Source of the DNA: Halomonas sp. M20
GTDB taxonomy: Bacteria; Pseudomonadota; Gammaproteobacteria; Pseudomonadales; Halomonadaceae
Length of the DNA: 64,000 nucleotides
NCBI RefSeq assembly: GCF_020622265.1
Contig: NZ_JACNMQ010000003.1
Coordinates: forward strand, 124,001-188,000
Direction: 5' to 3'
Below the pieces are notes generated by a model. The model was not told the DNA's origin. It searched no databases and saw only the letters and a program-made list of their open reading frames with translations. Below, piece after piece: positions 1-64,000 of the stretch; the stretch's first letter is position 1, and every line of letters begins with the position of its first letter. Both the position numbers and the translations under genes were made by a program.

Positions 1-522
1 GACACACGCTGGGAAGCCTTTGCCACCAAGCGCGAGGCGCTCGAACGCGAAAGCGCGCGTCTGCGCGAAACCTGGATTCAGCCCGGCACCGTTGAAGCCG
101 AGCAGGTGGCAGCCAAGCTCGACAAGCCCCTAGCTCGGGAATACACCCTGGCGGAGCTGCTCAAACGCCCGGAACTCGTCTATGCCGATGTCGCGTCACT
201 CAAGGGAGCGCCGGAGAGTGACGACCCAAGTGTGACCGAGCAGGTGCAGATTCAGATCAAGTATCAGGGCTACATCGATCGGCAGCAGGATGAGATCGAC
301 AAGCTCAAGCGTCACGAAGCGACCCCGTTACCCGAGAATCTGGATTACGAGCGGGTCGAAGGACTCTCCAACGAAATCCGCCAGAAGCTGAGTCAAGCGC
401 GTCCTGAAACCCTGGCCCAGGCCGGGCGTATTTCGGGGGTAACGCCGGCAGCGGTGTCGATCCTGTTGATTCATTTGAAGAAACGTCGTCTGCTCGACAA
501 TCAGCCTGCGAAGAGTGCATGA
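1..522 (+). CDS. mnmG: MnmG (GidA), tRNA uridine-5-carboxymethylaminomethyl modification enzyme, C-terminal part
   Basis: The frame is open from base 1, so only the last 173 codons are present; the family is about 630 residues, so roughly the N-terminal 450 with the FAD-binding site lie outside the window. The visible part is the C-terminal helical domain that contacts MnmE and tRNA, with the family-typical stretches IQIKYQGYIDRQ and LSNEIRQKL. With MnmE the enzyme installs the cmnm5 group on wobble U34. The stop codon overlaps the rsmG start (ATGA), the usual mnmG-rsmG coupling near the origin. Identification is firm; the true start is not visible. Confidence 0.95.
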   Translation, partial: DTRWEAFATKREALERESARLRETWIQPGTVEAEQVAAKLDKPLAREYTLAELLKRPELVYADVASLKGAPESDDPSVTEQVQIQIKYQGYIDRQQDEIDKLKRHEATPLPENLDYERVEGLSNEIRQKLSQARPETLAQAGRISGVTPAAVSILLIHLKKRRLLDNQPAKSA

Positions 523-1166
523 CCGCCAGTATCGAACGACAACTCGAAGATGGACTCGCCCAACTGGGCCTCGGTACCGGAGAACCTGCGCTGCAGCGAC
601 TCCTGGAATTGCTTGCGTTGTTGCACAAGTGGAACCGCGCCTATAACCTCACCGCGGTACGCTCGTTAGATGAGATGGTCATCAAGCACGTGCTCGACAG
701 TGCAGCCGTGTTGCCGGCGATTATCGGGCCGCGATTGCTGGATGTCGGGGCAGGCCCCGGTTTGCCGGGGCTGGTACTCGCCATTCTCAAGCCCGAGCTT
801 GACGTTACCCTGCTCGACAGCAACGGCAAGAAGGTACGTTTTCAGCGCCAGGCCATTCTCGAGTTGGGGTTGAGTAACGTCACACCGGTGCAGGAGCGAG
901 TGGAACGGTTCGTCGCGCCTGAATTCGATCAGGTGATTTCGCGTGCCTTTGCCAGTTTGGCTGACTTCGTCACGATGACAGATCATCTACTGATCGAAGG
1001 GGGCGAATGGTTGGCCATGAAAGGGCGTATCAACGAAGACGAACTTGCCGATTTATCCGCATCGACTGTCTTGCGGGAGCGGCGGGTTTTGAAGGTGCCC
1101 GGCGATAGTGCGGATCGCCATCTGTTGAGACTCGAGCGTATCGGTAGAAGTGCGCGACAAGAGTAA
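519..1166 (+). CDS. rsmG: RsmG (GidB), 16S rRNA m7G527 methyltransferase
   Basis: A 215-residue SAM-dependent methyltransferase of normal length that modifies G527 in the 530 loop of 16S rRNA. The motif WNRAYNLTA lies near residues 38-46 and the SAM-binding loop LLDVGAGPGLPG at about 73-84; both are hallmarks of the family. The ATG overlaps the mnmG stop by translational coupling, and parA follows after a short gap. In other bacteria loss of this enzyme gives low-level streptomycin resistance. Nothing odd is seen. Confidence 0.96.
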   Translation: MTASIERQLEDGLAQLGLGTGEPALQRLLELLALLHKWNRAYNLTAVRSLDEMVIKHVLDSAAVLPAIIGPRLLDVGAGPGLPGLVLAILKPELDVTLLDSNGKKVRFQRQAILELGLSNVTPVQERVERFVAPEFDQVISRAFASLADFVTMTDHLLIEGGEWLAMKGRINEDELADLSASTVLRERRVLKVPGDSADRHLLRLERIGRSARQE

Positions 1167-1202
1167 AGCGAATCGGGTTCAATGTCGGTAAGGGAGTCTT
1201 GC

Positions 1203-1970
1203 GTGACCAAAATCATTGCCTTGACCAATCAGAAAGGTGGCGTCGGCAAGACCACCACGACGGTCAATCTGGCAGCATGCCTGGCGGCGCTCGACCGCCG
1301 TGTACTGCTTATCGACCTTGATCCGCAAGGGCATGCTACCATGGGTAGCGGCATCGACAAGCACGAGCTCGATGGCAGCGTGCTCGAGGTACTTCTGGGT
1401 GAGAAGCCCGCGGCAGAGGTGATTCTCGATTGCCCGGACGCCGGCTATGCGCTGCTACCGGGCAATGCCGATCTCACCGCCGCCGAGGTCGATCTTCTCG
1501 ATCGAGATGGGCGCGAGCGCTGCCTGCACGAGTCCATCAAGGATGTTGCCAGCGAATACGATGTAGTACTCATCGATTGCCCCCCTTCGCTGAACATGCT
1601 GACCGTCAACGGCTTGACGGCTGCCGACGGGGTCTTGATTCCGCTGCAGTGCGAGTTCTACGCCCTCGAAGGCCTCTCCGCACTGCTCGATACCGTCGAG
1701 CAGATTCAGGCCAGCGTGAACCCTGCGCTTCAAGTCTTTGGTATCGTGCGTACCATGTTCGATAACCGAAACAGCCTGACTCGGGATGTCAGCAAGCAAC
1801 TGCGGGACTACTTCGGCGAAACCCTGCTCAAGACCACGATCCCGCGCAACGTGCGCGTGGCAGAAGCCCCAAGCCATGGTTTACCGGTGACCAAGTACGC
1901 TCGTTTTTCCCGGGGCAGTCAGGCGCACCGGGTATTGGCCAAGGAACTGATTCGTCGTCTTTCGTTATGA
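1203..1970 (+). CDS. parA: ParA (Soj), chromosome partitioning ATPase
   Basis: A 255-residue deviant Walker-A ATPase that moves ParB-parS complexes to segregate the origin. The signature KGGVGKTTT is at residues 11-19, followed by LIDLDPQG (Walker A' region) and the Walker B stretch VVLIDCPP. I chose the GTG at 1203 because AAGGGAG lies about 7 nt upstream and the protein then begins TKIIALTNQKGG as in homologues; an ATG seven codons earlier is possible but has no ribosome site. parB follows after 28 nt, presumably as one operon. Confidence 0.95.
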   Translation: MTKIIALTNQKGGVGKTTTTVNLAACLAALDRRVLLIDLDPQGHATMGSGIDKHELDGSVLEVLLGEKPAAEVILDCPDAGYALLPGNADLTAAEVDLLDRDGRERCLHESIKDVASEYDVVLIDCPPSLNMLTVNGLTAADGVLIPLQCEFYALEGLSALLDTVEQIQASVNPALQVFGIVRTMFDNRNSLTRDVSKQLRDYFGETLLKTTIPRNVRVAEAPSHGLPVTKYARFSRGSQAHRVLAKELIRRLSL

Positions 1971-1998
1971 TGTCGGAAACCGCATTGAAGGAATGCCA

Positions 1999-2913
1999 AT
2001 GACCCGTAAACGAGCCCTGGGCCGAGGCCTGGATGCCTTGATTGGCGCCAATGCCCGCCGTCGCGATCTGCTTGATGCGGATGGTCAGTTAGATACATCC
2101 CAGAGTGTCGAGCAAGCCCTGGACGCTTCCGAGCAAAACGAACGTCTGCTGCGCTTGCCCCTCGGCCAGCTTGTTCGCGGCAAGTATCAGCCGCGCCGTG
2201 AAATACAGCCTGAAGCATTGGAAGAGTTGACTGACTCGATCCGCGCACAAGGTGTCATGCAACCGATAGTGGTTCGTCCGATCGGGGAAGATCGCTACGA
2301 AATCGTCGCCGGAGAACGGCGCTGGCGTGCAGCTCAGCTTGCCGAACTCGATACCATTCCTGCTGTCGTGCGTGATATCAGCGATCAGAGTGCTCTGGCT
2401 CTGGCCCTGATCGAAAACATTCAACGGGAAAATCTCAATCCGATAGAAGAAGCTGCGGCTCTCAAGCGTCTACTAGAAGAGTTCGAACTGACACAGCAGC
2501 AGGTTGCAGATGCGGTAGGCAAATCTCGTACTCAAGTGACTAATCTACTGCGTCTATTGGCACTGGACCCCGAAGTGCAGACATTGCTTGAACGCGGCGA
2601 TCTGGATATGGGGCATGCCAGGGCACTACTGGTGCTGACTGTGGCAAAACAGCGCAAGGCAGCTCACGAGGTAGTCAACAAGGATCTCACCGTACGTCAG
2701 ACCGAAACGCTCGTAAAACAGCTTCAAGAAGGTAAACCCGTCGCTAAGAAGCAGGCACAGCCTTCTTCCGATGTAGCCCGGCTGGAAAATCAGCTAGGGG
2801 AATTACTGGGCGCCCCGGTTCGCATTCAGCATGGTCAGCGGGGAAAGGGGAAAGTGACTATTCGATATGCCAGCCTCGACGAGCTGGACGGCATTCTGGC
2901 GCATATTCGCTGA
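1999..2913 (+). CDS. parB: ParB (Spo0J), chromosome partitioning CTPase / parS-binding protein
   Basis: A 304-residue protein with the N-terminal ParB/sulfiredoxin-like CTPase domain (GRGLDALIG near the start, then QPRR, GERRWRAAQLA and ENIQRENLNPIEEA), a central helix-turn-helix (QQVADAVGKSRTQVTNLLRLL) and a C-terminal dimer domain ending ELDGILAHIR. It loads on parS and spreads as a clamp. ATG 1999 is preferred over ATG 1993 because AAGGA (1988-1992) is six bases upstream of the former and abuts the latter. No canonical parS palindrome is seen in this window, so the sites probably lie to the left. Confidence 0.94.
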   Translation: MTRKRALGRGLDALIGANARRRDLLDADGQLDTSQSVEQALDASEQNERLLRLPLGQLVRGKYQPRREIQPEALEELTDSIRAQGVMQPIVVRPIGEDRYEIVAGERRWRAAQLAELDTIPAVVRDISDQSALALALIENIQRENLNPIEEAAALKRLLEEFELTQQQVADAVGKSRTQVTNLLRLLALDPEVQTLLERGDLDMGHARALLVLTVAKQRKAAHEVVNKDLTVRQTETLVKQLQEGKPVAKKQAQPSSDVARLENQLGELLGAPVRIQHGQRGKGKVTIRYASLDELDGILAHIR

Positions 2914-3122
2914 GATAAAGAGCTTGAACATAAATTTAGCGTGATAATTATTTTCGCGAAAATTGTTGCCCTTTGGTCGTAAGATCGCATGAGTTCGCTT
3001 AATTTCGGTGGAGGTTCGGTTGAAGGCAGGCTGGCGCTTCCTTATAATCCGCCGAGGTTTTGTTATGGTAGCTCACGGAACGAGCTCTCTGAGCGGCACG
3101 GTACAAGGCAAAGGTTTAAGAG
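2914..3122 (+). promoter_or_regulatory. Leader/promoter region of the atp operon with a perfect 12-bp palindrome
   Basis: This non-coding gap separates parB from atpI. It is AT-rich at its start and carries the perfect palindrome TTTTCGCGAAAA at 2951-2962, inside the slightly longer AT-flanked context ATTATTTTCGCGAAAATT. The ATP synthase promoter should lie here because parB ends on the left and atpI starts at 3123. I cannot place -35 and -10 hexamers with confidence. Small open frames here have no family resemblance and were not called. Confidence 0.5.
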
Positions 3123-3521
3123 ATGCACGATTCGGTACCGGCCCAGCTCAAGCGACCCCAGTACGCGCGTCTGCTGGCAGCACAGACTTGCATGGTCTTG
3201 TTCTTGGTCGCCTTGAGTGCATTCTTGAAAGGCGGGCCTGCTGCGGTTTCGGCGCTACTCGGTGGTCTGGTTTGTCTGTTGCCCAATGCTTATTTTGCTT
3301 GGCGTGCCTTTCGCTATCAGGGAGCGCAATTTGCTCAGGATATTATCAAGAGCTTCTATCGTGCTGAAGCCGGTAAGTTTGTTTTGACGGCTGCACTGTT
3401 CACGCTGGTATTCGTGGCAGTGCCGCCCTCAAATCCCGCTTTCTTCTTTGGCGCTTATGTGGCGACATTGTTTACGCAGTGGCTGGGACCCTGGCTACTG
3501 CGTAAACCATCGCCCACCTGA
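3123..3521 (+). CDS. atpI: AtpI, ATP synthase subunit I (F0 assembly protein)
   Basis: A 132-residue membrane protein with four predicted hydrophobic segments (about 17-35, 40-60, 78-98 and 103-122). The family motif region, GGLVCLLPNAYFAWRAFRY, is intact. AtpI aids assembly of the c-ring and possibly magnesium uptake, and it is regularly the first gene of the atp operon, as here, where atpB follows after 15 nt. Sequence conservation in this family is low, so the call rests on motif, topology and position together. Confidence 0.9.
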   Translation: MHDSVPAQLKRPQYARLLAAQTCMVLFLVALSAFLKGGPAAVSALLGGLVCLLPNAYFAWRAFRYQGAQFAQDIIKSFYRAEAGKFVLTAALFTLVFVAVPPSNPAFFFGAYVATLFTQWLGPWLLRKPSPT

Positions 3522-4400
<879 letters not shown>

Positions 4401-4458
4401 TAGAGTTGTAAACCATTAATCTCTGACCGTTAAACCACTTAAATCTAAACTGGAGTAA

Positions 4459-4710
<252 letters not shown>

Positions 4711-4776
4711 TTTGCGGTCGGTCGATACGACCCACCGTGACTCTGACCCCAAATCTGTGAAGCGAGAGGTGCTGGC

Positions 4777-5247
4777 GTGAATCTGAACCTTACCCTGATC
4801 GGCCAGGCCATTGCCTTCGCGGTCTTTGTCTGGTTCTGCATGAAGTATGTATGGCCCCCGGTCATGCAGGCTCTGCAGGAACGCCAGAAGAAGATTGCCG
4901 ATGGCCTGGATGCTGCCAGCCGTGCCAACCGAGACCTCGAACTGGCCCAGGAGCGGGCCAATGAGACGTTGCGCGAAAGCAAGGGGCAGGCAGCTGAAAT
5001 TCTTGAACAAGCCCATAAGCGATCGAACCAGATGGTCGAAGAAGCGCGCGATACTGCGCGCCAGGAAGGCGAACGCATGATTGCCAATGCTCATACCGAA
5101 ATCGAGCAGGAAATCAATCGCGCCAAGGAAGAGCTACGCATGCAAGTCGCGCGGCTCGCCATCGAGGGGGCTGAGCGTATTCTGGAATCTTCCATCGACG
5201 AGAAAAAGCATCGCGAGCTCGTCGACAAGCTCGCCACCGAGCTTTGA
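4777..5247 (+). CDS. atpF: AtpF, F0F1 ATP synthase subunit b
   Basis: 156 residues: one N-terminal membrane helix (about 5-27, with the conserved [15 protein letters not shown] pattern) followed by a long charged helix that forms the peripheral stalk dimer ([18 protein letters not shown] and onward). The start is GTG at 4777, with GAGAGG upstream; the first residues [13 protein letters not shown] match homologues, so the rare start is probably real. atpH follows after 11 nt. Confidence 0.96.
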
Positions 5248-5258
5248 GGAGGTGACCC

Positions 5259-5798
5259 ATGGCTGAAACGTCTACCGTTGCCCGACCTTATGCCAAGGCG
5301 GCATTTGAACTGGCTCAGGCCAAGGAAAAACTCGCGGCTTGGTCCGACATGCTGGAATTGGCGGCGCAAGTAGCCGCCAACGATGACATGCAGTCCAGCA
5401 TCCTGGGAAATCCTCGTCTCTCCGATGAGGAAAAAGCCGATGCGATCATCGATGTCTGCGGCAAGGCACTGGACGAAGAGGGACGCAATCTTGTGCGCAC
5501 CCTCGCGCAAAGAAATCGTCTGAAGGCGCTGCCGGACATCGCCGAGCAATTCGAGCTGCTCAAGGCCCAGCAGGAGAAGCGCATGGACGTCACCATCGTT
5601 TCCGCTTTTGCGCTGGATAGCAAGCAGGAAGACAAGCTCGCGAGTGCTCTGGCCAAGCGCCTGAACCGCGAAATCTCCATTACCACTCAGGTGGATAGCG
5701 CCCTGCTGGGCGGCGTCATCCTGCGTGCCGGCGACACCGTCATCGACGGCTCGGTACGCGGTAGATTGACCCGTCTGCGCGATGCGCTCTCCGTCTGA
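5259..5798 (+). CDS. atpH: AtpH, F0F1 ATP synthase subunit delta
   Basis: A 179-residue subunit of the peripheral stalk. The N-terminal helical domain starts [14 protein letters not shown], the family signature, and the C-terminal part contains the conserved pattern [21 protein letters not shown] that ends the delta/OSCP family. GAGGAGGT immediately precedes the ATG, a strong ribosome site. The gap to atpA is only 16 nt from stop to start. Confidence 0.97.
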
Positions 5799-5814
5799 GC
5801 TTGAGGGACACGGC

Positions 5815-7359
5815 ATGCAGCAACTGAATCCTTCCGAGATCAGCGACATCATCAAACAGCGTATCGAGAAGCTGGATGTTGCCTCCGAAGCTCGTAACCA
5901 AGGCACCATCGTCAGCGTCTTCGACGGCATCGTACAGATCCATGGTCTGGCGGATGCAATGTTCGGTGAGATGATCGAATTTCCCAATGCCATCTTCGGC
6001 ATGGTACTCAACCTTGAGCGTGATAGCGTCGGTGCCGTCGTTCTCGGCGATTATCAACAGCTCGAAGAGGGCATGACCGCCCAGTGTACCGGACGCATTC
6101 TCGAGGTGCCGGTAGGCCCCGAACTGACAGGGCGCGTAGTCGATGCCTTGGGTAGCCCCATCGATGGCAAGGGTGATATCAACGCCAAGCTGACCGATGC
6201 GGTAGAAAAGGTGGCGCCCGGGGTTATCACTCGCCAATCCGTCGATCAGCCGATTCAGACCGGTTTCAAGTCCATCGACGCCATGGTGCCGATCGGTCGC
6301 GGCCAGCGCGAATTGATCATCGGCGATCGTCAGATCGGTAAGTCCGCCATTGCCATCGATGCCATCATCAATCAGAAAGGCAAGGACGTTACCTGTATCT
6401 ACGTGGCGGTGGGTCAGAAGCAGTCGACCATTGCAAGCGTGGTACGCAAGCTCGAAGAACACGGCGCCATGGAGCACACCATCGTCGTTGCCGCGGGTGC
6501 CGCGGATCCGGCAGCCATGCAGTTTCTGGCGCCCTATGCCGGCTGTACCATGGGCGAGTATTATCGCGATCGTGGTCAGGATGCACTGATCATTTATGAC
6601 GATCTGACCAAGCAGGCCTGGGCTTATCGCCAGATCTCCCTGCTGCTCAAGCGTCCTCCGGGCCGCGAAGCCTATCCTGGTGATGTCTTCTATCTGCACT
6701 CGCGTCTGCTCGAACGTGCCGCTCGCGTCAATGTCGACTATGTGGAGAAATTCACGGAAGGCAAGGTCACTGGCAAGACCGGCTCCTTGACTGCGCTACC
6801 GATGATCGAGACTCAGGGGGGCGATGTTTCGGCATTCGTACCCACCAACGTGATCTCGATCACCGACGGCCAGATCTTCCTTGAGACGAGCATGTTCAAC
6901 TCCGGTATTCGTCCGGCAATCAACGCCGGTCTGTCGGTTTCTCGTGTTGGTGGCTCCGCTCAGACCAAGATCATCAAGAAGCTCGGTGGTGGTGTGCGTC
7001 TGGCCTTGGCTCAATATCGTGAGCTGGCGGCGTTCTCCCAGTTTGCCTCGGATCTCGATGAAGCCACGCGCAAGCAGCTCGAGCACGGTCAGCGCGTTAC
7101 CGAGTTGATGAAGCAGAAGCAGTACTCGCCGATGTCCGTGGCCGAAATGTCGCTGTCGCTATTTGCCGCTAACGAAGGCTATCTGGACGATATCGAAGTC
7201 AACAAGGTGCTTGATTTCGAAGCGGCCCTGCATGATTACATGAAGGCCGAGCATGGCGATCTGCTTGACAAGATCAACGAGTCCGGCGACTACAACGACG
7301 AGATCAAGGACGGCCTCAAGTCCGGTCTCGAGAAATTCAAGAGCACTCAGACCTGGTAA
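5815..7359 (+). CDS. atpA: AtpA, F0F1 ATP synthase subunit alpha
   Basis: 514 residues, the usual length. ATG 5815 gives the standard N-terminus [17 protein letters not shown] and has GAGGG nine bases upstream; an in-frame ATG 33 nt earlier overlaps atpH and is unlikely. The nucleotide-binding loop reads GDRQIGKSA, where many relatives have GDRQTGKTA; the GxxxxGK(S/T) pattern is kept. The C-terminal domain with [17 protein letters not shown] is intact. It forms the catalytic hexamer with AtpD. Confidence 0.97.
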
Positions 7360-7423
7360 ATGTTGCTGGTTCGGCCTGCCGAACCAGTCATTTCTCTGAG
7401 TGTCATGAATGAGGTAGATCGCG

Positions 7424-8296
7424 ATGGCAGCGGCAAAAGAGATTCGCTCTCAAATAGGGAGCATCAAGAATACACAGAAGATTACCAGCGCCATGGAAAT
7501 GGTCGCGGCATCGAAAATGCGCAAGGCACAGGAGCGGATGGCGGCAAGCCAGCCCTATGCCAAGCAAATTCGTCATGTAGTGAGCCATATCGCCAAGGCC
7601 AACCCTGAGTATCGTCACGATTACATGATCGAACGGGAGGTCAAGCGGGTAGGCTACATCGTCGTTTCCAGCGACCGTGGCCTAGCCGGGGGCTTGAACG
7701 TCAATCTGTTCAAGACGGTGCTCAAGGAAACTCGCCAATGGCGCGACAAGGGTGTCGAGCTCAGTTTCGTTGCCATAGGCAGCAAGGCCGGCACCTTCTT
7801 CCGCAACTACGGCGGCAATCTCATGGCGGCCAAGAGCAACATAGGCGAAGCGCCAGAGACCAAGGACCTGATCGGTAGCGTCAAGGTCATACTGGACGCT
7901 TATGATGAAGGCGAGCTGGATCGTCTGTACGTGGTGTACAACGAGTTCGTCAACACCATGACTCAGAAGCCGGTTGCTCGCCAGCTGGTGCCGTTAGTCG
8001 CCTTGGATGAGCAAGACGACGATGAGACGCGTTCCAGTAGCTGGGATTATATTTATGAGCCGGACGCCAAGGAACTGCTCGATAGGCTGTTGGTACGCTA
8101 TATCGAATCTCAGGTTTATCAGGCGGTGGTCGAGAATGCAGCCTGCGAACAGGCGGCACGGATGATTGCGATGAAGAGCGCAACGGACAACGCCGGCGAC
8201 CTGATTGACGATTTGCAGCTGGTGTACAACAAGGCTCGCCAAGCGGCCATTACCCAGGAAATTTCCGAGATCGTGAGCGGTGCCGCCGCGGTTTGA
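7424..8296 (+). CDS. atpG: AtpG, F0F1 ATP synthase subunit gamma
   Basis: 290 residues. The N-terminal coiled-coil signature ([20 protein letters not shown]) and the C-terminal helix with [21 protein letters not shown] form the rotating central shaft; the middle contains the conserved [15 protein letters not shown] near 85-100. It lies 64 nt after atpA and 52 nt before atpD in the operon. Length and order are ordinary. Confidence 0.97.
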
Positions 8297-8306
8297 GCCC
8301 CGGTGA

Positions 8307-9725
<1,419 letters not shown>

Positions 9726-9763
9726 AGCCGTTCATGTTGCCCTTCATGTTAGAGGATTAAGGT

Positions 9764-10192
9764 ATGGCGAACAGCTTCCAATGCGAGATCGTCAGCGCCG
9801 AGCAGTCGATCTTCTCCGGCGAAATTTCCCAACTTGTCGCGGCGGGCAAGATGGGCGATCTAGGAATTCTTCCTGGTCACACGCCCTTGATGTCCGAACT
9901 GCAACCAGGCCCGCTGCGGGTGATGCGTGAAAACGGTGACGAGGAAATCTACTACGTCACCGGAGGCTTCATTGAGGTACAGCCAAAACTGATATCGGTA
10001 TTGGCCGATACAGCCACGCGTGCAAATGATCTTGATGAGGTCGAAGCCGAAGAGGCCCGTAAGGAAGCCCTGCGTTCGATCAACGAACAGCATTCGGAGA
10101 TGGATTACTCTCGTGCTGCCGTGGAGTTGGCAGAAGCGGTTGCCCAATTGCGTACCTTGGAACAGCTACGCAGGAAGGGTGGGCGAGGCTAA
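9764..10192 (+). CDS. atpC: AtpC, F0F1 ATP synthase subunit epsilon
   Basis: 142 residues: an N-terminal beta-sandwich (FQCEIVSAEQSIFSGEIS; GDLGILPGHTPLMSELQPGPLRV) and a C-terminal helical hairpin (EAEEARKEALRSINEQ) that in other bacteria inhibits ATP hydrolysis. It is the last gene of the operon; the terminator at 10221-10258 follows its stop directly. Confidence 0.96.
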   Translation: MANSFQCEIVSAEQSIFSGEISQLVAAGKMGDLGILPGHTPLMSELQPGPLRVMRENGDEEIYYVTGGFIEVQPKLISVLADTATRANDLDEVEAEEARKEALRSINEQHSEMDYSRAAVELAEAVAQLRTLEQLRRKGGRG

Positions 10193-10220
10193 CCTCGTTC
10201 TTATTTTCACCGCTAAATTA

Positions 10221-10258
10221 AATGCCCTAGAGAGGAAAACTCTCTAGGGCATTTTTAT
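10221..10258 (+). terminator. Strong intrinsic terminator of the atp operon
   Basis: A perfect 14-bp stem (10221-10234 pairing with 10240-10253) with the loop GAAAA is followed directly by TTTTATT. It lies 28 nt after the atpC stop and separates the ATP synthase operon from glmU. Confidence 0.95.
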
Positions 10259-10448
10259 TGGGATTGCTAATAAAATTGTATGAACCTGTAGGATTTTCGG
10301 GCGAAGTGTATAGCTTTTTTATTTTCAGTGTAATTTAATGTAACAAATAAGGGGTATCATGCATGTCCTGGGAGCGGTCGGTACATTGGTATGCGCTTCC
10401 TAAGGGCCATAGAATGAACGCGATCAAAGAGACGCACAAGGGGTGAGT

Positions 10449-11822
10449 ATGGCGCTTGATGTTGTGATTCTGGCAGCGGGGCAAGGTACCCGCATGCGGT
10501 CAGAAAAACCCAAGGTATTGCATGCGTTGGCCGGTAAGCCGATGGTGCGTCATGTAATCGATACCGCAATGGAGCTCGGCACGCACCGTCTGCATGTGGT
10601 CATCGGCCATGGCGGTAATCAGGTACGTGAAAGCCTTGCGGATTGTTCGGTGGAATTTGCGCTGCAAAGCGAACAGAAAGGCACCGGTCATGCTGTTGCT
10701 CAGGCGAAGGACAAGCTTGCCGATGGCAAGGTGTTGGTGCTTTACGGTGATGTACCTTTGATTCGTCACGAGACACTGGCGACGCTGCTCGATGAGGTCA
10801 ATGAACAGCGTATGGCACTTTTGACGGTGACGCTGGATGACCCCACGGGCTATGGGCGCATCAAGCGTGACACTGAAGGACGTCCCGTGGCGATCGTCGA
10901 ACACAAGGACGCCTCCGAGTCAGAGCGCGCTATTACCGAATGCAATACCGGCATCATGGCGATGACGGCGACGCAGTTACGTCGCTGGCTACCACAGCTT
11001 TCTGCCGAAAATGTGCAGGGCGAATACTATCTCACCGACGTGATCGCCATGGCAGCCGAGGAAGGCACCGCCATTGCCACCGCACAGCCGGCCACGCCGG
11101 TGGAAGTGGAAGGCGTCAATAACCGTCTGCAATTGGCTCGCCTGGAACGCGCCTATCAGTTTGCTCAAGCGGAACAGTTGATGACCGACGGCGTTGCCCT
11201 GGCCGATCCTGCACGGCTGGATGTACGAGGCAGTCTGCGCTGCGGACGTGACGTCGAGATCGATGTAGGCTGTATCTTCGAAGGTGAAGTGGAACTCGCC
11301 GATGGCGTGCGAGTGGGCCCCTATTGCGTGATTCGCAACAGCAAGATAGGTGCTGCTAGCGTGATCGAGGCCCATAGTGTTCTGGAAGGCGCCATTCTCG
11401 AAGGCAAGAGTCGGATAGGGCCTTTTGCGCGATTACGCCCCGGCACACGTTTGGCTGAAGGCGCCAGGATCGGCAACTTTGTCGAAACCAAGAATGCCAT
11501 CCTGGGTGAAGGCGCCAAGATCAACCACCTGAGTTATGTCGGCGACGCTCGGCTGGGTCGGGAGGTCAATATCGGCGCCGGCACCATTACCTGTAACTAC
11601 GATGGTGCCAACAAGCATCTCACTGAAATCGGGAACCATGCCTTCATTGGCTCCAATACAGCCCTCGTGGCGCCGGTCAAGGTGGGAGAGGGTGCTACCG
11701 TCGGCGCTGGCTCGACCATCAGCAGAGATGTGGAAGCAGGCGCCCTGGCGCTGACTCGTGAGCGCCAAATGAGCAAACAGAATTGGCCGCGCCCTCAGAA
11801 AACCCCTACTCAAGAACACTAA
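10449..11822 (+). CDS. glmU: GlmU, bifunctional N-acetylglucosamine-1-phosphate uridyltransferase / glucosamine-1-phosphate acetyltransferase
   Basis: 457 residues. The N-terminal pyrophosphorylase domain begins with LAAGQGTRMRSEKPKVLH, the nucleotide-binding signature; the C-terminal left-handed beta-helix shows hexapeptide repeats (IGAASVIEAHSVLEGAILEG and onward) with the acetyltransferase stretch KINHLSYVGDA. It makes UDP-GlcNAc for peptidoglycan and lipid A. ATG 10449 is preferred over GTG 10443 because AAGGGG (10438-10443) sits 5 nt upstream. glmS follows after 12 nt, so the two probably form one unit. Confidence 0.96.
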   Translation: MALDVVILAAGQGTRMRSEKPKVLHALAGKPMVRHVIDTAMELGTHRLHVVIGHGGNQVRESLADCSVEFALQSEQKGTGHAVAQAKDKLADGKVLVLYGDVPLIRHETLATLLDEVNEQRMALLTVTLDDPTGYGRIKRDTEGRPVAIVEHKDASESERAITECNTGIMAMTATQLRRWLPQLSAENVQGEYYLTDVIAMAAEEGTAIATAQPATPVEVEGVNNRLQLARLERAYQFAQAEQLMTDGVALADPARLDVRGSLRCGRDVEIDVGCIFEGEVELADGVRVGPYCVIRNSKIGAASVIEAHSVLEGAILEGKSRIGPFARLRPGTRLAEGARIGNFVETKNAILGEGAKINHLSYVGDARLGREVNIGAGTITCNYDGANKHLTEIGNHAFIGSNTALVAPVKVGEGATVGAGSTISRDVEAGALALTRERQMSKQNWPRPQKTPTQEH

Positions 11823-11834
11823 GGAGTCAGCACG

Positions 11835-13670
11835 ATGTGTGGAATCGTCGGAGCAGTAGCCGAACGTAACGTTCAGGGGATCCTGCTGGAAGGATTGAAG
11901 CGTTTGGAATATCGCGGCTACGATTCCGCTGGTATGGCAATCGTGTCTGAAGACGCACGACTCAATCGCCAGCGTGCGGTAGGAAAGGTCGCCATGCTCG
12001 AGGAGCGGCTTGTCGAGTCGCCTCTCTATGGCCATCTGGGTATCGCTCATACTCGCTGGGCTACTCATGGTCGTCCCAGTGAACACAACGCCCACCCGCA
12101 TCAATCCGGCGAGAGTCTGGCGGTGGTTCATAACGGGATCATCGAGAATTATGAATCGCTACGGGATGAACTGGAAGGTCAGGGGTACGTATTCACCTCC
12201 GAGACCGATACCGAAGTCGTGGCTCACCTGTTATCCAGGGAATTTACTCTTACCCAGGATTTACTGACGGCGGTACGTAACGTCTTGGCCCGGCTGGAGG
12301 GCGCCTACGCATTGGCGGTAGTGCACAAGGCTGAACCAGATACCATCATCGGTGCCCGCAAGGGCAGCCCACTGGTAGTGGGCGTTGGCGTCGAGGAGGC
12401 CTTTCTTGCTTCTGACCCACTGGCGCTACTGCAGGTTACCGATCGCTTCATCTACCTGCAGGAAGGCGACGTGGTACGTCTGTCCAGGGGTGGCGATATC
12501 GCCATTTTCGATACTACCGGCGAGGTGCAGGAACGTCCGACACAGATCTTCGAGCATGGCGATGGTGCCGCTTCCAAGGGGGATTATCGCCACTTCATGC
12601 TCAAGGAGATCTACGAACAGTCTCAGGTGATTGCTGCGACCCTGGAAGGGCGTCTTTCGGAGCGTCATGTGCTGGTCAATAGCTTCGGTACCGAGGCCGA
12701 GGCCTTGTTCGGCAGGGTCAAGCAGATCCATATCATCGCTTGCGGCACCAGCTATCATGCTGGCATGGTGGCGCGCTACTGGCTGGAGAAGTACGCTGGC
12801 GTACCTACTCAGGTCGAGGTCGCCTCGGAATATCGTTATCGTCAGGTAGTGGTTCCCGAGGGTACGTTATTCGTCACCTTGTCGCAGTCCGGAGAGACCG
12901 CCGATACCCTCGCGGCCCTGCGCTTTGCCAAGGACAATGGTTATGTCGGTAGCCTGGCAATCTGCAACGTACCTGGCAGCTCCCTGGTGCGTGAATCCGA
13001 CCTGACGTTGATGACGCATGCGGGTCCCGAGATCGGTGTCGCCTCGACCAAGGCCTTCACCACCCAATTGACGGCACTGATGTTGCTGACGTTGAGCCTA
13101 GGGCGCGTGCGCGGCATGAATGAGGATGATGAGTCGCGGATCGTGCAGGCGTTGCGTTCGTTGCCGCGTCTGATTACCCAGGTACTGGCACTGGATGGCG
13201 ATATTGCAAGCCTATCCATGGCTTTTGCCGAAAAAAATCATGCCTTGTTTCTCGGCCGTGGCGCGCATTTCCCCATCGCGCTGGAAGGTGCTCTCAAACT
13301 CAAGGAAATCTCCTACATCCACGCCGAGGCTTATCCAGCCGGCGAACTCAAGCATGGCCCGCTGGCCTTGGTCGATAATGAGATGCCGGTAATCTCCGTT
13401 GCCCCCAACGATGAGCTGCTGGGCAAGCTGAAAGCCAATTTGCAGGAGGTCCGCGCCCGGGGTGGAGAGCTGTTCGTCTTTGCCGACGAGCAGGTGCATA
13501 TCCAGGAGAGCGAGGGAGTTTGCGTGCTGCGCCTGCCCCACGTCGACGAGGCACTCGCACCGATCCTGTATACTCTGCCGCTGCAGTTGCTCTCCTACCA
13601 TGTGGCGGTGCTCAAGGGTACCGATGTCGACCAGCCGCGTAACCTGGCCAAGTCGGTGACTGTCGAGTAA
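11835..13670 (+). CDS. glmS: GlmS, glutamine--fructose-6-phosphate aminotransferase (isomerizing)
   Basis: 611 residues. The catalytic N-terminal cysteine is residue 2 (MCGIVGAV), followed by the glutaminase domain (RWATHGRPSEHNAHPH) and two SIS sugar-isomerase domains (ACGTSYHAGM; SQSGETADTLAAL), ending in the invariant PRNLAKSVTVE. It makes glucosamine-6-phosphate. An 11-bp tandem duplication covers its stop codon (13662-13683). I see no glmS ribozyme upstream; the 12-nt gap to glmU leaves no room for one. Confidence 0.97.
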   Translation: MCGIVGAVAERNVQGILLEGLKRLEYRGYDSAGMAIVSEDARLNRQRAVGKVAMLEERLVESPLYGHLGIAHTRWATHGRPSEHNAHPHQSGESLAVVHNGIIENYESLRDELEGQGYVFTSETDTEVVAHLLSREFTLTQDLLTAVRNVLARLEGAYALAVVHKAEPDTIIGARKGSPLVVGVGVEEAFLASDPLALLQVTDRFIYLQEGDVVRLSRGGDIAIFDTTGEVQERPTQIFEHGDGAASKGDYRHFMLKEIYEQSQVIAATLEGRLSERHVLVNSFGTEAEALFGRVKQIHIIACGTSYHAGMVARYWLEKYAGVPTQVEVASEYRYRQVVVPEGTLFVTLSQSGETADTLAALRFAKDNGYVGSLAICNVPGSSLVRESDLTLMTHAGPEIGVASTKAFTTQLTALMLLTLSLGRVRGMNEDDESRIVQALRSLPRLITQVLALDGDIASLSMAFAEKNHALFLGRGAHFPIALEGALKLKEISYIHAEAYPAGELKHGPLALVDNEMPVISVAPNDELLGKLKANLQEVRARGGELFVFADEQVHIQESEGVCVLRLPHVDEALAPILYTLPLQLLSYHVAVLKGTDVDQPRNLAKSVTVE

Positions 13671-13683
13671 GCGTCGAGTAAGC
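13662..13683 (+). repeat. 11-bp tandem duplication across the glmS stop codon
   Basis: GTCGAGTAAGC occurs twice head to tail. The first copy contains the last GlmS codons and the TAA; the second copy lies just outside the gene, before the DUF72 gene start at 13687. It looks like a recent replication-slippage event. Confidence 0.9.
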
Positions 13684-13686
13684 CCC

Positions 13687-14544
13687 ATGGGGGAATTTCA
13701 TCTAGGCCTGCCCATGTGGGCCAATAGCGACTGGTGTGGCGGGCTTTATGCCCGCCACACGCCGTCCGAGGCTTTTCTCGAAGAGTACGCCAAAGTCTTC
13801 TCCTGCGTTGAAGGCAATACTACCTTCTATAGTGGCGCTCCGCGTGAGGAGGTCGTTCTGAACTGGGCGCGGCAGGCGCCCACGGGATTTCGCTTCTGCT
13901 TCAAGTTGCCCGCCCGTTTGACCCACGACAAGCGCTTGGTGGGCATCGCTGATGAATTCGATGGCTTCATTGCGCGTCTGACCCCGCTTCATGATCGGTT
14001 GGGCCCGCTCATGGTTCAACTACCCCGAGATTTTGGCGCTGACGAATTACCCAATCTGGCTACGCTGCTCGAGCGCTGGCCTAGCAAGATTCCCTGTGCG
14101 GTGGAGGTGCGTGCCGGTGAATTCTTCCACAAGGGAGAGGCAGAACGCCAACTCAATCGATTGTTGATAACTTATCGGGTCGATCGTATCATGCTCGACG
14201 TCCGAGCACTTTTCGCCACCCCAGCCGGCGGCGATCCGAGGCTGCTCGACGCGCAGAGGGAAAAGCCAAAACGCCCGTTACACGTGCTTTCCACGGCAGA
14301 TGCGCCGATCATTCGGTTTATCGGACATCTTGACAAGACGATAAATGAACGTTACTTCCATGCCTGGAGTGAACGCCTTTCCCTGTGGATAAAACAGGGG
14401 AAAACCCCTTTCTTGTTTGTGCACACCCCCGATAATCGCCAGGCGCCGCAATTGGCAAGATGCCTCTATTCACAGCTCTCCAGGGTACAGGAGCTACCTG
14501 GCCTTCCCGACTTTCCTGGCGAGCAGCAAACATCACTTTTTTGA
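13687..14544 (+). CDS. DUF72 (YecE-like) TIM-barrel protein
   Basis: 285 residues of the DUF72/YecE family, whose biochemical role is not established. Family features are the N-terminal EFHLGLPMWANSDWCGGLY, the VEGNTTFYSGAP motif, FRFCFKLPARLTHDKRL, and a C-terminal RYFHAWSERLSLWI followed by FLFVHTPDN. It begins 16 nt after glmS, so it may be read through from glmUS. The start ATG 13687 follows GAGTAAG; no better start is seen. Confidence 0.9.
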   Translation: MGEFHLGLPMWANSDWCGGLYARHTPSEAFLEEYAKVFSCVEGNTTFYSGAPREEVVLNWARQAPTGFRFCFKLPARLTHDKRLVGIADEFDGFIARLTPLHDRLGPLMVQLPRDFGADELPNLATLLERWPSKIPCAVEVRAGEFFHKGEAERQLNRLLITYRVDRIMLDVRALFATPAGGDPRLLDAQREKPKRPLHVLSTADAPIIRFIGHLDKTINERYFHAWSERLSLWIKQGKTPFLFVHTPDNRQAPQLARCLYSQLSRVQELPGLPDFPGEQQTSLF

Positions 14545-14708
14545 TGTCGTGTAATATCAATACAACGTTTCAGGCTGGTCATCAGGCCCATCATCGGATA
14601 GTTTTGTCATGAACTTATGTCCGTGCGCCCGATAGCACGAGTCAACAACAATACGCTACGTCGCTTTCTCCGAACGGCTAGTGACGATATGCAATATCAG
14701 GGTAAAAC

Positions 14709-16049
14709 ATGGCAAAAATATCCCACGCTCAGTGGTCTTCGAAGCTGACATTCATTCTGGCGGCCACCGGTTCCGCGGTCGGCTTGGGTAATATCTGGAA
14801 ATTTCCGTACATGGTGGGCGAAAGCGGTGGTGCCGCCTTCGTGCTCGTCTATTTGATCTGTATCGCTCTGGTCGGTTTGCCAATTCTGGTGTCCGAGTGG
14901 CTCCTGGGCCGACGCGGCCAGAAGAACCCCATCAACTCCATGGCGGATATGGCCAGCCAGGAAGGGCGAAGCAAGGCCTGGACCGTGGTGGGTATCAGCG
15001 GGGTGCTCGGGGCGTTCATCATCCTGTCGTTCTACAGCGTGATCGGGGGTTGGTCTCTTTCCTACACCCTGAGCTCCGTCACCGGTGATTTCAGTGGTCA
15101 GAATGCGGATGCCATTGGCGAGCTGTTCAACGGGCTATTGGCCGACTCGAGTACACTACTGCTGTGGCATTCCGTCTTCATGGTGCTGGTCATCGGTATC
15201 GTTGCTCGGGGCGTAAAAGCAGGTCTTGAGGGAGCAGTGCGCACCTTGATGCCGGCCCTGGGTATCATACTCGTGGTGCTGGTGGGCTATGGCCTGTTTT
15301 CAGGCCATTTTGGCGAGGCGATAAGCTTCATGTTCAACCCGGATTGGAGTGCCCTGGGAGGCGATGTAGTGCTGGCGGCCATGGGGCAGGCATTCTTCAC
15401 TTTGTCTCTCGGGATGGGCATCATGATGGCCTACGGCTCTTATCTGGGAGTAGAGGTCAACTTGCTCAGTACCGCCCGCACCGTCATCATTCTGGATACG
15501 GTATTTGCGTTGGTGGCGGGACTGGCGATTTTCCCCATCGTGTTTGCCAATGGGCTCGATCCGAGTTCCGGTCCAGGTTTGATTTTCGTTACCTTGCCGT
15601 TGGCCTTCGGCAACATGACCGGCGGCGTGATCATCGGGCTGCTGTTCTTCCTGCTGTTGACCTTTGCCGCCCTGACCTCGGCGATTTCCCTGCTAGAGCC
15701 AGTAGTAGAAACCGTTGAAGAACGCACGCCGCTATCCCGCGTGGGTGCCACCCTGGTGGCCGGGTTGGCAACCTGGGCTCTGGGTATTGCAGCATTGCTG
15801 TCGTTCAATGCCTGGTCCGAGGTCAGCATCCTTGGGCTCAGTATTTTTGACTTCCTGGATACGTTGACCAGTAAGTACTTATTACCGTTGACCGGTTTGT
15901 TGGCAGTAATATTTGTGGGCTGGTTCATGAACGGCGAGAAAGTGCGGCAGGAATTGGGTCTTGGGAGTACGGGAAGTGCACTCTGGACGCTAACTATCCG
16001 CTTCGTGGCACCCATTGGCGTCATCGTGGTATTCATCAGCAGTCTTTGA
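14709..16049 (+). CDS. Neurotransmitter:sodium symporter (NSS/SLC6) family transporter
   Basis: 446 residues with about eleven hydrophobic segments. TM1 has the NSS sodium/substrate signature ATGSAVGLGNIWKFPYMVGESGGAAF, quoted here as the parts ATGSAVGLGNIWKFPY and GESGGAAF, and the segment GMGIMMAYGSYLG corresponds to TM6. LeuT-type transporters take up amino acids with sodium; the substrate here cannot be read from sequence. It has its own 164-nt leader after the DUF72 gene and a terminator behind it. Confidence 0.9.
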   Translation: MAKISHAQWSSKLTFILAATGSAVGLGNIWKFPYMVGESGGAAFVLVYLICIALVGLPILVSEWLLGRRGQKNPINSMADMASQEGRSKAWTVVGISGVLGAFIILSFYSVIGGWSLSYTLSSVTGDFSGQNADAIGELFNGLLADSSTLLLWHSVFMVLVIGIVARGVKAGLEGAVRTLMPALGIILVVLVGYGLFSGHFGEAISFMFNPDWSALGGDVVLAAMGQAFFTLSLGMGIMMAYGSYLGVEVNLLSTARTVIILDTVFALVAGLAIFPIVFANGLDPSSGPGLIFVTLPLAFGNMTGGVIIGLLFFLLLTFAALTSAISLLEPVVETVEERTPLSRVGATLVAGLATWALGIAALLSFNAWSEVSILGLSIFDFLDTLTSKYLLPLTGLLAVIFVGWFMNGEKVRQELGLGSTGSALWTLTIRFVAPIGVIVVFISSL

Positions 16050-16070
16050 ATCCACTGACAACTGAACATG

Positions 16071-16100
16071 ACGGGTCTTCATGCGTGAAGGCCCGTTTAT
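16071..16100 (+). terminator. Intrinsic terminator after the NSS transporter gene
   Basis: An 11-bp stem with one G-T pair (16071-16081 with 16086-16096), tetraloop TGCG, is followed by TTAT. It starts 21 nt after the transporter stop. The T-run is short, so strength is uncertain; it could also serve the small gene converging from the right. Confidence 0.7.
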
Positions 16101-16126
16101 CGAGTATAAACGATATGGCCTAGGAT

Positions 16127-16324
16127 TTAGTGCCAACTATCATCGTAGTCCGCAATATCTTGTTCCAGACGTTTCGTCTCATTACGGATTTCGATACCAC
16201 GTCGAGCACGAAGATAACGGACTGCGGCATTCTTCTTACGGGTTTCGTGCTCCGTAACTTTCATGGACATGGAAATGTCGAGAAGTTCACGTTTCAATGG
16301 TATCAATTGTTCGGCTTTACGCAT
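16127..16324 (-). CDS. Small charged protein resembling the PA3496 family
   Basis: 65 residues, no signal or membrane segment. The C-terminal half (AAVRYLRARRGIEIRNETKRLEQDI) resembles the short PA3496-type proteins of pseudomonads, annotated elsewhere only as putative envelope-integrity proteins. AGGAG lies 8 nt before the start on the minus strand, which supports a real gene. It diverges from the hexR-like regulator with a gap of 180 nt. Function is unknown; the family assignment is from memory of its pattern. Confidence 0.6.
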   Translation of the reverse strand: MRKAEQLIPLKRELLDISMSMKVTEHETRKKNAAVRYLRARRGIEIRNETKRLEQDIADYDDSWH

Positions 16325-16504
16325 GAGCGACGCTCCTCATTATTAAAAGTCACTATCATCGACGCGTCGAATCTGACTATAGCGTATGTATTATAGCGAT
16401 GGCGTTGAATACGAATTCTCAAGTAAGTCGTATTAAGGGCGACTATTCTTCACATTAGATGAACCCAAACGCTGTAGCATCAGGGAAAAACTAGGAATGA
16501 AATC
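16325..16504. promoter_or_regulatory. Divergent intergenic region with an inverted repeat upstream of the HexR-like gene
   Basis: The 180-nt gap holds promoters for two divergent genes. AATACGA (16408-16414) and TCGTATT (16428-16434) form a 7-bp inverted repeat with a 13-nt spacer, which could be an operator. The known HexR site (TGTAGT-type palindrome) is not present. Confidence 0.4.
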
Positions 16505-17359
16505 GTGAGCCGTGCTCTATTTGATGAAATGAGACGACGCATGGAGCACTTTCGTCGCTCCGAGCAAAAAGTGGCACGCTTCGTCTTGCGCAATCCTGAA
16601 GAAGTCATCCATATGCGGATCGTCGATCTGGCCACCGAGGCCAAAGTCAGCGAACCGACGGTAGTCCGTTTTTGTCGGGCGCTGGGTTGCAACGGGTTTC
16701 AGGATTTCAAGCTCAAGCTCGCTCAAATGCTGGCTTCAGGCAGCCAATTCGCTCAGTTCTCCATGAACGATAGCGACAGCGTGGCGGAGTTCTCTCACAG
16801 CATCTTTGATTCCACCGTAGGTACCTTGCTTTCAATACGGGATCGGCTCGACAACGATGCTTTGAGTAAAGCAATCAATGCACTTGCCATGGCCAATCGT
16901 GTTGAGTTCTACGGATTCGGTGCTTCCGGGGCAGTAGCTTTCGATGCTCAGCACAAGTTCTTTCGTTTGCAGATATCGACCTCCGCCTATTCTGATCCGC
17001 ATATGCAGAACATGTCGGCGGCGACGCTGAAGGAAGGCGATGCGGTAGTCGCTATTTCTCAGACCGGACGTACCCGGGCGCTAGTTGCCAGCGTACGCAT
17101 GGCCCGAGAATCCGGGGCTACGGTAATCGGTCTGTGTCCGAGTGGATCGCCCCTGGCTGGAGAAGTGACGCTATCCTTGCCTATCGATGTGCATGAAGAT
17201 ACCGAGATCTATACGCCAATGAGCTCCCGCATCGCGCATCTGGTGCTGATCGATGTGCTGGCGGTAGGGGTCGCCAAGACTCGCGGGCCCAAGCTGGCCG
17301 AACAATTGAAAGCGGTCAAACGAAGTCTCAATCCGTTGCGTTTTTCTGAGGCGGAATAG
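16505..17359 (+). CDS. HexR-like transcriptional regulator, MurR/RpiR family
   Basis: 284 residues: an N-terminal HTH_6 domain (HFRRSEQKVARFVLRNPEEV; VSEPTVVRFCRALGC at about 43-57) and a C-terminal SIS phosphosugar-binding domain (YGFGASGAVAFDAQHKFFRL; ISQTGRTRALV; MSSRIAHLVLIDVLAVG). HexR in pseudomonads senses KDPG and controls Entner-Doudoroff genes, but no glucose genes are nearby, so this could be any RpiR-type sugar-phosphate sensor. Start is GTG 16505, with AGGA upstream. Confidence 0.85.
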   Translation: MSRALFDEMRRRMEHFRRSEQKVARFVLRNPEEVIHMRIVDLATEAKVSEPTVVRFCRALGCNGFQDFKLKLAQMLASGSQFAQFSMNDSDSVAEFSHSIFDSTVGTLLSIRDRLDNDALSKAINALAMANRVEFYGFGASGAVAFDAQHKFFRLQISTSAYSDPHMQNMSAATLKEGDAVVAISQTGRTRALVASVRMARESGATVIGLCPSGSPLAGEVTLSLPIDVHEDTEIYTPMSSRIAHLVLIDVLAVGVAKTRGPKLAEQLKAVKRSLNPLRFSEAE

Positions 17360-17398
17360 GACTGGCTGCGCTCGGCAATACTTCGAGTAATGAATTGG

Positions 17399-17412
17399 CT
17401 TCAACGTTGAAG
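17399..17412. promoter_or_regulatory. Perfect 14-bp palindrome upstream of uvrD
   Basis: CTTCAACGTTGAAG lies in the 105-nt gap between the HexR-like gene and uvrD, 53 nt before the chosen uvrD start. It is a candidate operator. No LexA box is recognisable in this gap, although uvrD is SOS-controlled in Escherichia coli. Confidence 0.45.
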
Positions 17413-17464
17413 AAGCTAGATATGCTAAGCTTGGCCTCCATTTTCGATGCCGATAGCCGCTTCC

Positions 17465-19681
17465 ATGGACGACGTTTTGCCGGGCGACGTTTCGCCACTT
17501 CTCGACGATCTCAACCCCGCCCAGCGCGAAGCCGTCAGCGCTCCCCAGGGCAATATGCTGGTGCTTGCCGGGGCCGGCTCCGGCAAGACCCGGGTGCTAG
17601 TGCACCGCATCGCCTGGCTGATGCAGGTCGAGCAGCTTTCCCCCTACGCCATCCTCGCCGTGACCTTCACCAACAAGGCGGCCCGGGAAATGCGTACCCG
17701 GCTTGAGGCGCTGCTGGGCATGTCCCTGCGCAATGTCTGGGTCGGCACCTTTCACTCCATCGCGCATCGTCTGCTGCGCACCCATTGGCAGGATGCCCGG
17801 CTGCCCCAGCATTTTCAGATCATCGATTCCGACGATCAGCTGCGTCTGGTCAAGCGTCTGCTCAAGGATCACAGCATCGACGACGAGCGCTATCCACCGC
17901 GGCAGGTGCAGTACTTCATCTCCGGTTGCAAGGAGGAGGGGCTACGCCCTCAGGAGGTACAAACCCACGGCGACGCCTACATGGATCAAATGGTGGAGCT
18001 TTACGAGCGCTATCAACTGACCTGTGAACGCGGCGGCCTGGTGGATTTCGGCGAACTGCTGCTGCGAAGCCTGGAGCTCTTGCGGGACAATCCCCGCCTG
18101 CTGGCCCACTACCGGGAGCGCTTCGCCCATCTGCTGGTGGACGAGTTCCAGGATACCAACACCCTGCAGTATGCCTGGCTCAAGCTGCTCGCGGGAGAGA
18201 ACGCCGGTGTGACCGTGGTCGGCGACGACGACCAGTCGATTTATGGCTGGCGCGGGGCGAAAATCGAGAACATTCGCCGCTTCGAGCAGGAGTTCAACAA
18301 CACCCACACGGTGCGCCTGGAACAGAACTATCGCTCCACCAGCGCCATTCTCGATGCCGCCAACGCGCTGATCAGCCATAACACCGGGCGCATGGGCAAG
18401 GAGCTGTGGACCGCCGGTGCCAAGGGCGAGCCGATCTCCGTCTATGCCGGTTTCAACGATCTCGACGAAGCGCGTTTCATCGTCGACACCATCAAGGAAA
18501 AGCTCGACGAAGGCTTTTATCGCAGCGAGATCGCCATCCTCTATCGCTCCAACGCTCAGTCCCGGGTGCTGGAGGAGACCCTGATCCGCCAAGGAATGCC
18601 CTATCGCATCTACGGCGGCCAGCGCTTCTACGAGCGTCTGGAAATCAAGAATGCTCTGGCCTATCTGCGTTTGCTGCTCAATCGGGATGACGATGCCTCA
18701 TTGGAGCGGGTCATCAACGTGCCCGCCCGGGGCATCGGTACCCGTACCGTGGAAATCCTGCGGGAGCGCGCCCGCCATCAGAATGTGTCGCTGTGGCAGG
18801 CGCTGCACGATAGCCTTAGCGACGCCACCCTCAAGGGCCGTGCCGGCAACGCTGTGCAGGCTTTCGCCAATCTGATTGAGCGTCTCGATAACGAGACTGC
18901 CGGTATGGCATTGCACGAAATCATCACTCATGTGAGCGAGCTTTCAGGACTCATCGAGCATCACCGCAACGAAAAGGGTGAAAAAGGGCAGGCGCGAGTC
19001 GAGAACCTCGAAGAACTGGTCAATGCCGCTCGGGCCTTCACCCAGGGCGATGCCCTGCTGCTGCAGGAAGCCGGAGAGGGCGCCGCGGCCATGGAGCCTT
19101 TTCTGGCGGAAGCCGCCCTCAATGCCGGCGATCACGAGGCGGACGAGTTCGAGGACGGCGTGCAATTGATGACGCTGCACTCCGCCAAGGGCCTGGAATT
19201 CCCGGTGGTCTTCATCGCCGGGGTCGAGGAGGGGCTCTTTCCCCATAAGATGTCTCTCGAGGAGTCAGGGCGTCTTGAAGAAGAGCGCCGGCTCGCCTAT
19301 GTGGGGCTGACTCGGGCCATGCACAAACTTTACCTTACCTATGCGGAGCTGCGTCGGCTGCACGGCAAGGAGACCTTCCAGCGTGCCTCGCGCTTCCTGC
19401 GCGAGCTGCCGGAAGAGCTGCTCGAAGAAGTCCGTCTGCGAGGCCAGATATCCCGCCCGGTCACCTCCCGCCCAAACCCAGGATTGCGCCAGGAGTCGGT
19501 GTCGGCAGGCGACGAGTTGCCATCCCTTTCCCTGGGCCAGCGGGTCAGCCATCCATTGTTCGGCGAAGGAATAATCCTCAACGCCGTGGGCCAGGGCGAA
19601 CGCGCCCGGGTGCAGGTCAGCTTCGAAGGCGAAGGTGACAAGTGGCTGGTGCTGGGGTTTGCCAAGCTGACCCCGCTTTAG
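17465..19681 (+). CDS. uvrD: UvrD, DNA helicase II (SF1A)
   Basis: 738 residues; 3'-5' helicase for mismatch and nucleotide-excision repair. Motif Q region is LNPAQREAV, Walker A is AGAGSGKTRVL, Walker B is LLVDEFQDTN, motif III is VGDDDQSIYGWRGA and motif VI is RLAYVGLTRAM. The C-terminus has the UvrD/PcrA Tudor-like RNAP-binding domain (GQRVSHPLFGEGIIL). Start is uncertain: ATG 17465 gives a homologue-like N-terminus, ATG 17447 is possible and neither has a strong ribosome site. Confidence 0.95.
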   Translation: MDDVLPGDVSPLLDDLNPAQREAVSAPQGNMLVLAGAGSGKTRVLVHRIAWLMQVEQLSPYAILAVTFTNKAAREMRTRLEALLGMSLRNVWVGTFHSIAHRLLRTHWQDARLPQHFQIIDSDDQLRLVKRLLKDHSIDDERYPPRQVQYFISGCKEEGLRPQEVQTHGDAYMDQMVELYERYQLTCERGGLVDFGELLLRSLELLRDNPRLLAHYRERFAHLLVDEFQDTNTLQYAWLKLLAGENAGVTVVGDDDQSIYGWRGAKIENIRRFEQEFNNTHTVRLEQNYRSTSAILDAANALISHNTGRMGKELWTAGAKGEPISVYAGFNDLDEARFIVDTIKEKLDEGFYRSEIAILYRSNAQSRVLEETLIRQGMPYRIYGGQRFYERLEIKNALAYLRLLLNRDDDASLERVINVPARGIGTRTVEILRERARHQNVSLWQALHDSLSDATLKGRAGNAVQAFANLIERLDNETAGMALHEIITHVSELSGLIEHHRNEKGEKGQARVENLEELVNAARAFTQGDALLLQEAGEGAAAMEPFLAEAALNAGDHEADEFEDGVQLMTLHSAKGLEFPVVFIAGVEEGLFPHKMSLEESGRLEEERRLAYVGLTRAMHKLYLTYAELRRLHGKETFQRASRFLRELPEELLEEVRLRGQISRPVTSRPNPGLRQESVSAGDELPSLSLGQRVSHPLFGEGIILNAVGQGERARVQVSFEGEGDKWLVLGFAKLTPL

Positions 19682-19684
19682 CTT

Positions 19685-19830
19685 TAGAGGGTGTTTACAA
19701 AATGCCTGCACTTGGCAATACAGCGTTGAAATTGACCTCAAAATGCTCATTTACACCCAGTAAACTGCGCTTTTTCGTTCTATTTCGCCTTGTCTTGCCT
19801 TCGTTCGCCTGTTTTGTAAACCCCCTCTTA
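19685..19830. mobile_element. MITE-like dispersed repeat, 146 bp, with about 20-bp terminal inverted repeats
   Basis: The ends are near-perfect inverted copies: TAGAGGGTGTTTACAAAA at the left and TTTTGTAAACCCCCTCTTA at the right. There is no coding capacity. The interior contains TTTACACCCAGTAAAC, a second inverted element. I recognise the GTTTACAAAA...TGCCTGCACTTGGCAATACAGCG type as a repeat present in many copies in halomonad and some other gammaproteobacterial genomes, but only one copy lies in this window. It begins four bases after the uvrD stop. Confidence 0.75.
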
Positions 19831-19892
19831 GATACAGACGAAGAATTAGAACAGCAGCCATTAGAGGTTTGCCGTACACAACGAGGTGGTTG

Positions 19893-20378
19893 ATGAAGCT
19901 GCGTTTATGGGAGATGTTTCCCGAACTGTTGTCCGGCTGGTCGTCGTTGAGCGGTTATCAACGATTCGAGCGGCTGGTGTCCTTGATGTTGACGATTGCC
20001 ATCAGCGGTGTGGTGTTGGTGGCGCTCTATTACCTGGTGTCCCACGTCATCACCCTATTATTCGTGCAGACCCGAGATCCTTTCGACTATCGGGTGTTTC
20101 AGTTGGTATTCGACATGATTCTCACCGTGTTGATCGCCATGGAGTTCAACAACTCCATTGTGCGTACCATGGAGGGGGACGGAGGTTTCATCCATGTCGA
20201 GATCGTGGTGCTGATCGCCATCATGGCATTGGTGCGCAAATTTATGGTGATGGATATCGATACCATCGAACCGCTGAAGATATTCGCACTGGCCACCGCA
20301 GTGCTGGCGGTGGGTATCTGCTACTGGCTGGTGCGTCACGGTAATCGGGTGCATCGCAATGAGAATGATGCCCTCTGA
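19893..20378 (+). CDS. PsiE-like phosphate-starvation-inducible membrane protein
   Basis: 161 residues with four predicted membrane helices (about 33-58, 72-92, 103-120, 130-148). The segment FDMILTVLIAMEFNNSIV is characteristic of the PsiE family, whose function is unknown. ATG 19893 has GAGG 7 nt upstream; a TTG eight codons earlier is less likely. Although psiE is part of the Pho regulon in Escherichia coli, I see no Pho box here; phoU, phoR and phoB are 2-6 kb away. Confidence 0.75.
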   Translation: MKLRLWEMFPELLSGWSSLSGYQRFERLVSLMLTIAISGVVLVALYYLVSHVITLLFVQTRDPFDYRVFQLVFDMILTVLIAMEFNNSIVRTMEGDGGFIHVEIVVLIAIMALVRKFMVMDIDTIEPLKIFALATAVLAVGICYWLVRHGNRVHRNENDAL

Positions 20379-20461
20379 TTCGGGAGCCATCGACTTGCCG
20401 GCCAATTCGACTATCGCGCATACTGCCAGAGCAAGAACAACGCACATGGAGTCGCATCATC

Positions 20462-21565
20462 ATGCAACGTCGCAAGTTTCTTACCGGCCTGGGCGCCGGT
20501 GCCGCGGGTATCGCCGCCGCACCTTTCGTGTCAACTGCTCGTGCCGAGGAGGAAAAAAAGCCCATCAAATGGAAGATGGTCACCTCCTGGCCGAAGAACT
20601 TTCCAGCCTTGGGTACCGGTGCCAACGATCTGGCGGAGCGCATCAATACGCTCTCCGGAGGGCGACTGCAGGTCGATGTGTACGGTGCCGGCGATCTGGT
20701 GCCGGCGCTGGAGGTGTTCGATGCGGTATCAAGCGGCACGGCGCAAATGGGCCACTCCGCTGCCTATTACTGGAGGGGCAAGGTACCGGCGGCGCAATTC
20801 TTCACCGCGGTACCCTTCGGCATGACGGTCAACGAGACCAACGCCTGGTTGTACCGTGGCGATGGCATGAAGCTATGGGATGCGCTCTACGAGGAGCACA
20901 ATCTCAAGCCCTTCGCGGTGGGCAATACCGGTACCCAGATGGCGGGGTGGTTCAAGAAGGAAATCAATTCCCTGGAGGACATGAAGGGGCTCAAGATCCG
21001 CCTGCCAGGGCTGGCCGGAGAGGTCATGAACCGTATCGGCGCCACGGCGGTGAACATGCCGGGTTCTGAAATCTTCACTTCGATGCAGACCGGTGTGCTG
21101 GATGCCGCGGATTGGGTCGGCCCTTACAACGACCTGGCCTTCGGTCTGCATCAGGTCGCCGATTATTACTACACTACCGCCTGGAACGAGCCCAGCGCCG
21201 CGCTGGAAGGCACCGTCAATCTGGATGCCTGGAATGAGCTGCCCGACGATCTCAAGGCGGTGGTCGAGGAGGCGGCACGCTCCGCCAATCTGGCCATGAT
21301 CAACGAGTTCACTCATCGCAATGCGCAATCCTTGAAGGCGCTAGTGGACAAGCACGGCGTGAAGTTGCGCTCCCTACCCGAGGATGTCATCAAAGCGTTG
21401 AGCAAGGCTTCCGAGGAAGTGCTGCAGGAACAGATCGACAAAGACGACAGCTCGAAGGAGATCTACGACTCCTATAAGGCCTTCCAGCAGCTCGTATCGT
21501 CCTATACCGATGTGGGCGAGTTCGCCTACCTGAAGAATCGTCAGCTGGCGAGCGAAGCGAAATAA
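20462..21565 (+). CDS. TRAP transporter periplasmic solute-binding protein, DctP/TakP family, Tat-exported
   Basis: 367 residues. The N-terminus has a twin-arginine signal (QRRKFLTGLGAGAAGIAAAP with cleavage after AEE near residue 30). The mature part is a DctP-type binding protein; the segments KIRLPGLAGEVMNRIGA and MQTGVLDAADWVGPYND carry the conserved substrate arginine and are typical of the TakP (2-oxo-acid) branch. TRAP systems need DctQ and DctM membrane subunits, and none are encoded nearby on either side. Confidence 0.88.
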   Translation: MQRRKFLTGLGAGAAGIAAAPFVSTARAEEEKKPIKWKMVTSWPKNFPALGTGANDLAERINTLSGGRLQVDVYGAGDLVPALEVFDAVSSGTAQMGHSAAYYWRGKVPAAQFFTAVPFGMTVNETNAWLYRGDGMKLWDALYEEHNLKPFAVGNTGTQMAGWFKKEINSLEDMKGLKIRLPGLAGEVMNRIGATAVNMPGSEIFTSMQTGVLDAADWVGPYNDLAFGLHQVADYYYTTAWNEPSAALEGTVNLDAWNELPDDLKAVVEEAARSANLAMINEFTHRNAQSLKALVDKHGVKLRSLPEDVIKALSKASEEVLQEQIDKDDSSKEIYDSYKAFQQLVSSYTDVGEFAYLKNRQLASEAK

Positions 21566-21569
21566 CCCA

Positions 21570-21974
21570 TCACTCGCCGGGCACGGCACGAATCCGGCCG
21601 TTATCGTCCAGGGCGACCACTACGAAGCGAGCCTCGGTGACCTTGTAAAGTTCATCGGGGTTGCGTTCCTGATGCGGGCGTATCCACACCTCGACATCGA
21701 TCTTGATCGAACTGCGCCCTATATCCTGAGCTTGGGTGAAGACGCTCACCACGGAGCCAACCCGTACCGGACACAGGAAATCCATGGCTTCAATGGCCAC
21801 CGTTGCAGTGCGTCCATGGGCCAGACGACTGGCACACAGCTCCGCAGCTTGATCCATGTGATTGATCAGCCAACCGCCGGTAATATCGCCATAAAAATTG
21901 GTGTCCTGCCGGGAAGTAAGCAGCTTGAGGGTCAAATCGCCCTGAGGGGTGGGGATATCGTCGAGATCGGTCAT
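21570..21974 (-). CDS. Acyl-CoA thioesterase, hotdog fold (YciA-like)
   Basis: 134 residues from ATG 21974. The hotdog-fold thioesterase motif runs through TNFYGDITGGWLINHMDQAAELCASRLAHG at about 26-55; the helix residues DITGGWL and the later AMDFLCPVRVG are typical of YciA/BACH-type enzymes. It hydrolyses acyl-CoA esters to free acid and CoA; chain-length preference cannot be read. It converges with the TRAP binding-protein gene with only 4 nt between stop codons. An upstream in-frame ATG at 22028 would add 18 residues of no family character. Confidence 0.85.
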   Translation of the reverse strand: MTDLDDIPTPQGDLTLKLLTSRQDTNFYGDITGGWLINHMDQAAELCASRLAHGRTATVAIEAMDFLCPVRVGSVVSVFTQAQDIGRSSIKIDVEVWIRPHQERNPDELYKVTEARFVVVALDDNGRIRAVPGE

Positions 21975-22156
21975 GAGGGTCTTCTTCCAATGGCTTATTG
22001 TGATGTTGTGAATGGCCAATTCAAACAAGGCGATGCCAAACAGGTTATATCAAGCGCGCTATCTTAAACGCCATCTCGGGTAATCGGCCAGTCATGGTGT
22101 TGTTCGCCGCTTACGTTTGCGTCCTGACGTGACGAAGTGAGCAATGTTTAATCGAA

Positions 22157-22184
22157 TTGTCATCTTTTCCTGTCATTCTTGTCT
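22157..22184 (+). promoter_or_regulatory. Possible degenerate Pho-box half sites upstream of phoU
   Basis: TTGTCAT (22157-22163) and CTGTCAT (22170-22176) match Pho-box half sites, but they are 13 nt apart rather than the 11 nt of a regular box. They lie about 40-58 nt before the phoU start. Confidence 0.35.
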
Positions 22185-22214
22185 CCAACCCCACGCCCCG
22201 CCCAGGAGATTTCC

Positions 22215-22943
22215 ATGGACATCACCAGTGACACTCACGGTCAGCATATCTCCAAGCAGTTCAATCAGGAACTCGAAGCACTCAAGACCCATCTGATGGC
22301 CATGGGCGGGTTGGTCGAGAAGCAGGTCGAGAGTGCCATTCATGCACTCCTCGAGGGGGATAGCCACCTGGCGGAAGAGGTCTGCGACAACGACCAGGCC
22401 GTCAACAGCATGCAGATCAAGATCGACGAAGAGTGTACCCGGGTGCTGGCGCGCCGCCAGCCGGCTGCGTCGGATCTGCGCCTGGTACTGGCGGTGATCC
22501 GGGCCACCTCGGATCTCGAACGTATCGGCGATGAAGCCAGCAAAATCGCCCGTAACGCCATGGCCCTGACAGAAGCTGGACGCAATCCACGCGGGTTCGT
22601 CGAGGTGCGTCACATCAGCGAGCATGTGCGCAAGATGGTGCGAGATGCGCTGACTGCTTTCGCCCGCTTCGACACGGAGCTGGCGCTGAGCGTCGCCCGG
22701 GAAGATGAACTGGTGGATACCGAGTACACCACCGCCATGCGCTCGCTGATGACTTTTATGATGGAAGATCCGCGGTCGATCAGCTCCATTCTGAGTGTGA
22801 TGTGGATTCTGCGGGCGTTGGAGCGCATCGGCGATCATGCGGACAATCTGGCGGAGTATGTGGTGTATCTGGTCAAGGGGCTGGATATTCGTCATATCGA
22901 CGCCAATACACTTGACGAGGCGGCGCTCAAGGGTAAGGTTTAG
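22215..22943 (+). CDS. phoU: PhoU, phosphate signalling / Pst regulator
   Basis: 242 residues, all alpha-helical, with two PhoU repeats; the metal-binding patterns appear as DLERIGDEASKIAR (about 107-120) and ALERIGDHADNLAEY (near 210). PhoU keeps PhoR in its inhibitory state when phosphate is abundant. ATG 22215 follows AGGAG. It is separated here from the pstSCAB genes, which are not in the window, but lies about 0.8 kb from phoR. Confidence 0.94.
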   Translation: MDITSDTHGQHISKQFNQELEALKTHLMAMGGLVEKQVESAIHALLEGDSHLAEEVCDNDQAVNSMQIKIDEECTRVLARRQPAASDLRLVLAVIRATSDLERIGDEASKIARNAMALTEAGRNPRGFVEVRHISEHVRKMVRDALTAFARFDTELALSVAREDELVDTEYTTAMRSLMTFMMEDPRSISSILSVMWILRALERIGDHADNLAEYVVYLVKGLDIRHIDANTLDEAALKGKV

Positions 22944-22969
22944 GCTTTTCTCAGGAGTTAAGCCTTTTC

Positions 22970-23695
22970 ATGCTCAATGCTTTTGGTGCCCTGACCCAGG
23001 GAACGCGGCTGGTTCTCTCGAAAGGGCTGCGGCGCTACGTTTTCCTGCCGATACTGGTCAATCTAGTGCTTTATGTAGGCACCATCGCCTATCTGCTTAA
23101 CAATTTCGGCGGCTGGCTCGATTACTGGATGCTCAAGGTGCCGAGTTGGCTCATGTGGCTCGAGTGGCTGATTTGGCCGCTGCTGGTGATAAGCCTTGGG
23201 TTGATCGTGTTTTTCACCTTTTCCCTGGTCTCCAATCTCATCGCCGCCCCCTTTTATGGCTTTCTCGCCGAGAAGGTGGAATTGCGCGTCACCGGCAGCC
23301 CGCCCCTGGATGATCGTGGTTTCTGGCGTAGCGCCACCGACGCCTTGGGTCGCGAACTGGTCAAACTGAGCTATATCCTGCCGCGCATGGCGCTTCTGTT
23401 TCTGCTCGGGTTCGTGCCGGGGCTGAATTTGGCGATGCCCTTTCTGTGGGCGGCGTTCTCCGCCTGGATGATGGCCGTCACCTATCTCGACTACCCGATG
23501 GACAACAATCAAGTCAGCTTCGATGACATGAAGCGCCGGCTACGTTCACGCTGGTGGCCGACGCTGACCTTCGGTGGCTGGGTGCTGCTGGCGACCTGGA
23601 TACCCGTAGCCAACCTCATTTTGCTGCCCGGGGCGGTAGCCGCCTCGGTACTGATGTGGCGGCAGCACTACCAGGCACTGCCGATACGGCGCTGA
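22970..23695 (+). CDS. cysZ: CysZ, sulfate permease
   Basis: 241 residues with four to six hydrophobic segments. The N-terminal pattern ALTQGTRLVLSKGLRRYVFLPILVN, quoted here as ALTQGTRLVLSKGLRRY, plus AAPFYGFLAEKVE and FLWAAFSAWMMAVTYLDYPMDNN in the C-terminal third are typical of CysZ. It moves sulfate for cysteine synthesis. It lies 26 nt after phoU, so it may be co-transcribed with it, and ends in a hairpin shared with phoR. Confidence 0.9.
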   Translation: MLNAFGALTQGTRLVLSKGLRRYVFLPILVNLVLYVGTIAYLLNNFGGWLDYWMLKVPSWLMWLEWLIWPLLVISLGLIVFFTFSLVSNLIAAPFYGFLAEKVELRVTGSPPLDDRGFWRSATDALGRELVKLSYILPRMALLFLLGFVPGLNLAMPFLWAAFSAWMMAVTYLDYPMDNNQVSFDDMKRRLRSRWWPTLTFGGWVLLATWIPVANLILLPGAVAASVLMWRQHYQALPIRR

Positions 23696-23713
23696 TTGAG
23701 ACTCTCAGCGCCG
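23687..23713. terminator. Hairpin between convergent cysZ and phoR that contains both stop codons
   Basis: A perfect 9-bp stem (23687-23695 with 23705-23713) includes the cysZ TGA in its left arm and the phoR stop in its right arm; the loop is 9 nt. There is no T-run on either side, so a factor-independent role is uncertain. Confidence 0.55.
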
Positions 23714-25051
23714 GCGCAGGCTATCGGGGATGGGCGTCGATTCTTGCGAGATATCGCCAGCGGCCTGTGTCAGTCGCGCTGCGGGAAAGACGCAGCGAAA
23801 CAGCGCGCCCTGGCCCAGGCGAGATTCGATTTCCAGATGAGCGTCATGGCGTAACAACACATGCTTGACGATAGCCAAGCCTAGCCCGGTGCCGCCGGTG
23901 GCGGTGCTGCGGCCCTTGTCGACACGATAGAAGCGTTCGGTGAGGCGTGGGATATGCACCGGATCGATACCTTCGCCATCGTCGATCACTTCCAGAGCCG
24001 CGCTGCCTGTTCGCCAAGGGTGCCAGCGCAGGGTGACGGTGCTGCCCGGAGTGGTGTAGCGCACGGCATTGAAGACCAGATTGGAGATGGCGCTTCGGAT
24101 CTCTTGCTCGGCACCGACAATAGCCCGTGGCTCTTCGATCTCGAGGCGCAGGGTATGGCTGTTGTCCGAGAGGGTCTCGGCATCCCGGCGAATGCTTTCC
24201 AGCAAGCCGGGAAGTGCGATCTTCGTGGTTTGCTGGGTACGGTGATCGGTTTCCAGCCGCGAAAGCAGCAGCAGGTCGGTGACCAGGTTCTGCATGCGCA
24301 GGGTCTGTTCCTGCATCTGTTGTAACCCGCGTTGCCAGCGCGGGGGCAGTTGCTCGGCATGTTCGCTGTAGGTTTCCAGATAGCCGACCAATACCGTCAG
24401 CGGCGTCTTCAACTCATGGGACACGTTGGCGACGAAGTCCTGGCGCATCTGCTCCAGACGCTGCAGGCGAGTGATGTCCCGCACCAGGATCAGGCGTTCG
24501 TCATCGCCGAACAGGGTCAACTGAAACTGCAGGACCAGATCTCCGCGCACTGGCGAGGCCAGGATCAGGGGCTCGCGATAGTCCCGGGCCTCGAAATAGG
24601 CGATGAACTGCGGGTCGCGCAGCAAGTTGGTAACGTGCTGGCCGCGATCCTGAGAAGATTTCAGGCCCAGCATGTATTCGGCGGCGCTGTTCCACCAATC
24701 CAGATTGCCGCGCCGGTCGAGCATCACCACGCTGTCGCGCATGGCTTCCGCGGACTCCTGGACGCGGCGAATGACGTCGCGCAAGCGTGACTGGGCCTTA
24801 TGCTGGGCTTTTTGGTAGCGATACAGGCGATCGAAGAGATCACCCCATACGCCGGTACCGGCAGGGGGTTCCTGATGGGGATTTTGATACAGCCAGGCGT
24901 AGAGCTGGCGCAAATGGCGAATGTGAATGGCGATGAACAGCGCAAGCCCTGCGGCCAGCCCCCAGCCGGGCAGGCCGATGAGCCAGCCCAGGCCGCCCAT
25001 GCCGATGATCAGATAGGCAAGCCGCCAGAGTTCATTGGTCCAGTAGTACAT
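23705..25051 (-). CDS. phoR: PhoR, phosphate regulon sensor histidine kinase
   Basis: 448 residues: two N-terminal membrane helices (about 9-45), a PhoR linker (HxxHLRQLYAWL), a PAS domain (VVMLDRRGNLDWWNSAAEYMLGL at about 108-130), HisKA with phospho-acceptor His212 in VANVSHELKTPLTV, and HATPase (NAVRYTTPGS; GTGLGLAIVKHVLLRH). It phosphorylates PhoB under phosphate limitation. The gap to phoB is 9 nt. Confidence 0.95.
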   Translation of the reverse strand: MYYWTNELWRLAYLIIGMGGLGWLIGLPGWGLAAGLALFIAIHIRHLRQLYAWLYQNPHQEPPAGTGVWGDLFDRLYRYQKAQHKAQSRLRDVIRRVQESAEAMRDSVVMLDRRGNLDWWNSAAEYMLGLKSSQDRGQHVTNLLRDPQFIAYFEARDYREPLILASPVRGDLVLQFQLTLFGDDERLILVRDITRLQRLEQMRQDFVANVSHELKTPLTVLVGYLETYSEHAEQLPPRWQRGLQQMQEQTLRMQNLVTDLLLLSRLETDHRTQQTTKIALPGLLESIRRDAETLSDNSHTLRLEIEEPRAIVGAEQEIRSAISNLVFNAVRYTTPGSTVTLRWHPWRTGSAALEVIDDGEGIDPVHIPRLTERFYRVDKGRSTATGGTGLGLAIVKHVLLRHDAHLEIESRLGQGALFRCVFPAARLTQAAGDISQESTPIPDSLRRR

Positions 25052-25060
25052 GGGTCGGGG

Positions 25061-25750
25061 TCATAGCTGGGTCGAAAAACGGTAGCCGGTGCCGCGCACG
25101 GTCTGGATCAGATGTTGATGGGGCTCGCCCAGGGCCTTGCGTAGGCGGCGGATATGCACATCCACGGTACGCTCCTCGACATAGACATTACCCCCCCACA
25201 CCTGGTCGAGCAGCTGGCCCCGGGTATAGACACGCTCCTGATGGGTCATGAAGAACTGTAACAGGCGGTACTCCGTGGGGCCTATTTCCAGCGCCTGACC
25301 GTTGGACGATACCCGGTGGCTGGCGGGATCGAGCAAAAGTCCCTCGACCTCTACCGCCTCCTCGATACCCCTAGGAGTAGTGCGACGCAGTACCGCTCGC
25401 AAGCGAGCCACCAGCTCTCGAGGTGAAAACGGCTTGGTGATGTAATCGTCAGCCCCGGCTTCCAGGCCCAGTATCTTGTTGTCTTCTTCGCTCTTGGCGG
25501 TAAGCAGGATAATCGGCAACTCGCTGGTGGCTTCCTCGTGCTTCAATCGCCGGGCGAGTTCGATGCCGTTGGTGCCCGGCATCATCCAGTCGAGCAGCAG
25601 CAGATCGGGTTGCTCATCGACGATCAGGGCGTGAGCCGCTTGGGCGTTGTCCGCTTCCAGCACCCGGTAATCTGCCATCTCCAGGGCGACGGCGATCATC
25701 TCGCGAATGGCGGCTTCGTCATCGACGATAAGAACGGTCTTGGCAGTCAT
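25061..25750 (-). CDS. phoB: PhoB, phosphate regulon response regulator
   Basis: 229 residues from ATG 25750. The receiver domain has acidic pair DD at 10-11, phospho-acceptor Asp54 (LLLLDWMMPGTNG) and Lys in LLTAKSEE; the winged helix ends VRGTGYRFSTQL and shows VDVHIRRLRKALGE. It binds Pho boxes, and one lies about 50-70 nt upstream of its own start (25801-25820). An upstream in-frame start at 25882 would run through this box and is rejected. Confidence 0.95.
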   Translation of the reverse strand: MTAKTVLIVDDEAAIREMIAVALEMADYRVLEADNAQAAHALIVDEQPDLLLLDWMMPGTNGIELARRLKHEEATSELPIILLTAKSEEDNKILGLEAGADDYITKPFSPRELVARLRAVLRRTTPRGIEEAVEVEGLLLDPASHRVSSNGQALEIGPTEYRLLQFFMTHQERVYTRGQLLDQVWGGNVYVEERTVDVHIRRLRKALGEPHQHLIQTVRGTGYRFSTQL

Positions 25751-25800
25751 CCACTGGCCTCGCTTCGCAATGACAGAACGATGACGATTACACCTCGTAT

Positions 25801-25820
25801 ACATGACAATCTTGTGACAG
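25801..25820 (-). promoter_or_regulatory. Pho box upstream of phoBR
   Basis: Read on the minus strand the site is CTGTCACAAGATTGTCATGT: two half sites CTGTCAC and TTGTCAT exactly 11 nt apart, matching the PhoB consensus. It lies in the gap between ubiA and phoB and predicts positive autoregulation of phoBR. Another single half site (CTGTCAT) lies at about 25769-25775 on the minus strand. Confidence 0.8.
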
Positions 25821-25827
25821 GCACTTT

Positions 25828-26709
25828 TTAGGCAGGCCAGAGTTCTAGGATCAGCCCCGCACACACCACCAACCCCGCCCAATGATTGTTGAGAAACGCC
25901 TGAAAGCAGCGCTCCCGGGAGCGGTGGTGGATCAGCCAGTGCTGGTAGACGAAGATCAATGCCATCGCGAGAAGACCCAGCCAGAAGAAGCCCCCCAGCG
26001 CGAGGCGAGCACCGACGATGGCCAGAAGCGTGAGGGTCGCCAGCTGTAGCAGGCCGATCATCAGCCGGTCATAGCGGCCGAACAGTACTGCGGTGGACTT
26101 GATGCCGACCTTCAGGTCGTCATCCCGGTCGACCATGGCGTACTCGGTGTCGTAGGCCACGGTCCAGGCCAGGTTGGCGCAGAACAACAGCCAGGCTTCC
26201 ACGGGAACCGTTCCCAGCACGGCGCCGAAGGCCATGGGGATCGACCAGGAAAACGCTGCGCCGAGAAACAGCTGCGGCCAATTCGTGTAGCGCTTCATGA
26301 AGGGATAGATGAAGGCCAGCACCACACCGCCGAAGGCAAGCATCACGGTAAAGACATTGGTGAGGCACACCAGCAGGAAGGCCACGATCACCAGGCCGGC
26401 GAAAAGCCCTTTGGCCTCGTTTTCGCTGATCCGCCCAGTAGCCAGGGGGCGTGTCTTGGTGCGTTTGACATGGCCGTCCCAGTGACGATCCGCATAGTCG
26501 TTGATCACGCAGCCGGCGGCACGCATGAGATACACCCCGGCGACGAAGATCAGCAAGGTGTCACGGGCCGGCAGGCCATTGGCGGCAACCCATAGGGCCC
26601 ACAGGGTCGGCCACATCAAAAGCCAGGTGCCGATCGGCCGGTCGAGCCGGGTCAGCTGCAGGAAGTCGGGGAGTCGTTTGAGGCCACGAGGGCGAACGGC
26701 CTGATCCAT
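25828..26709 (-). CDS. ubiA: UbiA, 4-hydroxybenzoate polyprenyltransferase
   Basis: 293 residues with eight or nine membrane helices. The first aspartate-rich motif is [15 protein letters not shown] (about 69-83) and the second is [19 protein letters not shown] (about 190-208), both binding magnesium-diphosphate. It prenylates 4-hydroxybenzoate in ubiquinone synthesis. ubiC, which supplies 4-hydroxybenzoate, is directly upstream in the same direction with a gap of 32 nt. Confidence 0.96.
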
Positions 26710-26741
26710 GAGGGTCTCCGAGAAAGGATCGCGGGCCCAGT

Positions 26742-27290
26742 CTAGCGCCTTGGCAGCTTCAGTTCATCCGCCATGCGCGCGAGAAAGAACTCCTGTACCA
26801 GGATCCTGAAACGGCCATGACGAAACAGCGAACGCCGCCCCCAAGGGCCCGGCTCGGCGGAATGAAAGGGTGCCGGCTGCCGGGTTATCTCGATAGGGCC
26901 CCGTTCGAGATCCGGCTGGCGGAACAGCCAACTGCCCAGGGAGCGTTCACCCAGTTGCCCCAGGCGCTGCCCCTGCAGCGAACTCAACGGCGCGACGGAA
27001 CGGGCCACGACCCAAGGCTGATTACCGGCGCACAAGGCCACTTCGCGTCGCCAGATCCATTGGTTGAAGGGGATTTTCAACGCAAGCGCCTCGTCTCGAC
27101 GCGGTCGGTCCAGACGCTGCACGAGCAAGCGGACATTGAACTCGCCTCTCGCTGCCACGATCAAGCGCTGGGTGAGCGAATCCGTGGACGCGACCCAGTG
27201 CCACCAGTCGCTGCTCATGGCCGGTCGCCAGGCAGGGGCAGGGCGCCAGGACACTTTCAAGAATGGACAGGGTCGAAGATCGGCGCTCAC
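26742..27290 (-). CDS. ubiC: UbiC, chorismate--pyruvate lyase
   Basis: 182 residues. It converts chorismate to 4-hydroxybenzoate and pyruvate, the first committed step of ubiquinone synthesis. Family features are [14 protein letters not shown] near the start, [14 protein letters not shown] with active-site arginines, [14 protein letters not shown] with the conserved LG(E)xLG, and LVQEFFL near the C-terminus. GTG 27290 has GGAG 5 nt upstream; the ATG 24 codons later would remove conserved residues. Confidence 0.92.
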
Positions 27291-27364
27291 ACGGGCTCCG
27301 GGTCAAATCAGGGGGCCGTAGTGTACCATGAGGGGTCTTTCATGAATCGCTTGGCAGGAGTTCC

Positions 27365-28525
27365 ATGAGCGCACCCTTGACCATTCTTGGTACCGGTATG
27401 GCCGGGCTCGGGCTGGCCCGTCAACTGCGTATTCGAGATTCGGAGCGTCGGATCACGCTGATTACCGCGGATAGTGGCGATGACTACTCCAAGCCCCTGC
27501 TCTCGACCGGTTTCGCCAAGCAGATATCGCCGGAGAAGCTGGTGGGACGCAATGCCCTGCAGGTCGCTGATGAGCTGCGAGCGGTAGTGCGTACCCACAC
27601 CCGGGTGGATGCCATCGATACGCAGGCCGCGGAACTGGTGCTGGGCAGCGAGCGTCTTGCCTACGGCGAATTGGTGCTGGCCACCGGCGCCGCGCCTCGG
27701 CCTCCCTTCGATATCCCCGACTCTCTCCGCGGGCGAGCCTTCACCATCAACGATCTCGATGATTATCGCGCCTTTCATGCGGCGCTGACGGCGCTGGAGC
27801 GTCCCGGACGCGTGGCGATCCTGGGTGCCGGCCTGGTGGGCTGCGAATATGCCAACGACCTGCGCGCCGGTGGCCACGAGGTTGTCATGATCGCGCCGGA
27901 AAACACCCCCTTGATACGGCTTCTTCCGGAGCCATTGGGCCGCGTGCTGGGGAAGGCGTTCCTTGATATCGGCATCGACATGAAGCTGGGGCGGATGATC
28001 GAAGCATTGCAGGGCGACGATGCCGGTGCAGCGCTGACACTCGGTGACGGTCAATCCCTAAAGGCCGATCTGGTGCTGATCGCCACCGGTTTGATGCCGC
28101 GCATCGAACTGGCGCGCCAAGCGGGGCTCGAAGTGAGCGCAGAGGGCATTCATACCGATCGCTACCTGCGGACCTCGGCGCCCGGCATTTATGCGTTGGG
28201 CGATGGTGCTTGTGTTGCAGGGCTCAACGCCATGTACGTTCAGCCACTCCAGACCAGCGCCAAGGCTCTGGCGGCTACCTTGACCGACACCCCGACCCCG
28301 GTCAGATATGGCGCCTGGCCGATACTGGTCAAGACACCGGCCTGCCCCGTAGTGGCGCTACCTTCACGACGGACGCCCGCCCGTTGGCGCATCGAGGGTG
28401 AAGGCAGCGATCTGACGGCATTGGCTGAAGACGAGGAAGGACAGTTGATTGGCTTTGCGTTGACAGGGCGAAGTGTGCGGAGGAAAGTCGAGCTAGCGCG
28501 AGCCGCACCTAGATTGTTAGTCTAG
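27365..28525 (+). CDS. Rubredoxin-NAD(+) reductase-type FAD oxidoreductase (RubB/AlkT-like)
   Basis: 386 residues of the pyridine nucleotide-disulfide oxidoreductase fold: FAD site GTGMAGLGLARQLR at about 8-21, NAD site ILGAGLVGCEYANDL near 157-171, and the second FAD motif APGIYALGDGA near 275. Position between ubiC and an HU gene matches rubB of Pseudomonas. RubB passes electrons from NADH to rubredoxin, but no rubredoxin gene (a ~55-residue protein with two CxxCG motifs) is visible in the flanking DNA. It diverges from ubiC. Confidence 0.87.
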   Translation: MSAPLTILGTGMAGLGLARQLRIRDSERRITLITADSGDDYSKPLLSTGFAKQISPEKLVGRNALQVADELRAVVRTHTRVDAIDTQAAELVLGSERLAYGELVLATGAAPRPPFDIPDSLRGRAFTINDLDDYRAFHAALTALERPGRVAILGAGLVGCEYANDLRAGGHEVVMIAPENTPLIRLLPEPLGRVLGKAFLDIGIDMKLGRMIEALQGDDAGAALTLGDGQSLKADLVLIATGLMPRIELARQAGLEVSAEGIHTDRYLRTSAPGIYALGDGACVAGLNAMYVQPLQTSAKALAATLTDTPTPVRYGAWPILVKTPACPVVALPSRRTPARWRIEGEGSDLTALAEDEEGQLIGFALTGRSVRRKVELARAAPRLLV

Positions 28526-28646
28526 GCGCGTAGTAATATTTCGTTGGTATTCATAATACCGCGAAGAAGTAGTTTCATAATTGTTTGTACAACAACAAGG
28601 GATGGTGAATATTGCCATCTTGTCATGACCAAATCAGGAGTGCTAC

Positions 28647-28922
28647 ATGCGTAAGCCAGAACTCGCCGCGGCAATTGCCGAGCGTGCCGATCTTTCCAAG
28701 GATAAGGCCAGCCAAGTCCTCAACGTTATTCTCGATGAGATTACCGGCACCGTTGCTCAAGGCCAGGACGTCTCGTTGATCGGTTTTGGTTCCTTCGTGG
28801 TGCGTGAACGCGCCGCTCGCACTGGCAAGAACCCTCAAACCGGTGCGGCACTAAAGATTCCCGCCAGCAAGACCGTTGCCTTCAAGGCCGGGAAATCCCT
28901 CAAGGATGCGGTTTCAAAGTAA
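28647..28922 (+). CDS. HU-family DNA-binding protein (HupN-like)
   Basis: 91 residues. The HU signature GFGSFVVRERAARTGKNPQTG with the proline-tipped arm is at about 47-67, and the C-terminal helix ends FKAGKSLKDAVSK. It is a histone-like nucleoid protein that bends DNA. AGGAG lies 6 nt before the start and a terminator follows. Position next to rubB corresponds to the second HU-like gene of Pseudomonas rather than hupB beside lon. Confidence 0.93.
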   Translation: MRKPELAAAIAERADLSKDKASQVLNVILDEITGTVAQGQDVSLIGFGSFVVRERAARTGKNPQTGAALKIPASKTVAFKAGKSLKDAVSK

Positions 28923-28980
28923 GCGAAACCCATCTTCATGAGGGTGTGGAACCAGCACCGTTGCGTGCAATGATCTAGCG

Positions 28981-29010
28981 TGCCGGCTATTCTACAGCCG
29001 GCAATTTTTT
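28981..29010 (+). terminator. Intrinsic terminator after the HU-family gene
   Basis: An 8-bp GC-rich stem TGCCGGCT / AGCCGGCA (28981-28988 with 28996-29003), loop ATTCTAC, is followed by six T residues. It lies 58 nt after the HU stop. Confidence 0.88.
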
Positions 29011-29033
29011 CTATGCCGCTAATGGGTAATGCC

Positions 29034-29393
29034 ATGAAATTAAAACTGATGTTGTGGCTACTGGGGCTGATGTTGAAGCGCGCCCGGCGCGGTAATCGGC
29101 GATTTCGTGAGACTCTGCATGAAATGCACCGTCTGGATTGGGGCGTCGCCACGGAGGATCTGCGCATTGCACGTCATTATCGCATGACACCGGATAGCAT
29201 CGAGAGCGCCACAGGCCTGCCGGTGGATCTCGATCTCGAGCTACGTTTTCGGGATGCCGATGCGGCGGTCGCCATTCTCAAGAAACCTACCCAGCGCGCC
29301 TTTCTCGACGGCATGATGGAAGGCCGTGTGCGTCTGGTCGGGGACTCGAAGGATCTGACGCGGCTACAGAAGCTGCTGCGCTATTTGCGCTGA
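29034..29393 (+). CDS. Small conserved-looking protein, possibly SCP2-like
   Basis: 119 residues from ATG 29034. The N-terminus has one hydrophobic stretch (KLKLMLWLLGLML) followed by a basic segment; the remainder (VDLDLELRFRDADAAVAILKKP; GRVRLVGDSKDLTRLQKLL) resembles the compact alpha/beta layout of SCP2-type lipid-binding domains, where a bound lipid sits under the sheet. That likeness is weak and I do not claim the function. Starts at 29013 and 29022 are also possible; none has a good ribosome site. Confidence 0.6.
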   Translation: MKLKLMLWLLGLMLKRARRGNRRFRETLHEMHRLDWGVATEDLRIARHYRMTPDSIESATGLPVDLDLELRFRDADAAVAILKKPTQRAFLDGMMEGRVRLVGDSKDLTRLQKLLRYLR

Positions 29394-29419
29394 TCGACGA
29401 GTTCTCCTGTTCCTTGCCC

Positions 29420-31618
29420 ATGACACCCTTACTCGAACAGCCATTGAGGCGCCTCTGGACACTGGAGGCCTTCGCCTACAGTTTACGTGTATTCATCGCG
29501 CTGACCGGTGCTCTGCTGGTGAACTGGATCGTCGGCGATGTGGCCATGCTGATTCCCCTGTTTCTCGGTATCATCGCCAGCGCCCTGGCCGAGACCGACG
29601 ATAACTGGCGAGGTCGATTGATATCGCTGGTCGTGACACTGGCCTGTTTCAGCATCGCCTCGTTGTCCGTGGAACTGCTGTTCGGTCATCCTTGGGCGTT
29701 CGTCGTTGGCCTGGCAATTTCCACTTTCGCCATGAGCATGCTCGGTGCAGTGGGGCAGCGCTACGGCACCATTGCCTATGCCACGTTGATTCTGGCGATC
29801 TACACCATGATCACCCTCGAGAGCAGCGGGGGCTCGTCCGTACATGTGTTCTGGTGGGAACCGCTGCTGCTGGTATCCGGCGCGGCATGGTACGGCGTCA
29901 TCTCGGTGATCTGGTGCGCGCTGTTTTCGCGTCAGCCGCTCAAGTTGAGCATGGCCGTGCTGTTTCGGGAGCTGGAAGCCTACCTGCGACTCAAGGCAAC
30001 ACTCTTCGAGCCATTGCAGGGGCTCGATATCGAGGCGCGCCGGCTTGCGCTGGCGGAGCAGAACGGTAAGGTCGTCAACGCCCTCAACCAGGCCAAGGAG
30101 ATGATTTTCCGTCGGCTGGAAGATCAGCGCACGCCACGCAAGCTCAACCGGTACCTGCACCTGTACTTCATTGCCCAGGATATCCACGAACGGGCAAGCT
30201 CGTCGCATTATCCCTACGAGTCGCTGGTGGAGACCTTTTTCCATCACGATGTATTGTTCCGTTTTCAGCGACTGCTGGAGCAGCAGGGCAATGCTTGCCG
30301 ATCCCTGGCCCGCAGCCTGTTGTTGCAACGGCCCTTCGACCCTGCCCAAAGCGAGCAGGCGCTACACGACCTCAAGGCATCCCTCGCCGATCTGCATGCC
30401 CAGCAGCGCCCCGAGTGGCGTGGCTTGTTGCGATCCCTGGACGCCCTGGCCGACAACTTGACTGCCCTGGGGCACCAACTGGCCATCGTCCAGAGCCCCG
30501 ATGCCGTGACCCAGTACGAAGACGCCAGTCTCTATGATCGCTCACCGCAAGGCTGGCGTGACGTGCGCGATCGCCTCCGGCGGCATCTGACCCCGTCATC
30601 GGCGATCTTCCGCCACGCCCTGCGCCTGACGACCGCTCTGGTGGTCGGCTATGGAGTATTGCATCTCGTGCATCCTACCCAGGGTTACTGGATCCTGTTG
30701 ACCAGCATTTTCGTTTGCCGGCCCAATTTCGGTGCCACGCAACGCTTTCTATGGCAACGCATCAGCGGCACGGTGGTGGGTCTGGTCGCCGGTTGGGCGT
30801 TGATCTCGCTGTTTCCAAACCAACTGATCCAACTATCGATCGCGATAGCCGCGGGGGTACTCTTCTTTGCCACCCGTGGCCGACATTACGTGATCGCGAC
30901 GGCGGCGATCACCTTGCTGGTGCTATGCTGCTTCAATCAGGTAGGGGATGGTTTCGGGCTGATATGGCCAAGGCTATTCGATACCCTGGTCGGCGGTTCG
31001 ATCGCCAGCCTTGCGGTGATGCTGATTCTGCCGGATTGGCAGAAGCGGCGCTTGCATCATCAAGGCGCGGAAACCCTCGAAGCCAGCAGCCGCTACCTGC
31101 GCGCGATCCTCGAACAGTACATTGGCGGTAAGCAGAACGACCTGGATTATCGATTGGCGCGACGCAATGCCCATAACGCTGATGCCGCTCTTTCGACGCT
31201 GCTGGCCAACGTGCGGCTCGAACCCGACCAGTTTCGCGAGGATGCGGCGATTGGCTTTCGTTTTCTGGGCAACGCCTACACGCTGCTCAGCTACCTGTCC
31301 GCCTTGGGCGCTCATCGTGGCGATACTCTGACGCTTGCCAAGGATGCGGAGTTACGTGCCACGGGAGAGTCGATCGTCGCGGATATCGAAGAGATTGCAG
31401 CACGCCTGCGCCGACGTGCGCCGGTCCCCGCATTCGAGGCTGCCGAGAGACGAGCGGCAAGGCTCGAGGCCCAGGCCAGCGAAGAGCCCAGTGACGAGCG
31501 ACGGCTACTGCAGACACAGCTGGCGCTGATCAGTCGGCAATTGGTACCGCTACGAGAGGCGGCGAGCAGGTTGATAACCCCTAAAGGTACGAACTCTTCG
31601 GCGTCACTGTCATCCTAA
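29420..31618 (+). CDS. YccS/YhfK family membrane protein (FUSC-like)
   Basis: 732 residues: two blocks of membrane helices (about 20-170 and 395-520), each followed by a cytoplasmic helical region, the arrangement of the YccS / FUSC family related to aromatic-acid exporters and plant malate channels. The central segment TQGYWILLTSIFVCRPNFGATQRF, of which YWILLTSIFVCRPNFGAT is most typical, marks the second half. Substrate is unknown. It converges with recG with an 8-nt gap. Confidence 0.87.
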   Translation: MTPLLEQPLRRLWTLEAFAYSLRVFIALTGALLVNWIVGDVAMLIPLFLGIIASALAETDDNWRGRLISLVVTLACFSIASLSVELLFGHPWAFVVGLAISTFAMSMLGAVGQRYGTIAYATLILAIYTMITLESSGGSSVHVFWWEPLLLVSGAAWYGVISVIWCALFSRQPLKLSMAVLFRELEAYLRLKATLFEPLQGLDIEARRLALAEQNGKVVNALNQAKEMIFRRLEDQRTPRKLNRYLHLYFIAQDIHERASSSHYPYESLVETFFHHDVLFRFQRLLEQQGNACRSLARSLLLQRPFDPAQSEQALHDLKASLADLHAQQRPEWRGLLRSLDALADNLTALGHQLAIVQSPDAVTQYEDASLYDRSPQGWRDVRDRLRRHLTPSSAIFRHALRLTTALVVGYGVLHLVHPTQGYWILLTSIFVCRPNFGATQRFLWQRISGTVVGLVAGWALISLFPNQLIQLSIAIAAGVLFFATRGRHYVIATAAITLLVLCCFNQVGDGFGLIWPRLFDTLVGGSIASLAVMLILPDWQKRRLHHQGAETLEASSRYLRAILEQYIGGKQNDLDYRLARRNAHNADAALSTLLANVRLEPDQFREDAAIGFRFLGNAYTLLSYLSALGAHRGDTLTLAKDAELRATGESIVADIEEIAARLRRRAPVPAFEAAERRAARLEAQASEEPSDERRLLQTQLALISRQLVPLREAASRLITPKGTNSSASLSS

Positions 31619-31626
31619 GCGGGCCG

Positions 31627-33726
31627 TCAAACCTGCCCGTAACGTCCCGCTTCTTCGCCCAGCCAACGCCGAATCAATGTGTCGCTGGCATCCGGGGCTT
31701 CTTCCAGCAGTGCTTTTGCCAAAGGGCTGACCCGCTCCAGCAAGTCCTTGTCCCGTTCCAGGTCGGCGATCTTCATCTGGGCAAGCCCCGTCTGACGAGT
31801 GCCGAGCACTTCGCCGGGGCCGCGCAGTTCAAGGTCCTTCTCGGCAATGCGAAAGCCGTCCGTGGTCTCCCGCATCACTCCCAAGCGTTCCCGGGAGTGG
31901 GCGGACAGCGGTGGGTGATAGAGCAGCACGCAGAAGCTCTCGGTGCCGCCACGCCCGACCCGACCGCGCAGCTGATGTAGCTGAGAAAGCCCCAGACGCT
32001 CCGGGTTCTCGATGATCATCAGGCTGGCGTTGGGCACGTCGACGCCCACCTCGATTACCGTGGTGGCGACCAGTAGGTCGAGTTCCCCACTCTTGAAGGC
32101 GTCCATCACCTCGGCCTTTTCGGCAGCCTTCATGCGCCCATGCACCAGGCCGATGGCCAGTTCCGGCAAGGCCTCGGTCAGGGCATCTCGGGTGGCCTCG
32201 GCGGCTTGGCACTGCAGCGCTTCCGACTCCTCGATCAAGGTACAGACCCAATAGGCCTGCCGCCCCTCGGCGCAGGCGCGACGAATACGCGTGACCACCT
32301 CCGGGCGGCGTTCGTCCGGCACCGCTACGGTCTGCACCGGGGTGCGCCCCGGGGGGAGTTCGTCGATCACGGAGAGATCGAGATCCGCATAGGCGCTCAT
32401 GGCCAGGGTGCGAGGAATCGGCGTGGCGGTCATGATCAGCTGGTGCGGGGTCAAACCGCCGGCCTCGCCTTTCTGGCGTAGCGCCAGTCGCTGGTGTACG
32501 CCAAAGCGATGTTGTTCGTCGACGATTGCCAGACCTAGACGCTTGAAATGTACGTCATCCTGAAACAGGGCATGAGTGCCCACGGCCATCTGCACGCGGC
32601 CATCGGCAATGGCGGCCTTGGTGTCGAGCCGTGCCTTGCCCTTGAGCTTGCCGGCCAGCCAGCCTACCTCGATGCCTAGCGGGGTCAGCCAGTCGCGGAA
32701 ATTGCGAAAGTGCTGTTCCGCGAGGATTTCCGTGGGCGCCATCATCGCCGCCTGACAGTCGCCGGCGATGGCCTGGAGTGCGGCCATGGCGGCGACCACG
32801 GTCTTGCCGGAACCGACATCGCCTTGAACCAGTCGCAGCATGGGCGTGGCGGTCTCCAGATCCCGGGCGATTTCATCGAGCACGCGACGCTGTGCACCGG
32901 TCAGGGCAAAGGGCAACTGGGTGAGAAAACGCGCCTGGAGGCCCCGTCCGGACGATAATGTCGGGGCACCATCGGTCTGGATGCGCAGGCGCACTTGGCG
33001 CAGGCTGAGCTGATGGGCGAGCAACTCCTCAAGTGCCAGGCGCCGTTGGGTGGGGTGGGTGCCACTGGCCAGGCGTTCGAGATCCGCGTCCGGCGGCGGC
33101 TCGTGCAGATAGCGCAGACATTCCCGTAATTCGGGCAGCCGGAAACGCTCGCGCAGTGGTTCGGGAATGCCATCCGGCAAGGTGTGCGGTGCTTCCTCGA
33201 GGGCTTTGAGTGCCTGGGCGATCAAGCCCCGCAGCCGCGCTTGGTTCAGCCCCTCGGTTGTCGGATAAATCGGCGTCAGATGCTCCTCGACAGGCGCGTC
33301 CTCCTGGCGCAGCAGGCGGTATTCCGGATGATAGATTTCGAGCCCGGTGGCGCCGGCCCGGGCCTCGCCGAAGCACCGCACATGCGCCCCTCGGGAGAAC
33401 TGTTGCTGCTGGGCCGGCGAGAAGTGAAAAAAGCGCAGGCTGAGAATGCCGGAACCATCCTTGAGTCGCACCAGCAGGCTGCGTCGACGCCCCTTGACCA
33501 CCTCCGCGGCACAGACTTCGCCGTCCACCACCGCCTCCTGGCCAGCTCGCAGGGTCGCGATCGGGGTAATACGCGTGCGATCCTGATAGCGCAGCGGCAA
33601 ATGAAACAGCAGATCCGCAATCCGCTCGATGCGCAGCCGCCCCAGCTTGGCGGCCATGGCGTCACCGACCCCTGTCAGAGAAGTGACCCCCTGCTCGAGA
33701 TCCGGGTGATCTATGTCCCGATTCAT
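31627..33726 (-). CDS. recG: RecG, ATP-dependent branch-migration helicase
   Basis: 699 residues, the full length of the family: N-terminal wedge/OB domain (LLFHLPLRYQDRTRI; LSLRFFHFSPAQQQQF) binding branched DNA, Walker A GDVGSGKTVVA, motif II DEQHRFGVHQR, motif III MTATPIPRTLAM and motif VI QLRGRVGRGG. It rescues stalled forks. Its start overlaps the oxyR stop (ATGA), so recG is translationally coupled to oxyR, an arrangement also seen in Pseudomonas. Confidence 0.96.
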   Translation of the reverse strand: MNRDIDHPDLEQGVTSLTGVGDAMAAKLGRLRIERIADLLFHLPLRYQDRTRITPIATLRAGQEAVVDGEVCAAEVVKGRRRSLLVRLKDGSGILSLRFFHFSPAQQQQFSRGAHVRCFGEARAGATGLEIYHPEYRLLRQEDAPVEEHLTPIYPTTEGLNQARLRGLIAQALKALEEAPHTLPDGIPEPLRERFRLPELRECLRYLHEPPPDADLERLASGTHPTQRRLALEELLAHQLSLRQVRLRIQTDGAPTLSSGRGLQARFLTQLPFALTGAQRRVLDEIARDLETATPMLRLVQGDVGSGKTVVAAMAALQAIAGDCQAAMMAPTEILAEQHFRNFRDWLTPLGIEVGWLAGKLKGKARLDTKAAIADGRVQMAVGTHALFQDDVHFKRLGLAIVDEQHRFGVHQRLALRQKGEAGGLTPHQLIMTATPIPRTLAMSAYADLDLSVIDELPPGRTPVQTVAVPDERRPEVVTRIRRACAEGRQAYWVCTLIEESEALQCQAAEATRDALTEALPELAIGLVHGRMKAAEKAEVMDAFKSGELDLLVATTVIEVGVDVPNASLMIIENPERLGLSQLHQLRGRVGRGGTESFCVLLYHPPLSAHSRERLGVMRETTDGFRIAEKDLELRGPGEVLGTRQTGLAQMKIADLERDKDLLERVSPLAKALLEEAPDASDTLIRRWLGEEAGRYGQV

Positions 33727-34649
33727 GCAGGTACGCTGTCCGACTGTTCCTGATAAGAGCGCTCGACGGCGTCGATCACCGCATCGATGGCCTTGAGACG
33801 TGGAAAGCTGGCGCGCCAGGCAACCGCGACGGTGCGGCTGGGCGCTTCCGGGGTGAAGGGCCGGCTTTCCAGCATGCCGGTCTCATAGTGTCCGGTGCCG
33901 ATGGCAGACTGCGGCAATACCGTGATGCCCAGCTTGGAAGCGACCATGTGACGGATGGTTTCCAGGGAGCCGCCTTCCGCGGTCAGGGTATTGGAAGGGC
34001 TGTTCAACTGGGCACTGATCGCCGGACAGGCCTCGAGGATCTGATCGCGAAAGCAGTGCCCTTCGCCGAGCAGCAACAAGCGTTCCTTGAGCAGATCTTC
34101 CTTGTCGATGCTGGTCTTGTGAGTCCAGGCATGATCGCTCGGGATCAGCACCTCGAAGGGCTCGTTGTAGAGCGGACGCGTGACCACATCCACCTCGGTG
34201 AAGGGCAGCGCGACGATGATTGCATCGAGTTCACCGCTGCGTAGCTTATGGCGCAGATTGGCGGTGAAGTTTTCCTCGATGTACAGCGGCATATGGGGCG
34301 CCATGCGCGCCAGTCGAGGAATCAGATGCGGAAAGAGATAGGGGCCGATGGTGTAGATGGCGCCGATACGCAAGGGGCTGGTCAGTTGATCCTTGCCCTC
34401 ATTGGCCAGCTCGCGAATGACACTTGCCTGTTCGAGTACCCGCTGGGCCTGCTCGACGACCTTCGCCCCCAGGGGCGTCACCTGAACGGTAGCTTTGGAG
34501 CGCTCGAAAAGCGCCACCTCGAGTTCATCCTCGAGCTTCTTCACCGCCACGGACAAGGTCGGCTGGGAGACGAAGCAACGCTCCGCCGCACGACCAAAAT
34601 GACGTTCCTGGGCCAAGGTTACGATATACCGGAGTTCTGTTAGAGTCAT
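33723..34649 (-). CDS. oxyR: OxyR, hydrogen-peroxide-sensing LysR-type regulator
   Basis: 308 residues. The LysR winged helix is at 1-60 (LTELRYIVTLAQERHFGRAAERCFVSQPTLS). The redox pair is present as GHCFRDQILEAC, at Cys199 and Cys208, the same positions as in Escherichia coli OxyR, so peroxide activation by disulfide formation is well supported. ATG 34649 was chosen because it starts MTLTELRYIV; an earlier in-frame start adds no homologous sequence. It diverges from the SDR gene. Confidence 0.95.
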   Translation of the reverse strand: MTLTELRYIVTLAQERHFGRAAERCFVSQPTLSVAVKKLEDELEVALFERSKATVQVTPLGAKVVEQAQRVLEQASVIRELANEGKDQLTSPLRIGAIYTIGPYLFPHLIPRLARMAPHMPLYIEENFTANLRHKLRSGELDAIIVALPFTEVDVVTRPLYNEPFEVLIPSDHAWTHKTSIDKEDLLKERLLLLGEGHCFRDQILEACPAISAQLNSPSNTLTAEGGSLETIRHMVASKLGITVLPQSAIGTGHYETGMLESRPFTPEAPSRTVAVAWRASFPRLKAIDAVIDAVERSYQEQSDSVPA

Positions 34650-34717
34650 GATTGGGCCCGCAAGGGCGTCCTGTCGATTCGATGGGTATGTCCGTTTTAC
34701 CAAGGAGCTAGGTAAAG

Positions 34718-35593
34718 GTGAAGAATACGTGTTTGATTCTCGGCTGTGGCGATATCGGTAGAACCTTGGGAACCCAGCTGATCGAGGCGGGCCATCGCGT
34801 GATCGGTGCGCGCCGCAACCCGGAACAACTGGCCTCGAGTGGCATCGAGCCCCTGGCCATCGATCTCAACGACCCGGAAGCGCTCAAGACGCTACCCGAA
34901 GCGAATATCGTCGTTTATGTGGTGAGCGCCGATCGCTTCGACGAACAGGCCTATCAGGCTGCCTATCGGGATGGCTTGAAGGCGGTATTGGCCGAATTTG
35001 GCCAGCGCTCGCACAAACCGACCCGAGTGTTCTTCGTATCCTCGACCAGCGTTTACGCACAGCAAGATGGCGAAACTGTCGACGAGAACGCCCCGACGCA
35101 GCCCACCGGGTTTGCGGGGCAACTAATGCGCGAAGCCGAACAGATGCTCATCGATCACAGCTTACCCGGTACCGTGGTGCGTTTCTCGGGTATCTATGGC
35201 CCGGGGCGCGACCGGCTCATTCAGCAGGTGCGTGAAGGGCGTATCGCCGCCGCCACGCCCCCCATGTACTCCAATCGCATCCACCGGGACGATTGCGCCG
35301 GCGTGCTATCTCATCTGATCGCCAAAACTCTGAACGACGAGCCTCTCGACGATCTCTACCTGGCCAGCGACTGCGAGCCGGTGCCCCTGCATGAGGTGAT
35401 GGCCTGGCTTGCCAAGTGGCTCGAGGTCGAGACCCACGAGGTCATTCAATCGCCTCTGCGCCGGCGTTCGAGCAAGCGCTGCGACAATTCTCGGCTAATT
35501 GAGACCGGCTACGAATTCCGCTATCCAACCTTCCGCGAAGGCTATGCCCAAGTACTTGCCAGCCCAGGTCAGGGTCGTCCACAAAAAGTCTGA
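34718..35593 (+). CDS. SDR family NAD(P)-dependent protein (YeeZ-like)
   Basis: 291 residues with the NAD-binding motif LILGCGDIGRTLGTQLIEAGH at the N-terminus (GxGxxG) and an extended-SDR layout: SSTSVYAQQDGE, VRFSGIYGPGRDRLIQQV, and YSNRIHRDDCAGVLSHLI. The catalytic Tyr-x3-Lys is not obvious, as is common in the YeeZ branch. The substrate is unknown. GTG 34718 follows AAGGAG. It ends in a bidirectional terminator shared with ridA. Confidence 0.78.
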   Translation: MKNTCLILGCGDIGRTLGTQLIEAGHRVIGARRNPEQLASSGIEPLAIDLNDPEALKTLPEANIVVYVVSADRFDEQAYQAAYRDGLKAVLAEFGQRSHKPTRVFFVSSTSVYAQQDGETVDENAPTQPTGFAGQLMREAEQMLIDHSLPGTVVRFSGIYGPGRDRLIQQVREGRIAAATPPMYSNRIHRDDCAGVLSHLIAKTLNDEPLDDLYLASDCEPVPLHEVMAWLAKWLEVETHEVIQSPLRRRSSKRCDNSRLIETGYEFRYPTFREGYAQVLASPGQGRPQKV

Positions 35594-35597
35594 TACC

Positions 35598-35628
35598 GCG
35601 ACGCCGCCAATCTGGCGGCGTCGCTATT
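35598..35628. terminator. Bidirectional terminator between the SDR gene and ridA
   Basis: A perfect 12-bp GC-rich stem (35598-35609 with 35613-35624) with a 3-nt loop ATC lies between the convergent stops; TATTT follows on the plus strand. Confidence 0.75.
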
Positions 35629-35664
35629 TGCTCATTCACTCGACGTTCATCTCGACTGAGCCGC

Positions 35665-36054
35665 TCAGTCGCCCAGCACCATGACGCCTTCCGCCTCGAA
35701 TTGGCTTCTCTTGGGCAGCGCCTTGACGCCAACCGCTGCGCGGGCGGGGTGGGGAGCGGTGAAGAACTTCTCCATGATCTGATTGACCACGACGAAGTTG
35801 TCCAGATCCACCAGATAGAGATTGAGTTTGACGATATCCTGCAAGGAGCCGCCGGCTTCCTCGCAAACGGCGCTGAGGTTGGTGAAGACCTGACGCACCT
35901 GATCCTCGATATCCCCTGAGACCAATTCCATGGTTTGAGGATCGAGGGGAATCTGGCCGGACAGATAGACCGTATTGCCGGCCTTGATGGCCTGGGAGTA
36001 AGGGCCGATGGCAGCGGGCGCCTTTTGGGTCTGAATGATGGCCTTGTTACTCAT
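35665..36054 (-). CDS. ridA: RidA (YjgF/YER057c/UK114), enamine/imine deaminase
   Basis: 129 residues from ATG 36054 (GAGGAG 7 nt upstream). The family signatures are [25 protein letters not shown] at about 15-39, quoted here as [11 protein letters not shown] and VYLSGQIP, the active-site arginine in [14 protein letters not shown], and the closing EAEGVMVLG. It hydrolyses reactive 2-aminoacrylate enamines formed by PLP enzymes. It is downstream of spoT in the same direction, as in Escherichia coli and Pseudomonas. Confidence 0.95.
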
Positions 36055-36132
36055 GAGTGACTCCTCGTCATGTTCATCGGAATAAAAACAATTACCCCTT
36101 GCCCGCATGGGCAGCAGGGCGATCATGGGTTA

Positions 36133-38259
36133 TCAATTGTGGACGCGGGTGACCTTGTCTACATTGTGCAGATTACGAATGCGCTTGATGATACGCGCCA
36201 GATGCACTCGGTCGCGTACCGCCAGGGTCAGATTGACCAAGGACAGCCGCGCATCCCGCTCCTCGATTCCTACGCGTTCGATATTGGCATCCGCATCGGT
36301 TACCAGGCTTGCGAGCTCTGCCACCAGCCCACGACGCGATTCCATGGCAATACGCAGCGCCACTGGAAAATCGCCGCTGATGTCCGGCGACCACTCCAGA
36401 GTCAGCAACTTGTCCGGCTCGTTGCGTAATTCGATGATATTGCGACAGACGCTGCGATGCACCACGATGCCCTTGCCAATGGATAGATGGCCGATCACAG
36501 AATCGCCGGGCAGCGGATGACAGCAGCGAGCGAAGCTGATGACCATGCCTTCGGTGCCATTGATGACTACCGGCCCGCCCGGGCTCGTGACGGCATGTGT
36601 CATTTCCTGAAGATCGTTTGCTGCCAGGCGCCGTGCGACAGCATGGGCCATGCGCGTGCCCAGGCCAATGGATTCGAGGAGGTCGTCCGGGTGGGCCATG
36701 TTGAATTCATGCAGCAGCTTCTGCATCGGCTCCTCGGGAAGCTCTTTGAAGCTAGTGGTGTAATCCGCCAATGCCCGGTCGAGCAGGCGCTGGCCGAGTT
36801 GAATGGATTCGCTGCGCTGCTGATTCTTGAGAGCATGACGAATGGCCGACCGCGCCTTGGCGGTAATCACGAAGTTCAACCAGGCAAGGCTGGGTCGAGC
36901 GCCTCTGGCAGTGATGATTTCCACGGTCTGACCGCTTTCCAGCCGCGTCGATAGCGGGGCCAGATGGCGATCGATGCGGCAGGCGATGCAGTGATTGCCG
37001 ATATCGGTATGCACCGTATAGGCGAAATCCACCACCGTCGCCCCCTGGGGCAGCTCCATGATGTCGCCTCGGGGAGTGAAGACATACACGTCGTCCGGGA
37101 ACAGGTCGTTCTTGACGTGTTCGATGAATTCCAGCGAATCCCCTGCCTGGCGCTGCATCTCGAGCAGGCCGCGCACCCATTCCCGGGCCCGAGCATGACT
37201 GCCCAAGGCGATAGGATGCTCGGTTTGACCTGCCTTGTAGAGCCAGTGGGCGGCGATGCCATTGTTGGCCATGGCCTCCATTTCGCGAGTACGAATCTGC
37301 ACCTCGATGGGGATGCCGTTAGTGCCGAACAAGGTGGTGTGCAGGCTCTGGTAGCCGTTGGCCTTGGGGATGGCGATGTAGTCCTTGAAGCGTCCTGGCA
37401 CCGGTTTGTACAGGTTGTGGACGGCGCCGAGAATACGATAACAGCTGTCGACATTATCGGTGATGATGCGAAAACCGAACACATCCATGATCTCGGTAAA
37501 GGGCTTGCGCTGATCGCGCATCTTGCGATAGATCGACAGAAGATGTTTCTGACGCCCGATCACGGTGCCGGGCAAGTCATCGTCATCAAGACAGTTCTGC
37601 AGCGTAGTTTGGACCAGACGAATCATCGTGCGCCGGTTGCCCCGAGCCTTGGAAACGGCCCGTTTGATGCGTTCGGCACGCATCGGATAAATAGCCTGGA
37701 AAGAGAGATCTTCGAGTTCGATGCGAATGGTGTTAATGCCCAGACGCCCCGCAATACGGGCATAGATTTCCAGTGTCTCCCGTGCGATACGGCGCTTCTT
37801 GTCAGGACGCAACGCACCGAGAGTGCGCATGTTGTGCAGACGATCCGCGAGCTTGACGATGATCACGCGGATATCCTTGGACATCGCCATGACCATCTTC
37901 TGGAAGTTCTCCGCCTGAGCGACCGCCTTATCCTCGAAGGTGATCTGGGTCAGCTTGGAGACCCCATCCACAAGCTCTGCCACCGGCTCGCCAAACTGCC
38001 GGGCCAGGGCATCCTTGGTGATGCCGGTGTCTTCGATCACGTCGTGCAGCATGGCCGCCATCAGGCTCTGGTAGTCCATGTGCATGTTGGCAAGAATGTT
38101 CGATACTGCCAGAGGATGGGTAACGTAAGGCTCCCCGGAGCGCCGGCACTGACCGTCGTGGGCCTGTTCGGCATAATAGAAGGCGCGCTTGACCTGCTGA
38201 ATCTCATCCAGAGGAAGATAACCGCCAAGGCGATCAGCCAGATCATCGATGGTGAACAT
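36133..38259 (-). CDS. spoT: SpoT, bifunctional (p)ppGpp synthetase/hydrolase
   Basis: 708 residues. The HD hydrolase domain is intact (HPLAVSNILA; LHDVIEDT with His72-Asp73; KLADRLHNMRTLGAL). The synthetase domain (NGYQSLHTTLFG; EVQIRTREMEAMANNGIAAHW) is followed by a TGS domain (DVYVFTPRGDIMELPQGATVVDFAYTVHT region) and a C-terminal ACT domain. The intact HD motif distinguishes it from monofunctional RelA. It follows rpoZ, as in other gammaproteobacteria. Confidence 0.95.
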   Translation of the reverse strand: MFTIDDLADRLGGYLPLDEIQQVKRAFYYAEQAHDGQCRRSGEPYVTHPLAVSNILANMHMDYQSLMAAMLHDVIEDTGITKDALARQFGEPVAELVDGVSKLTQITFEDKAVAQAENFQKMVMAMSKDIRVIIVKLADRLHNMRTLGALRPDKKRRIARETLEIYARIAGRLGINTIRIELEDLSFQAIYPMRAERIKRAVSKARGNRRTMIRLVQTTLQNCLDDDDLPGTVIGRQKHLLSIYRKMRDQRKPFTEIMDVFGFRIITDNVDSCYRILGAVHNLYKPVPGRFKDYIAIPKANGYQSLHTTLFGTNGIPIEVQIRTREMEAMANNGIAAHWLYKAGQTEHPIALGSHARAREWVRGLLEMQRQAGDSLEFIEHVKNDLFPDDVYVFTPRGDIMELPQGATVVDFAYTVHTDIGNHCIACRIDRHLAPLSTRLESGQTVEIITARGARPSLAWLNFVITAKARSAIRHALKNQQRSESIQLGQRLLDRALADYTTSFKELPEEPMQKLLHEFNMAHPDDLLESIGLGTRMAHAVARRLAANDLQEMTHAVTSPGGPVVINGTEGMVISFARCCHPLPGDSVIGHLSIGKGIVVHRSVCRNIIELRNEPDKLLTLEWSPDISGDFPVALRIAMESRRGLVAELASLVTDADANIERVGIEERDARLSLVNLTLAVRDRVHLARIIKRIRNLHNVDKVTRVHN

Positions 38260-38391
38260 ACAGCGCCTATTGTGAAGAGCCTTTGAAGAGTTACGTCCTT
38301 ATCCTGAATTCTTGCGACGCCACGTCGCAGATCCACCGGCGCTTGGTTACCACCGGTGTCGATGATTCGTTTGAGGTCACGTGACGCTTGA

Positions 38392-38655
38392 TTACATCTG
38401 GACGTCGGAATCGTAACTGACGGGTTCGGGGCGCACCCGCACCGGGGCTTCAACGGGTTCGTCCAGAACGGACTCGTCGACCCTGCCAGCGGCAATCTCG
38501 CGCAGAGCCATCACCGTGGCCTTGTCGTTTTCCCAGGGCAGAAGGGCATCCCGGGAGCCGCGAGCGAGTTGGCGCGCGCGTTGGGTGGAAATCATGACCA
38601 GCTTGAAACGGTTTTCAACATTTTCAAGGCAATCTTCAACGGTAACTCGCGCCAT
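38392..38655 (-). CDS. rpoZ: RpoZ, RNA polymerase omega subunit
   Basis: 87 residues. [20 protein letters not shown] at the N-terminus and [31 protein letters not shown], of which RARQLARG and [11 protein letters not shown] are most typical, are family hallmarks. Omega binds the beta' subunit and forms part of a ppGpp site on RNA polymerase, consistent with its position beside spoT. The 132-nt gap before spoT contains a 7-bp hairpin at 38313-38329. Confidence 0.96.
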
Positions 38656-38752
38656 GGATAGTTTCCTGATGTGTTATGTAAGCGTATACAGATAACAAGG
38701 CATGGGGTTGCAGGTCATCCGTACACGAAAATGAAGAGCGTAACCAAGTAGT

Positions 38753-39385
38753 CTACTCGACCCCCTCGATATGTGACAAGAGCCTCTGAATCAGCGGTCC
38801 CTGGCGCTCCCGAACATGTGCAAGACGACAGCGCTCCGCCAGTATCACAGCGATCAATTGGGTCAGGGCGATATCGAAATCATCGTTGATGATGACATGG
38901 TCGTATTCATCGAAATGGGCCATTTCGCTGATGGCATCGCGCATGCGGCGCGCAATCGTTGCTGCGTCGTCGGTACCGCGCTGGGAAAGTCGTGCCTGCA
39001 GTACATCTCGTGAGGGGGGCAGTATGAATACCGAAACGGCGTCTACCATCTGTTCGCGTACTTGCCGTGCACCCTGCCAGTCGATCTCGAGAATCACGTC
39101 CCGGCCGGCGGCCAGAAGCGCTTGCACCGCCGGTCGTGAGGTGCCGTAGTAATTGTCGAATACCCGTGCATGCTCGAAGAAGTCGCCGCGCTCGATCATG
39201 TATTCGAAAGTGGCGGTGTCGATGAAGTGATAGTTCACGCCATCGGTTTCACCTGAACGCATGGCCCGGGTGGTATGGGAAATCGATACCTGTATAGCGT
39301 CGATGCGCTCGAGAAGCGCATGTACCAAGCTGGTCTTGCCGGCGCCGGAGGGCGCGGAAACGATGTAGAGCGTACCGTGAGACAT
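38753..39385 (-). CDS. gmk: Gmk, guanylate kinase
   Basis: 210 residues. The P-loop is VSAPSGAGKTSLV at about 8-20; the GMP-binding stretch STTRAMRSGETDGVNYHF reads here as SISHTTRAMRSGETDGVNYHF. LID and C-terminal parts (LSQRGTDDAATIARRM; YDHVIINDDFDIAL) are intact. It phosphorylates GMP to GDP. It leads the gmk-rpoZ-spoT-ridA series on the minus strand. Confidence 0.96.
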   Translation of the reverse strand: MSHGTLYIVSAPSGAGKTSLVHALLERIDAIQVSISHTTRAMRSGETDGVNYHFIDTATFEYMIERGDFFEHARVFDNYYGTSRPAVQALLAAGRDVILEIDWQGARQVREQMVDAVSVFILPPSRDVLQARLSQRGTDDAATIARRMRDAISEMAHFDEYDHVIINDDFDIALTQLIAVILAERCRLAHVRERQGPLIQRLLSHIEGVE

Positions 39386-39477
39386 GAGAAGCGTTCGCCG
39401 GGATCTTTACGAAAGAAAATCGCATTATTGCATATTGCCGCTACACTATGCGGCCCAATGCTCGAAAGAGGATGCTC

Positions 39478-40704
39478 ATGAACCATAGCCCCGAGACGGC
39501 TTCGGGAACGCCTTCGCGTCTGGCGTTTCTCGGCGTGGCCTTCGCTTTTCTCATCACCATGGTAGGCACGACCATGCCGACACCGCTGTATCCCGGCTAT
39601 CAGCAGCAGTTCGATTTCTCGCAATTCATGATCACGGTGATCTTCGCCGTCTATGGTGCTGGCGTGATTGGGGCGCTGGTCGTAACCGGCCGCTGGTCGG
39701 ATCAGCTGGGCCGCAGGCCGCTATTGTTCGCGGGGCTGCTGGCTGCTGCCTTAAGCGATGTCGTCTTTCTAAGTAGCCAAGGGCTTGCGGGATTATTGGC
39801 CGGGCGGGTGTTATCAGGGATTTCTGCGGGAATATTTACTGGTACGGCCACCGTTGCAGTGATCGAACTGGCGCCGAAAGACATGAAGCCGCTTGCCACA
39901 TTCGGTGCCACCGCCGCTAATATGGGTGGGTTGGGCCTGGGGCCGGTCGTGGCCGGTCTGTTGGGTCAGCATGCGGCGTGGCCGCTTCACCTTTCCTACC
40001 TTGTCCATCTTGGGCTGGTCGGCCTGGCCCTAGTAGCGGTCTGGTTGGCGAAGGAAACCGTCACGCGACCGGCGCATCCCCAGCTCACTTTTCAGCGACT
40101 GTCGGTGCCTGGTGAAGTACGCACCCTGTTCTTGCCCGCCGTCATCGCCAGCTTCGCTGGATTCTCGGTGCTGGGGTTCTTCACGGCCACTGCCCCTGCG
40201 TTCATGGGCGAGGTGCTGAGCTATTCGAATCTGACCCTGATTGGGATGGTGGCAGGAACCGCCTTCTTCGCATCGATTCTGGGACAACGATTCCAGAACC
40301 GGCTCGAAGAGTCTCGGCGCCTGCCTTGGGGCTGCGTTTTGGTGATCCTTGGCGCGGGCCTGATCGGCGTCGGTATCGGTATTGTCTCCCTTGCCATTTT
40401 CCTGGCAGGGGCCATCGTCGCCGGGTTAGGTCAGGGTATTGCTTTGCGCGCCGGGCTGGGCGCTATTACTACTGCCTCACCCGCCGAGCAGCGCGGTGAG
40501 GTGACCTCGACGTTCTTCGTCGTATCCTATGTGGCGCTATCGGTACCGGTACTGGGTATCGGCTTGACCGCTCGCTATATTGGCCTGCCGGCAACCGGGA
40601 TCGGGTTTGCCGGTTTCGTTGCGTTGTTAGCGTTGGTGGCCCTGATATTATTACTCAAGCGCCAGGCCACGGCTTCTTCCAACCCCACTTCTTCGGAGTC
40701 CTGA
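39478..40704 (+). CDS. MFS family transporter
   Basis: 408 residues with twelve predicted membrane helices. The loop 2-3 motif is [16 protein letters not shown] and the segment [22 protein letters not shown] in helix 1 and its loop is typical of a drug/metabolite efflux subgroup. ATG 39478 has AGAGG 8 nt upstream; an ATG ten codons earlier is not supported. It stops 1 nt before pyrC starts. The substrate is unknown. Confidence 0.85.
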
Positions 40705-40705
40705 C

Positions 40706-41755
40706 GTGACCGCTTCTTCCAACACGCTGCGTATACGCCGCCCCGACGACTGGCACCTTCATCTGCGTGACGGCGAGGTGATGGCGACGGTACTGCCCTA
40801 TACCAGCGCGCACTATGGCCGAGCCATCATCATGCCCAACCTGGCAACGCCGGTAACCACGGTGGCCGCGGCTAGAGCCTATCGCGAGCGGATAGTGGCG
40901 GCAGTGCCGACGGGGCATGAGTTCACGCCGCTGATGACCTGCTATCTGAGCGACAGCGTGACATCGAAAGCGCTGGAGGAGGGCTTTGCTGAAGGGGTGT
41001 TCACCGCTGCCAAGCTCTATCCGGCCAATGCCACCACCAACTCCGCTCATGGCGTGGGTGACGTCAATACGATCTATCCGTTGTTCGAGACGATGCAGCG
41101 TCTAGGGATGCCGCTTCTGATCCACGGCGAGGTCACCCATGCCGATGTGGATATCTTCGATCGAGAGAAGGTCTTCATTGACGAGGTGATGGAAGCCATC
41201 TGCTATCACTTTCCCGAACTCAAGGTGGTCTTCGAGCACATCACCACCCGAGAGGCGGCGTATTACGTTCTGGAAGGCGACGACTATCTGGCAGCAACGA
41301 TCACGCCGCAGCACTTGGCCCACAACCGCAACGACATGCTGGTAGGCGGCATCCGCCCGCATCTCTTTTGCCTGCCGATATTGAAGCGCGACATTCATCA
41401 GCGCGCTCTGCGCCAAGCTATCGCCAGCGGTCACCCGCGCTTCTTTCTGGGCACGGATTCCGCGCCTCATGTAGCCAGCGCCAAGGAAACGAGCTGCGGT
41501 TGCGCCGGGGTCTTCAATGCCCCCACGGCGCTTCAAGTCTATGCCACGATATTCGAACAACAAGGCGCGCTTGAGCACCTTGAGGCCTTCTGTTCTCTCA
41601 ATGGCCCGCGTTTCTACGGTCTGGAACCCAACGAAGATCTCATCGAGCTGATCCGCGAGCCTCTCGAGGTGCCGGAGACGATACGCTGTGGCAATGAGCA
41701 TTTCGTGCCGTTCAAGGCGGGGGAGACACTGGCCTGGTCGGTAAAGTGTGAGTGA
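40706..41755 (+). CDS. pyrC: PyrC, dihydroorotase (class II)
   Basis: 349 residues. The zinc ligands are in [10 protein letters not shown] (HxH), the carboxylated lysine is in [15 protein letters not shown], further ligands are in LLIHGEV and FEHITT, and the catalytic Asp is in FLGTDSAPH. It closes carbamoyl-aspartate to dihydroorotate for pyrimidines. GTG 40706 is preceded by CGGAGT in the end of the MFS gene. It overlaps the next MFS gene by 8 nt. Confidence 0.96.
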
Positions 41756-42929
41756 TCGAACCGCCTCGAAAGTAACGCACCCCCGTCTGGTCGAACTCAT
41801 CCTGGCGTTGGGTGGTTTTGGCATCGGCACCAGCGAATTCGCCATCATGGGGCTAGTGAATCGAGTTGCCCACGATCTGCAGGTGCCGATTCCCGATGTC
41901 GGCTACGCGATCAGCAGCTATGCGCTGGGGGTGGTCGTGGGAGCGCCGCTGATCGCTGCGTTAGCAGCCCGCATACCGCGCCGCGGATTGCTCATCGGTT
42001 TGATGCTGCTCTTCGCGATCGGCAACCTGGCAAGCGCCTTGGCTCCGAGCTTCGGTTCCTTCGTACTGCTGCGCTTTATGGCCGGCTTGCCCCATGGTGC
42101 CTATTTCGGCGTCGCCGCGCTGGTCGCAGCAGCAGCAGTCCCCATCGACCAGCGCGCCCGCGCAGTGGGGCGGGTGATGTTGGGGCTATCCACGGCCAAC
42201 CTGATCGGCGCACCGCTTGCGACCTGGGGCGGTAACCTGTTCGGTTGGCAGGTGGCCTTTGCCGGCGTGGGAATAGTGGCGCTGCTTACGGCGCTATTGA
42301 TTCGTCTTGTGGTGCCCGCGCAGGCCATCGACGCCAATGCGAGCCCCAAGCGCGAGTTCACTGCACTCATCAAACCGCGAGTGTTGTTTACCCTGGGGGT
42401 GGGGTGCATTGGTTTCGGGGGCATGTTTGCGGTGTTCAGCTACGTGATTCCCACTCTTACCGAACAGGCCGATATGCGCGAGGCGTTGGGGCCGCTGGTG
42501 TTGGCGGTTTTCGGTGTCGGCACCATGCTCGGCAACGTGATTGGGGCGCGGCTGGCGGACCGCAATCTTCTGCGCGCCATTTCCACCATCCTGATCTGGT
42601 GCTTAATCGTGCAAGGGCTTTTCTACTTTGCTGCCAATTCCCTATGGCTGGGCATATTCTTCGTGGGGTTGGTGGGCACCAGCGTGGCACTCGGCCCGGC
42701 CTTGCAAACCCGCTTGATGGACGTGGCGGAAGACGCCCAGACCATGGCCGCCTCGCTCAATCATGCCGCCTTCAATGGTGCCAACGCGATCGGTGCCGCC
42801 CTCGCCGGCGTTACGGTCAAGCTCGGCTTCGCCTGGTCCACCACCGGGCTTGTAGGCGCGGCGCTGGCCGCCGGGGGCTTGGTGATTTTCTATATCGGGC
42901 TTAGGGTGGAGCGATGCAACCAGATGTAG
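41748..42929 (+). CDS. MFS transporter, AraJ/YdhP-type
   Basis: 393 residues with twelve membrane helices. The N-terminal pattern [20 protein letters not shown] and [22 protein letters not shown] are characteristic of the DHA1 AraJ/YdhP/PbuE group, which exports sugars, nucleosides or drugs. The GTG start lies inside the last codons of pyrC, so it is translated from the same message. A nucleoside or base substrate would fit the pyrC context but this is inference. Confidence 0.85.
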
Positions 42930-42971
42930 TGGCATAGTGGACGTTGCTATTAGTATAAGGCCTGAAGATGT

Positions 42972-43268
42972 TTACAAGACTAGAGGCGGTTCGAGCAGAT
43001 AGAGCATTGCAATCGTACCCAATGCTGCCATGGCCAATACCAGCAAGTCGTCCGCTAGCTGGATGGCGTAAGAAAATGTAGCAAGCTGAATGGAGCCAAG
43101 GCTGGCAAGCATGGCAAAAATCAGCAATTCACCCGGGATGGTGCCACTCATGAATATTGAGCTGCACAGCAATACCAGTATCGCGATAGACAGAAAGTAC
43201 GGTTTCATCAAGGATTGGAGCATTCCCTGATTGGCTGGAGAATGGATAGGCTGAGCAAGCATCGTCAT
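42972..43268 (-). CDS. Small membrane protein of unknown function, near a PmrA-box-like repeat
   Basis: 98 residues, not recognised. Three hydrophobic segments (about 22-42, 45-67, 72-93) with the sequence FSYAIQLADDLLVLAM carrying the only acidic pair. AAGGA lies 8 nt before the start. A direct repeat of the PmrA-box type (43322-43338) lies 54-70 nt upstream, and the gene is followed in the same strand by nothing else, so it may be a single PmrA-controlled gene next to eptA. A role in tuning lipid A enzymes is possible but only by analogy. Confidence 0.6.
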   Translation of the reverse strand: MTMLAQPIHSPANQGMLQSLMKPYFLSIAILVLLCSSIFMSGTIPGELLIFAMLASLGSIQLATFSYAIQLADDLLVLAMAALGTIAMLYLLEPPLVL

Positions 43269-43321
43269 ACGTCTTTTCCTTACCCGAAAGAGTAGGTGTC
43301 TTGCCAGGCTAGACGGCTTTG

Positions 43322-43338
43322 CTTAAAGAAATCTTATG
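43322..43338 (-). promoter_or_regulatory. Imperfect PmrA-box-like direct repeat upstream of the 98-residue membrane protein
   Basis: On the plus strand CTTAAA, five bases, CTTATG. The two half sites are 11 nt apart; the second departs at one base from YTTAAK. Reading on the minus strand gives CATAAG-N5-TTTAAG ahead of the gene starting at 43268. Confidence 0.45.
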
Positions 43339-43354
43339 ATTTGACCCTCCTCCA

Positions 43355-45031
43355 CTATTTCCCCGATAAGATCACTGGTGCTCGACACGACCGGCCGATA
43401 TCCAGCGTCGGGCGATAAATCTCCGTCGTCACATCCAGAATTCCCAGGACCGTATGGAATAGGTTGGCATGGCTGTAAGGCTCATCAGCCTTCGTTTTCA
43501 AACACGTGGCATCGATGCCTGTACGTTTTCGCATGACGCCGGAAATCCACCAGACCATAGGCACCTGAGTCTGCTCGTCTGGGGCGATGATGTAGGGCAA
43601 GCCATGCAGATACACCCCGTTTTCTCCCAGCGACTCACCGTGATCGGAGAGATAGATCAATGACGCAGCGAAGCGTTGCTGCTGGTCTAAAAAGTCGACC
43701 ATGTCGCTGAGCACCCGGTCATTGTAGAGGATAGCGTTGTCGTAACTGTTGACGATCTCCTGTTGGGTGCATTTGCTTAAATCCGCGTTGTCGCAGGTGG
43801 GCGTAAGGTCCCGAAACGCATCGGGATAGCGCTGATAATAGCTGGGTCCATGATTACCCAGCTCGTGTAGCACGATCACCGTGTCGCCGGTGCTTTGCTC
43901 GATGCGTCGTTTCAATTCTTCCGCTAGGGCCTCATCGAAGCAGCGTCCGTTTTGACACAAGGAAGGATAATCCTTGGCTGAAATCGAGGCATTGACGACA
44001 CCGTTACAGACGCCCTTGCATCCCGATTGGTTGTCCAGCCAGGTCACGTCGATGCCGGCATGCTGCAACACGTCGAGCAGGGACTCGTGATGTGCGATGT
44101 AGGACTTGTCGTAATCCTCATGCCCCAGCGGTGAGAACATGCAGGGCACCGAGACGGCGGTGCTGGTACCGCAGGCCGAGACTTCGGAATAATTGATAAC
44201 GTCACGCTGGGCCAGTTCCGGCGTGGTCTGACGCGAATACCCATTCAGCCCCCAGTTGGCCGCGCGTACGGTCTCGCCGACCACGATGACCAGCAAGGCG
44301 GGCTTCTGGTTTGGGTGATCGGTGATCGAGGCGTCGTTCTCGAGGGGCAGTCGCTCTTGCGGCGCTACCTGATCGTTAGTGGCGAGTACGCGCTCCATCG
44401 ACACGATGTAGTTGCCTGGCGTCACCAAGTAGCGCAGTTCGGGCTGATTGCGCATCAGCGGCGACAGATGTTGGTACATGAGGAATACCGACGCGACCAG
44501 GACGACGGCGCTGAGCGATAGATAGCCCGTACGGCGCAGCAGCGCGCGCCGCCAGGAAACTACCGGAATGTGAATCCGGGACAGCAACAGGATGGGCAGT
44601 ACCGCGAAAAGCGTCATGTGCAGGAGGAAGCCACCAGTCAACAGCTCGCCGGCTTCCTGGGTATCCGTCTGCAATACATTGGTGATCATGGTGCTGTCGA
44701 AGTAGGTGCCGTAGCTATTAGTGAAATAGCTCACCGCGGCAGCTATCAGGATCAGTAAAGCCAGTAGTGGCTTGACCGTCCAGCGGCTCACGAACAGCAG
44801 GAATACCACATACTGCAGGCTGGTCAGAACCACCGCGTAACCCGCAGCGAGTAGCCAAGTACCGGGTGCCGTCGGATCGTGCCCAGCGAGCGTACTTCGC
44901 CAGAAGGCAAGGTTGTACAGCAAGGTAAATGTTAGCGTCGTTACCAGGGTGAGGCGCTCTGGCCCCATGCATAGCCGGTAATACCCTACATAGGCAAGTG
45001 TGCCCTTGAGTCGAGAGAACAGGGGCATCAT
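43355..45031 (-). CDS. eptA: EptA-type lipid A phosphoethanolamine transferase
   Basis: 558 residues: five N-terminal membrane helices (to about 185) and a periplasmic sulfatase-fold domain. The metal site VVGETVRAANWGLNGY is at about 250-265, the nucleophile is Thr289 in ACGTSTAVSVPCMFS, and the later metal ligands are in SDHGESLGENGVYLHG. Paired cysteines (SGCKGVCNG, CQNGRC) match the disulfides of EptA. It transfers phosphoethanolamine to lipid A, giving polymyxin resistance. It overlaps the PAP2 gene stop by 4 nt. Confidence 0.93.
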   Translation of the reverse strand: MMPLFSRLKGTLAYVGYYRLCMGPERLTLVTTLTFTLLYNLAFWRSTLAGHDPTAPGTWLLAAGYAVVLTSLQYVVFLLFVSRWTVKPLLALLILIAAAVSYFTNSYGTYFDSTMITNVLQTDTQEAGELLTGGFLLHMTLFAVLPILLLSRIHIPVVSWRRALLRRTGYLSLSAVVLVASVFLMYQHLSPLMRNQPELRYLVTPGNYIVSMERVLATNDQVAPQERLPLENDASITDHPNQKPALLVIVVGETVRAANWGLNGYSRQTTPELAQRDVINYSEVSACGTSTAVSVPCMFSPLGHEDYDKSYIAHHESLLDVLQHAGIDVTWLDNQSGCKGVCNGVVNASISAKDYPSLCQNGRCFDEALAEELKRRIEQSTGDTVIVLHELGNHGPSYYQRYPDAFRDLTPTCDNADLSKCTQQEIVNSYDNAILYNDRVLSDMVDFLDQQQRFAASLIYLSDHGESLGENGVYLHGLPYIIAPDEQTQVPMVWWISGVMRKRTGIDATCLKTKADEPYSHANLFHTVLGILDVTTEIYRPTLDIGRSCRAPVILSGK

Positions 45032-45765
45032 AGGGAATTTCTCGCGGTGGAGCCTGACTCAGCAGGAGAATAAGATCGAGTTTTGGTGTGGCTTGGCGGT
45101 CGCAACAGGAGATGGGCCAGCAACAGGCTGATCGTCCAGCAGATCATCAACGTCCACAGGTCATGAGAAAGAAAATGCGCGCCCCGCAGTTGCTGTGCGA
45201 ATCCGAAGAAAAGCCCCATCGACAACCCGACCGACAAGCCAAGCCAGCGCCATCGGGGGAGCGTTGCGGCAAAGAAGAAATACAGGGCGAGCCAAGCGTA
45301 ACCGGCGCTAGCATGGCCGGCCGGGAAGCAGGCGGTATCGGGTAAATTTGCAGGGCGGCTCTCGAACAAACCGATGAAGGGTAAGTCGCCGCCGTAACGC
45401 GCGAGATCCCAGGGGCAGTCCATGCTCACCAGCTGCTTGAGTGTCGAAATACTCAACGTCGAGAGCAGTACGCTGAGTATCAGATAAGCCAATGAGCGAC
45501 GCCATATGCGTAGCGAGGGCCATACCATGCTGATAATGAGTCCTGCGATCGCAATGGCGCCCATCGTCTGACTCACGGCACGGCCACCGCCATGCAGGAG
45601 TTCCTCGGTAATAAGCTGATGTTTCAGTGTCCATTCGTTGCCTTCCACTCGGTAAAGCCAATCCGCAACGACGAAATCAATGCCATAGTATTGAAAGAGA
45701 AATGTCAGCATCAAAAAACCGATCCAAGCTAGAATTAGCGGCTGACAGAATCGTTTGCTACTCAA
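45028..45765 (-). CDS. PAP2-family membrane phosphatase
   Basis: 245 residues with six membrane helices. The three phosphatase motifs are present: KQLVSMDCPWDLARYGG (the CPWDL variant of KxxxxxxRP), PAGHASAGY (PSGH variant), and RGAHFLSHDLW (SRxxxxxHxxxD variant). Such enzymes remove phosphate from undecaprenyl diphosphate, phosphatidylglycerol phosphate or lipid A (LpxE/LpxT type). It is coupled to eptA by a 4-nt overlap, so I infer action on the same lipid substrates. Confidence 0.88.
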   Translation of the reverse strand: MSSKRFCQPLILAWIGFLMLTFLFQYYGIDFVVADWLYRVEGNEWTLKHQLITEELLHGGGRAVSQTMGAIAIAGLIISMVWPSLRIWRRSLAYLILSVLLSTLSISTLKQLVSMDCPWDLARYGGDLPFIGLFESRPANLPDTACFPAGHASAGYAWLALYFFFAATLPRWRWLGLSVGLSMGLFFGFAQQLRGAHFLSHDLWTLMICWTISLLLAHLLLRPPSHTKTRSYSPAESGSTARNSL

Positions 45766-45860
45766 TTTACGATCACTCTTTATTCATTGATATTCAGTGA
45801 ATGTAGGTATGAAGAAAAGGCAATTTAATTGCAGATAGCAAAGCATTGTGATGAACAACA

Positions 45861-45877
45861 CTTAACGAATACTTAAG
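45861..45877. promoter_or_regulatory. PmrA-box-like direct repeat between the PAP2-eptA unit and the metallophosphoesterase gene
   Basis: CTTAAC, five bases GAATA, CTTAAG. It lies about 96 nt upstream of the PAP2 start on the minus strand and 142 nt upstream of the metallophosphoesterase start. It fits YTTAAK-N5-YTTAAK except for the final C of the first half. The minus strand reads CTTAAG-N5-GTTAAG. Confidence 0.55.
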
Positions 45878-45936
45878 TTGGGGAGGAGGGCTAAAAGAAA
45901 ATAAGAATGCGCTTTAAATTGGTTTTTTGAATTTAT

Positions 45937-45953
45937 TTTAAGATTGTATTAAG
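45937..45953 (+). promoter_or_regulatory. Second PmrA-box-like repeat close to the metallophosphoesterase gene
   Basis: TTTAAG, five bases ATTGT, ATTAAG, with the half sites 11 nt apart, ending 65 nt before the GTG start at 46019. The surrounding DNA is very AT-rich, so a chance match is more likely than for the other copies. Confidence 0.35.
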
Positions 45954-46018
45954 AAATTAAAGGGATAGTGAAATACCTTCCGCTTCTTATTTATGCCCGC
46001 ACATAGGGAGGGTAGAGT

Positions 46019-47098
46019 GTGACCAAATGCTCAAATAAGCGTTTCAAGATCGTCGGCGGAGTAACGGCTGTTCTGATCTTGACGGGGCTCATCACGATCC
46101 AGGCCACCCATGGCCAGATATTTTCCATGGCGACGTCGTGGCTGGCCGTCGAATCACGTCAGGTCGGGAGTGTCTTTGCCGATTCCGGTGAGCAGGCCAG
46201 TATGATAAGAGACAAAAAAGCCGGGAAAGATGCCGTGCTATTGGCCGCGGGTGATATCGCCCGCTGTCAGCCGCATGAGGGCTTCGATAAAACCTTGCGG
46301 AATCTCGAATATACGTTTGGAGATGCCGCTCCTAGACCCTTGAAGGATGCGGGCGCCCGACAGACGGCAAAACTTGTCGATGACTATCCAGGCGTACCGG
46401 TACTGGCCCTTGGTGACTTGGCTTATCCTGACGGCGCACCCGTCGATCTCAACCTCTGTTACGACACCTATTGGGGACACTTCAAAGAGCGCACCTATCC
46501 CACTCCCGGCAATCACGAATATCACTCCCTCAATGCCTACGCTTATTATGATTACTGGGGTGATAGGGCGGGTCCAGATAGACGCGGCTACTATGCCAAG
46601 CGCATGAATGACTGGCTCGTGCTATCTCTCAACAGCGAAGTACCGGCCGATAAGGGGTCTGCTCAGGCAAGCTGGCTCGAAGATCAACTAGCGAATTCGG
46701 ATGCCGCTTGTGTACTCGCCTTCTTCCACAAGCCTGCCTTTTCGACCAAAAAACGCGATGACAGCGAAGATGCTCGTCGGCTGTTCGATCTTCTCTTTCG
46801 CAACGGCGCAACGCTGGTCCTGAACGGCCACAATCATTTCTATGAACGAACGCGGCCCCTCGACGGCCAGGGACGAGTCGATCCTGAAAACGGCATCGTT
46901 ACCTTCGTGGTCGGCACTGGCGGCACGTATACTGACGATTCAAGAGAACCAGAGGCGTTTTCTGAACGTCTGATTGGAAATACCTACGGTATGCTGAAAC
47001 TCACACTGTCCAAAGATGGATACAATTGGCAGTTCCTGTCGGCGGAAACAGGTGAAGCGCTCGATAAAGGCACGGGGTCGTGTAATTCACGTTCCTAG
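46019..47098 (+). CDS. Secreted or membrane-anchored metallophosphoesterase (purple acid phosphatase-like)
   Basis: 359 residues. One hydrophobic segment at about 10-27 acts as signal or anchor. The calcineurin-type metal motifs are LAAGDIARC (GDxx), VLALGDLAYPDG, PTPGNHEYHS (GNHE), CVLAFFHKPAF and LVLNGHNHFYERT (GHxH). Its substrate is a phosphate ester outside the cytoplasm. The GTG start has GGAGGG 8 nt upstream. It diverges from the PAP2-eptA unit and shares PmrA-box-like sites with it. Confidence 0.82.
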   Translation: MTKCSNKRFKIVGGVTAVLILTGLITIQATHGQIFSMATSWLAVESRQVGSVFADSGEQASMIRDKKAGKDAVLLAAGDIARCQPHEGFDKTLRNLEYTFGDAAPRPLKDAGARQTAKLVDDYPGVPVLALGDLAYPDGAPVDLNLCYDTYWGHFKERTYPTPGNHEYHSLNAYAYYDYWGDRAGPDRRGYYAKRMNDWLVLSLNSEVPADKGSAQASWLEDQLANSDAACVLAFFHKPAFSTKKRDDSEDARRLFDLLFRNGATLVLNGHNHFYERTRPLDGQGRVDPENGIVTFVVGTGGTYTDDSREPEAFSERLIGNTYGMLKLTLSKDGYNWQFLSAETGEALDKGTGSCNSRS

Positions 47099-47099
47099 A

Positions 47100-47264
47100 G
47101 TGAACCATGGTATCGATGGCCTGAAAGTGATCTTCCTGGTGCCCACGGCGCTGAGCATCACCAGCATATGGGTCGCCGTGATGGCGGATGCCGGTGCGAC
47201 GGTACTGGTGACCCTGAACGCTATACGACTGCTGGGTTGTCGCAAGAGACAGCCTTGCCAATGA
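47100..47264 (+). pseudogene. C-terminal remnant of a heavy-metal P-type ATPase (ZntA/CadA/CopA type)
   Basis: About 54 codons in one frame with the ending GLKVIFLVPTALSITSIWVAVMADAGATVLVTLNAIRLLG, quoted here as VFLVPTALSITS-like and VAVMADAGATVLVTLNAIRLL; the MADxGATVLVTxNAxRLL pattern is the last helix of zinc/cadmium exporting P1B ATPases. No other part of the ~700-residue protein is present; the upstream DNA is the metallophosphoesterase gene in another frame. It is a scrap left by deletion or insertion. Confidence 0.8.
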
Positions 47265-47268
47265 AGGT

Positions 47269-47400
47269 TCAGAAAATCTCCAACAAGAAGGGGGTGACGA
47301 GCAGGATCAATACGAATAAAGGTATCGGGCTTCGATTCGGTCGATAAGTAAGAACGAGTGCGCAGGCTTCGTACATCAACAGCAGGGTTCTAAGCGACAT
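47269..47400 (-). CDS. Possible small membrane peptide, 43 residues
   Basis: From ATG 47400 the peptide begins MSLRTLLLMYEACALVLTYR and has a second hydrophobic stretch IPLFVLILLVTPFLLEIF at the C-terminus. No family is recognised and the ribosome site is weak. Two points favour it: a PmrA-box-like repeat (47470-47486) lies 70-86 nt upstream, and minus-strand TAGTAT sits 15 nt after its second half site. It could equally be a non-coding leftover beside the ATPase scrap. Confidence 0.35.
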   Translation of the reverse strand: MSLRTLLLMYEACALVLTYRPNRSPIPLFVLILLVTPFLLEIF

Positions 47401-47469
47401 GGTCAGAGTCATCCATTTGCGGGCTGATGGGTCATGCACCGTGAATCGATACTAGTATCGCCCGATCGC

Positions 47470-47486
47470 CTTAATGTTTTCTTATG
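47470..47486 (-). promoter_or_regulatory. PmrA-box-like repeat downstream of the GT39 gene, facing the 43-residue ORF
   Basis: Plus strand: CTTAAT, five bases GTTTT, CTTATG. The same second half (CTTATG) occurs in the copy at 43322-43338. Both face a small membrane-protein frame on the minus strand. Confidence 0.45.
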
Positions 47487-47520
47487 CATCCCCTTTTTCG
47501 GATAATTGAGTCAATAGTGC

Positions 47521-49251
47521 TTACTCTTTCGCCTTGTTTGTATTCAGCGTGGTGGGCGCAACATATAGTGGCGCAGCGTTCTCATCACTATTACAGCCCA
47601 AGACGGCGCTGCCCGGTATTAGCCACCAGTCGTCGCTATTCTGATGACCCATGTCCCTAGCTTGGCTCAGATCGATACATGAATAGTCATCGGCCCGACG
47701 CTGTTCGGTGAGCATCCAGTGCCGATTCGGGGCTTCCTGCAGCCAGGCGAAGGCGCGGACGAATTGCGCACCGATTGGCGTCCTGTCGCCGAAGTGAACG
47801 CTGGGCTGGCGTGACTGCAGCAAAAATTCCTCGTCGAAACTCGGCAACGCCAGCCAGGCATCACCACCCGTGATCGTAACAATCGCCTGCATCATCCGCG
47901 CCGGTGAGCGGGTCTCGTTTTGCAATACATAACCCCAAGTTGACCAAGTGATCCAGAACACCGCCAGCCACAGTGGCAGCGCCAGCATGCCGCGTCGTGG
48001 TCGCAGCCAGGCGAGAAGCCCCGCCGCCGTTACACCGAGCACGATCCACCAGGCCCAGGGCACGATGTCGTGACGCTCGGCAAGTTTTGTCAGCGCCGGC
48101 AGCCCTAAAGCGCCAAGCAGGCCGGCGGCAAACAGGGTCCCACCCAGCAGGGCCAGCACGCCGGTGCCTAGCCAATGCAGGCCTCGCTTGCGCAGCAAGC
48201 CCGGCAGAAGCGGCGCCAGGGCTAGCACCAGCAATGGAATCGTCGGCAGAACGTAGACGCCGCGTTTGCCCGGCGACAGGGAGAAGAACACCAGGATCAG
48301 GATCACCCCGCTCAGCGGTAGCAGCAGGCGCGCATCGCCACGCCGGGCCCGCCGCCGCCAGGCGGGTATCGCCCAGGGCAGTGCCAGCACCAAGGGCATC
48401 CAGGCCCAGGGCAGCACTTGGACGAGGTAGTAATACCAGGGCTCGAGATGGTGCCAGGAATCGGCGTAGCGCTCGCCGGTCTGCTTGAAGAGAATGTTGT
48501 CGCGATAGGCCGCAAGACTCGGATCGTCGCCGAAGGTAGCGACGAGGATCATCGGTACGCCCCAAAGGGCGACCACGGCGAGTAGCACCACCATGCCTAG
48601 GCCTAGATCTTTCAAGGCGATCCGAGTGGCCTGGCCGCGCCAGGCAAACCAGAGCCAGGCGGGCAACAGTAGCAAGGGCAGAAAACCTACGCCCTTGGTA
48701 ATGATGCCAAGTCCCATCGCTGCAAAACCGATGAGCCACCAGCGTCTGGTGGGCCCAAGCAGTGCATGGCGAAGCAGCCCGTAAGCGCCCAGGGTGGTGA
48801 AGAAGGTCAGCAGCATATCGATTTGGGCGGCCTTGGCCTGGATCACGAACTGCAGGGTCGTCAGCAGGGCTAGACCGCTGAGCAGGGCAACACGCTGGCC
48901 GTAAAGCCGCCGCGTCAAGTCCACGACCAGAGCCAACGTTCCTAATGCTGCAAACAGTGAAGGCAGCAAAAACCCCAGTCGCACGGAGCCGGTGAAAGCA
49001 ATGGACAGCGCCGAGGCCCACATGAATAGTGGCGGTTTGTCCGGATAAGGCTCGCCGCCCCGATGAGGAAACCAGAACTGACCGGTCTTGAGCATTTCCA
49101 GGGCATTCAAGGCAAAGCGCGGCTCGTCCGCGGGCCAGGGATCGCGCAGGCCAATCCCTATACCGAGCAGCACCAGCGCGAACAGCATGAGTGCAAGCCA
49201 TGCCCAGCGATAGGAGTGATTCAAATGACGTAGATAGGCAGCGCGATGCAT
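47521..49251 (-). CDS. ArnT-like glycosyltransferase, GT39/GT83 family
   Basis: 576 residues with about twelve membrane helices and a periplasmic C-terminal part. The first outer loop has the acidic catalytic motif (RDPWPADEPRFALNALEMLKTG) and then HRGGEPYPDKPPLFMWASAL, both typical of ArnT and related polyprenyl-phosphate-sugar transferases that decorate lipid A. Donor sugar cannot be read from sequence; the epimerase and GT2 in the same unit point to a uronic acid. It is the last gene of a four-gene minus-strand unit. Confidence 0.88.
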   Translation of the reverse strand: MHRAAYLRHLNHSYRWAWLALMLFALVLLGIGIGLRDPWPADEPRFALNALEMLKTGQFWFPHRGGEPYPDKPPLFMWASALSIAFTGSVRLGFLLPSLFAALGTLALVVDLTRRLYGQRVALLSGLALLTTLQFVIQAKAAQIDMLLTFFTTLGAYGLLRHALLGPTRRWWLIGFAAMGLGIITKGVGFLPLLLLPAWLWFAWRGQATRIALKDLGLGMVVLLAVVALWGVPMILVATFGDDPSLAAYRDNILFKQTGERYADSWHHLEPWYYYLVQVLPWAWMPLVLALPWAIPAWRRRARRGDARLLLPLSGVILILVFFSLSPGKRGVYVLPTIPLLVLALAPLLPGLLRKRGLHWLGTGVLALLGGTLFAAGLLGALGLPALTKLAERHDIVPWAWWIVLGVTAAGLLAWLRPRRGMLALPLWLAVFWITWSTWGYVLQNETRSPARMMQAIVTITGGDAWLALPSFDEEFLLQSRQPSVHFGDRTPIGAQFVRAFAWLQEAPNRHWMLTEQRRADDYSCIDLSQARDMGHQNSDDWWLIPGSAVLGCNSDENAAPLYVAPTTLNTNKAKE

Positions 49252-49268
49252 GACGAGGCGAATTCCGT

Positions 49269-49571
49269 TCAGGGAGAAGGGGGTGCCGCGTTTTTCTCAT
49301 AGCGTACTTCGCGACTTTCACGCCGGATTAGCATCAAGTTGCGGGCATAGATGAACAGCCCCGCCCCCTGACCGGCGATGAATACCGGATCACGCCGATA
49401 GAGGGCATAAGCCAGCAGCGTAGCCCCGCCCCCCAGGCTCAGGAACCAGAAGGCTTTGGGCACGATGCTGCGTCGAGCGCGTTCACTGGCCAGCCACTGC
49501 ACGATAAAGCGTGCCGAGAAGAGCGCCTGTCCCAGAAAGCCGATACTCAGCCAGAGCCACTCGCTGTTCAT
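49269..49571 (-). CDS. LAB_N domain membrane protein (lipid-A-disaccharide synthase N-terminal domain family)
   Basis: 100 residues with three membrane helices. The family pattern FLGQALFSARFIVQWLASERA at about 13-33 and VPKAFWFLSLGGGATLLAYALYRRDPVFI, of which PKAFWFLSLGG is most conserved, mark the LAB_N domain. Standing alone it usually accompanies GT2/GT39 pairs and is thought to help present or flip the lipid-linked sugar; that role is inferred. It overlaps the GT2 gene by 4 nt and precedes the GT39 gene by 17 nt. Confidence 0.88.
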   Translation of the reverse strand: MNSEWLWLSIGFLGQALFSARFIVQWLASERARRSIVPKAFWFLSLGGGATLLAYALYRRDPVFIAGQGAGLFIYARNLMLIRRESREVRYEKNAAPPSP

Positions 49572-50371
49572 GGCGTTTCCTCTGAAGGCGGCGCCGCGGA
49601 AGTAGGGGTGCCGGCTATGTTCTGTTCAGATATGGGGAGCGCACTGTTTTCGAGAGGCGCAGGCAAGCGGGTGCGCCGTTGCAGCCACATGACGCCGACA
49701 ATATCCACGAGCCCTACCCAAAGGCGATTGTTCAATCCGTAATGGGAGGCGCCGGTGCCTCGGGGGCGATGGTTGACCGGCACCGAGACACACTGGCCGC
49801 CCTGGGCCTGGATCAGTGCGGGTATAAAACGGTGCATGTGATCGAAATAAGGCAGCCTCAGGAAGACGTCCCGACGCATGATCTTGAGGCCACAGCCGGT
49901 ATCCGGCGTGTTGTCCTTGAGCAGGGCCGAGCGCACACGATTGGCGACCCGAGACGATAGTCGCGTGAGTCGATTGTCCTGGCGTTGCACCCGATGACCG
50001 TTGACCAGGGCAATGCCCTCCTGGCGGGCCTTGCCGTACAGGCGGGGAAGATCCGCTGGATCGTTTTGTCCGTCGCCGTCCAGGGTCGCAAGCCAGGTGC
50101 CGCGAGCCGCCCAGGCAGCCTGCCAGATCGAGGTGCTCTGGCCGGCGCTGCGCGTATGGCGCAGAGGCCGCAAGCGAGCATTTTGAGCGGCGCGCTGGCT
50201 TAGCAACGTCCAGGTTGCGTCCGTGGAGCCATCGTCCACCACCAGGATTTCGTACTCCTCATCGGGGAGGGCGGCGGCGATTTCATCCAGTAACTGAAAC
50301 AGGTTTCCTGCTTCGTCCTTGGCCGGAATAAGAATGGAGAGTAACGGTTGGGGCATGGGTGAACGTTCCAT
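49568..50371 (-). CDS. Polyprenyl-phosphate glycosyltransferase, GT2 (DPM1/ArnC/RgtE-like)
   Basis: 267 residues. The GT2 fold shows SILIPAKDEAGNLFQLLDE, VVDDGSTDATW and the metal-binding DGDGQNDP. The C-terminal segment VGLVDIVGVMWLQRR is only weakly hydrophobic, so the protein is peripheral rather than having the two helices of ArnC. It would charge polyprenyl phosphate with a nucleotide sugar on the cytoplasmic face for the GT39 enzyme to use. It follows the epimerase gene by 23 nt. Confidence 0.87.
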   Translation of the reverse strand: MERSPMPQPLLSILIPAKDEAGNLFQLLDEIAAALPDEEYEILVVDDGSTDATWTLLSQRAAQNARLRPLRHTRSAGQSTSIWQAAWAARGTWLATLDGDGQNDPADLPRLYGKARQEGIALVNGHRVQRQDNRLTRLSSRVANRVRSALLKDNTPDTGCGLKIMRRDVFLRLPYFDHMHRFIPALIQAQGGQCVSVPVNHRPRGTGASHYGLNNRLWVGLVDIVGVMWLQRRTRLPAPLENSALPISEQNIAGTPTSAAPPSEETP

Positions 50372-50394
50372 GGGGTAGTAAACAAAAGGCGTGA

Positions 50395-51423
50395 TTAGCC
50401 TAGTTTCGAGGCAAGCGATTTGATCTTGTAAGGTTTGCCGACTGCATCATAGTAGTGGCGGTACCAGTCAACGAAACGTTGCACTCCTGTGGCCAGGTTG
50501 GTGCGGGGTCGAAATCCCGTAGTAGCAAACAAGGGTTCGGCATCCGCCCAGGTATGCTGCATGTCGCCGGGCTGCATGGGCAGGTAATCGCAGCGGGCCT
50601 CGATTCCGGTCGCCTCCTCGAGGGTGCGTACCAGCGTCATCAGGTTGACGGGGCTACCATGGCCGAGATTGTAAAGCCGGTAAGGGGGATCGTTGCGGTC
50701 CTTTCCGTGGCTGGGCACGATGTCCAGAATGCGTACGATGCTTTCCGTAATGTCGTCGATATAGGTGAAATCCCGGGACATGTCACCTTGGTTATAGAGC
50801 TCGACAGGCCTGCCGTCGAAGATGTTACGGGTGAACTTGTATAGCGCCATATCCGGACGCCCCCAAGGGCCATACACGGTAAAGAAGCGCAGTCCCGTGG
50901 TGGGTAATCCGTAGAGGTAGGAGTAGGCATGGGCCATCAGTTCGTTGGACTTCTTGGTAGCGGCATACAGGTTGACGGGTTGATCGACGCTATCCTTAAC
51001 CGAGAAAGGTACCTTGGCATTGCGACCGTAGACCGAACTGGATGATGCATAGACCAGATGGCCGACCTGCTGCCGGCGGCACCCTTCCAGCACGTTCAAA
51101 TGCCCAATCAAATTGGACTGGCCATATACCTGTGGGTGATCCAGGGAGTATCTCACCCCCGCTTGGGCCGCCAGATGCACCACGCAATCGAAGTGCGTCT
51201 CGGCGAATAGGCGCTGCATGCCCTCGGTATCGGTAAGATCCAGACGCTGGAAACGCACATTGCCAAAACCCGACAGGTCGTTCAATCGCGCCTGCTTGAT
51301 GGCAGCATCGTAGTACTCGTTGAGGTTGTCGATACCCAAGATCTCGTGGCTCGCATCTTCGGCAAGCCGGCGCGCCAACGCATGACCAATGAACCCGGCC
51401 ATGCCGGTGATGAGGACCTTCAT
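50395..51423 (-). CDS. NAD-dependent epimerase, UDP-glucuronate 4-epimerase-like
   Basis: 342 residues from ATG 51423 (MKVLITGMAGFIGHALARRL). The nucleotide motif GxxGxxG, the segment LNEYYDAAIKQARL typical of UDP-glucuronate 4-epimerases, SSSSVYG, and the catalytic YAATK are all present. The enzyme is predicted to make UDP-galacturonate from UDP-glucuronate. It leads the unit epimerase-GT2-LAB_N-GT39, with a PmrA-box-like site 44 nt upstream of its start. A 4,6-dehydratase alternative is less likely because of the ExYYD loop. Confidence 0.88.
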   Translation of the reverse strand: MKVLITGMAGFIGHALARRLAEDASHEILGIDNLNEYYDAAIKQARLNDLSGFGNVRFQRLDLTDTEGMQRLFAETHFDCVVHLAAQAGVRYSLDHPQVYGQSNLIGHLNVLEGCRRQQVGHLVYASSSSVYGRNAKVPFSVKDSVDQPVNLYAATKKSNELMAHAYSYLYGLPTTGLRFFTVYGPWGRPDMALYKFTRNIFDGRPVELYNQGDMSRDFTYIDDITESIVRILDIVPSHGKDRNDPPYRLYNLGHGSPVNLMTLVRTLEEATGIEARCDYLPMQPGDMQHTWADAEPLFATTGFRPRTNLATGVQRFVDWYRHYYDAVGKPYKIKSLASKLG

Positions 51424-51466
51424 GAGCTGCTCCCAATGATAAGCTCGAGTAGCATGCACCAACAGC

Positions 51467-51483
51467 CTTAAGGGAGGCTTAAG
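51467..51483. promoter_or_regulatory. PmrA box between the sugar-transfer unit and the two-component genes
   Basis: CTTAAG, five bases GGAGG, CTTAAG: an exact YTTAAK-N5-YTTAAK match with identical halves, palindromic in each half, so either strand can be read. It is 44 nt from the epimerase start and 130 nt from the response regulator start. Confidence 0.7.
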
Positions 51484-51612
51484 TATTCTATCGCTAAACT
51501 CCTCACGACTTGGCCAAAATAGCCTGACCTTGGCTGTTTATGCCGATGCGGATATTCAAGAACAGTATGAGCTCTTAGGTGAAAGGCTTTAAAGGATCAC
51601 GAGGGTGATGGC

Positions 51613-52275
51613 GTGCGCATATTATTGGTAGAAGATGATCCATTGCTGGGCGATGGTATCAAAATCGCTTTAGAGCGCGAGGGCTATGTGGTGGACTGGT
51701 TCATGCGAGGAAGCGAGGCGGTCAGCGCTATTGGCACCGAAGCATTCTCAGTGATGATCCTCGATCTGGGGCTACCCGATATGGATGGCATGCAGGTGTT
51801 GAATCGCATCAGGCAGGGCTCGTCCTTGCCAATACTGATCCTGACGGCCCGGGATGCGGTAGAGGAGCGCATTCGTGGATTGGATGCCGGGGCCGACGAT
51901 TATGTGCTCAAGCCCTTCGATCTGCAGGAATTGCTGGCGCGTCTGCGGGTGGTCACGCGCCGCGCCGAAGGAAGAGCCTCGCAAGCTTTGACCCTTGGCG
52001 AGCTGTGTATCGATGAGGCTCGTCATTGGGTGAGCTGGCAGGGCCAGGAGGTCAAGTTGAGCCGGCGGGAATATGCACTACTGCTTGAGTTGGCTCGTCA
52101 TCCGGATAGGGTGCTCTCACGACCACGATTGGAAAGCCTGCTATATGGCTGGGGAGAAGAAGTGGAATCCAACGCGGTGGAAGTGCATGTACATCATTTG
52201 CGTAAGAAACTCGACAAAGGATTGATCATTACTGTACGAGGTATCGGTTACCGGCTGGACAGTCAGGCCACATGA
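51613..52275 (+). CDS. pmrA: Response regulator, OmpR/PhoB class, PmrA (BasR)-like
   Basis: 220 residues. Receiver: MRILLVEDDPLLGDGIKIAL, phospho-acceptor Asp51 (VMILDLGLPDMDG), and LILTARDAVEERIRGLDAGADDYVLKPFDLQELLARLR, in which ADDYVLKPF is the usual signature. Winged helix ends VRGIGYRLD. The GTG start is preceded by GAGGGTGAT. It could also be called QseB; the eptA/ArnT-like neighbours and box-type sites favour PmrA. Its stop overlaps the sensor start (ATGA). Confidence 0.87.
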   Translation: MRILLVEDDPLLGDGIKIALEREGYVVDWFMRGSEAVSAIGTEAFSVMILDLGLPDMDGMQVLNRIRQGSSLPILILTARDAVEERIRGLDAGADDYVLKPFDLQELLARLRVVTRRAEGRASQALTLGELCIDEARHWVSWQGQEVKLSRREYALLLELARHPDRVLSRPRLESLLYGWGEEVESNAVEVHVHHLRKKLDKGLIITVRGIGYRLDSQAT

Positions 52276-53672
52276 AATCCATTCGTCGCTATCTTGCCCA
52301 GGCCCTGGCGCTAGTACTGACAGTAACTGCACTGCTGATTGTAACGGCAGCGTACCTGATAAGCGATCACGAACTGGAAGAAATCTTGGATGCTCAGTTG
52401 AGTTTGCAGGGACGTATCGTTGCCGGACTGATTTCCCCCGCTACCACTCTCGAAGAATACCAGCGCATCGCTCGAAGCCTCACTCTGCCGGGACATGAGG
52501 CACGAGTCTACGATAAGGAGGCAGGGGTCGAACCGGCGTCGCTACAAACCCCGCCCGCGCGGCTTTATCACGAGGAAGAGCGCATGCTGTCGATCGGCTT
52601 CTGGAATGCCGATGGCTCGCCTCGTCTGCAAGGAGCCAAATGGAACGAGGAGGGTCTTTTTCCGATGCCGACAAAAGAGGGCTACCGATGGGTAGACTAC
52701 ACTGAAGATCAATGGCGCGTGTTCAGCTTATTCGATACTACTAGCGATACGTGGATCAGTATCGGCGTACAAAAAGACTTTCTTGATGAGATTGTCGAGC
52801 GTATAGCGCTCAATACTCTGTGGCCGATACTACTTCTGTTGCCGCTGTTGCTGTGGTTGATGACCCGCATCATTCGTCGAGGTTTGACCCCCATCGCACT
52901 GCTATCCCGCCAAGTCCAGGGGCGGGATGGTCAGGATCTGACACCGATCGATCTCAATGTACCCCAGGAGCTTGATGGGCTGCAGCGCTCGCTAAACGAT
53001 TTTATTGCCCGATTGGGCAAGACGCTGGAGCGTGAGCGGTGCTTTACCGCAGACGCGGCCCACGAATTGCGCACGCCTCTAGCGGCCCTCAAGATCCATC
53101 TCGAAAACGCACAGGCTGGCGAGGCAGACTCGCTACAAAAAGCCACCATTGGAGTGAAACGACTTCAACGAGTGGTGGAGCAGCTATTGGTGTTGGCAAG
53201 ACTTGATCGTGCCTCAAGTAACCAGGCCCGATTGATTGACATTTATCCTATCGTTGCTGAGCTTACCGCCGACCTATGGCCCTTGGCGCACGCACGTGGG
53301 CAAGAGCTCTCATTGTCGGGGCTTTCACAGCTGTCGGTACGTGCCGATCCGGTGGAAGTCGGTATTCTGCTGCGCAATCTGCTGGACAATGCACTGCGCT
53401 ATACACCGGAAGGGGGGCATGTCGAGGTCGAACTTTACCACCAGCAAGGTACGCCGCAAGTCATCGTACGAGATACCGGCCCGGGGATTCCCGAGGAGCT
53501 ACTCGACACAGTCGTCGAGCGCTTCCGGCGAGCCTCGGATCAGCGCACTACAGGGAGTGGGCTTGGGTTGTCCATTGTCGTGGAGCTGGCTCAACGGCAA
53601 CAAGCTGAGGTGCGATTGAGTAACCATCAGCCTTATGGCCTTGAGGCGCGAGTTGTTTGGCCGGCATCATAG
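52272..53672 (+). CDS. pmrB: Sensor histidine kinase, PmrB/QseC-like
   Basis: 466 residues: a first membrane helix at about 8-30, a periplasmic sensor of about 145 residues, second helix at about 183-198, HisKA with His264 in TADAAHELRTPLAALKIH, and HATPase with LLDNALRYTPEGGH and GSGLGLSIVVELAQRQ. In the family it responds to ferric iron, aluminium, low pH or cationic peptides. The ligand motif of PmrB is not clearly recognisable in the periplasmic part, so the stimulus is open. Confidence 0.87.
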   Translation: MKSIRRYLAQALALVLTVTALLIVTAAYLISDHELEEILDAQLSLQGRIVAGLISPATTLEEYQRIARSLTLPGHEARVYDKEAGVEPASLQTPPARLYHEEERMLSIGFWNADGSPRLQGAKWNEEGLFPMPTKEGYRWVDYTEDQWRVFSLFDTTSDTWISIGVQKDFLDEIVERIALNTLWPILLLLPLLLWLMTRIIRRGLTPIALLSRQVQGRDGQDLTPIDLNVPQELDGLQRSLNDFIARLGKTLERERCFTADAAHELRTPLAALKIHLENAQAGEADSLQKATIGVKRLQRVVEQLLVLARLDRASSNQARLIDIYPIVAELTADLWPLAHARGQELSLSGLSQLSVRADPVEVGILLRNLLDNALRYTPEGGHVEVELYHQQGTPQVIVRDTGPGIPEELLDTVVERFRRASDQRTTGSGLGLSIVVELAQRQQAEVRLSNHQPYGLEARVVWPAS

Positions 53673-54062
53673 TGGCGCTCACTATCTTGGACCAGCCTTG
53701 CCTATTGTTATTTATATATCAAATATATAGGGACACTTTTGGATATGATTGAACGCTATTCAATATTCTGGATCTTAAAATAGAGTGAAATATGTTTTAC
53801 AATAATTTCAGTTAGTTATGATCGGTGTCGGTCGTTATGTTCGATGATACTACCCAAAATACTACCCACTTAGCTGGCAGTAGAGGGCATTAGAAGAAAC
53901 ATACCTGGTAAGCGCCGGTGCGCGACTACTGGCAGCCTATGCGACCTCCTCCCCAGTTGTGTGGTCCCGAGAATTGACGGCCTATTCTACTAGCTACAAT
54001 TGGAGGATGGTCCATGGCAGGTTGACCACGCATAACCATCGGTCAGCCAGGGGCGCTGACTC
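53673..54062. other. Non-coding stretch at the left edge of the decayed island, with arm-site-like direct repeats
   Basis: No gene is seen. ATACTACCC occurs at 53847-53855 and 53859-53867, three bases apart; repeats of this kind are found upstream of P4-type integrase genes as arm-binding sites, but no integrase follows. The DNA from 53700 to 53830 is AT-rich. A GTCAGC / GCTGAC hairpin near 54043-54061 lies after the hydrolase gene on the minus strand. Confidence 0.4.
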
Positions 54063-55604
54063 TCAAAGCTTCCAGGCCTCAAGCGGGTTGTTCTTCTTGC
54101 AGCTGTCATCCACGGGGGCGTTTGGGTCCCTCAGGAAGCCTTGCATCATCGTGGTTCCACACTCGCTGTCTGGGGTATGGCCATGCCCCTGAAGTTCAAC
54201 GACCTGAATGTTCTCAAACGACTCGGCGAGATGTTGGCCCCACCGAATACCGCAGCAAGGGTCCATCTGGCCATGGATAGATAGCACCGGCGTATCGGAC
54301 TCAAAGCGCTGGCTGTTTTCCTTCGGTACGGCGCCATCTGTACCCCACCACGCGCATACCCAAGGCTGTTCGAACCCCAAAAGCGCTGGTTCACGCTCGA
54401 GCATAGCGCGTGAATCTGCCTTGGTTGGGCGATTCGCGCCCATGTCATTGCACGTATTGGCGAGAAAGTAGCCTAGCGCGTAACTCGGCGCCTCAGTCTC
54501 AGGTTTAAAAGTGTCGATGCGGAAGAATTCATCGAGCGACCCGTAGTCGCCTTCCTGGACCTCGGAAACAACCCGCGGCAGATCCTCGTACATGCTTGGC
54601 AAAGTGATGTAGAGGGTGTGCAAAAAGGCCACGCCATCGAAATAATGCGTTTCCTCATCGTTGGTGCCCGCCTTCAACGTCTTGACGTAAGGCTTGCTAT
54701 CCAGCGCGCGCCGGGCACGTTCGATCGCTAGAAACCATGCCGGCACGGTGTGCTGACACTGTTCGTTTTGGCGCACGCACAAGCCTAGGATGTCCGTGTA
54801 TTTTTGCTTGGCCGTGTAAAATTCATCGATGGGCGCGCGATTGCGTAAATTGGTGTACCACGGCGAGACGAGTACCGCCGAGCGAACATGCTCCGGATAG
54901 TAGCGCATGTATTGGAGCGCTGTGCCTCCGCCCGTCGAGCGTCCGTAGACATTGATCGAGTCATAGCCGAGGCCTTCTCGAATCGCCTCCACGTCTTGGG
55001 CGATCGTATAGGAGTTGTACTGTGAGATGTCGCTGCCTTCGGCTTCCAGCTTCTGGTAGCAGCGCTGGACAGCGTCAGCAATGCTACGCATGCGCTCGGT
55101 GGTACTCAGTGAACCGGAAATCGCTGGCGAAAAAATGATGTCGTGGTAGGTCGACACATTGGCGTAGTCGGGACACTTTAAGGCTGGTTGGGAGTGGTTC
55201 ATCCCCCGGTAATCGAACACCACTAGGGGGCGTGCCCCGACATCCTTGCGATATTGCCTGATAAGCTCTGGAGCAGCGAGCATGGATGCGCCCGGCCCAC
55301 CGGTGAAAAAGAATGCCGGTGTTTTCTGCGATCTCTCTTGCCCTTGCGAGTCGGATGGGAGGACCGCTACGGGGACTTCGATGGTCGTCCCGTTCGGATG
55401 GTCATGATTCTCTTCTGTGTACAGCGTATAGCACTGCGCACCGGCGTCTGAGAGGGCCCGGGTAGCGCATCCACTGCTCTCTAGTCTTGAGTGCTCGGAC
55501 TTTATCTGCGCAATGGCTGATGTGGCGATTAGGGATGCTGCAGTTAATGCGCATCCAGCACTTATGTATTTAATAAATCGTGTTTTATAACCATGTGCAC
55601 GCAT
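54063..55604 (-). CDS. Secreted alpha/beta hydrolase (TAP-like, proline iminopeptidase-type fold)
   Basis: 513 residues with a signal peptide (hydrophobic SAGCALTAASLIATSAIAQI). The oxyanion region is FFFTGGPGASML, the nucleophile is in INVYGRSTGGGTAL (GxSxG as GRSTG), an acid in SIHGQMDPCCG, and the histidine in VELQGHGHTPDSECG. Six or more cysteines in the mature part suggest disulfides. Substrate may be a peptide or ester. It stands alone in the island region and its nearest neighbours are non-coding. Confidence 0.8.
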   Translation of the reverse strand: MRAHGYKTRFIKYISAGCALTAASLIATSAIAQIKSEHSRLESSGCATRALSDAGAQCYTLYTEENHDHPNGTTIEVPVAVLPSDSQGQERSQKTPAFFFTGGPGASMLAAPELIRQYRKDVGARPLVVFDYRGMNHSQPALKCPDYANVSTYHDIIFSPAISGSLSTTERMRSIADAVQRCYQKLEAEGSDISQYNSYTIAQDVEAIREGLGYDSINVYGRSTGGGTALQYMRYYPEHVRSAVLVSPWYTNLRNRAPIDEFYTAKQKYTDILGLCVRQNEQCQHTVPAWFLAIERARRALDSKPYVKTLKAGTNDEETHYFDGVAFLHTLYITLPSMYEDLPRVVSEVQEGDYGSLDEFFRIDTFKPETEAPSYALGYFLANTCNDMGANRPTKADSRAMLEREPALLGFEQPWVCAWWGTDGAVPKENSQRFESDTPVLSIHGQMDPCCGIRWGQHLAESFENIQVVELQGHGHTPDSECGTTMMQGFLRDPNAPVDDSCKKNNPLEAWKL

Positions 55605-55761
55605 GTTACACCTCAGTGTAAATAGGGTGGAAGGTTTGCGAAGTAGTCATCTAATAACCATAGTTATAACAGGTAGCTTGTTCAAAAATTTATTGAGCTA
55701 TAGGAATAATTGAACAATATCAGTGTGTAAGCTAGTCTACCCTCAAGCTAGCCGCTGGAAT
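55605..55761. other. Leader of the hydrolase gene; no further gene
   Basis: AT-rich stretch upstream of the hydrolase on the minus strand. It should contain that gene's promoter; no clear hexamers or repeats are recognised. Confidence 0.4.
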
Positions 55762-56018
55762 TTATCGTAGACTGCCAGTTTTCGTTACACGTAAATGTAG
55801 AGCTTGAGCAGGGCGCCGGTCGGTATCGGCGGTGTGCGTCTTGTCGAACCCCATGTCGATGACGTCTAGGGACTCTACGAAGGCATCAATGACACGTACC
55901 GGATGATCTTCCGGGATATATTCCTCAATGCTGGGCGGTAGCAACGAGATCTGGCTGCGAGGCTGTCCTTGTAGGTGTCGCATACAAAAATAGCCGTGAA
56001 CGGGTGAGTTCACGGCTA
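55762..56018 (-). pseudogene. Truncated, frameshifted IS1182-family transposase N-terminus
   Basis: From ATG 55983 the frame reads MRHLQGQPRSQISLLPPSIEEYIPEDHPVRVID, typical of the N-terminus of IS1182-type transposases (parts RHLQGQPRSQ and LLPPSIEEYIPEDHPVR). After HTADTD the frame shifts: in another frame the same DNA gives LLKLYIYV and a stop, so a short internal deletion joined two parts. A perfect 11-bp hairpin (55991-56001 with 56008-56018) sits just upstream of the start. The rest of the element is missing. Confidence 0.8.
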
Positions 56019-56399
56019 TCTTGCCAGCTTAGGAGGCTGTTTTCACACAGCCCCTTTTCGACGGGGTTTGATAAAACATGATATCGAGCATCGGCTGACG
56101 ATCCCTTTCACCTCTATATTAGTGGCCCGGCGGAACGAATGAATCGTACTGCAAAATTGCAAGCGCACGTCTGCTCCGAGTGCTAAAAGGCTAGGCGGCG
56201 ATAGGTCTTATAGGTGAATAATAGGGACAAGAGTTTTAGATGTATTACCGCGTACCGAGTCACTCCTTTACGGGGGCATACACTTGCTCAAGATGGTCTA
56301 GTTATGGATGGTTAAATGTCGTATTGACCCCCCGGGGCCTGTGGTTTAAATAATTTTCATCATCTTTTGTTGGATGGCTTAGAGTGCCGTTAAACATTG
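56019..56399. other. Non-coding stretch between the IS scrap and the coiled-coil gene
   Basis: No gene supported. GGCTGT and ACAGCC near 56034-56052 form a small hairpin close to the IS scrap and may belong to its end. The remainder has no recognisable repeat or protein similarity. Confidence 0.4.
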
Positions 56400-57053
56400 T
56401 TATTTATAATAAGGAAGGTATGACCTTAAATCGGGGGCCGCTGCTCTTAAGGTTTTCATTTCAAGAGTAGAGTTTTCGATTTCCTCTATTCTATTGAGAA
56501 CTAGTTCTTTTTCTTGCGGGGCTCCCGTTGTGCTCTCATGTTTGCATCTATTGACAATCTCCTCTACAAGAAATTTTGACAGGGTGTCAATGGCTCTATT
56601 CCGGCGGGTTTCAACATTATACTTTTCGTTCTGCAGTTTTTCTATTTGTTCCTTGTGTTTTTTATTTTCATGCCGCCTCTGTTTTTCTGTGTTTTTGATT
56701 ATGTCGCAAAGTACCTGTGTTTTTGACTGATTGTTTCTTTTGGCGATTTTTTCCAAGCTTTTTGCAACATTGTTAGGGAGCTGAAAGCTTACTTGTTTTC
56801 CGTTTCGTTCGCGGTATTTTTTTTGGTTCCAGGCATTCCGCATCTCTTTTGTTAATTCTCGGTATCTAGCATCATGCTGATTATTGTATAGGAGGTTAAT
56901 TATGTTAAATGGGTTGGCGTGGAAGGAGTCTCCAAATAATGCCGCAGACAGGTTTTTCTTGGAGATATAGCTGGTTATCCAATAGCTCTGTTCTGGAGAT
57001 TCTGTGTCTATCCAGGAAAATAGGGAGTTTTGGCTTAAGTTTGAATCTTCCAT
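56400..57053 (-). CDS. Unknown protein with possible ribbon-helix-helix segment and coiled coil
   Basis: 217 residues, AT-rich unlike most of the window. The segment KQVSFQLPNNVAKSLEKIAKRNNQSKTQVLCDIIKN (about 85-120) has the layout of an RHH DNA-binding domain (strand, helix, turn, helix), and the following 30-40 residues (HENKKHKEQIEKLQNEKYNVE) form a coiled coil. I know no exact family. It diverges from the 484-residue gene; a 12-bp-arm inverted repeat at 57116-57143 lies 63 nt from its start and may be its operator. Confidence 0.55.
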   Translation of the reverse strand: MEDSNLSQNSLFSWIDTESPEQSYWITSYISKKNLSAALFGDSFHANPFNIINLLYNNQHDARYRELTKEMRNAWNQKKYRERNGKQVSFQLPNNVAKSLEKIAKRNNQSKTQVLCDIIKNTEKQRRHENKKHKEQIEKLQNEKYNVETRRNRAIDTLSKFLVEEIVNRCKHESTTGAPQEKELVLNRIEEIENSTLEMKTLRAAAPDLRSYLPYYK

Positions 57054-57115
57054 TTGTGACCTTTATAGGGACGCTGAATGCCATCTATATGGATACCATA
57101 AGGGGGTACGCTTAT

Positions 57116-57143
57116 CAATCACTAGTACGCATACTAGTGATTG
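57116..57143. promoter_or_regulatory. Near-perfect inverted repeat in the divergent promoter region of the island module
   Basis: Arms CAATCACTAGTA (57116-57127) and TACTAGTGATTG (57132-57143) pair perfectly over 12 bp around a 4-nt spacer CGCA. It lies between the coiled-coil gene (start 57053) and the 484-residue gene (start 57206); TATGAT at 57189-57194 could be a -10 for the latter. Confidence 0.75.
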
Positions 57144-57205
57144 GTTGGTAGGTGGCTAGGGTTTATTTCGGATGTAAAATGCCAGAGCTATGATACACTG
57201 CGCTC

Positions 57206-58660
57206 ATGGATACGCGTTTGCTCTGCCATACAGACCCTGATTTAGGCCCCGAAGCGCGCTGGCTTCTTCTTCAGTGGTCAAGGGTTACAGGACTTGATCA
57301 GGCGCTGACGTGCCCGCTCCAAGACCTTTATTGCCTCTTGGGTATAACGACACGGCAGGCCAAGCCGGCTCTTGAGTGGTTAAAAAGACATGGCTACCTA
57401 ATATATGAGTCCGTTCGCCATGGTAGAGGACGCCCTTTGTCGAGCCACCGCATTGCACTGGGTTTCCGTAACCGTTTAGATGAAACGCCGCCACCTGATA
57501 CTCCTCATCAGCCCGTGATAGAGGCTCTTTGTTCTCATGCCATGGTCTGCAGAGCATCGACTCAGGAAAAAGCCAGCAACCTAATGACAGGGGCGGATCG
57601 AGCTAAAAAATTGGCTCCTGCTACCTATTGGCTTCTAGCCGTTCTTTTGGCTCATGCAGAGACACCAGGGATTGTCAGAGGCCTGAGTTATGGACATCTT
57701 CAAGCAGTCACCGGGATGACACGGGAAAGGCTGAAAAGTCAGCTATCCAAGCTCAAGAAGCTCGGGGTCATTGCTAGGCATCAACCGGGCATGCTGCTTA
57801 GCAAAGAGGGTGTTCGCATGCGTTCCGTGTACTTTATTGACCTCACGCACTCACTCTTGCTTGGTGACGCCTCCCTCGGCCTAACAGTCACGTATCTCCC
57901 CGCAAGACGTCCAGGAGATTCCAATTTTATTTCGGGGATATATGAGGCCGCCTTCGTTGTGAGTTATTTAGCGGAAAACTTTGACACAATGCATAAAAAC
58001 ATCAAGAAAGCATGTGCACCGAAAGGGGGCGCAGAAAGCCTAGAGGAATTAAAAAGACTTGTATCACTTGAAGCACGCTATAGCAGCGCGTACCAAGAGC
58101 TTAGAATGAATGCTATGTCTCTTCTTCCCTCAGGAAAAGCGGTGTTACCAGCAAAGGCTGATCTGCTAAGAGCTGATAAATTAGGTATGGGGCCGATCCT
58201 TAAGGCGCATATATATAGCTATGCCATGATGCTGCTTTCTAACTACTGGCGAGATATTGAGGGTTCTCGAAGAAAACCCAGTTCTCCTATCGATTCGGTG
58301 ATGGAGGCAATAAGTTATGACCTTTATTATGTTCTAGGCGTGGAGGGTGAAAATGTTGAACCTCACTCAAATAGCTCTTTATGCAGATGTGTTTATGATT
58401 TGTCTCATCACTTGGCGGTCCAATTGCAGCATGACTTGCGGGTTGCAGAGCATCAGAAAGATTCTGATTTTCGCCTTGCTGATGCAGTTTTCTCGATATG
58501 CTGCTTTAGTAATGAGGGGGAAGAAAGGTGGCAAATAAAATCTCGCTTTCTTCCTTCTGATGGAGTTTTTCGTTTACATACACAGCTTTTGGCTGGCGAG
58601 TGGGTTGACCTTTCATTGCCAGAAGAACTGAAGCTTTTGGTAAAAGAAGGCGGAGTATGA
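57206..58660 (+). CDS. Unrecognised 484-residue protein with two winged-helix-like segments
   Basis: I do not recognise the family. Two winged-helix-like stretches are visible: about 40-75 (DLYCLLGITTRQAKPALEWLKRHGYLIYE) and about 160-200 (RGLSYGHLQAVTGMTRERLKSQLSKLKKLGVI). The C-terminal half is mostly helical without known motifs. It may be a DNA-binding plasmid- or satellite-type replication/regulatory protein. It precedes alpA and diverges from the coiled-coil gene. No strong ribosome site precedes ATG 57206. Confidence 0.55.
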   Translation: MDTRLLCHTDPDLGPEARWLLLQWSRVTGLDQALTCPLQDLYCLLGITTRQAKPALEWLKRHGYLIYESVRHGRGRPLSSHRIALGFRNRLDETPPPDTPHQPVIEALCSHAMVCRASTQEKASNLMTGADRAKKLAPATYWLLAVLLAHAETPGIVRGLSYGHLQAVTGMTRERLKSQLSKLKKLGVIARHQPGMLLSKEGVRMRSVYFIDLTHSLLLGDASLGLTVTYLPARRPGDSNFISGIYEAAFVVSYLAENFDTMHKNIKKACAPKGGAESLEELKRLVSLEARYSSAYQELRMNAMSLLPSGKAVLPAKADLLRADKLGMGPILKAHIYSYAMMLLSNYWRDIEGSRRKPSSPIDSVMEAISYDLYYVLGVEGENVEPHSNSSLCRCVYDLSHHLAVQLQHDLRVAEHQKDSDFRLADAVFSICCFSNEGEERWQIKSRFLPSDGVFRLHTQLLAGEWVDLSLPEELKLLVKEGGV

Positions 58661-58712
58661 CGTAAAAAATACTAGATGGCTACATCTCATGAGGAACTGA
58701 CAGGAGTTCAGC

Positions 58713-58910
58713 ATGAGTATGAAGCTAATCCGTATCAAAGACGTCATGGACCGTACTGGGCTTGCTAGGTCTACGATCTACAAATATATCAGCGAGGGAA
58801 AATTTCCAAGGCCAATAAAACTTGGTGCTCGAGCTGTGGCATGGGTTGAAACCGAGATAGATGGCTGGATTCAGGCCAGCATCGAAGAGAGGAATGAAGA
58901 AGTCTTTTAG
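58713..58910 (+). CDS. AlpA-family excisionase / transcriptional activator
   Basis: 65 residues of the AlpA/MerR-like type: LIRIKDVMDRTGLARSTIYKYISEGKFPRPIKLGARAVAWVETEIDGWI, with RIKDVMDRTGLARSTIY the helix-turn-helix. In Escherichia coli CP4-57, AlpA activates the integrase gene and excision. AGGAG lies 6 nt before ATG 58713. No integrase is encoded here, so if still active it must act elsewhere or regulate the neighbours. Confidence 0.88.
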   Translation: MSMKLIRIKDVMDRTGLARSTIYKYISEGKFPRPIKLGARAVAWVETEIDGWIQASIEERNEEVF

Positions 58911-59163
58911 TGTGCATCGGTGCAGTTTACTGGTTTAATGTAAGAGTAAAAAACCGACCGCTTTTTACCCTCATCATCACATGCTGCCTGCAGTGTTGAG
59001 AACTAAGTCAGTATTTTCGACCCTTGTTTAATTATTATTTATTTACCCTCCCTGTTAAATAAAGCATGGGGCCTCAAGGCCCGTACCTAACTTAGCAAGG
59101 GGCGAAACAGGGGAATACTCACACATGGCCCTATGGATCTAGCAGACAGCTGGAGGATCCACC
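58911..59163. other. Intergenic region between alpA and the Gp2-type gene with a small hairpin
   Basis: No gene seen; AT-rich TTTAATTATTATTTATTTACC near 59027-59047 is followed by GGGCC TCAA GGCCC (59071-59084), a 5-bp-stem hairpin. An origin or nick site for the downstream HUH-like protein could sit here, but nothing proves it. Confidence 0.35.
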
Positions 59164-59295
59164 GTGCCTAAAACAAACGTCCATGCTTTGCCGGTCATGG
59201 CGTTTGCCCATCCCACTGGAGATATGAAATGCCACAGCGACACCCTTCCAACTCCAACCTGCACTTACATTACAACAATTCATATAACGGCCTAG
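59164..59295 (+). CDS. Possible 43-residue leader ORF overlapping the Gp2-type gene
   Basis: GTG 59164 has GGAGG exactly 7 nt upstream, a better ribosome site than that of the next gene. The frame ends at 59295, overlapping the Gp2-type gene by 67 nt in another frame. The peptide has no recognised family. It may be a translational coupler, or the SD may be fortuitous. Confidence 0.3.
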   Translation: MPKTNVHALPVMAFAHPTGDMKCHSDTLPTPTCTYITTIHITA

Positions 59296-59888
59296 GGGTT
59301 CAGATGGAATCCTTGCCGATGGTGGCCGAGTACCTTGAGGTGCTCCACGCTACGCTGCAGAAAGCCATGAGCGATTACCCTCGAGTGATGGCTTTTCGGG
59401 TTGACCCGGTTATTCCTACCGTGATCAGCGACAGGATGACGTCGGAAGACCACAAGCTCCTTATCAAGCGGTTCATCGCTTCCCTGAAAGCCATCATCAA
59501 GCACGATAGGACACGGAAGTGTCGGAGCGGCTGGGTGCCGGATACCAAGGTCCGCTACGTCTGGTGTCGGGAGGTCGGTACCAATGGCAAGCTGCACTAT
59601 CACTTCTTCTTGATCCTCAATCGCGATGCTTACCACATGCCCGGGAGAGCATGCTCGTCTAACGAGAACCTCTCCAACCGTATCTCGCGTGCCTGGTACA
59701 GCGCGTTAGGTGTGGAATGGAATCCGGAGGATCCTTGGATACATGTGCCAGCTAACCCGGCGTACTGGGTCGACAGGGGGAATGTGGGCCACTTTCAGAA
59801 AGCCTTCTACCGAGCTTCTTACATGTGCAAGGCTGATACGAAACACTACGGTCTAGGGCTGCGGGCGTTTGATACCAGTCGGGACTGA
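59229..59888 (+). CDS. Inovirus Gp2-family / YagK-YfjJ C-terminal domain protein (possible HUH replication initiator)
   Basis: 219 residues. The core matches inovirus Gp2 / YfjJ proteins: YPRVMAFRVDP, a His-hydrophobe-His motif in GKLHYHFFLIL (His123, His125), and a tyrosine- and lysine-bearing helix AFYRASYMCKADTK (Tyr194, Tyr198, Lys201). This is the layout of rolling-circle Rep nucleases, although such activity is not proven for the family. Start ATG 59229 has GGAG upstream. It ends next to an IS5-type scrap. Confidence 0.8.
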   Translation: MPQRHPSNSNLHLHYNNSYNGLGVQMESLPMVAEYLEVLHATLQKAMSDYPRVMAFRVDPVIPTVISDRMTSEDHKLLIKRFIASLKAIIKHDRTRKCRSGWVPDTKVRYVWCREVGTNGKLHYHFFLILNRDAYHMPGRACSSNENLSNRISRAWYSALGVEWNPEDPWIHVPANPAYWVDRGNVGHFQKAFYRASYMCKADTKHYGLGLRAFDTSRD

Positions 59889-60282
59889 GCACTAGAACAA
59901 GAAGAAGACCACCCGCTGCGAGCAGTTCCCGCCTCAGGTGGATGCCGTGGTGCCATGGCTGCCCGAGCCGTATGTGGAATGGGCAGGGCAGATTACCTGT
60001 CACTACATTTTTCTGCGAACCACGATAAAGCGCGTTGTCCAAGACTACCTGCTCAATGGGACGGTTCAGTGGTTCAGCGGCTATATCGACGTTAAGCGGT
60101 TATCGAAGGCGGTTGGGCTTCAGCAAGCCAATGCGTGCCTGGCGCTCAGAACCTGCCTCCAGGATTGCTGGATGCTCTCTTTGTCAGCCCATGGCCTTCA
60201 CGCGTCAACTCTGGTGAGATAGGCGGCTATAATCGCGGCCATTCAAGTCAGCCGCTCACCGAATACAGGAAGCAAGCGTTAC
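59889..60282 (+). pseudogene. Region with a degenerate IS5-family transposase N-terminus
   Basis: From about 59896 one frame reads NKKKTTRCEQFPPQVDAVVPW, clearly the opening of IS5-type transposases (KKTTRREQFLAEMDxVVPW). After that similarity is lost; the remainder of the open frame to 60222 looks like decayed DNA, not a real protein. No terminal repeats were found. hsdM starts at 60283, so its promoter should lie in the last part of this stretch. Confidence 0.65.
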
Positions 60283-62715
60283 ATGATCCTCACCCTCAAT
60301 CAGCTGGAACGGCACCTCTTCAAGGCGGCGGACATTCTGCGTGGGCGCATGGATGCCTCGGAGTTTAAGGAGTACATCTTCGGCATGCTGTTCCTCAAGC
60401 GCTGTTCGGACGTTTTCGAGCAACGCCAGGAAGAAGTCCGCGAACAGCTGAGGCAGGCCGGCAAGAGCGATATCGAGATCGCCAATCTCATCGAGATGCC
60501 GAGCTGGTACAAGGCCTCTTTCTACGTGCCGGAGCAGGCGCGTTGGCCTTACCTGCTGAAAGAGGCCCACCAGGGCGTCGGCAATGCGCTGAACAAGGCG
60601 TTGGCCGGCCTGGAAGAGCACAACACCAGCCTCGCCGGGGTGCTGGAGCACATCGACTTCACCCGCAAGGTCGGCTCCACCACCCTACCGGACAAGAAGC
60701 TCCGCGAGCTGATAGTCCATTTCAGCGAGTACCGGCTGCGCAACGAGGACTTCGAGTTCCCCGACCTGCTCGGCGCCGCCTACGAGTACCTGATCCGCGA
60801 CTTCGCCGACTCCGCCGGCAAGAAGGGTGGCGAGTTCTATACCCCGCGCCCGGTGGTTCGCATGATGGTGCGACTGATGGGTCCGCAGGAGGACCACAGC
60901 GTCTACGATCCCTGCATGGGCTCGGGCGGCATGCTGATTCACGCCAAGGAGTACCTGGAGGAGCAGGGCGGCGATCCACGCCGGCTCAATCTGTTCGGTC
61001 AGGAGGCGTCCGGCTCGGTGTGGGCCATCGCCAAGATGAACATGCTGCTGCACGACATCGGCAGCGCCGACCTGCGCAACGACGATACCCTCACCGATCC
61101 GCAGCATATCGAGGGCGGTGAACTGATGCACTTCGACCGCATTCTCACCAATCCGCCCTTCTCCATTGGCTATACCCCCAGCCAGCAGTTCCCCGAGCGT
61201 TTCCACTACGGCAGCGTGCCGGAAGGTGCCAAGAAGGCCGACCTGATGTTCCTGCAACATATGGTCGCCAGCCTCAAGGCCGATGGCATGCTGGCCACCG
61301 TCATGCCCCACGGCGTGCTGTTCCGCGGCGGCGACGAGAAGCGTATCCGCGCCGGTCTTTTGGAGGACGACCTGGTGGAGGCGGTGATCGGCCTGGCCCC
61401 CAACCTGTTCTACGGTACCGGCATCCCGGCCAGCATCCTGGTGCTGCGCGCCAAGGGCGCCAAACCCGAGGAGCGCCAGGGTAAGGTGCTGTTCATCAAC
61501 GCCGACCGCGAATACTACGAGGGCCGCGCCCAGAACCACCTGCTGCCGGAGCACATCGAGAAGATCTCCAGCACCTTCGAGGCCTTTGCCCAAGAGCCGG
61601 GGTTCTCTCGCGTGGTACCCATCGCGGAGCTGCGCGACAACGACTACAACCTCAACATCCGCCGCTACGCTGACAACACGCCGTCGCCGGAGCCGCAGGA
61701 CGTGCGCGCCCACCTCAAGGGTGGCGTACCGATGGCCGAGATCGACGCCAGGCGCCCGCTCTTCGACGCCCAGGGGCTCGATCCCATGGCGCTCTTAATG
61801 CCGCGAGCGAATGACGCCGACTACGTGGACTTCGCCGAGCGGCTGGATGAGAAGCGCGATCTCAAGCCCGCCATCGAGAATAATACGGGCCTGCAGCAGA
61901 AAGAGGCCTGGGTCATGCAGGCCTTCGAAGCCTGGTGGCGAGAACACGGCAGCAGCATTACCTCGCTGAGTAATCAGCAGGGCCGGCTTACCGGGCTGCG
62001 TGATGAACTGCTTCAAAGCTTTACCACAGCGCTGGACGCCACCGCCATGCTCGACCGCTTCGCGGTGCGCGGCATCATCGCCGGCTTCTGGTTCGATAAC
62101 AAGAACGAGTTCCGCACCCTGCAGGCCCGCGGCTGCCTGGGCGTGGTGGACGCCTGGCGCACCAGTATCGCGAGCCTGCTGGAAGACGAACAGAGCAAGG
62201 TCAACCCGCTGGATCACCGCCTGGTCCACTTCCTGTTGGAGGAATACGTGGCCGAGCTGGAGGAGCTGGCCGCCCGCAAGGCCGAGCTGGACGCCCGTAT
62301 CAAGGCCGCCGAGGCCAAGCCGGAGGGGGATGACGGCGAGGAAGCGGTGTCGGGCGATAGCGAGGACGACGATGCTCCGACGCCTCCGACGCCAGAGCAG
62401 ATCAAAAACTGGAAGAGCGAACGCACCCAGGTGAAGAAGCAGCACAAGGCCAAGGTGAATAGCTTCGAGACGCACCTCAACGCCGCCGTGGACGCCCTGG
62501 ACGAACCCAACGCCGCCGAGCTGGTCGGCACCATTCTGCATAACGACCTCAAGGGCATCCTTGAGTCCTATATCCGCCAGCAGCGCCAGCAGGTGATCGC
62601 CGCCTTCGAGACTTGGTGGGACAAGTACCGGGTGACGCTGTCCGATATCGAGGCCGAGCGCGATGCCGCCGCCAAGGAGCTGCAGCAGTATCTGGGAGGG
62701 CTGGGGTATGTTTGA
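60283..62715 (+). CDS. hsdM: HsdM, type I restriction-modification DNA methyltransferase subunit
   Basis: 810 residues. N-terminal HsdM helical domain ([33 protein letters not shown]), then the N6-adenine methylase domain with SAM motif [13 protein letters not shown] near 215 and catalytic NPPF near 285. A C-terminal extension of about 300 residues is longer than that of the classical ~520-residue enzymes and contains an acidic, proline-rich linker ([19 protein letters not shown]) between two coiled-coil parts. It overlaps hsdS by 8 nt. Confidence 0.95.
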
Positions 62716-64000
62716 GTGGGAGCATGGCAGTCTTGGAGAACTGGCTAACGGGGTTAGAGGGGTGTCGTACACACCCAATCAACTCCAAAGCTTGATTTCG
62801 CCTGAAACAGTCATCCTTCTCAGGTCCAACAACATAAGGGATGGGAAGGTAAATTTTGACAATATCCAGCTGATACCTTCACACATTGTCAGTAAAGGCC
62901 AGCTGGCTAAACACGATGATATTGCCGTATGCATGTCCAACGGGTCTAAGGCGCTGGTTGGAAAGTCAGGTCGAATCGTGGGCAATGCGGCGCCGTGCAC
63001 AGTCGGTGCATTTTGCTCAATTTTCCGACCGTTTCCTCATGCAGACGGAAAATTTGTCTCCTATATCCTTCAGTCGAACGCTTATAGAAGACATCTAGAC
63101 ATAATTTTAGCCGGCAGCGCCATCAACAACCTGAAAAACTCTGACGTGGAGGCATTACCCCTCGAAATACCTCCAAAGGAAGAGCAGCGACTTATCGCCC
63201 GCATCCTCGACACCCTCGACACCCAAATCCAGAAGACCGAGGCGCTGATCGCCAAGCTGGAAAAGGTCAAGGAGGGCCTACTCCACGACCTGCTGACCCG
63301 TGGCATTGACGATAGCGGCCGGCTCCGCCCCAGTCCTGAGCAGGCACCGGAGCTCTACAAGGAGTCAGTGCTGGGTCCCATCCCTAAAAGCTGGGACATA
63401 TCTACAGTGGGGGAAGTCGCTGAGCCATTAGTGGGACCAGCTTTCGAAAGCTCGCGTTTCACAGGATCTTCTCAGGGGGTGCGGTTGCTTCGAGGGCTTA
63501 ACGTGACAAGAGGCAGGGTTAGGTGGGAGGAATCCAAAACGGAGAGATGGCCATCAAACGATCCGAGTGTTTCTCGGTATGCTTTGAATGAAGGAGATAT
63601 TGTTGTGGGAATGGATGGTGCGCTGGTCGGAAAAAACAAAGCCATTTTGACAGGCGAAGATGTTCCATCCCTCCTTGTTCAGCGGGTAATCAGGCTAAGA
63701 TCCAATCCTGCTGACGGCACCTATCTCTACATGAATATATGTAGCGACCGCTTTCTTTCACATATTGATAACGTGAAGACCCATACAGCCATCCCTCATA
63801 TCACCTCGGGAAATGTCTGTGACTTTATCGTTCCTTCCCCCCCTCCTCAAGAGGTAGAGAGAGTTACCAAAATCTATAAGTCTTTGGAGAAGAAGACTCG
63901 AGTGTATCGAAGCCAGCTATCCAAGTTATCAGCTGATAAGGCTGGCCTAATGGACGACCTCCTTACAGGCCGCGTCCGCGTCACGCCGCTGCTCGACCAG
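62708..64000 (+). CDS. hsdS: HsdS, type I restriction-modification specificity subunit, partial (runs off the window)
   Basis: ATG 62708, open to the right edge: 431 codons seen. Layout: target-recognition domain 1 (about residues 1-160), first conserved coiled coil ([43 protein letters not shown] near 160-205), TRD 2 beginning at [20 protein letters not shown], and the second coiled coil with [16 protein letters not shown] at the edge. The two TRD stretches are lower in GC than the conserved coiled coils. The missing hsdR and stop lie to the right. Confidence 0.9.

Follow-up and report, generated by a model that had tools for sequence, protein, structure and literature searches.

Relation to described systems

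Control by PmrA-type regulators is usually explained by the positive charge that is added to LPS. In the Arn (Ara4N) pathway, ArnE/F are the counterpart of the position that is taken by a LAB_N protein in the locus studied here. The locus resembles Arn under PmrAB in the type of regulator, the box, the ArnT fold, the ArnC-like GT2 and the link to EptA. It differs in having no ArnA match, in an epimerase that replaces the Ara4N genes, and in LAB_N standing in place of ArnE/F. Another described system is Rgt (RgtA-F), which handles galacturonate in rhizobia, Mesorhizobium and Caulobacter and whose transferases include RgtA-C. A polyprenyl-phosphate-GalA donor route with GalA transferases, as in Rgt, is also predicted here; unlike in Rgt, PmrA-type boxes precede the operon, which includes a LAB_N protein and the epimerase. 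According to the available text of PMC7663294, RgtE is a bactoprenyl-phosphate-GalA transferase, and Rgt transferases place GalA on lipid A.

Three-component systems consist of a polyprenyl-phosphate-sugar synthase, a small membrane protein proposed as flippase and a GT-C transferase, as outlined in the accessible part of PMC11127046. The present unit has the same three-component make-up as the GtrABC-type systems, but its second slot is LAB_N (or VTT/DedA), whereas there it is a GtrA or MATE protein. The epimerase is about 58% identical to Klebsiella proteins, which we take to be Uge. In the part of PMC11282780 at hand, Uge converts UDP-GlcA to UDP-GalA and uge is under Fur, whereas the epimerase gene described here lies in a PmrA-boxed operon. 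A literature search, with subscription papers mostly outside its scope, found no report of PmrA-controlled uronate addition.

Gene content of the locus

The original prediction placed EptA, a PAP2 phosphatase, the unit epimerase-GT2-LAB_N-GT39 and a two-component pair in one interval of the window (the whole 64-kb stretch of DNA analysed), and Pfam and NCBIfam profiles found all of them with the claimed domains. The same interval also contained a metallophosphatase, ORFs of 98 and 47 aa and PmrA-type boxes:

42972-43268, minus strand: p98, hydrophobic ORF of 98 aa, probable regulon member (relative in locus L052; box)
43322-43337, plus strand: one-mismatch PmrA-like box (CTTAAAGAAATCTTAT) preceding p98
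43355-45031, minus strand: EptA, phosphoethanolamine--lipid A transferase (NF028537, PF08019, PF00884)
45028-45765, minus strand: PAP2-superfamily membrane phosphatase (PF01569, 46 bits)
45861-45876, plus strand: PmrA-type box, exact (CTTAACGAATACTTAA)
45938-45953, minus strand: PmrA-type box, exact (CTTAATACAATCTTAA)
46019-47098, plus strand: metallophosphoesterase, purple acid phosphatase-like, with N-terminal hydrophobic segment (PF00149)
47269-47412, minus strand: hydrophobic 47-aa ORF (LRTLLLxYEAxxVL-like stretch common to relatives in L033-L039)
47470-47485, plus strand: one-mismatch PmrA-like box preceding the 47-aa ORF
47521-49251, minus strand: GT39 / ArnT-fold periplasmic glycosyltransferase (PF13231; model; ArnT 5f15)
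49269-49571, minus strand: LAB_N protein, three helices (PF07578, 112 bits)
49568-50371, minus strand: GT2, predicted polyprenyl-phosphate uronosyl synthase (PF00535)
50395-51423, minus strand: UDP-glucuronate 4-epimerase (Uge-like), ATG start, predicted activity (5u4q, E 1.3e-133)
51467-51483, both strands: PmrA-type box that matches exactly in either orientation, separating the epimerase operon from the regulator genes
51613-52275, plus strand: PmrA/QseB-type response regulator (PmrA and QseB models, sub-cut-off)
52272-53672, plus strand: QseC/PmrB-type sensor histidine kinase (QseC and PmrB models, sub-cut-off)

The PAP2 and EptA genes overlap by 4 bases, as do those of GT2 and LAB_N, and the remaining gaps in the four-gene operon are 17 and 23 bases. 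When relatives were searched for the gene set, as had been suggested, 39 of the 40 same-family loci had GT2-LAB_N-GT39 kept together. Two Pseudomonas loci (L099 and L100) have the whole four-gene unit too, and Paracoccus (L097) has it with a different gene order.

The response regulator scored 230 bits with the PmrA model NF007928 (cut-off 330) and 226 bits with the QseB model NF007663 (cut-off 345); the kinase scored 223 bits with the QseC model (cut-off 475) and 202 bits with that of PmrB (cut-off 314). Because neither equivalog cut-off was reached, the regulator is filed only as PmrA/QseB-type. The name PmrAB is thus given up; the idea of a PmrA-type regulator with its box in the locus and in the family is supported.

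EptA exceeded the cut-off of NF028537 (595 bits, cut-off 500) and stayed under that of the narrower equivalog NF008619 (542 bits, cut-off 660). The proposal that the PAP2 enzyme opens the site on lipid A was not supported: with the lipid A phosphatase model NF028538 (cut-off 275) it scored 90 bits, its gene overlaps that of EptA, and no more than 7 of the 40 family loci include PAP2 or EptA. The protein shares PAGH and RGAHFLSHD stretches with six family copies, and it had no match at E <= 1 among solved structures. The metallophosphoesterase, which is probably exported, matched purple acid phosphatases at E about 3e-6; it was found in 5 of 151 family genomes, all GT39-positive (5/59 vs 0/92, p 0.008 in a test that ignores kinship). 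A p98 relative (59% over 92 aa) directly follows GT39 in L052, and in both copies a one-mismatch PmrA-like box lies at -69; p98 itself matched nothing in Pfam or NCBIfam. The 47-aa ORF, with no match in NCBIfam, has a one-mismatch box in 6 of 8 copies, and its first 40 codons differ from those in L034 by 9 synonymous and 6 non-synonymous changes.

PmrA-type boxes in the locus and in the family

The direct repeat CTTAA-N6-CTTAA is taken as the PmrA-type motif. Five sites with 0 or 1 mismatch were found in the locus, and three of the four places in the 3.89-Mb genome that have it exactly lie inside the locus. The form TTAA-N7-TTAA occurs three times in the window, always in the locus (expected 0.20; none of 100 shuffles reached 3). 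With 2 mismatches allowed, however, the window has 23 boxes vs 21.4 in shuffles, which is no excess; with 1 mismatch the box is common genome-wide (45 sites among those listed vs 107 in the reversed control); and the looser YTTAA form shows no genome-wide excess either (8 vs 18 in the reversed control).

An exact box was upstream of 26 of 39 family operons vs 187 of 7800 random windows. The 13 operons scored by the script as having none include those of L033 and L037, which on separate inspection do have an exact box, the gene start or lead gene having been mis-set. At the position matching 51467-51483 an exact box is also present in L033, L034, L037 and L039, and 15 genomes without an EptA match likewise carry one upstream of the operon. 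Within the locus, boxes of this kind, with no mismatch or a single one, also accompany EptA-PAP2, the metallophosphoesterase, p98 and the 47-aa ORF. At the level of sequence, target operons are preceded by the direct repeat of a PmrA/QseB-type regulon, to which the regulator may bind directly.

The proposed pathway and its sugar donor

Taken together, we consider it probable from the sequence data that LPS is glycosylated by a three-component unit which is controlled by a PmrA/QseB-type system and adds a hexuronic acid, with galacturonate as the likeliest candidate. UDP-glucuronate would come from a UDP-glucose dehydrogenase whose gene lies outside the locus, and the epimerase would convert it to UDP-galacturonate; GT2 would load the sugar onto polyprenyl phosphate; LAB_N would serve as a membrane platform for GT2 and/or move the lipid-linked sugar across the inner membrane; and the ArnT-fold GT39 would transfer it, in the periplasm, to lipid A or the inner core.

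With BcUGAepi as reference, FTVYGPWGRPDMA of the epimerase aligned to FTVYGPRQRPDMA, and the equivalents of Thr178 and Arg185, by which UGAepi/Uge enzymes were recognized, are kept; Thr178 we take to be a carboxylate-pocket residue. For Arg185 such a role is given in the available part of PMC12338863. All 38 epimerases in the loci that were fetched show the FTVYG..RPDMA stretch.

It could be argued that GT2 uses UDP-GlcA or a neutral hexose, the epimerase serving another glycan, while the three-component LPS glycosylation stays under PmrA-type control. GT2 specificity is not readable from sequence, and in many family loci the epimerase is apart from the GT2 operon or beyond the fetched stretch. 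Its presence in 37 of 92 GT39-negative family genomes also shows that it is not exclusive to the pathway, but all 59 GT39-positive ones have it (Fisher 1e-16, ignoring kinship). Moreover, it is the lead gene of the operon here, in close kin and in the two Pseudomonas loci, and the operon copy is the single such epimerase found in the genome at E <= 1e-70. We therefore regard this explanation as unlikely.

Among 80 GT2 loci elsewhere, an epimerase was within 5 kb in only 9 and a dehydrogenase in 3, which counts against the donor route. In Aeromonas caviae (L093) a pair of epimerase and UDP-glucose-dehydrogenase-like genes adjoins GT2-LAB_N-GT39, in Shewanella (L116) it adjoins GT2-VTT-GT39, and the genome studied here has a dehydrogenase that shares 60% identity with the L093 one. 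The residues of the epimerase, its co-occurrence with GT39 and the adjoining dehydrogenases in relatives all speak for the uronate donor originally proposed.

The GT39 transferase and the acceptor

The predicted model of GT39 (pLDDT 92.9) supports the claim of an ArnT-fold transferase: it aligned to ArnT 5f15 with Z 35.3 over 506 residues, the next non-ArnT fold reaching 25.7. D42, E43, R45, K72, D145, K329 and Y333 were identical in 48 of 48 aligned sequences, so that the first-loop residues of an ArnT-type GT-C enzyme (D42, E43, R45, K72) are invariant. The RYA and YFEKP motifs named for ArnT in the accessible text of PMC5377068 read RFA and YPDKP in GT39; the required Tyr43 is thus Phe, and Lys69 is kept. 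R330 is conserved as Arg in all 40 close relatives and in 1 of the 8 distant ones; ArnT has Leu at this position. GT39 scored 78.5 bits with the ArnT equivalog NF009784, far under the cut-off of 567, and for this reason was not filed as ArnT.

The absence of Arn genes held for the two that were tested. A search of the own genome for ArnA at E <= 1e-100 gave no match, and the ArnT model matched only GT39, far under cut-off. Among 151 family genomes ArnA was matched in 3, none of them among the 59 GT39-positive ones, and the system was not classed as Arn; the anticorrelation itself is not significant (0/59 vs 3/92, p 0.28, ignoring kinship).

GT39 enzymes cover many acceptors, and the sugar could go to an O-chain, exopolysaccharide or glycoprotein instead of LPS, the EptA linkage reflecting merely a shared stress regulon. 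Three-component systems also decorate O-antigens, as stated in the part of PMC11127046 seen, and 38 of 59 GT39-positive genomes have no EptA match. On the other hand, the ArnT fold is far closer than any other, and the EptA linkage recurs in Pseudoxanthomonas kalamensis (L139), a MAG (L152) and Salinimonas (L094), which makes a non-LPS acceptor improbable, somewhat more so than another sugar. EptA was enriched with GT39 (21/59 vs 11/92 others, p 9e-4, ignoring kinship). That a cationic sugar (Ara4N or galactosamine) is made after all by genes located elsewhere is very improbable, since, even though the solved structures closest to GT2 and GT39 are those of ArnC and ArnT, ArnA is unmatched here and in every GT39-positive genome, and the ten locus proteins scanned with Pfam and NCBIfam include no deacetylase or aminotransferase.

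GT2 and the alternation of LAB_N with VTT/DedA

The nearest solved relatives of GT2 are the ArnC structures 9hwj, 9bhc and 8vxh (over residues 7-217). It has no strong hydrophobic segment, the best 19-residue mean being 1.07. In 80 loci the slot after GT2 was occupied by LAB_N in 45, by DedA/VTT in 11, by both in 0 and by neither in 24. On a GT2 tree made by a quick method, into which the alphaproteobacterial GT2s also fall, the LAB_N/VTT label changed 8 times against a shuffled mean of 11.2 (the 24 'neither' rows not counted) and is therefore clustered. Since the starred branches force only 2 changes, at least two, not eight, are secure, and the exclusivity could partly be ancestry. Apparent fusions of GT2 with LAB_N or VTT are not claimed, because the long ORFs come from reading frames that were extended too far and overlap GT2. 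Pfam gave no match for the L155 slot protein or for the ORFs that precede GT39 or GT2 in L152 and L140.

We know of no explanation of a separate role for the LAB_N domain. Here the protein is predicted from its sequence to be a polyprenyl-phosphate-sugar flippase or a membrane partner of GT2. Its model (pLDDT 92.4) aligned to SWEET 5ctg with Z 6.7 (90 residues, rmsd 2.7), level with unrelated helical entries, and Foldseek gave E 0.57 for the SWEET/SemiSWEET (PQ-loop) fold. MtN3_slv was the second Pfam match in 16 of 80 relatives (best E 0.00046). Against sequences of solved structures LAB_N gave nothing below E 0.49, and none was found in viral contigs.

Implications for the PmrA-type response

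As an acidic sugar does not lower the surface charge, the benefit of the PmrA-type response would have to be phosphate replacement, blocking or cation bridging. A more tentative extension, which we hold to be possible though doubtful, is that LAB_N is a SWEET-fold flippase for polyprenyl-phosphate uronate, swappable with DedA/VTT, and that in this family the response has been rewired from positive charge to a cation-bridging acidic sugar, with the help of a small membrane ORF preceded by a box and of an exported phosphatase. The alternation of LAB_N and VTT gives a specific and testable idea of what a widespread small membrane domain might do. If the uronate pathway is true, the PmrA-type response can serve other chemistry, such as phosphate replacement or cation bridging, and the recurrent member of the regulon would add a carboxylated sugar, even in the 15 genomes that have no EptA match.

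Gene content and conservation of the locus

All genes named in the original prediction were found in the interval 42972-53672. Encoded on the minus strand are p98 (a hydrophobic ORF of 98 aa), EptA, PAP2, a second small ORF (47 aa) and an operon with the order epimerase-GT2-LAB_N-GT39 (here called the uronate operon). The regulator-kinase pair, of PmrA/QseB type, and a metallophosphoesterase gene lie on the plus strand. That prediction did not include p98, the 47-aa ORF, the metallophosphoesterase or the putative binding sites. The locus is best accounted for as a three-component system under PmrA-type control, by which galacturonate would be added to LPS.

GT39 relatives (E <= 1e-20) occur in 59 of 151 genomes of the same taxonomic family. 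Besides M20, 58 genomes are GT39-positive; forty loci, picked to cover genera, were taken from 35 of these, and 39 of the loci contain GT2. GT2-LAB_N-GT39 are kept together in 39/40 loci. Within stretches of 12-18.5 kb, the epimerase is present in 27/40, a regulator or kinase relative in 26/40, and EptA or PAP2 in 7/40. The Halomonas sp. M20 genome has one GT39 copy (PF13231); a second, more distant GT39 (28-33%) was found in eleven family loci, and in further loci by weaker matches. In seven loci (L040, L041, L044, L045, L068, L070 and L071) the neighbours of the GT2-LAB_N-GT39 operon include a second GT39 (28-32% identical) with an epimerase (50-54%) and a regulator pair next to it; this GT39 may be a second uronate transferase.

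Sugar donor and transferase

The closest solved structure to the epimerase is 5u4q (E 1.3e-133), deposited as a dTDP-glucose 4,6-dehydratase, which we take to be Klebsiella Uge; identity to Klebsiella proteins is about 58%. In the B. cereus enzyme a Thr and an Arg line the carboxylate pocket, and both positions are kept in this epimerase and in 38/38 epimerases of the fetched loci. The epimerase occurs in 59/59 GT39-positive versus 37/92 GT39-negative family genomes, and no ArnA match was obtained in any of the 59 GT39-positive ones. The gene order epimerase-GT2-LAB_N-GT39 was also seen in Pseudomonas citri and one P. fluorescens record. In Aeromonas caviae the epimerase and a nucleotide sugar dehydrogenase adjoin GT2-LAB_N-GT39, and in Shewanella HN-41 an epimerase-dehydrogenase pair adjoins GT2-VTT-GT39. 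The best model for the Aeromonas dehydrogenase is the UDP-glucose 6-dehydrogenase TuaD, with a score below the TuaD cut-off; the M20 genome encodes a relative with 60% identity.

The predicted GT39 model (pLDDT 92.9) matches ArnT (5f15) with Z 35.3, the next non-ArnT fold scoring 25.7. The nearest solved relatives of GT2 are ArnC proteins, the alignment being limited to the catalytic part, and no strong hydrophobic segment was found in this GT2. Among the best 80 GT2 loci kept from a scan of other bacteria, 49 have a GT39 within 4.5 kb, and the protein after GT2 is LAB_N in 45, VTT/DedA in 11, both in none and neither in 24. In two of the latter (L177 and L178) GT2 itself has a long hydrophobic C-terminus. 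In the Caulobacterales-type loci L132, L147, L154 and L155, a membrane-like protein of 142-160 aa, not LAB_N/VTT, fills the slot; the L155 protein (7831-8259, plus strand) had no Pfam match. The LAB_N model consists of three helices (pLDDT 92.4), and MtN3_slv (SWEET family) is the second Pfam match in 16/80 LAB_N relatives. By fold comparison, the SWEET structure 5ctg (Z 6.7) ranked level with unrelated helical proteins, and the Foldseek E value was 0.57. DedA and DUF368 proteins are reported to be undecaprenyl phosphate flippases, and Ara4N on lipid A of a P. aeruginosa strain to require PA4029 (PMC12893004). On these grounds we propose that LAB_N is a flippase and/or a membrane partner of GT2.

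PmrA-type boxes

The direct repeat CTTAA-N6-CTTAA (box) is the recognition pattern of PmrA and QseB. TTAA-N7-TTAA occurs three times in the window versus 0.20 expected, always within the two divergent intergenic regions of the locus. Exact boxes lie at four places in the M20 genome, three of them in this locus and the fourth inside a 3-kb stretch without an ORF above 127 aa. Genome-wide, neither the YTTAA form (8 versus 18 for the reversed control) nor the one-mismatch box (45 versus 107) was in excess; the notable feature is that exact boxes cluster at this locus.

In the family, an exact box was located at the first operon gene (350 bases upstream to 80 downstream) in 26 of the 39 GT2-containing loci, as compared with 187/7800 windows drawn at random from these loci without leaving out the boxes; L033 and L037 were scored as misses although both have an exact box. 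In several loci, boxes with no or one mismatch were also noted close to where pap2 and pmrA begin. The metallophosphoesterase is preceded by an exact box in L052 and by a one-mismatch box in L033. A one-mismatch box is at -69 of p98, in the window and L052 alike, and another precedes 6/8 copies of the 47-aa ORF (control, 80/4000 random 170-base windows).

Linked genes

Two small features lie side by side:
47269-47412, minus strand: 47-aa hydrophobic ORF, whose relatives in L033-L039 share an LRTLLLxYEAxxVL-like stretch
47107-47263, plus strand: P-type ATPase remnant (C-terminal end), convergent with the 47-aa ORF

The relatives in L033-L039 are placed after GT39 or elsewhere, and the L038 and L039 copies differ from the others in their C-termini. 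The convergent arrangement recurs in L035 and L036, the L036 ATPase gene containing an E1-E2 ATPase domain. PmrR is a small peptide under PmrA control, and the 47-aa ORF is possibly its functional analogue.

The PAP2 gene overlaps that of EptA, and the score of its product falls well short of the cut-off for lipid A phosphatases. The metallophosphoesterase occurs in 5/151 family genomes, all five GT39-positive; in L033 and L052 it is a neighbour of the second GT39. Either enzyme may be able to remove phosphate. Elsewhere, GT39, EptA, GT2 and LAB_N share one stretch with a regulator pair in Pseudoxanthomonas kalamensis and with DgkA and PAP2 in a proteobacterial MAG; a Salinimonas iocasae plasmid record holds a regulator pair, GT2-VTT-GT39, EptA and diacylglycerol kinase together.

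Relation to known systems

Arn under PmrA control is already known. So are Rgt systems and Gtr-like three-component systems, as described in PMC7663294 and PMC11127046, respectively. Our literature search, which covered mostly papers outside subscription journals, found no report joining such systems with PmrA-type control and the LAB_N/VTT slot, a combination that may be new. Since 38 of the 59 GT39-positive family genomes gave no EptA match at E <= 1e-100, and in 15 of these 38 the uronate operon is preceded by an exact box, the uronate unit appears to be a core target of PmrA-type regulation in the family. As uronate is acidic, it could be of benefit only if it replaced or shielded phosphate or bridged cations, which we offer as conjecture.
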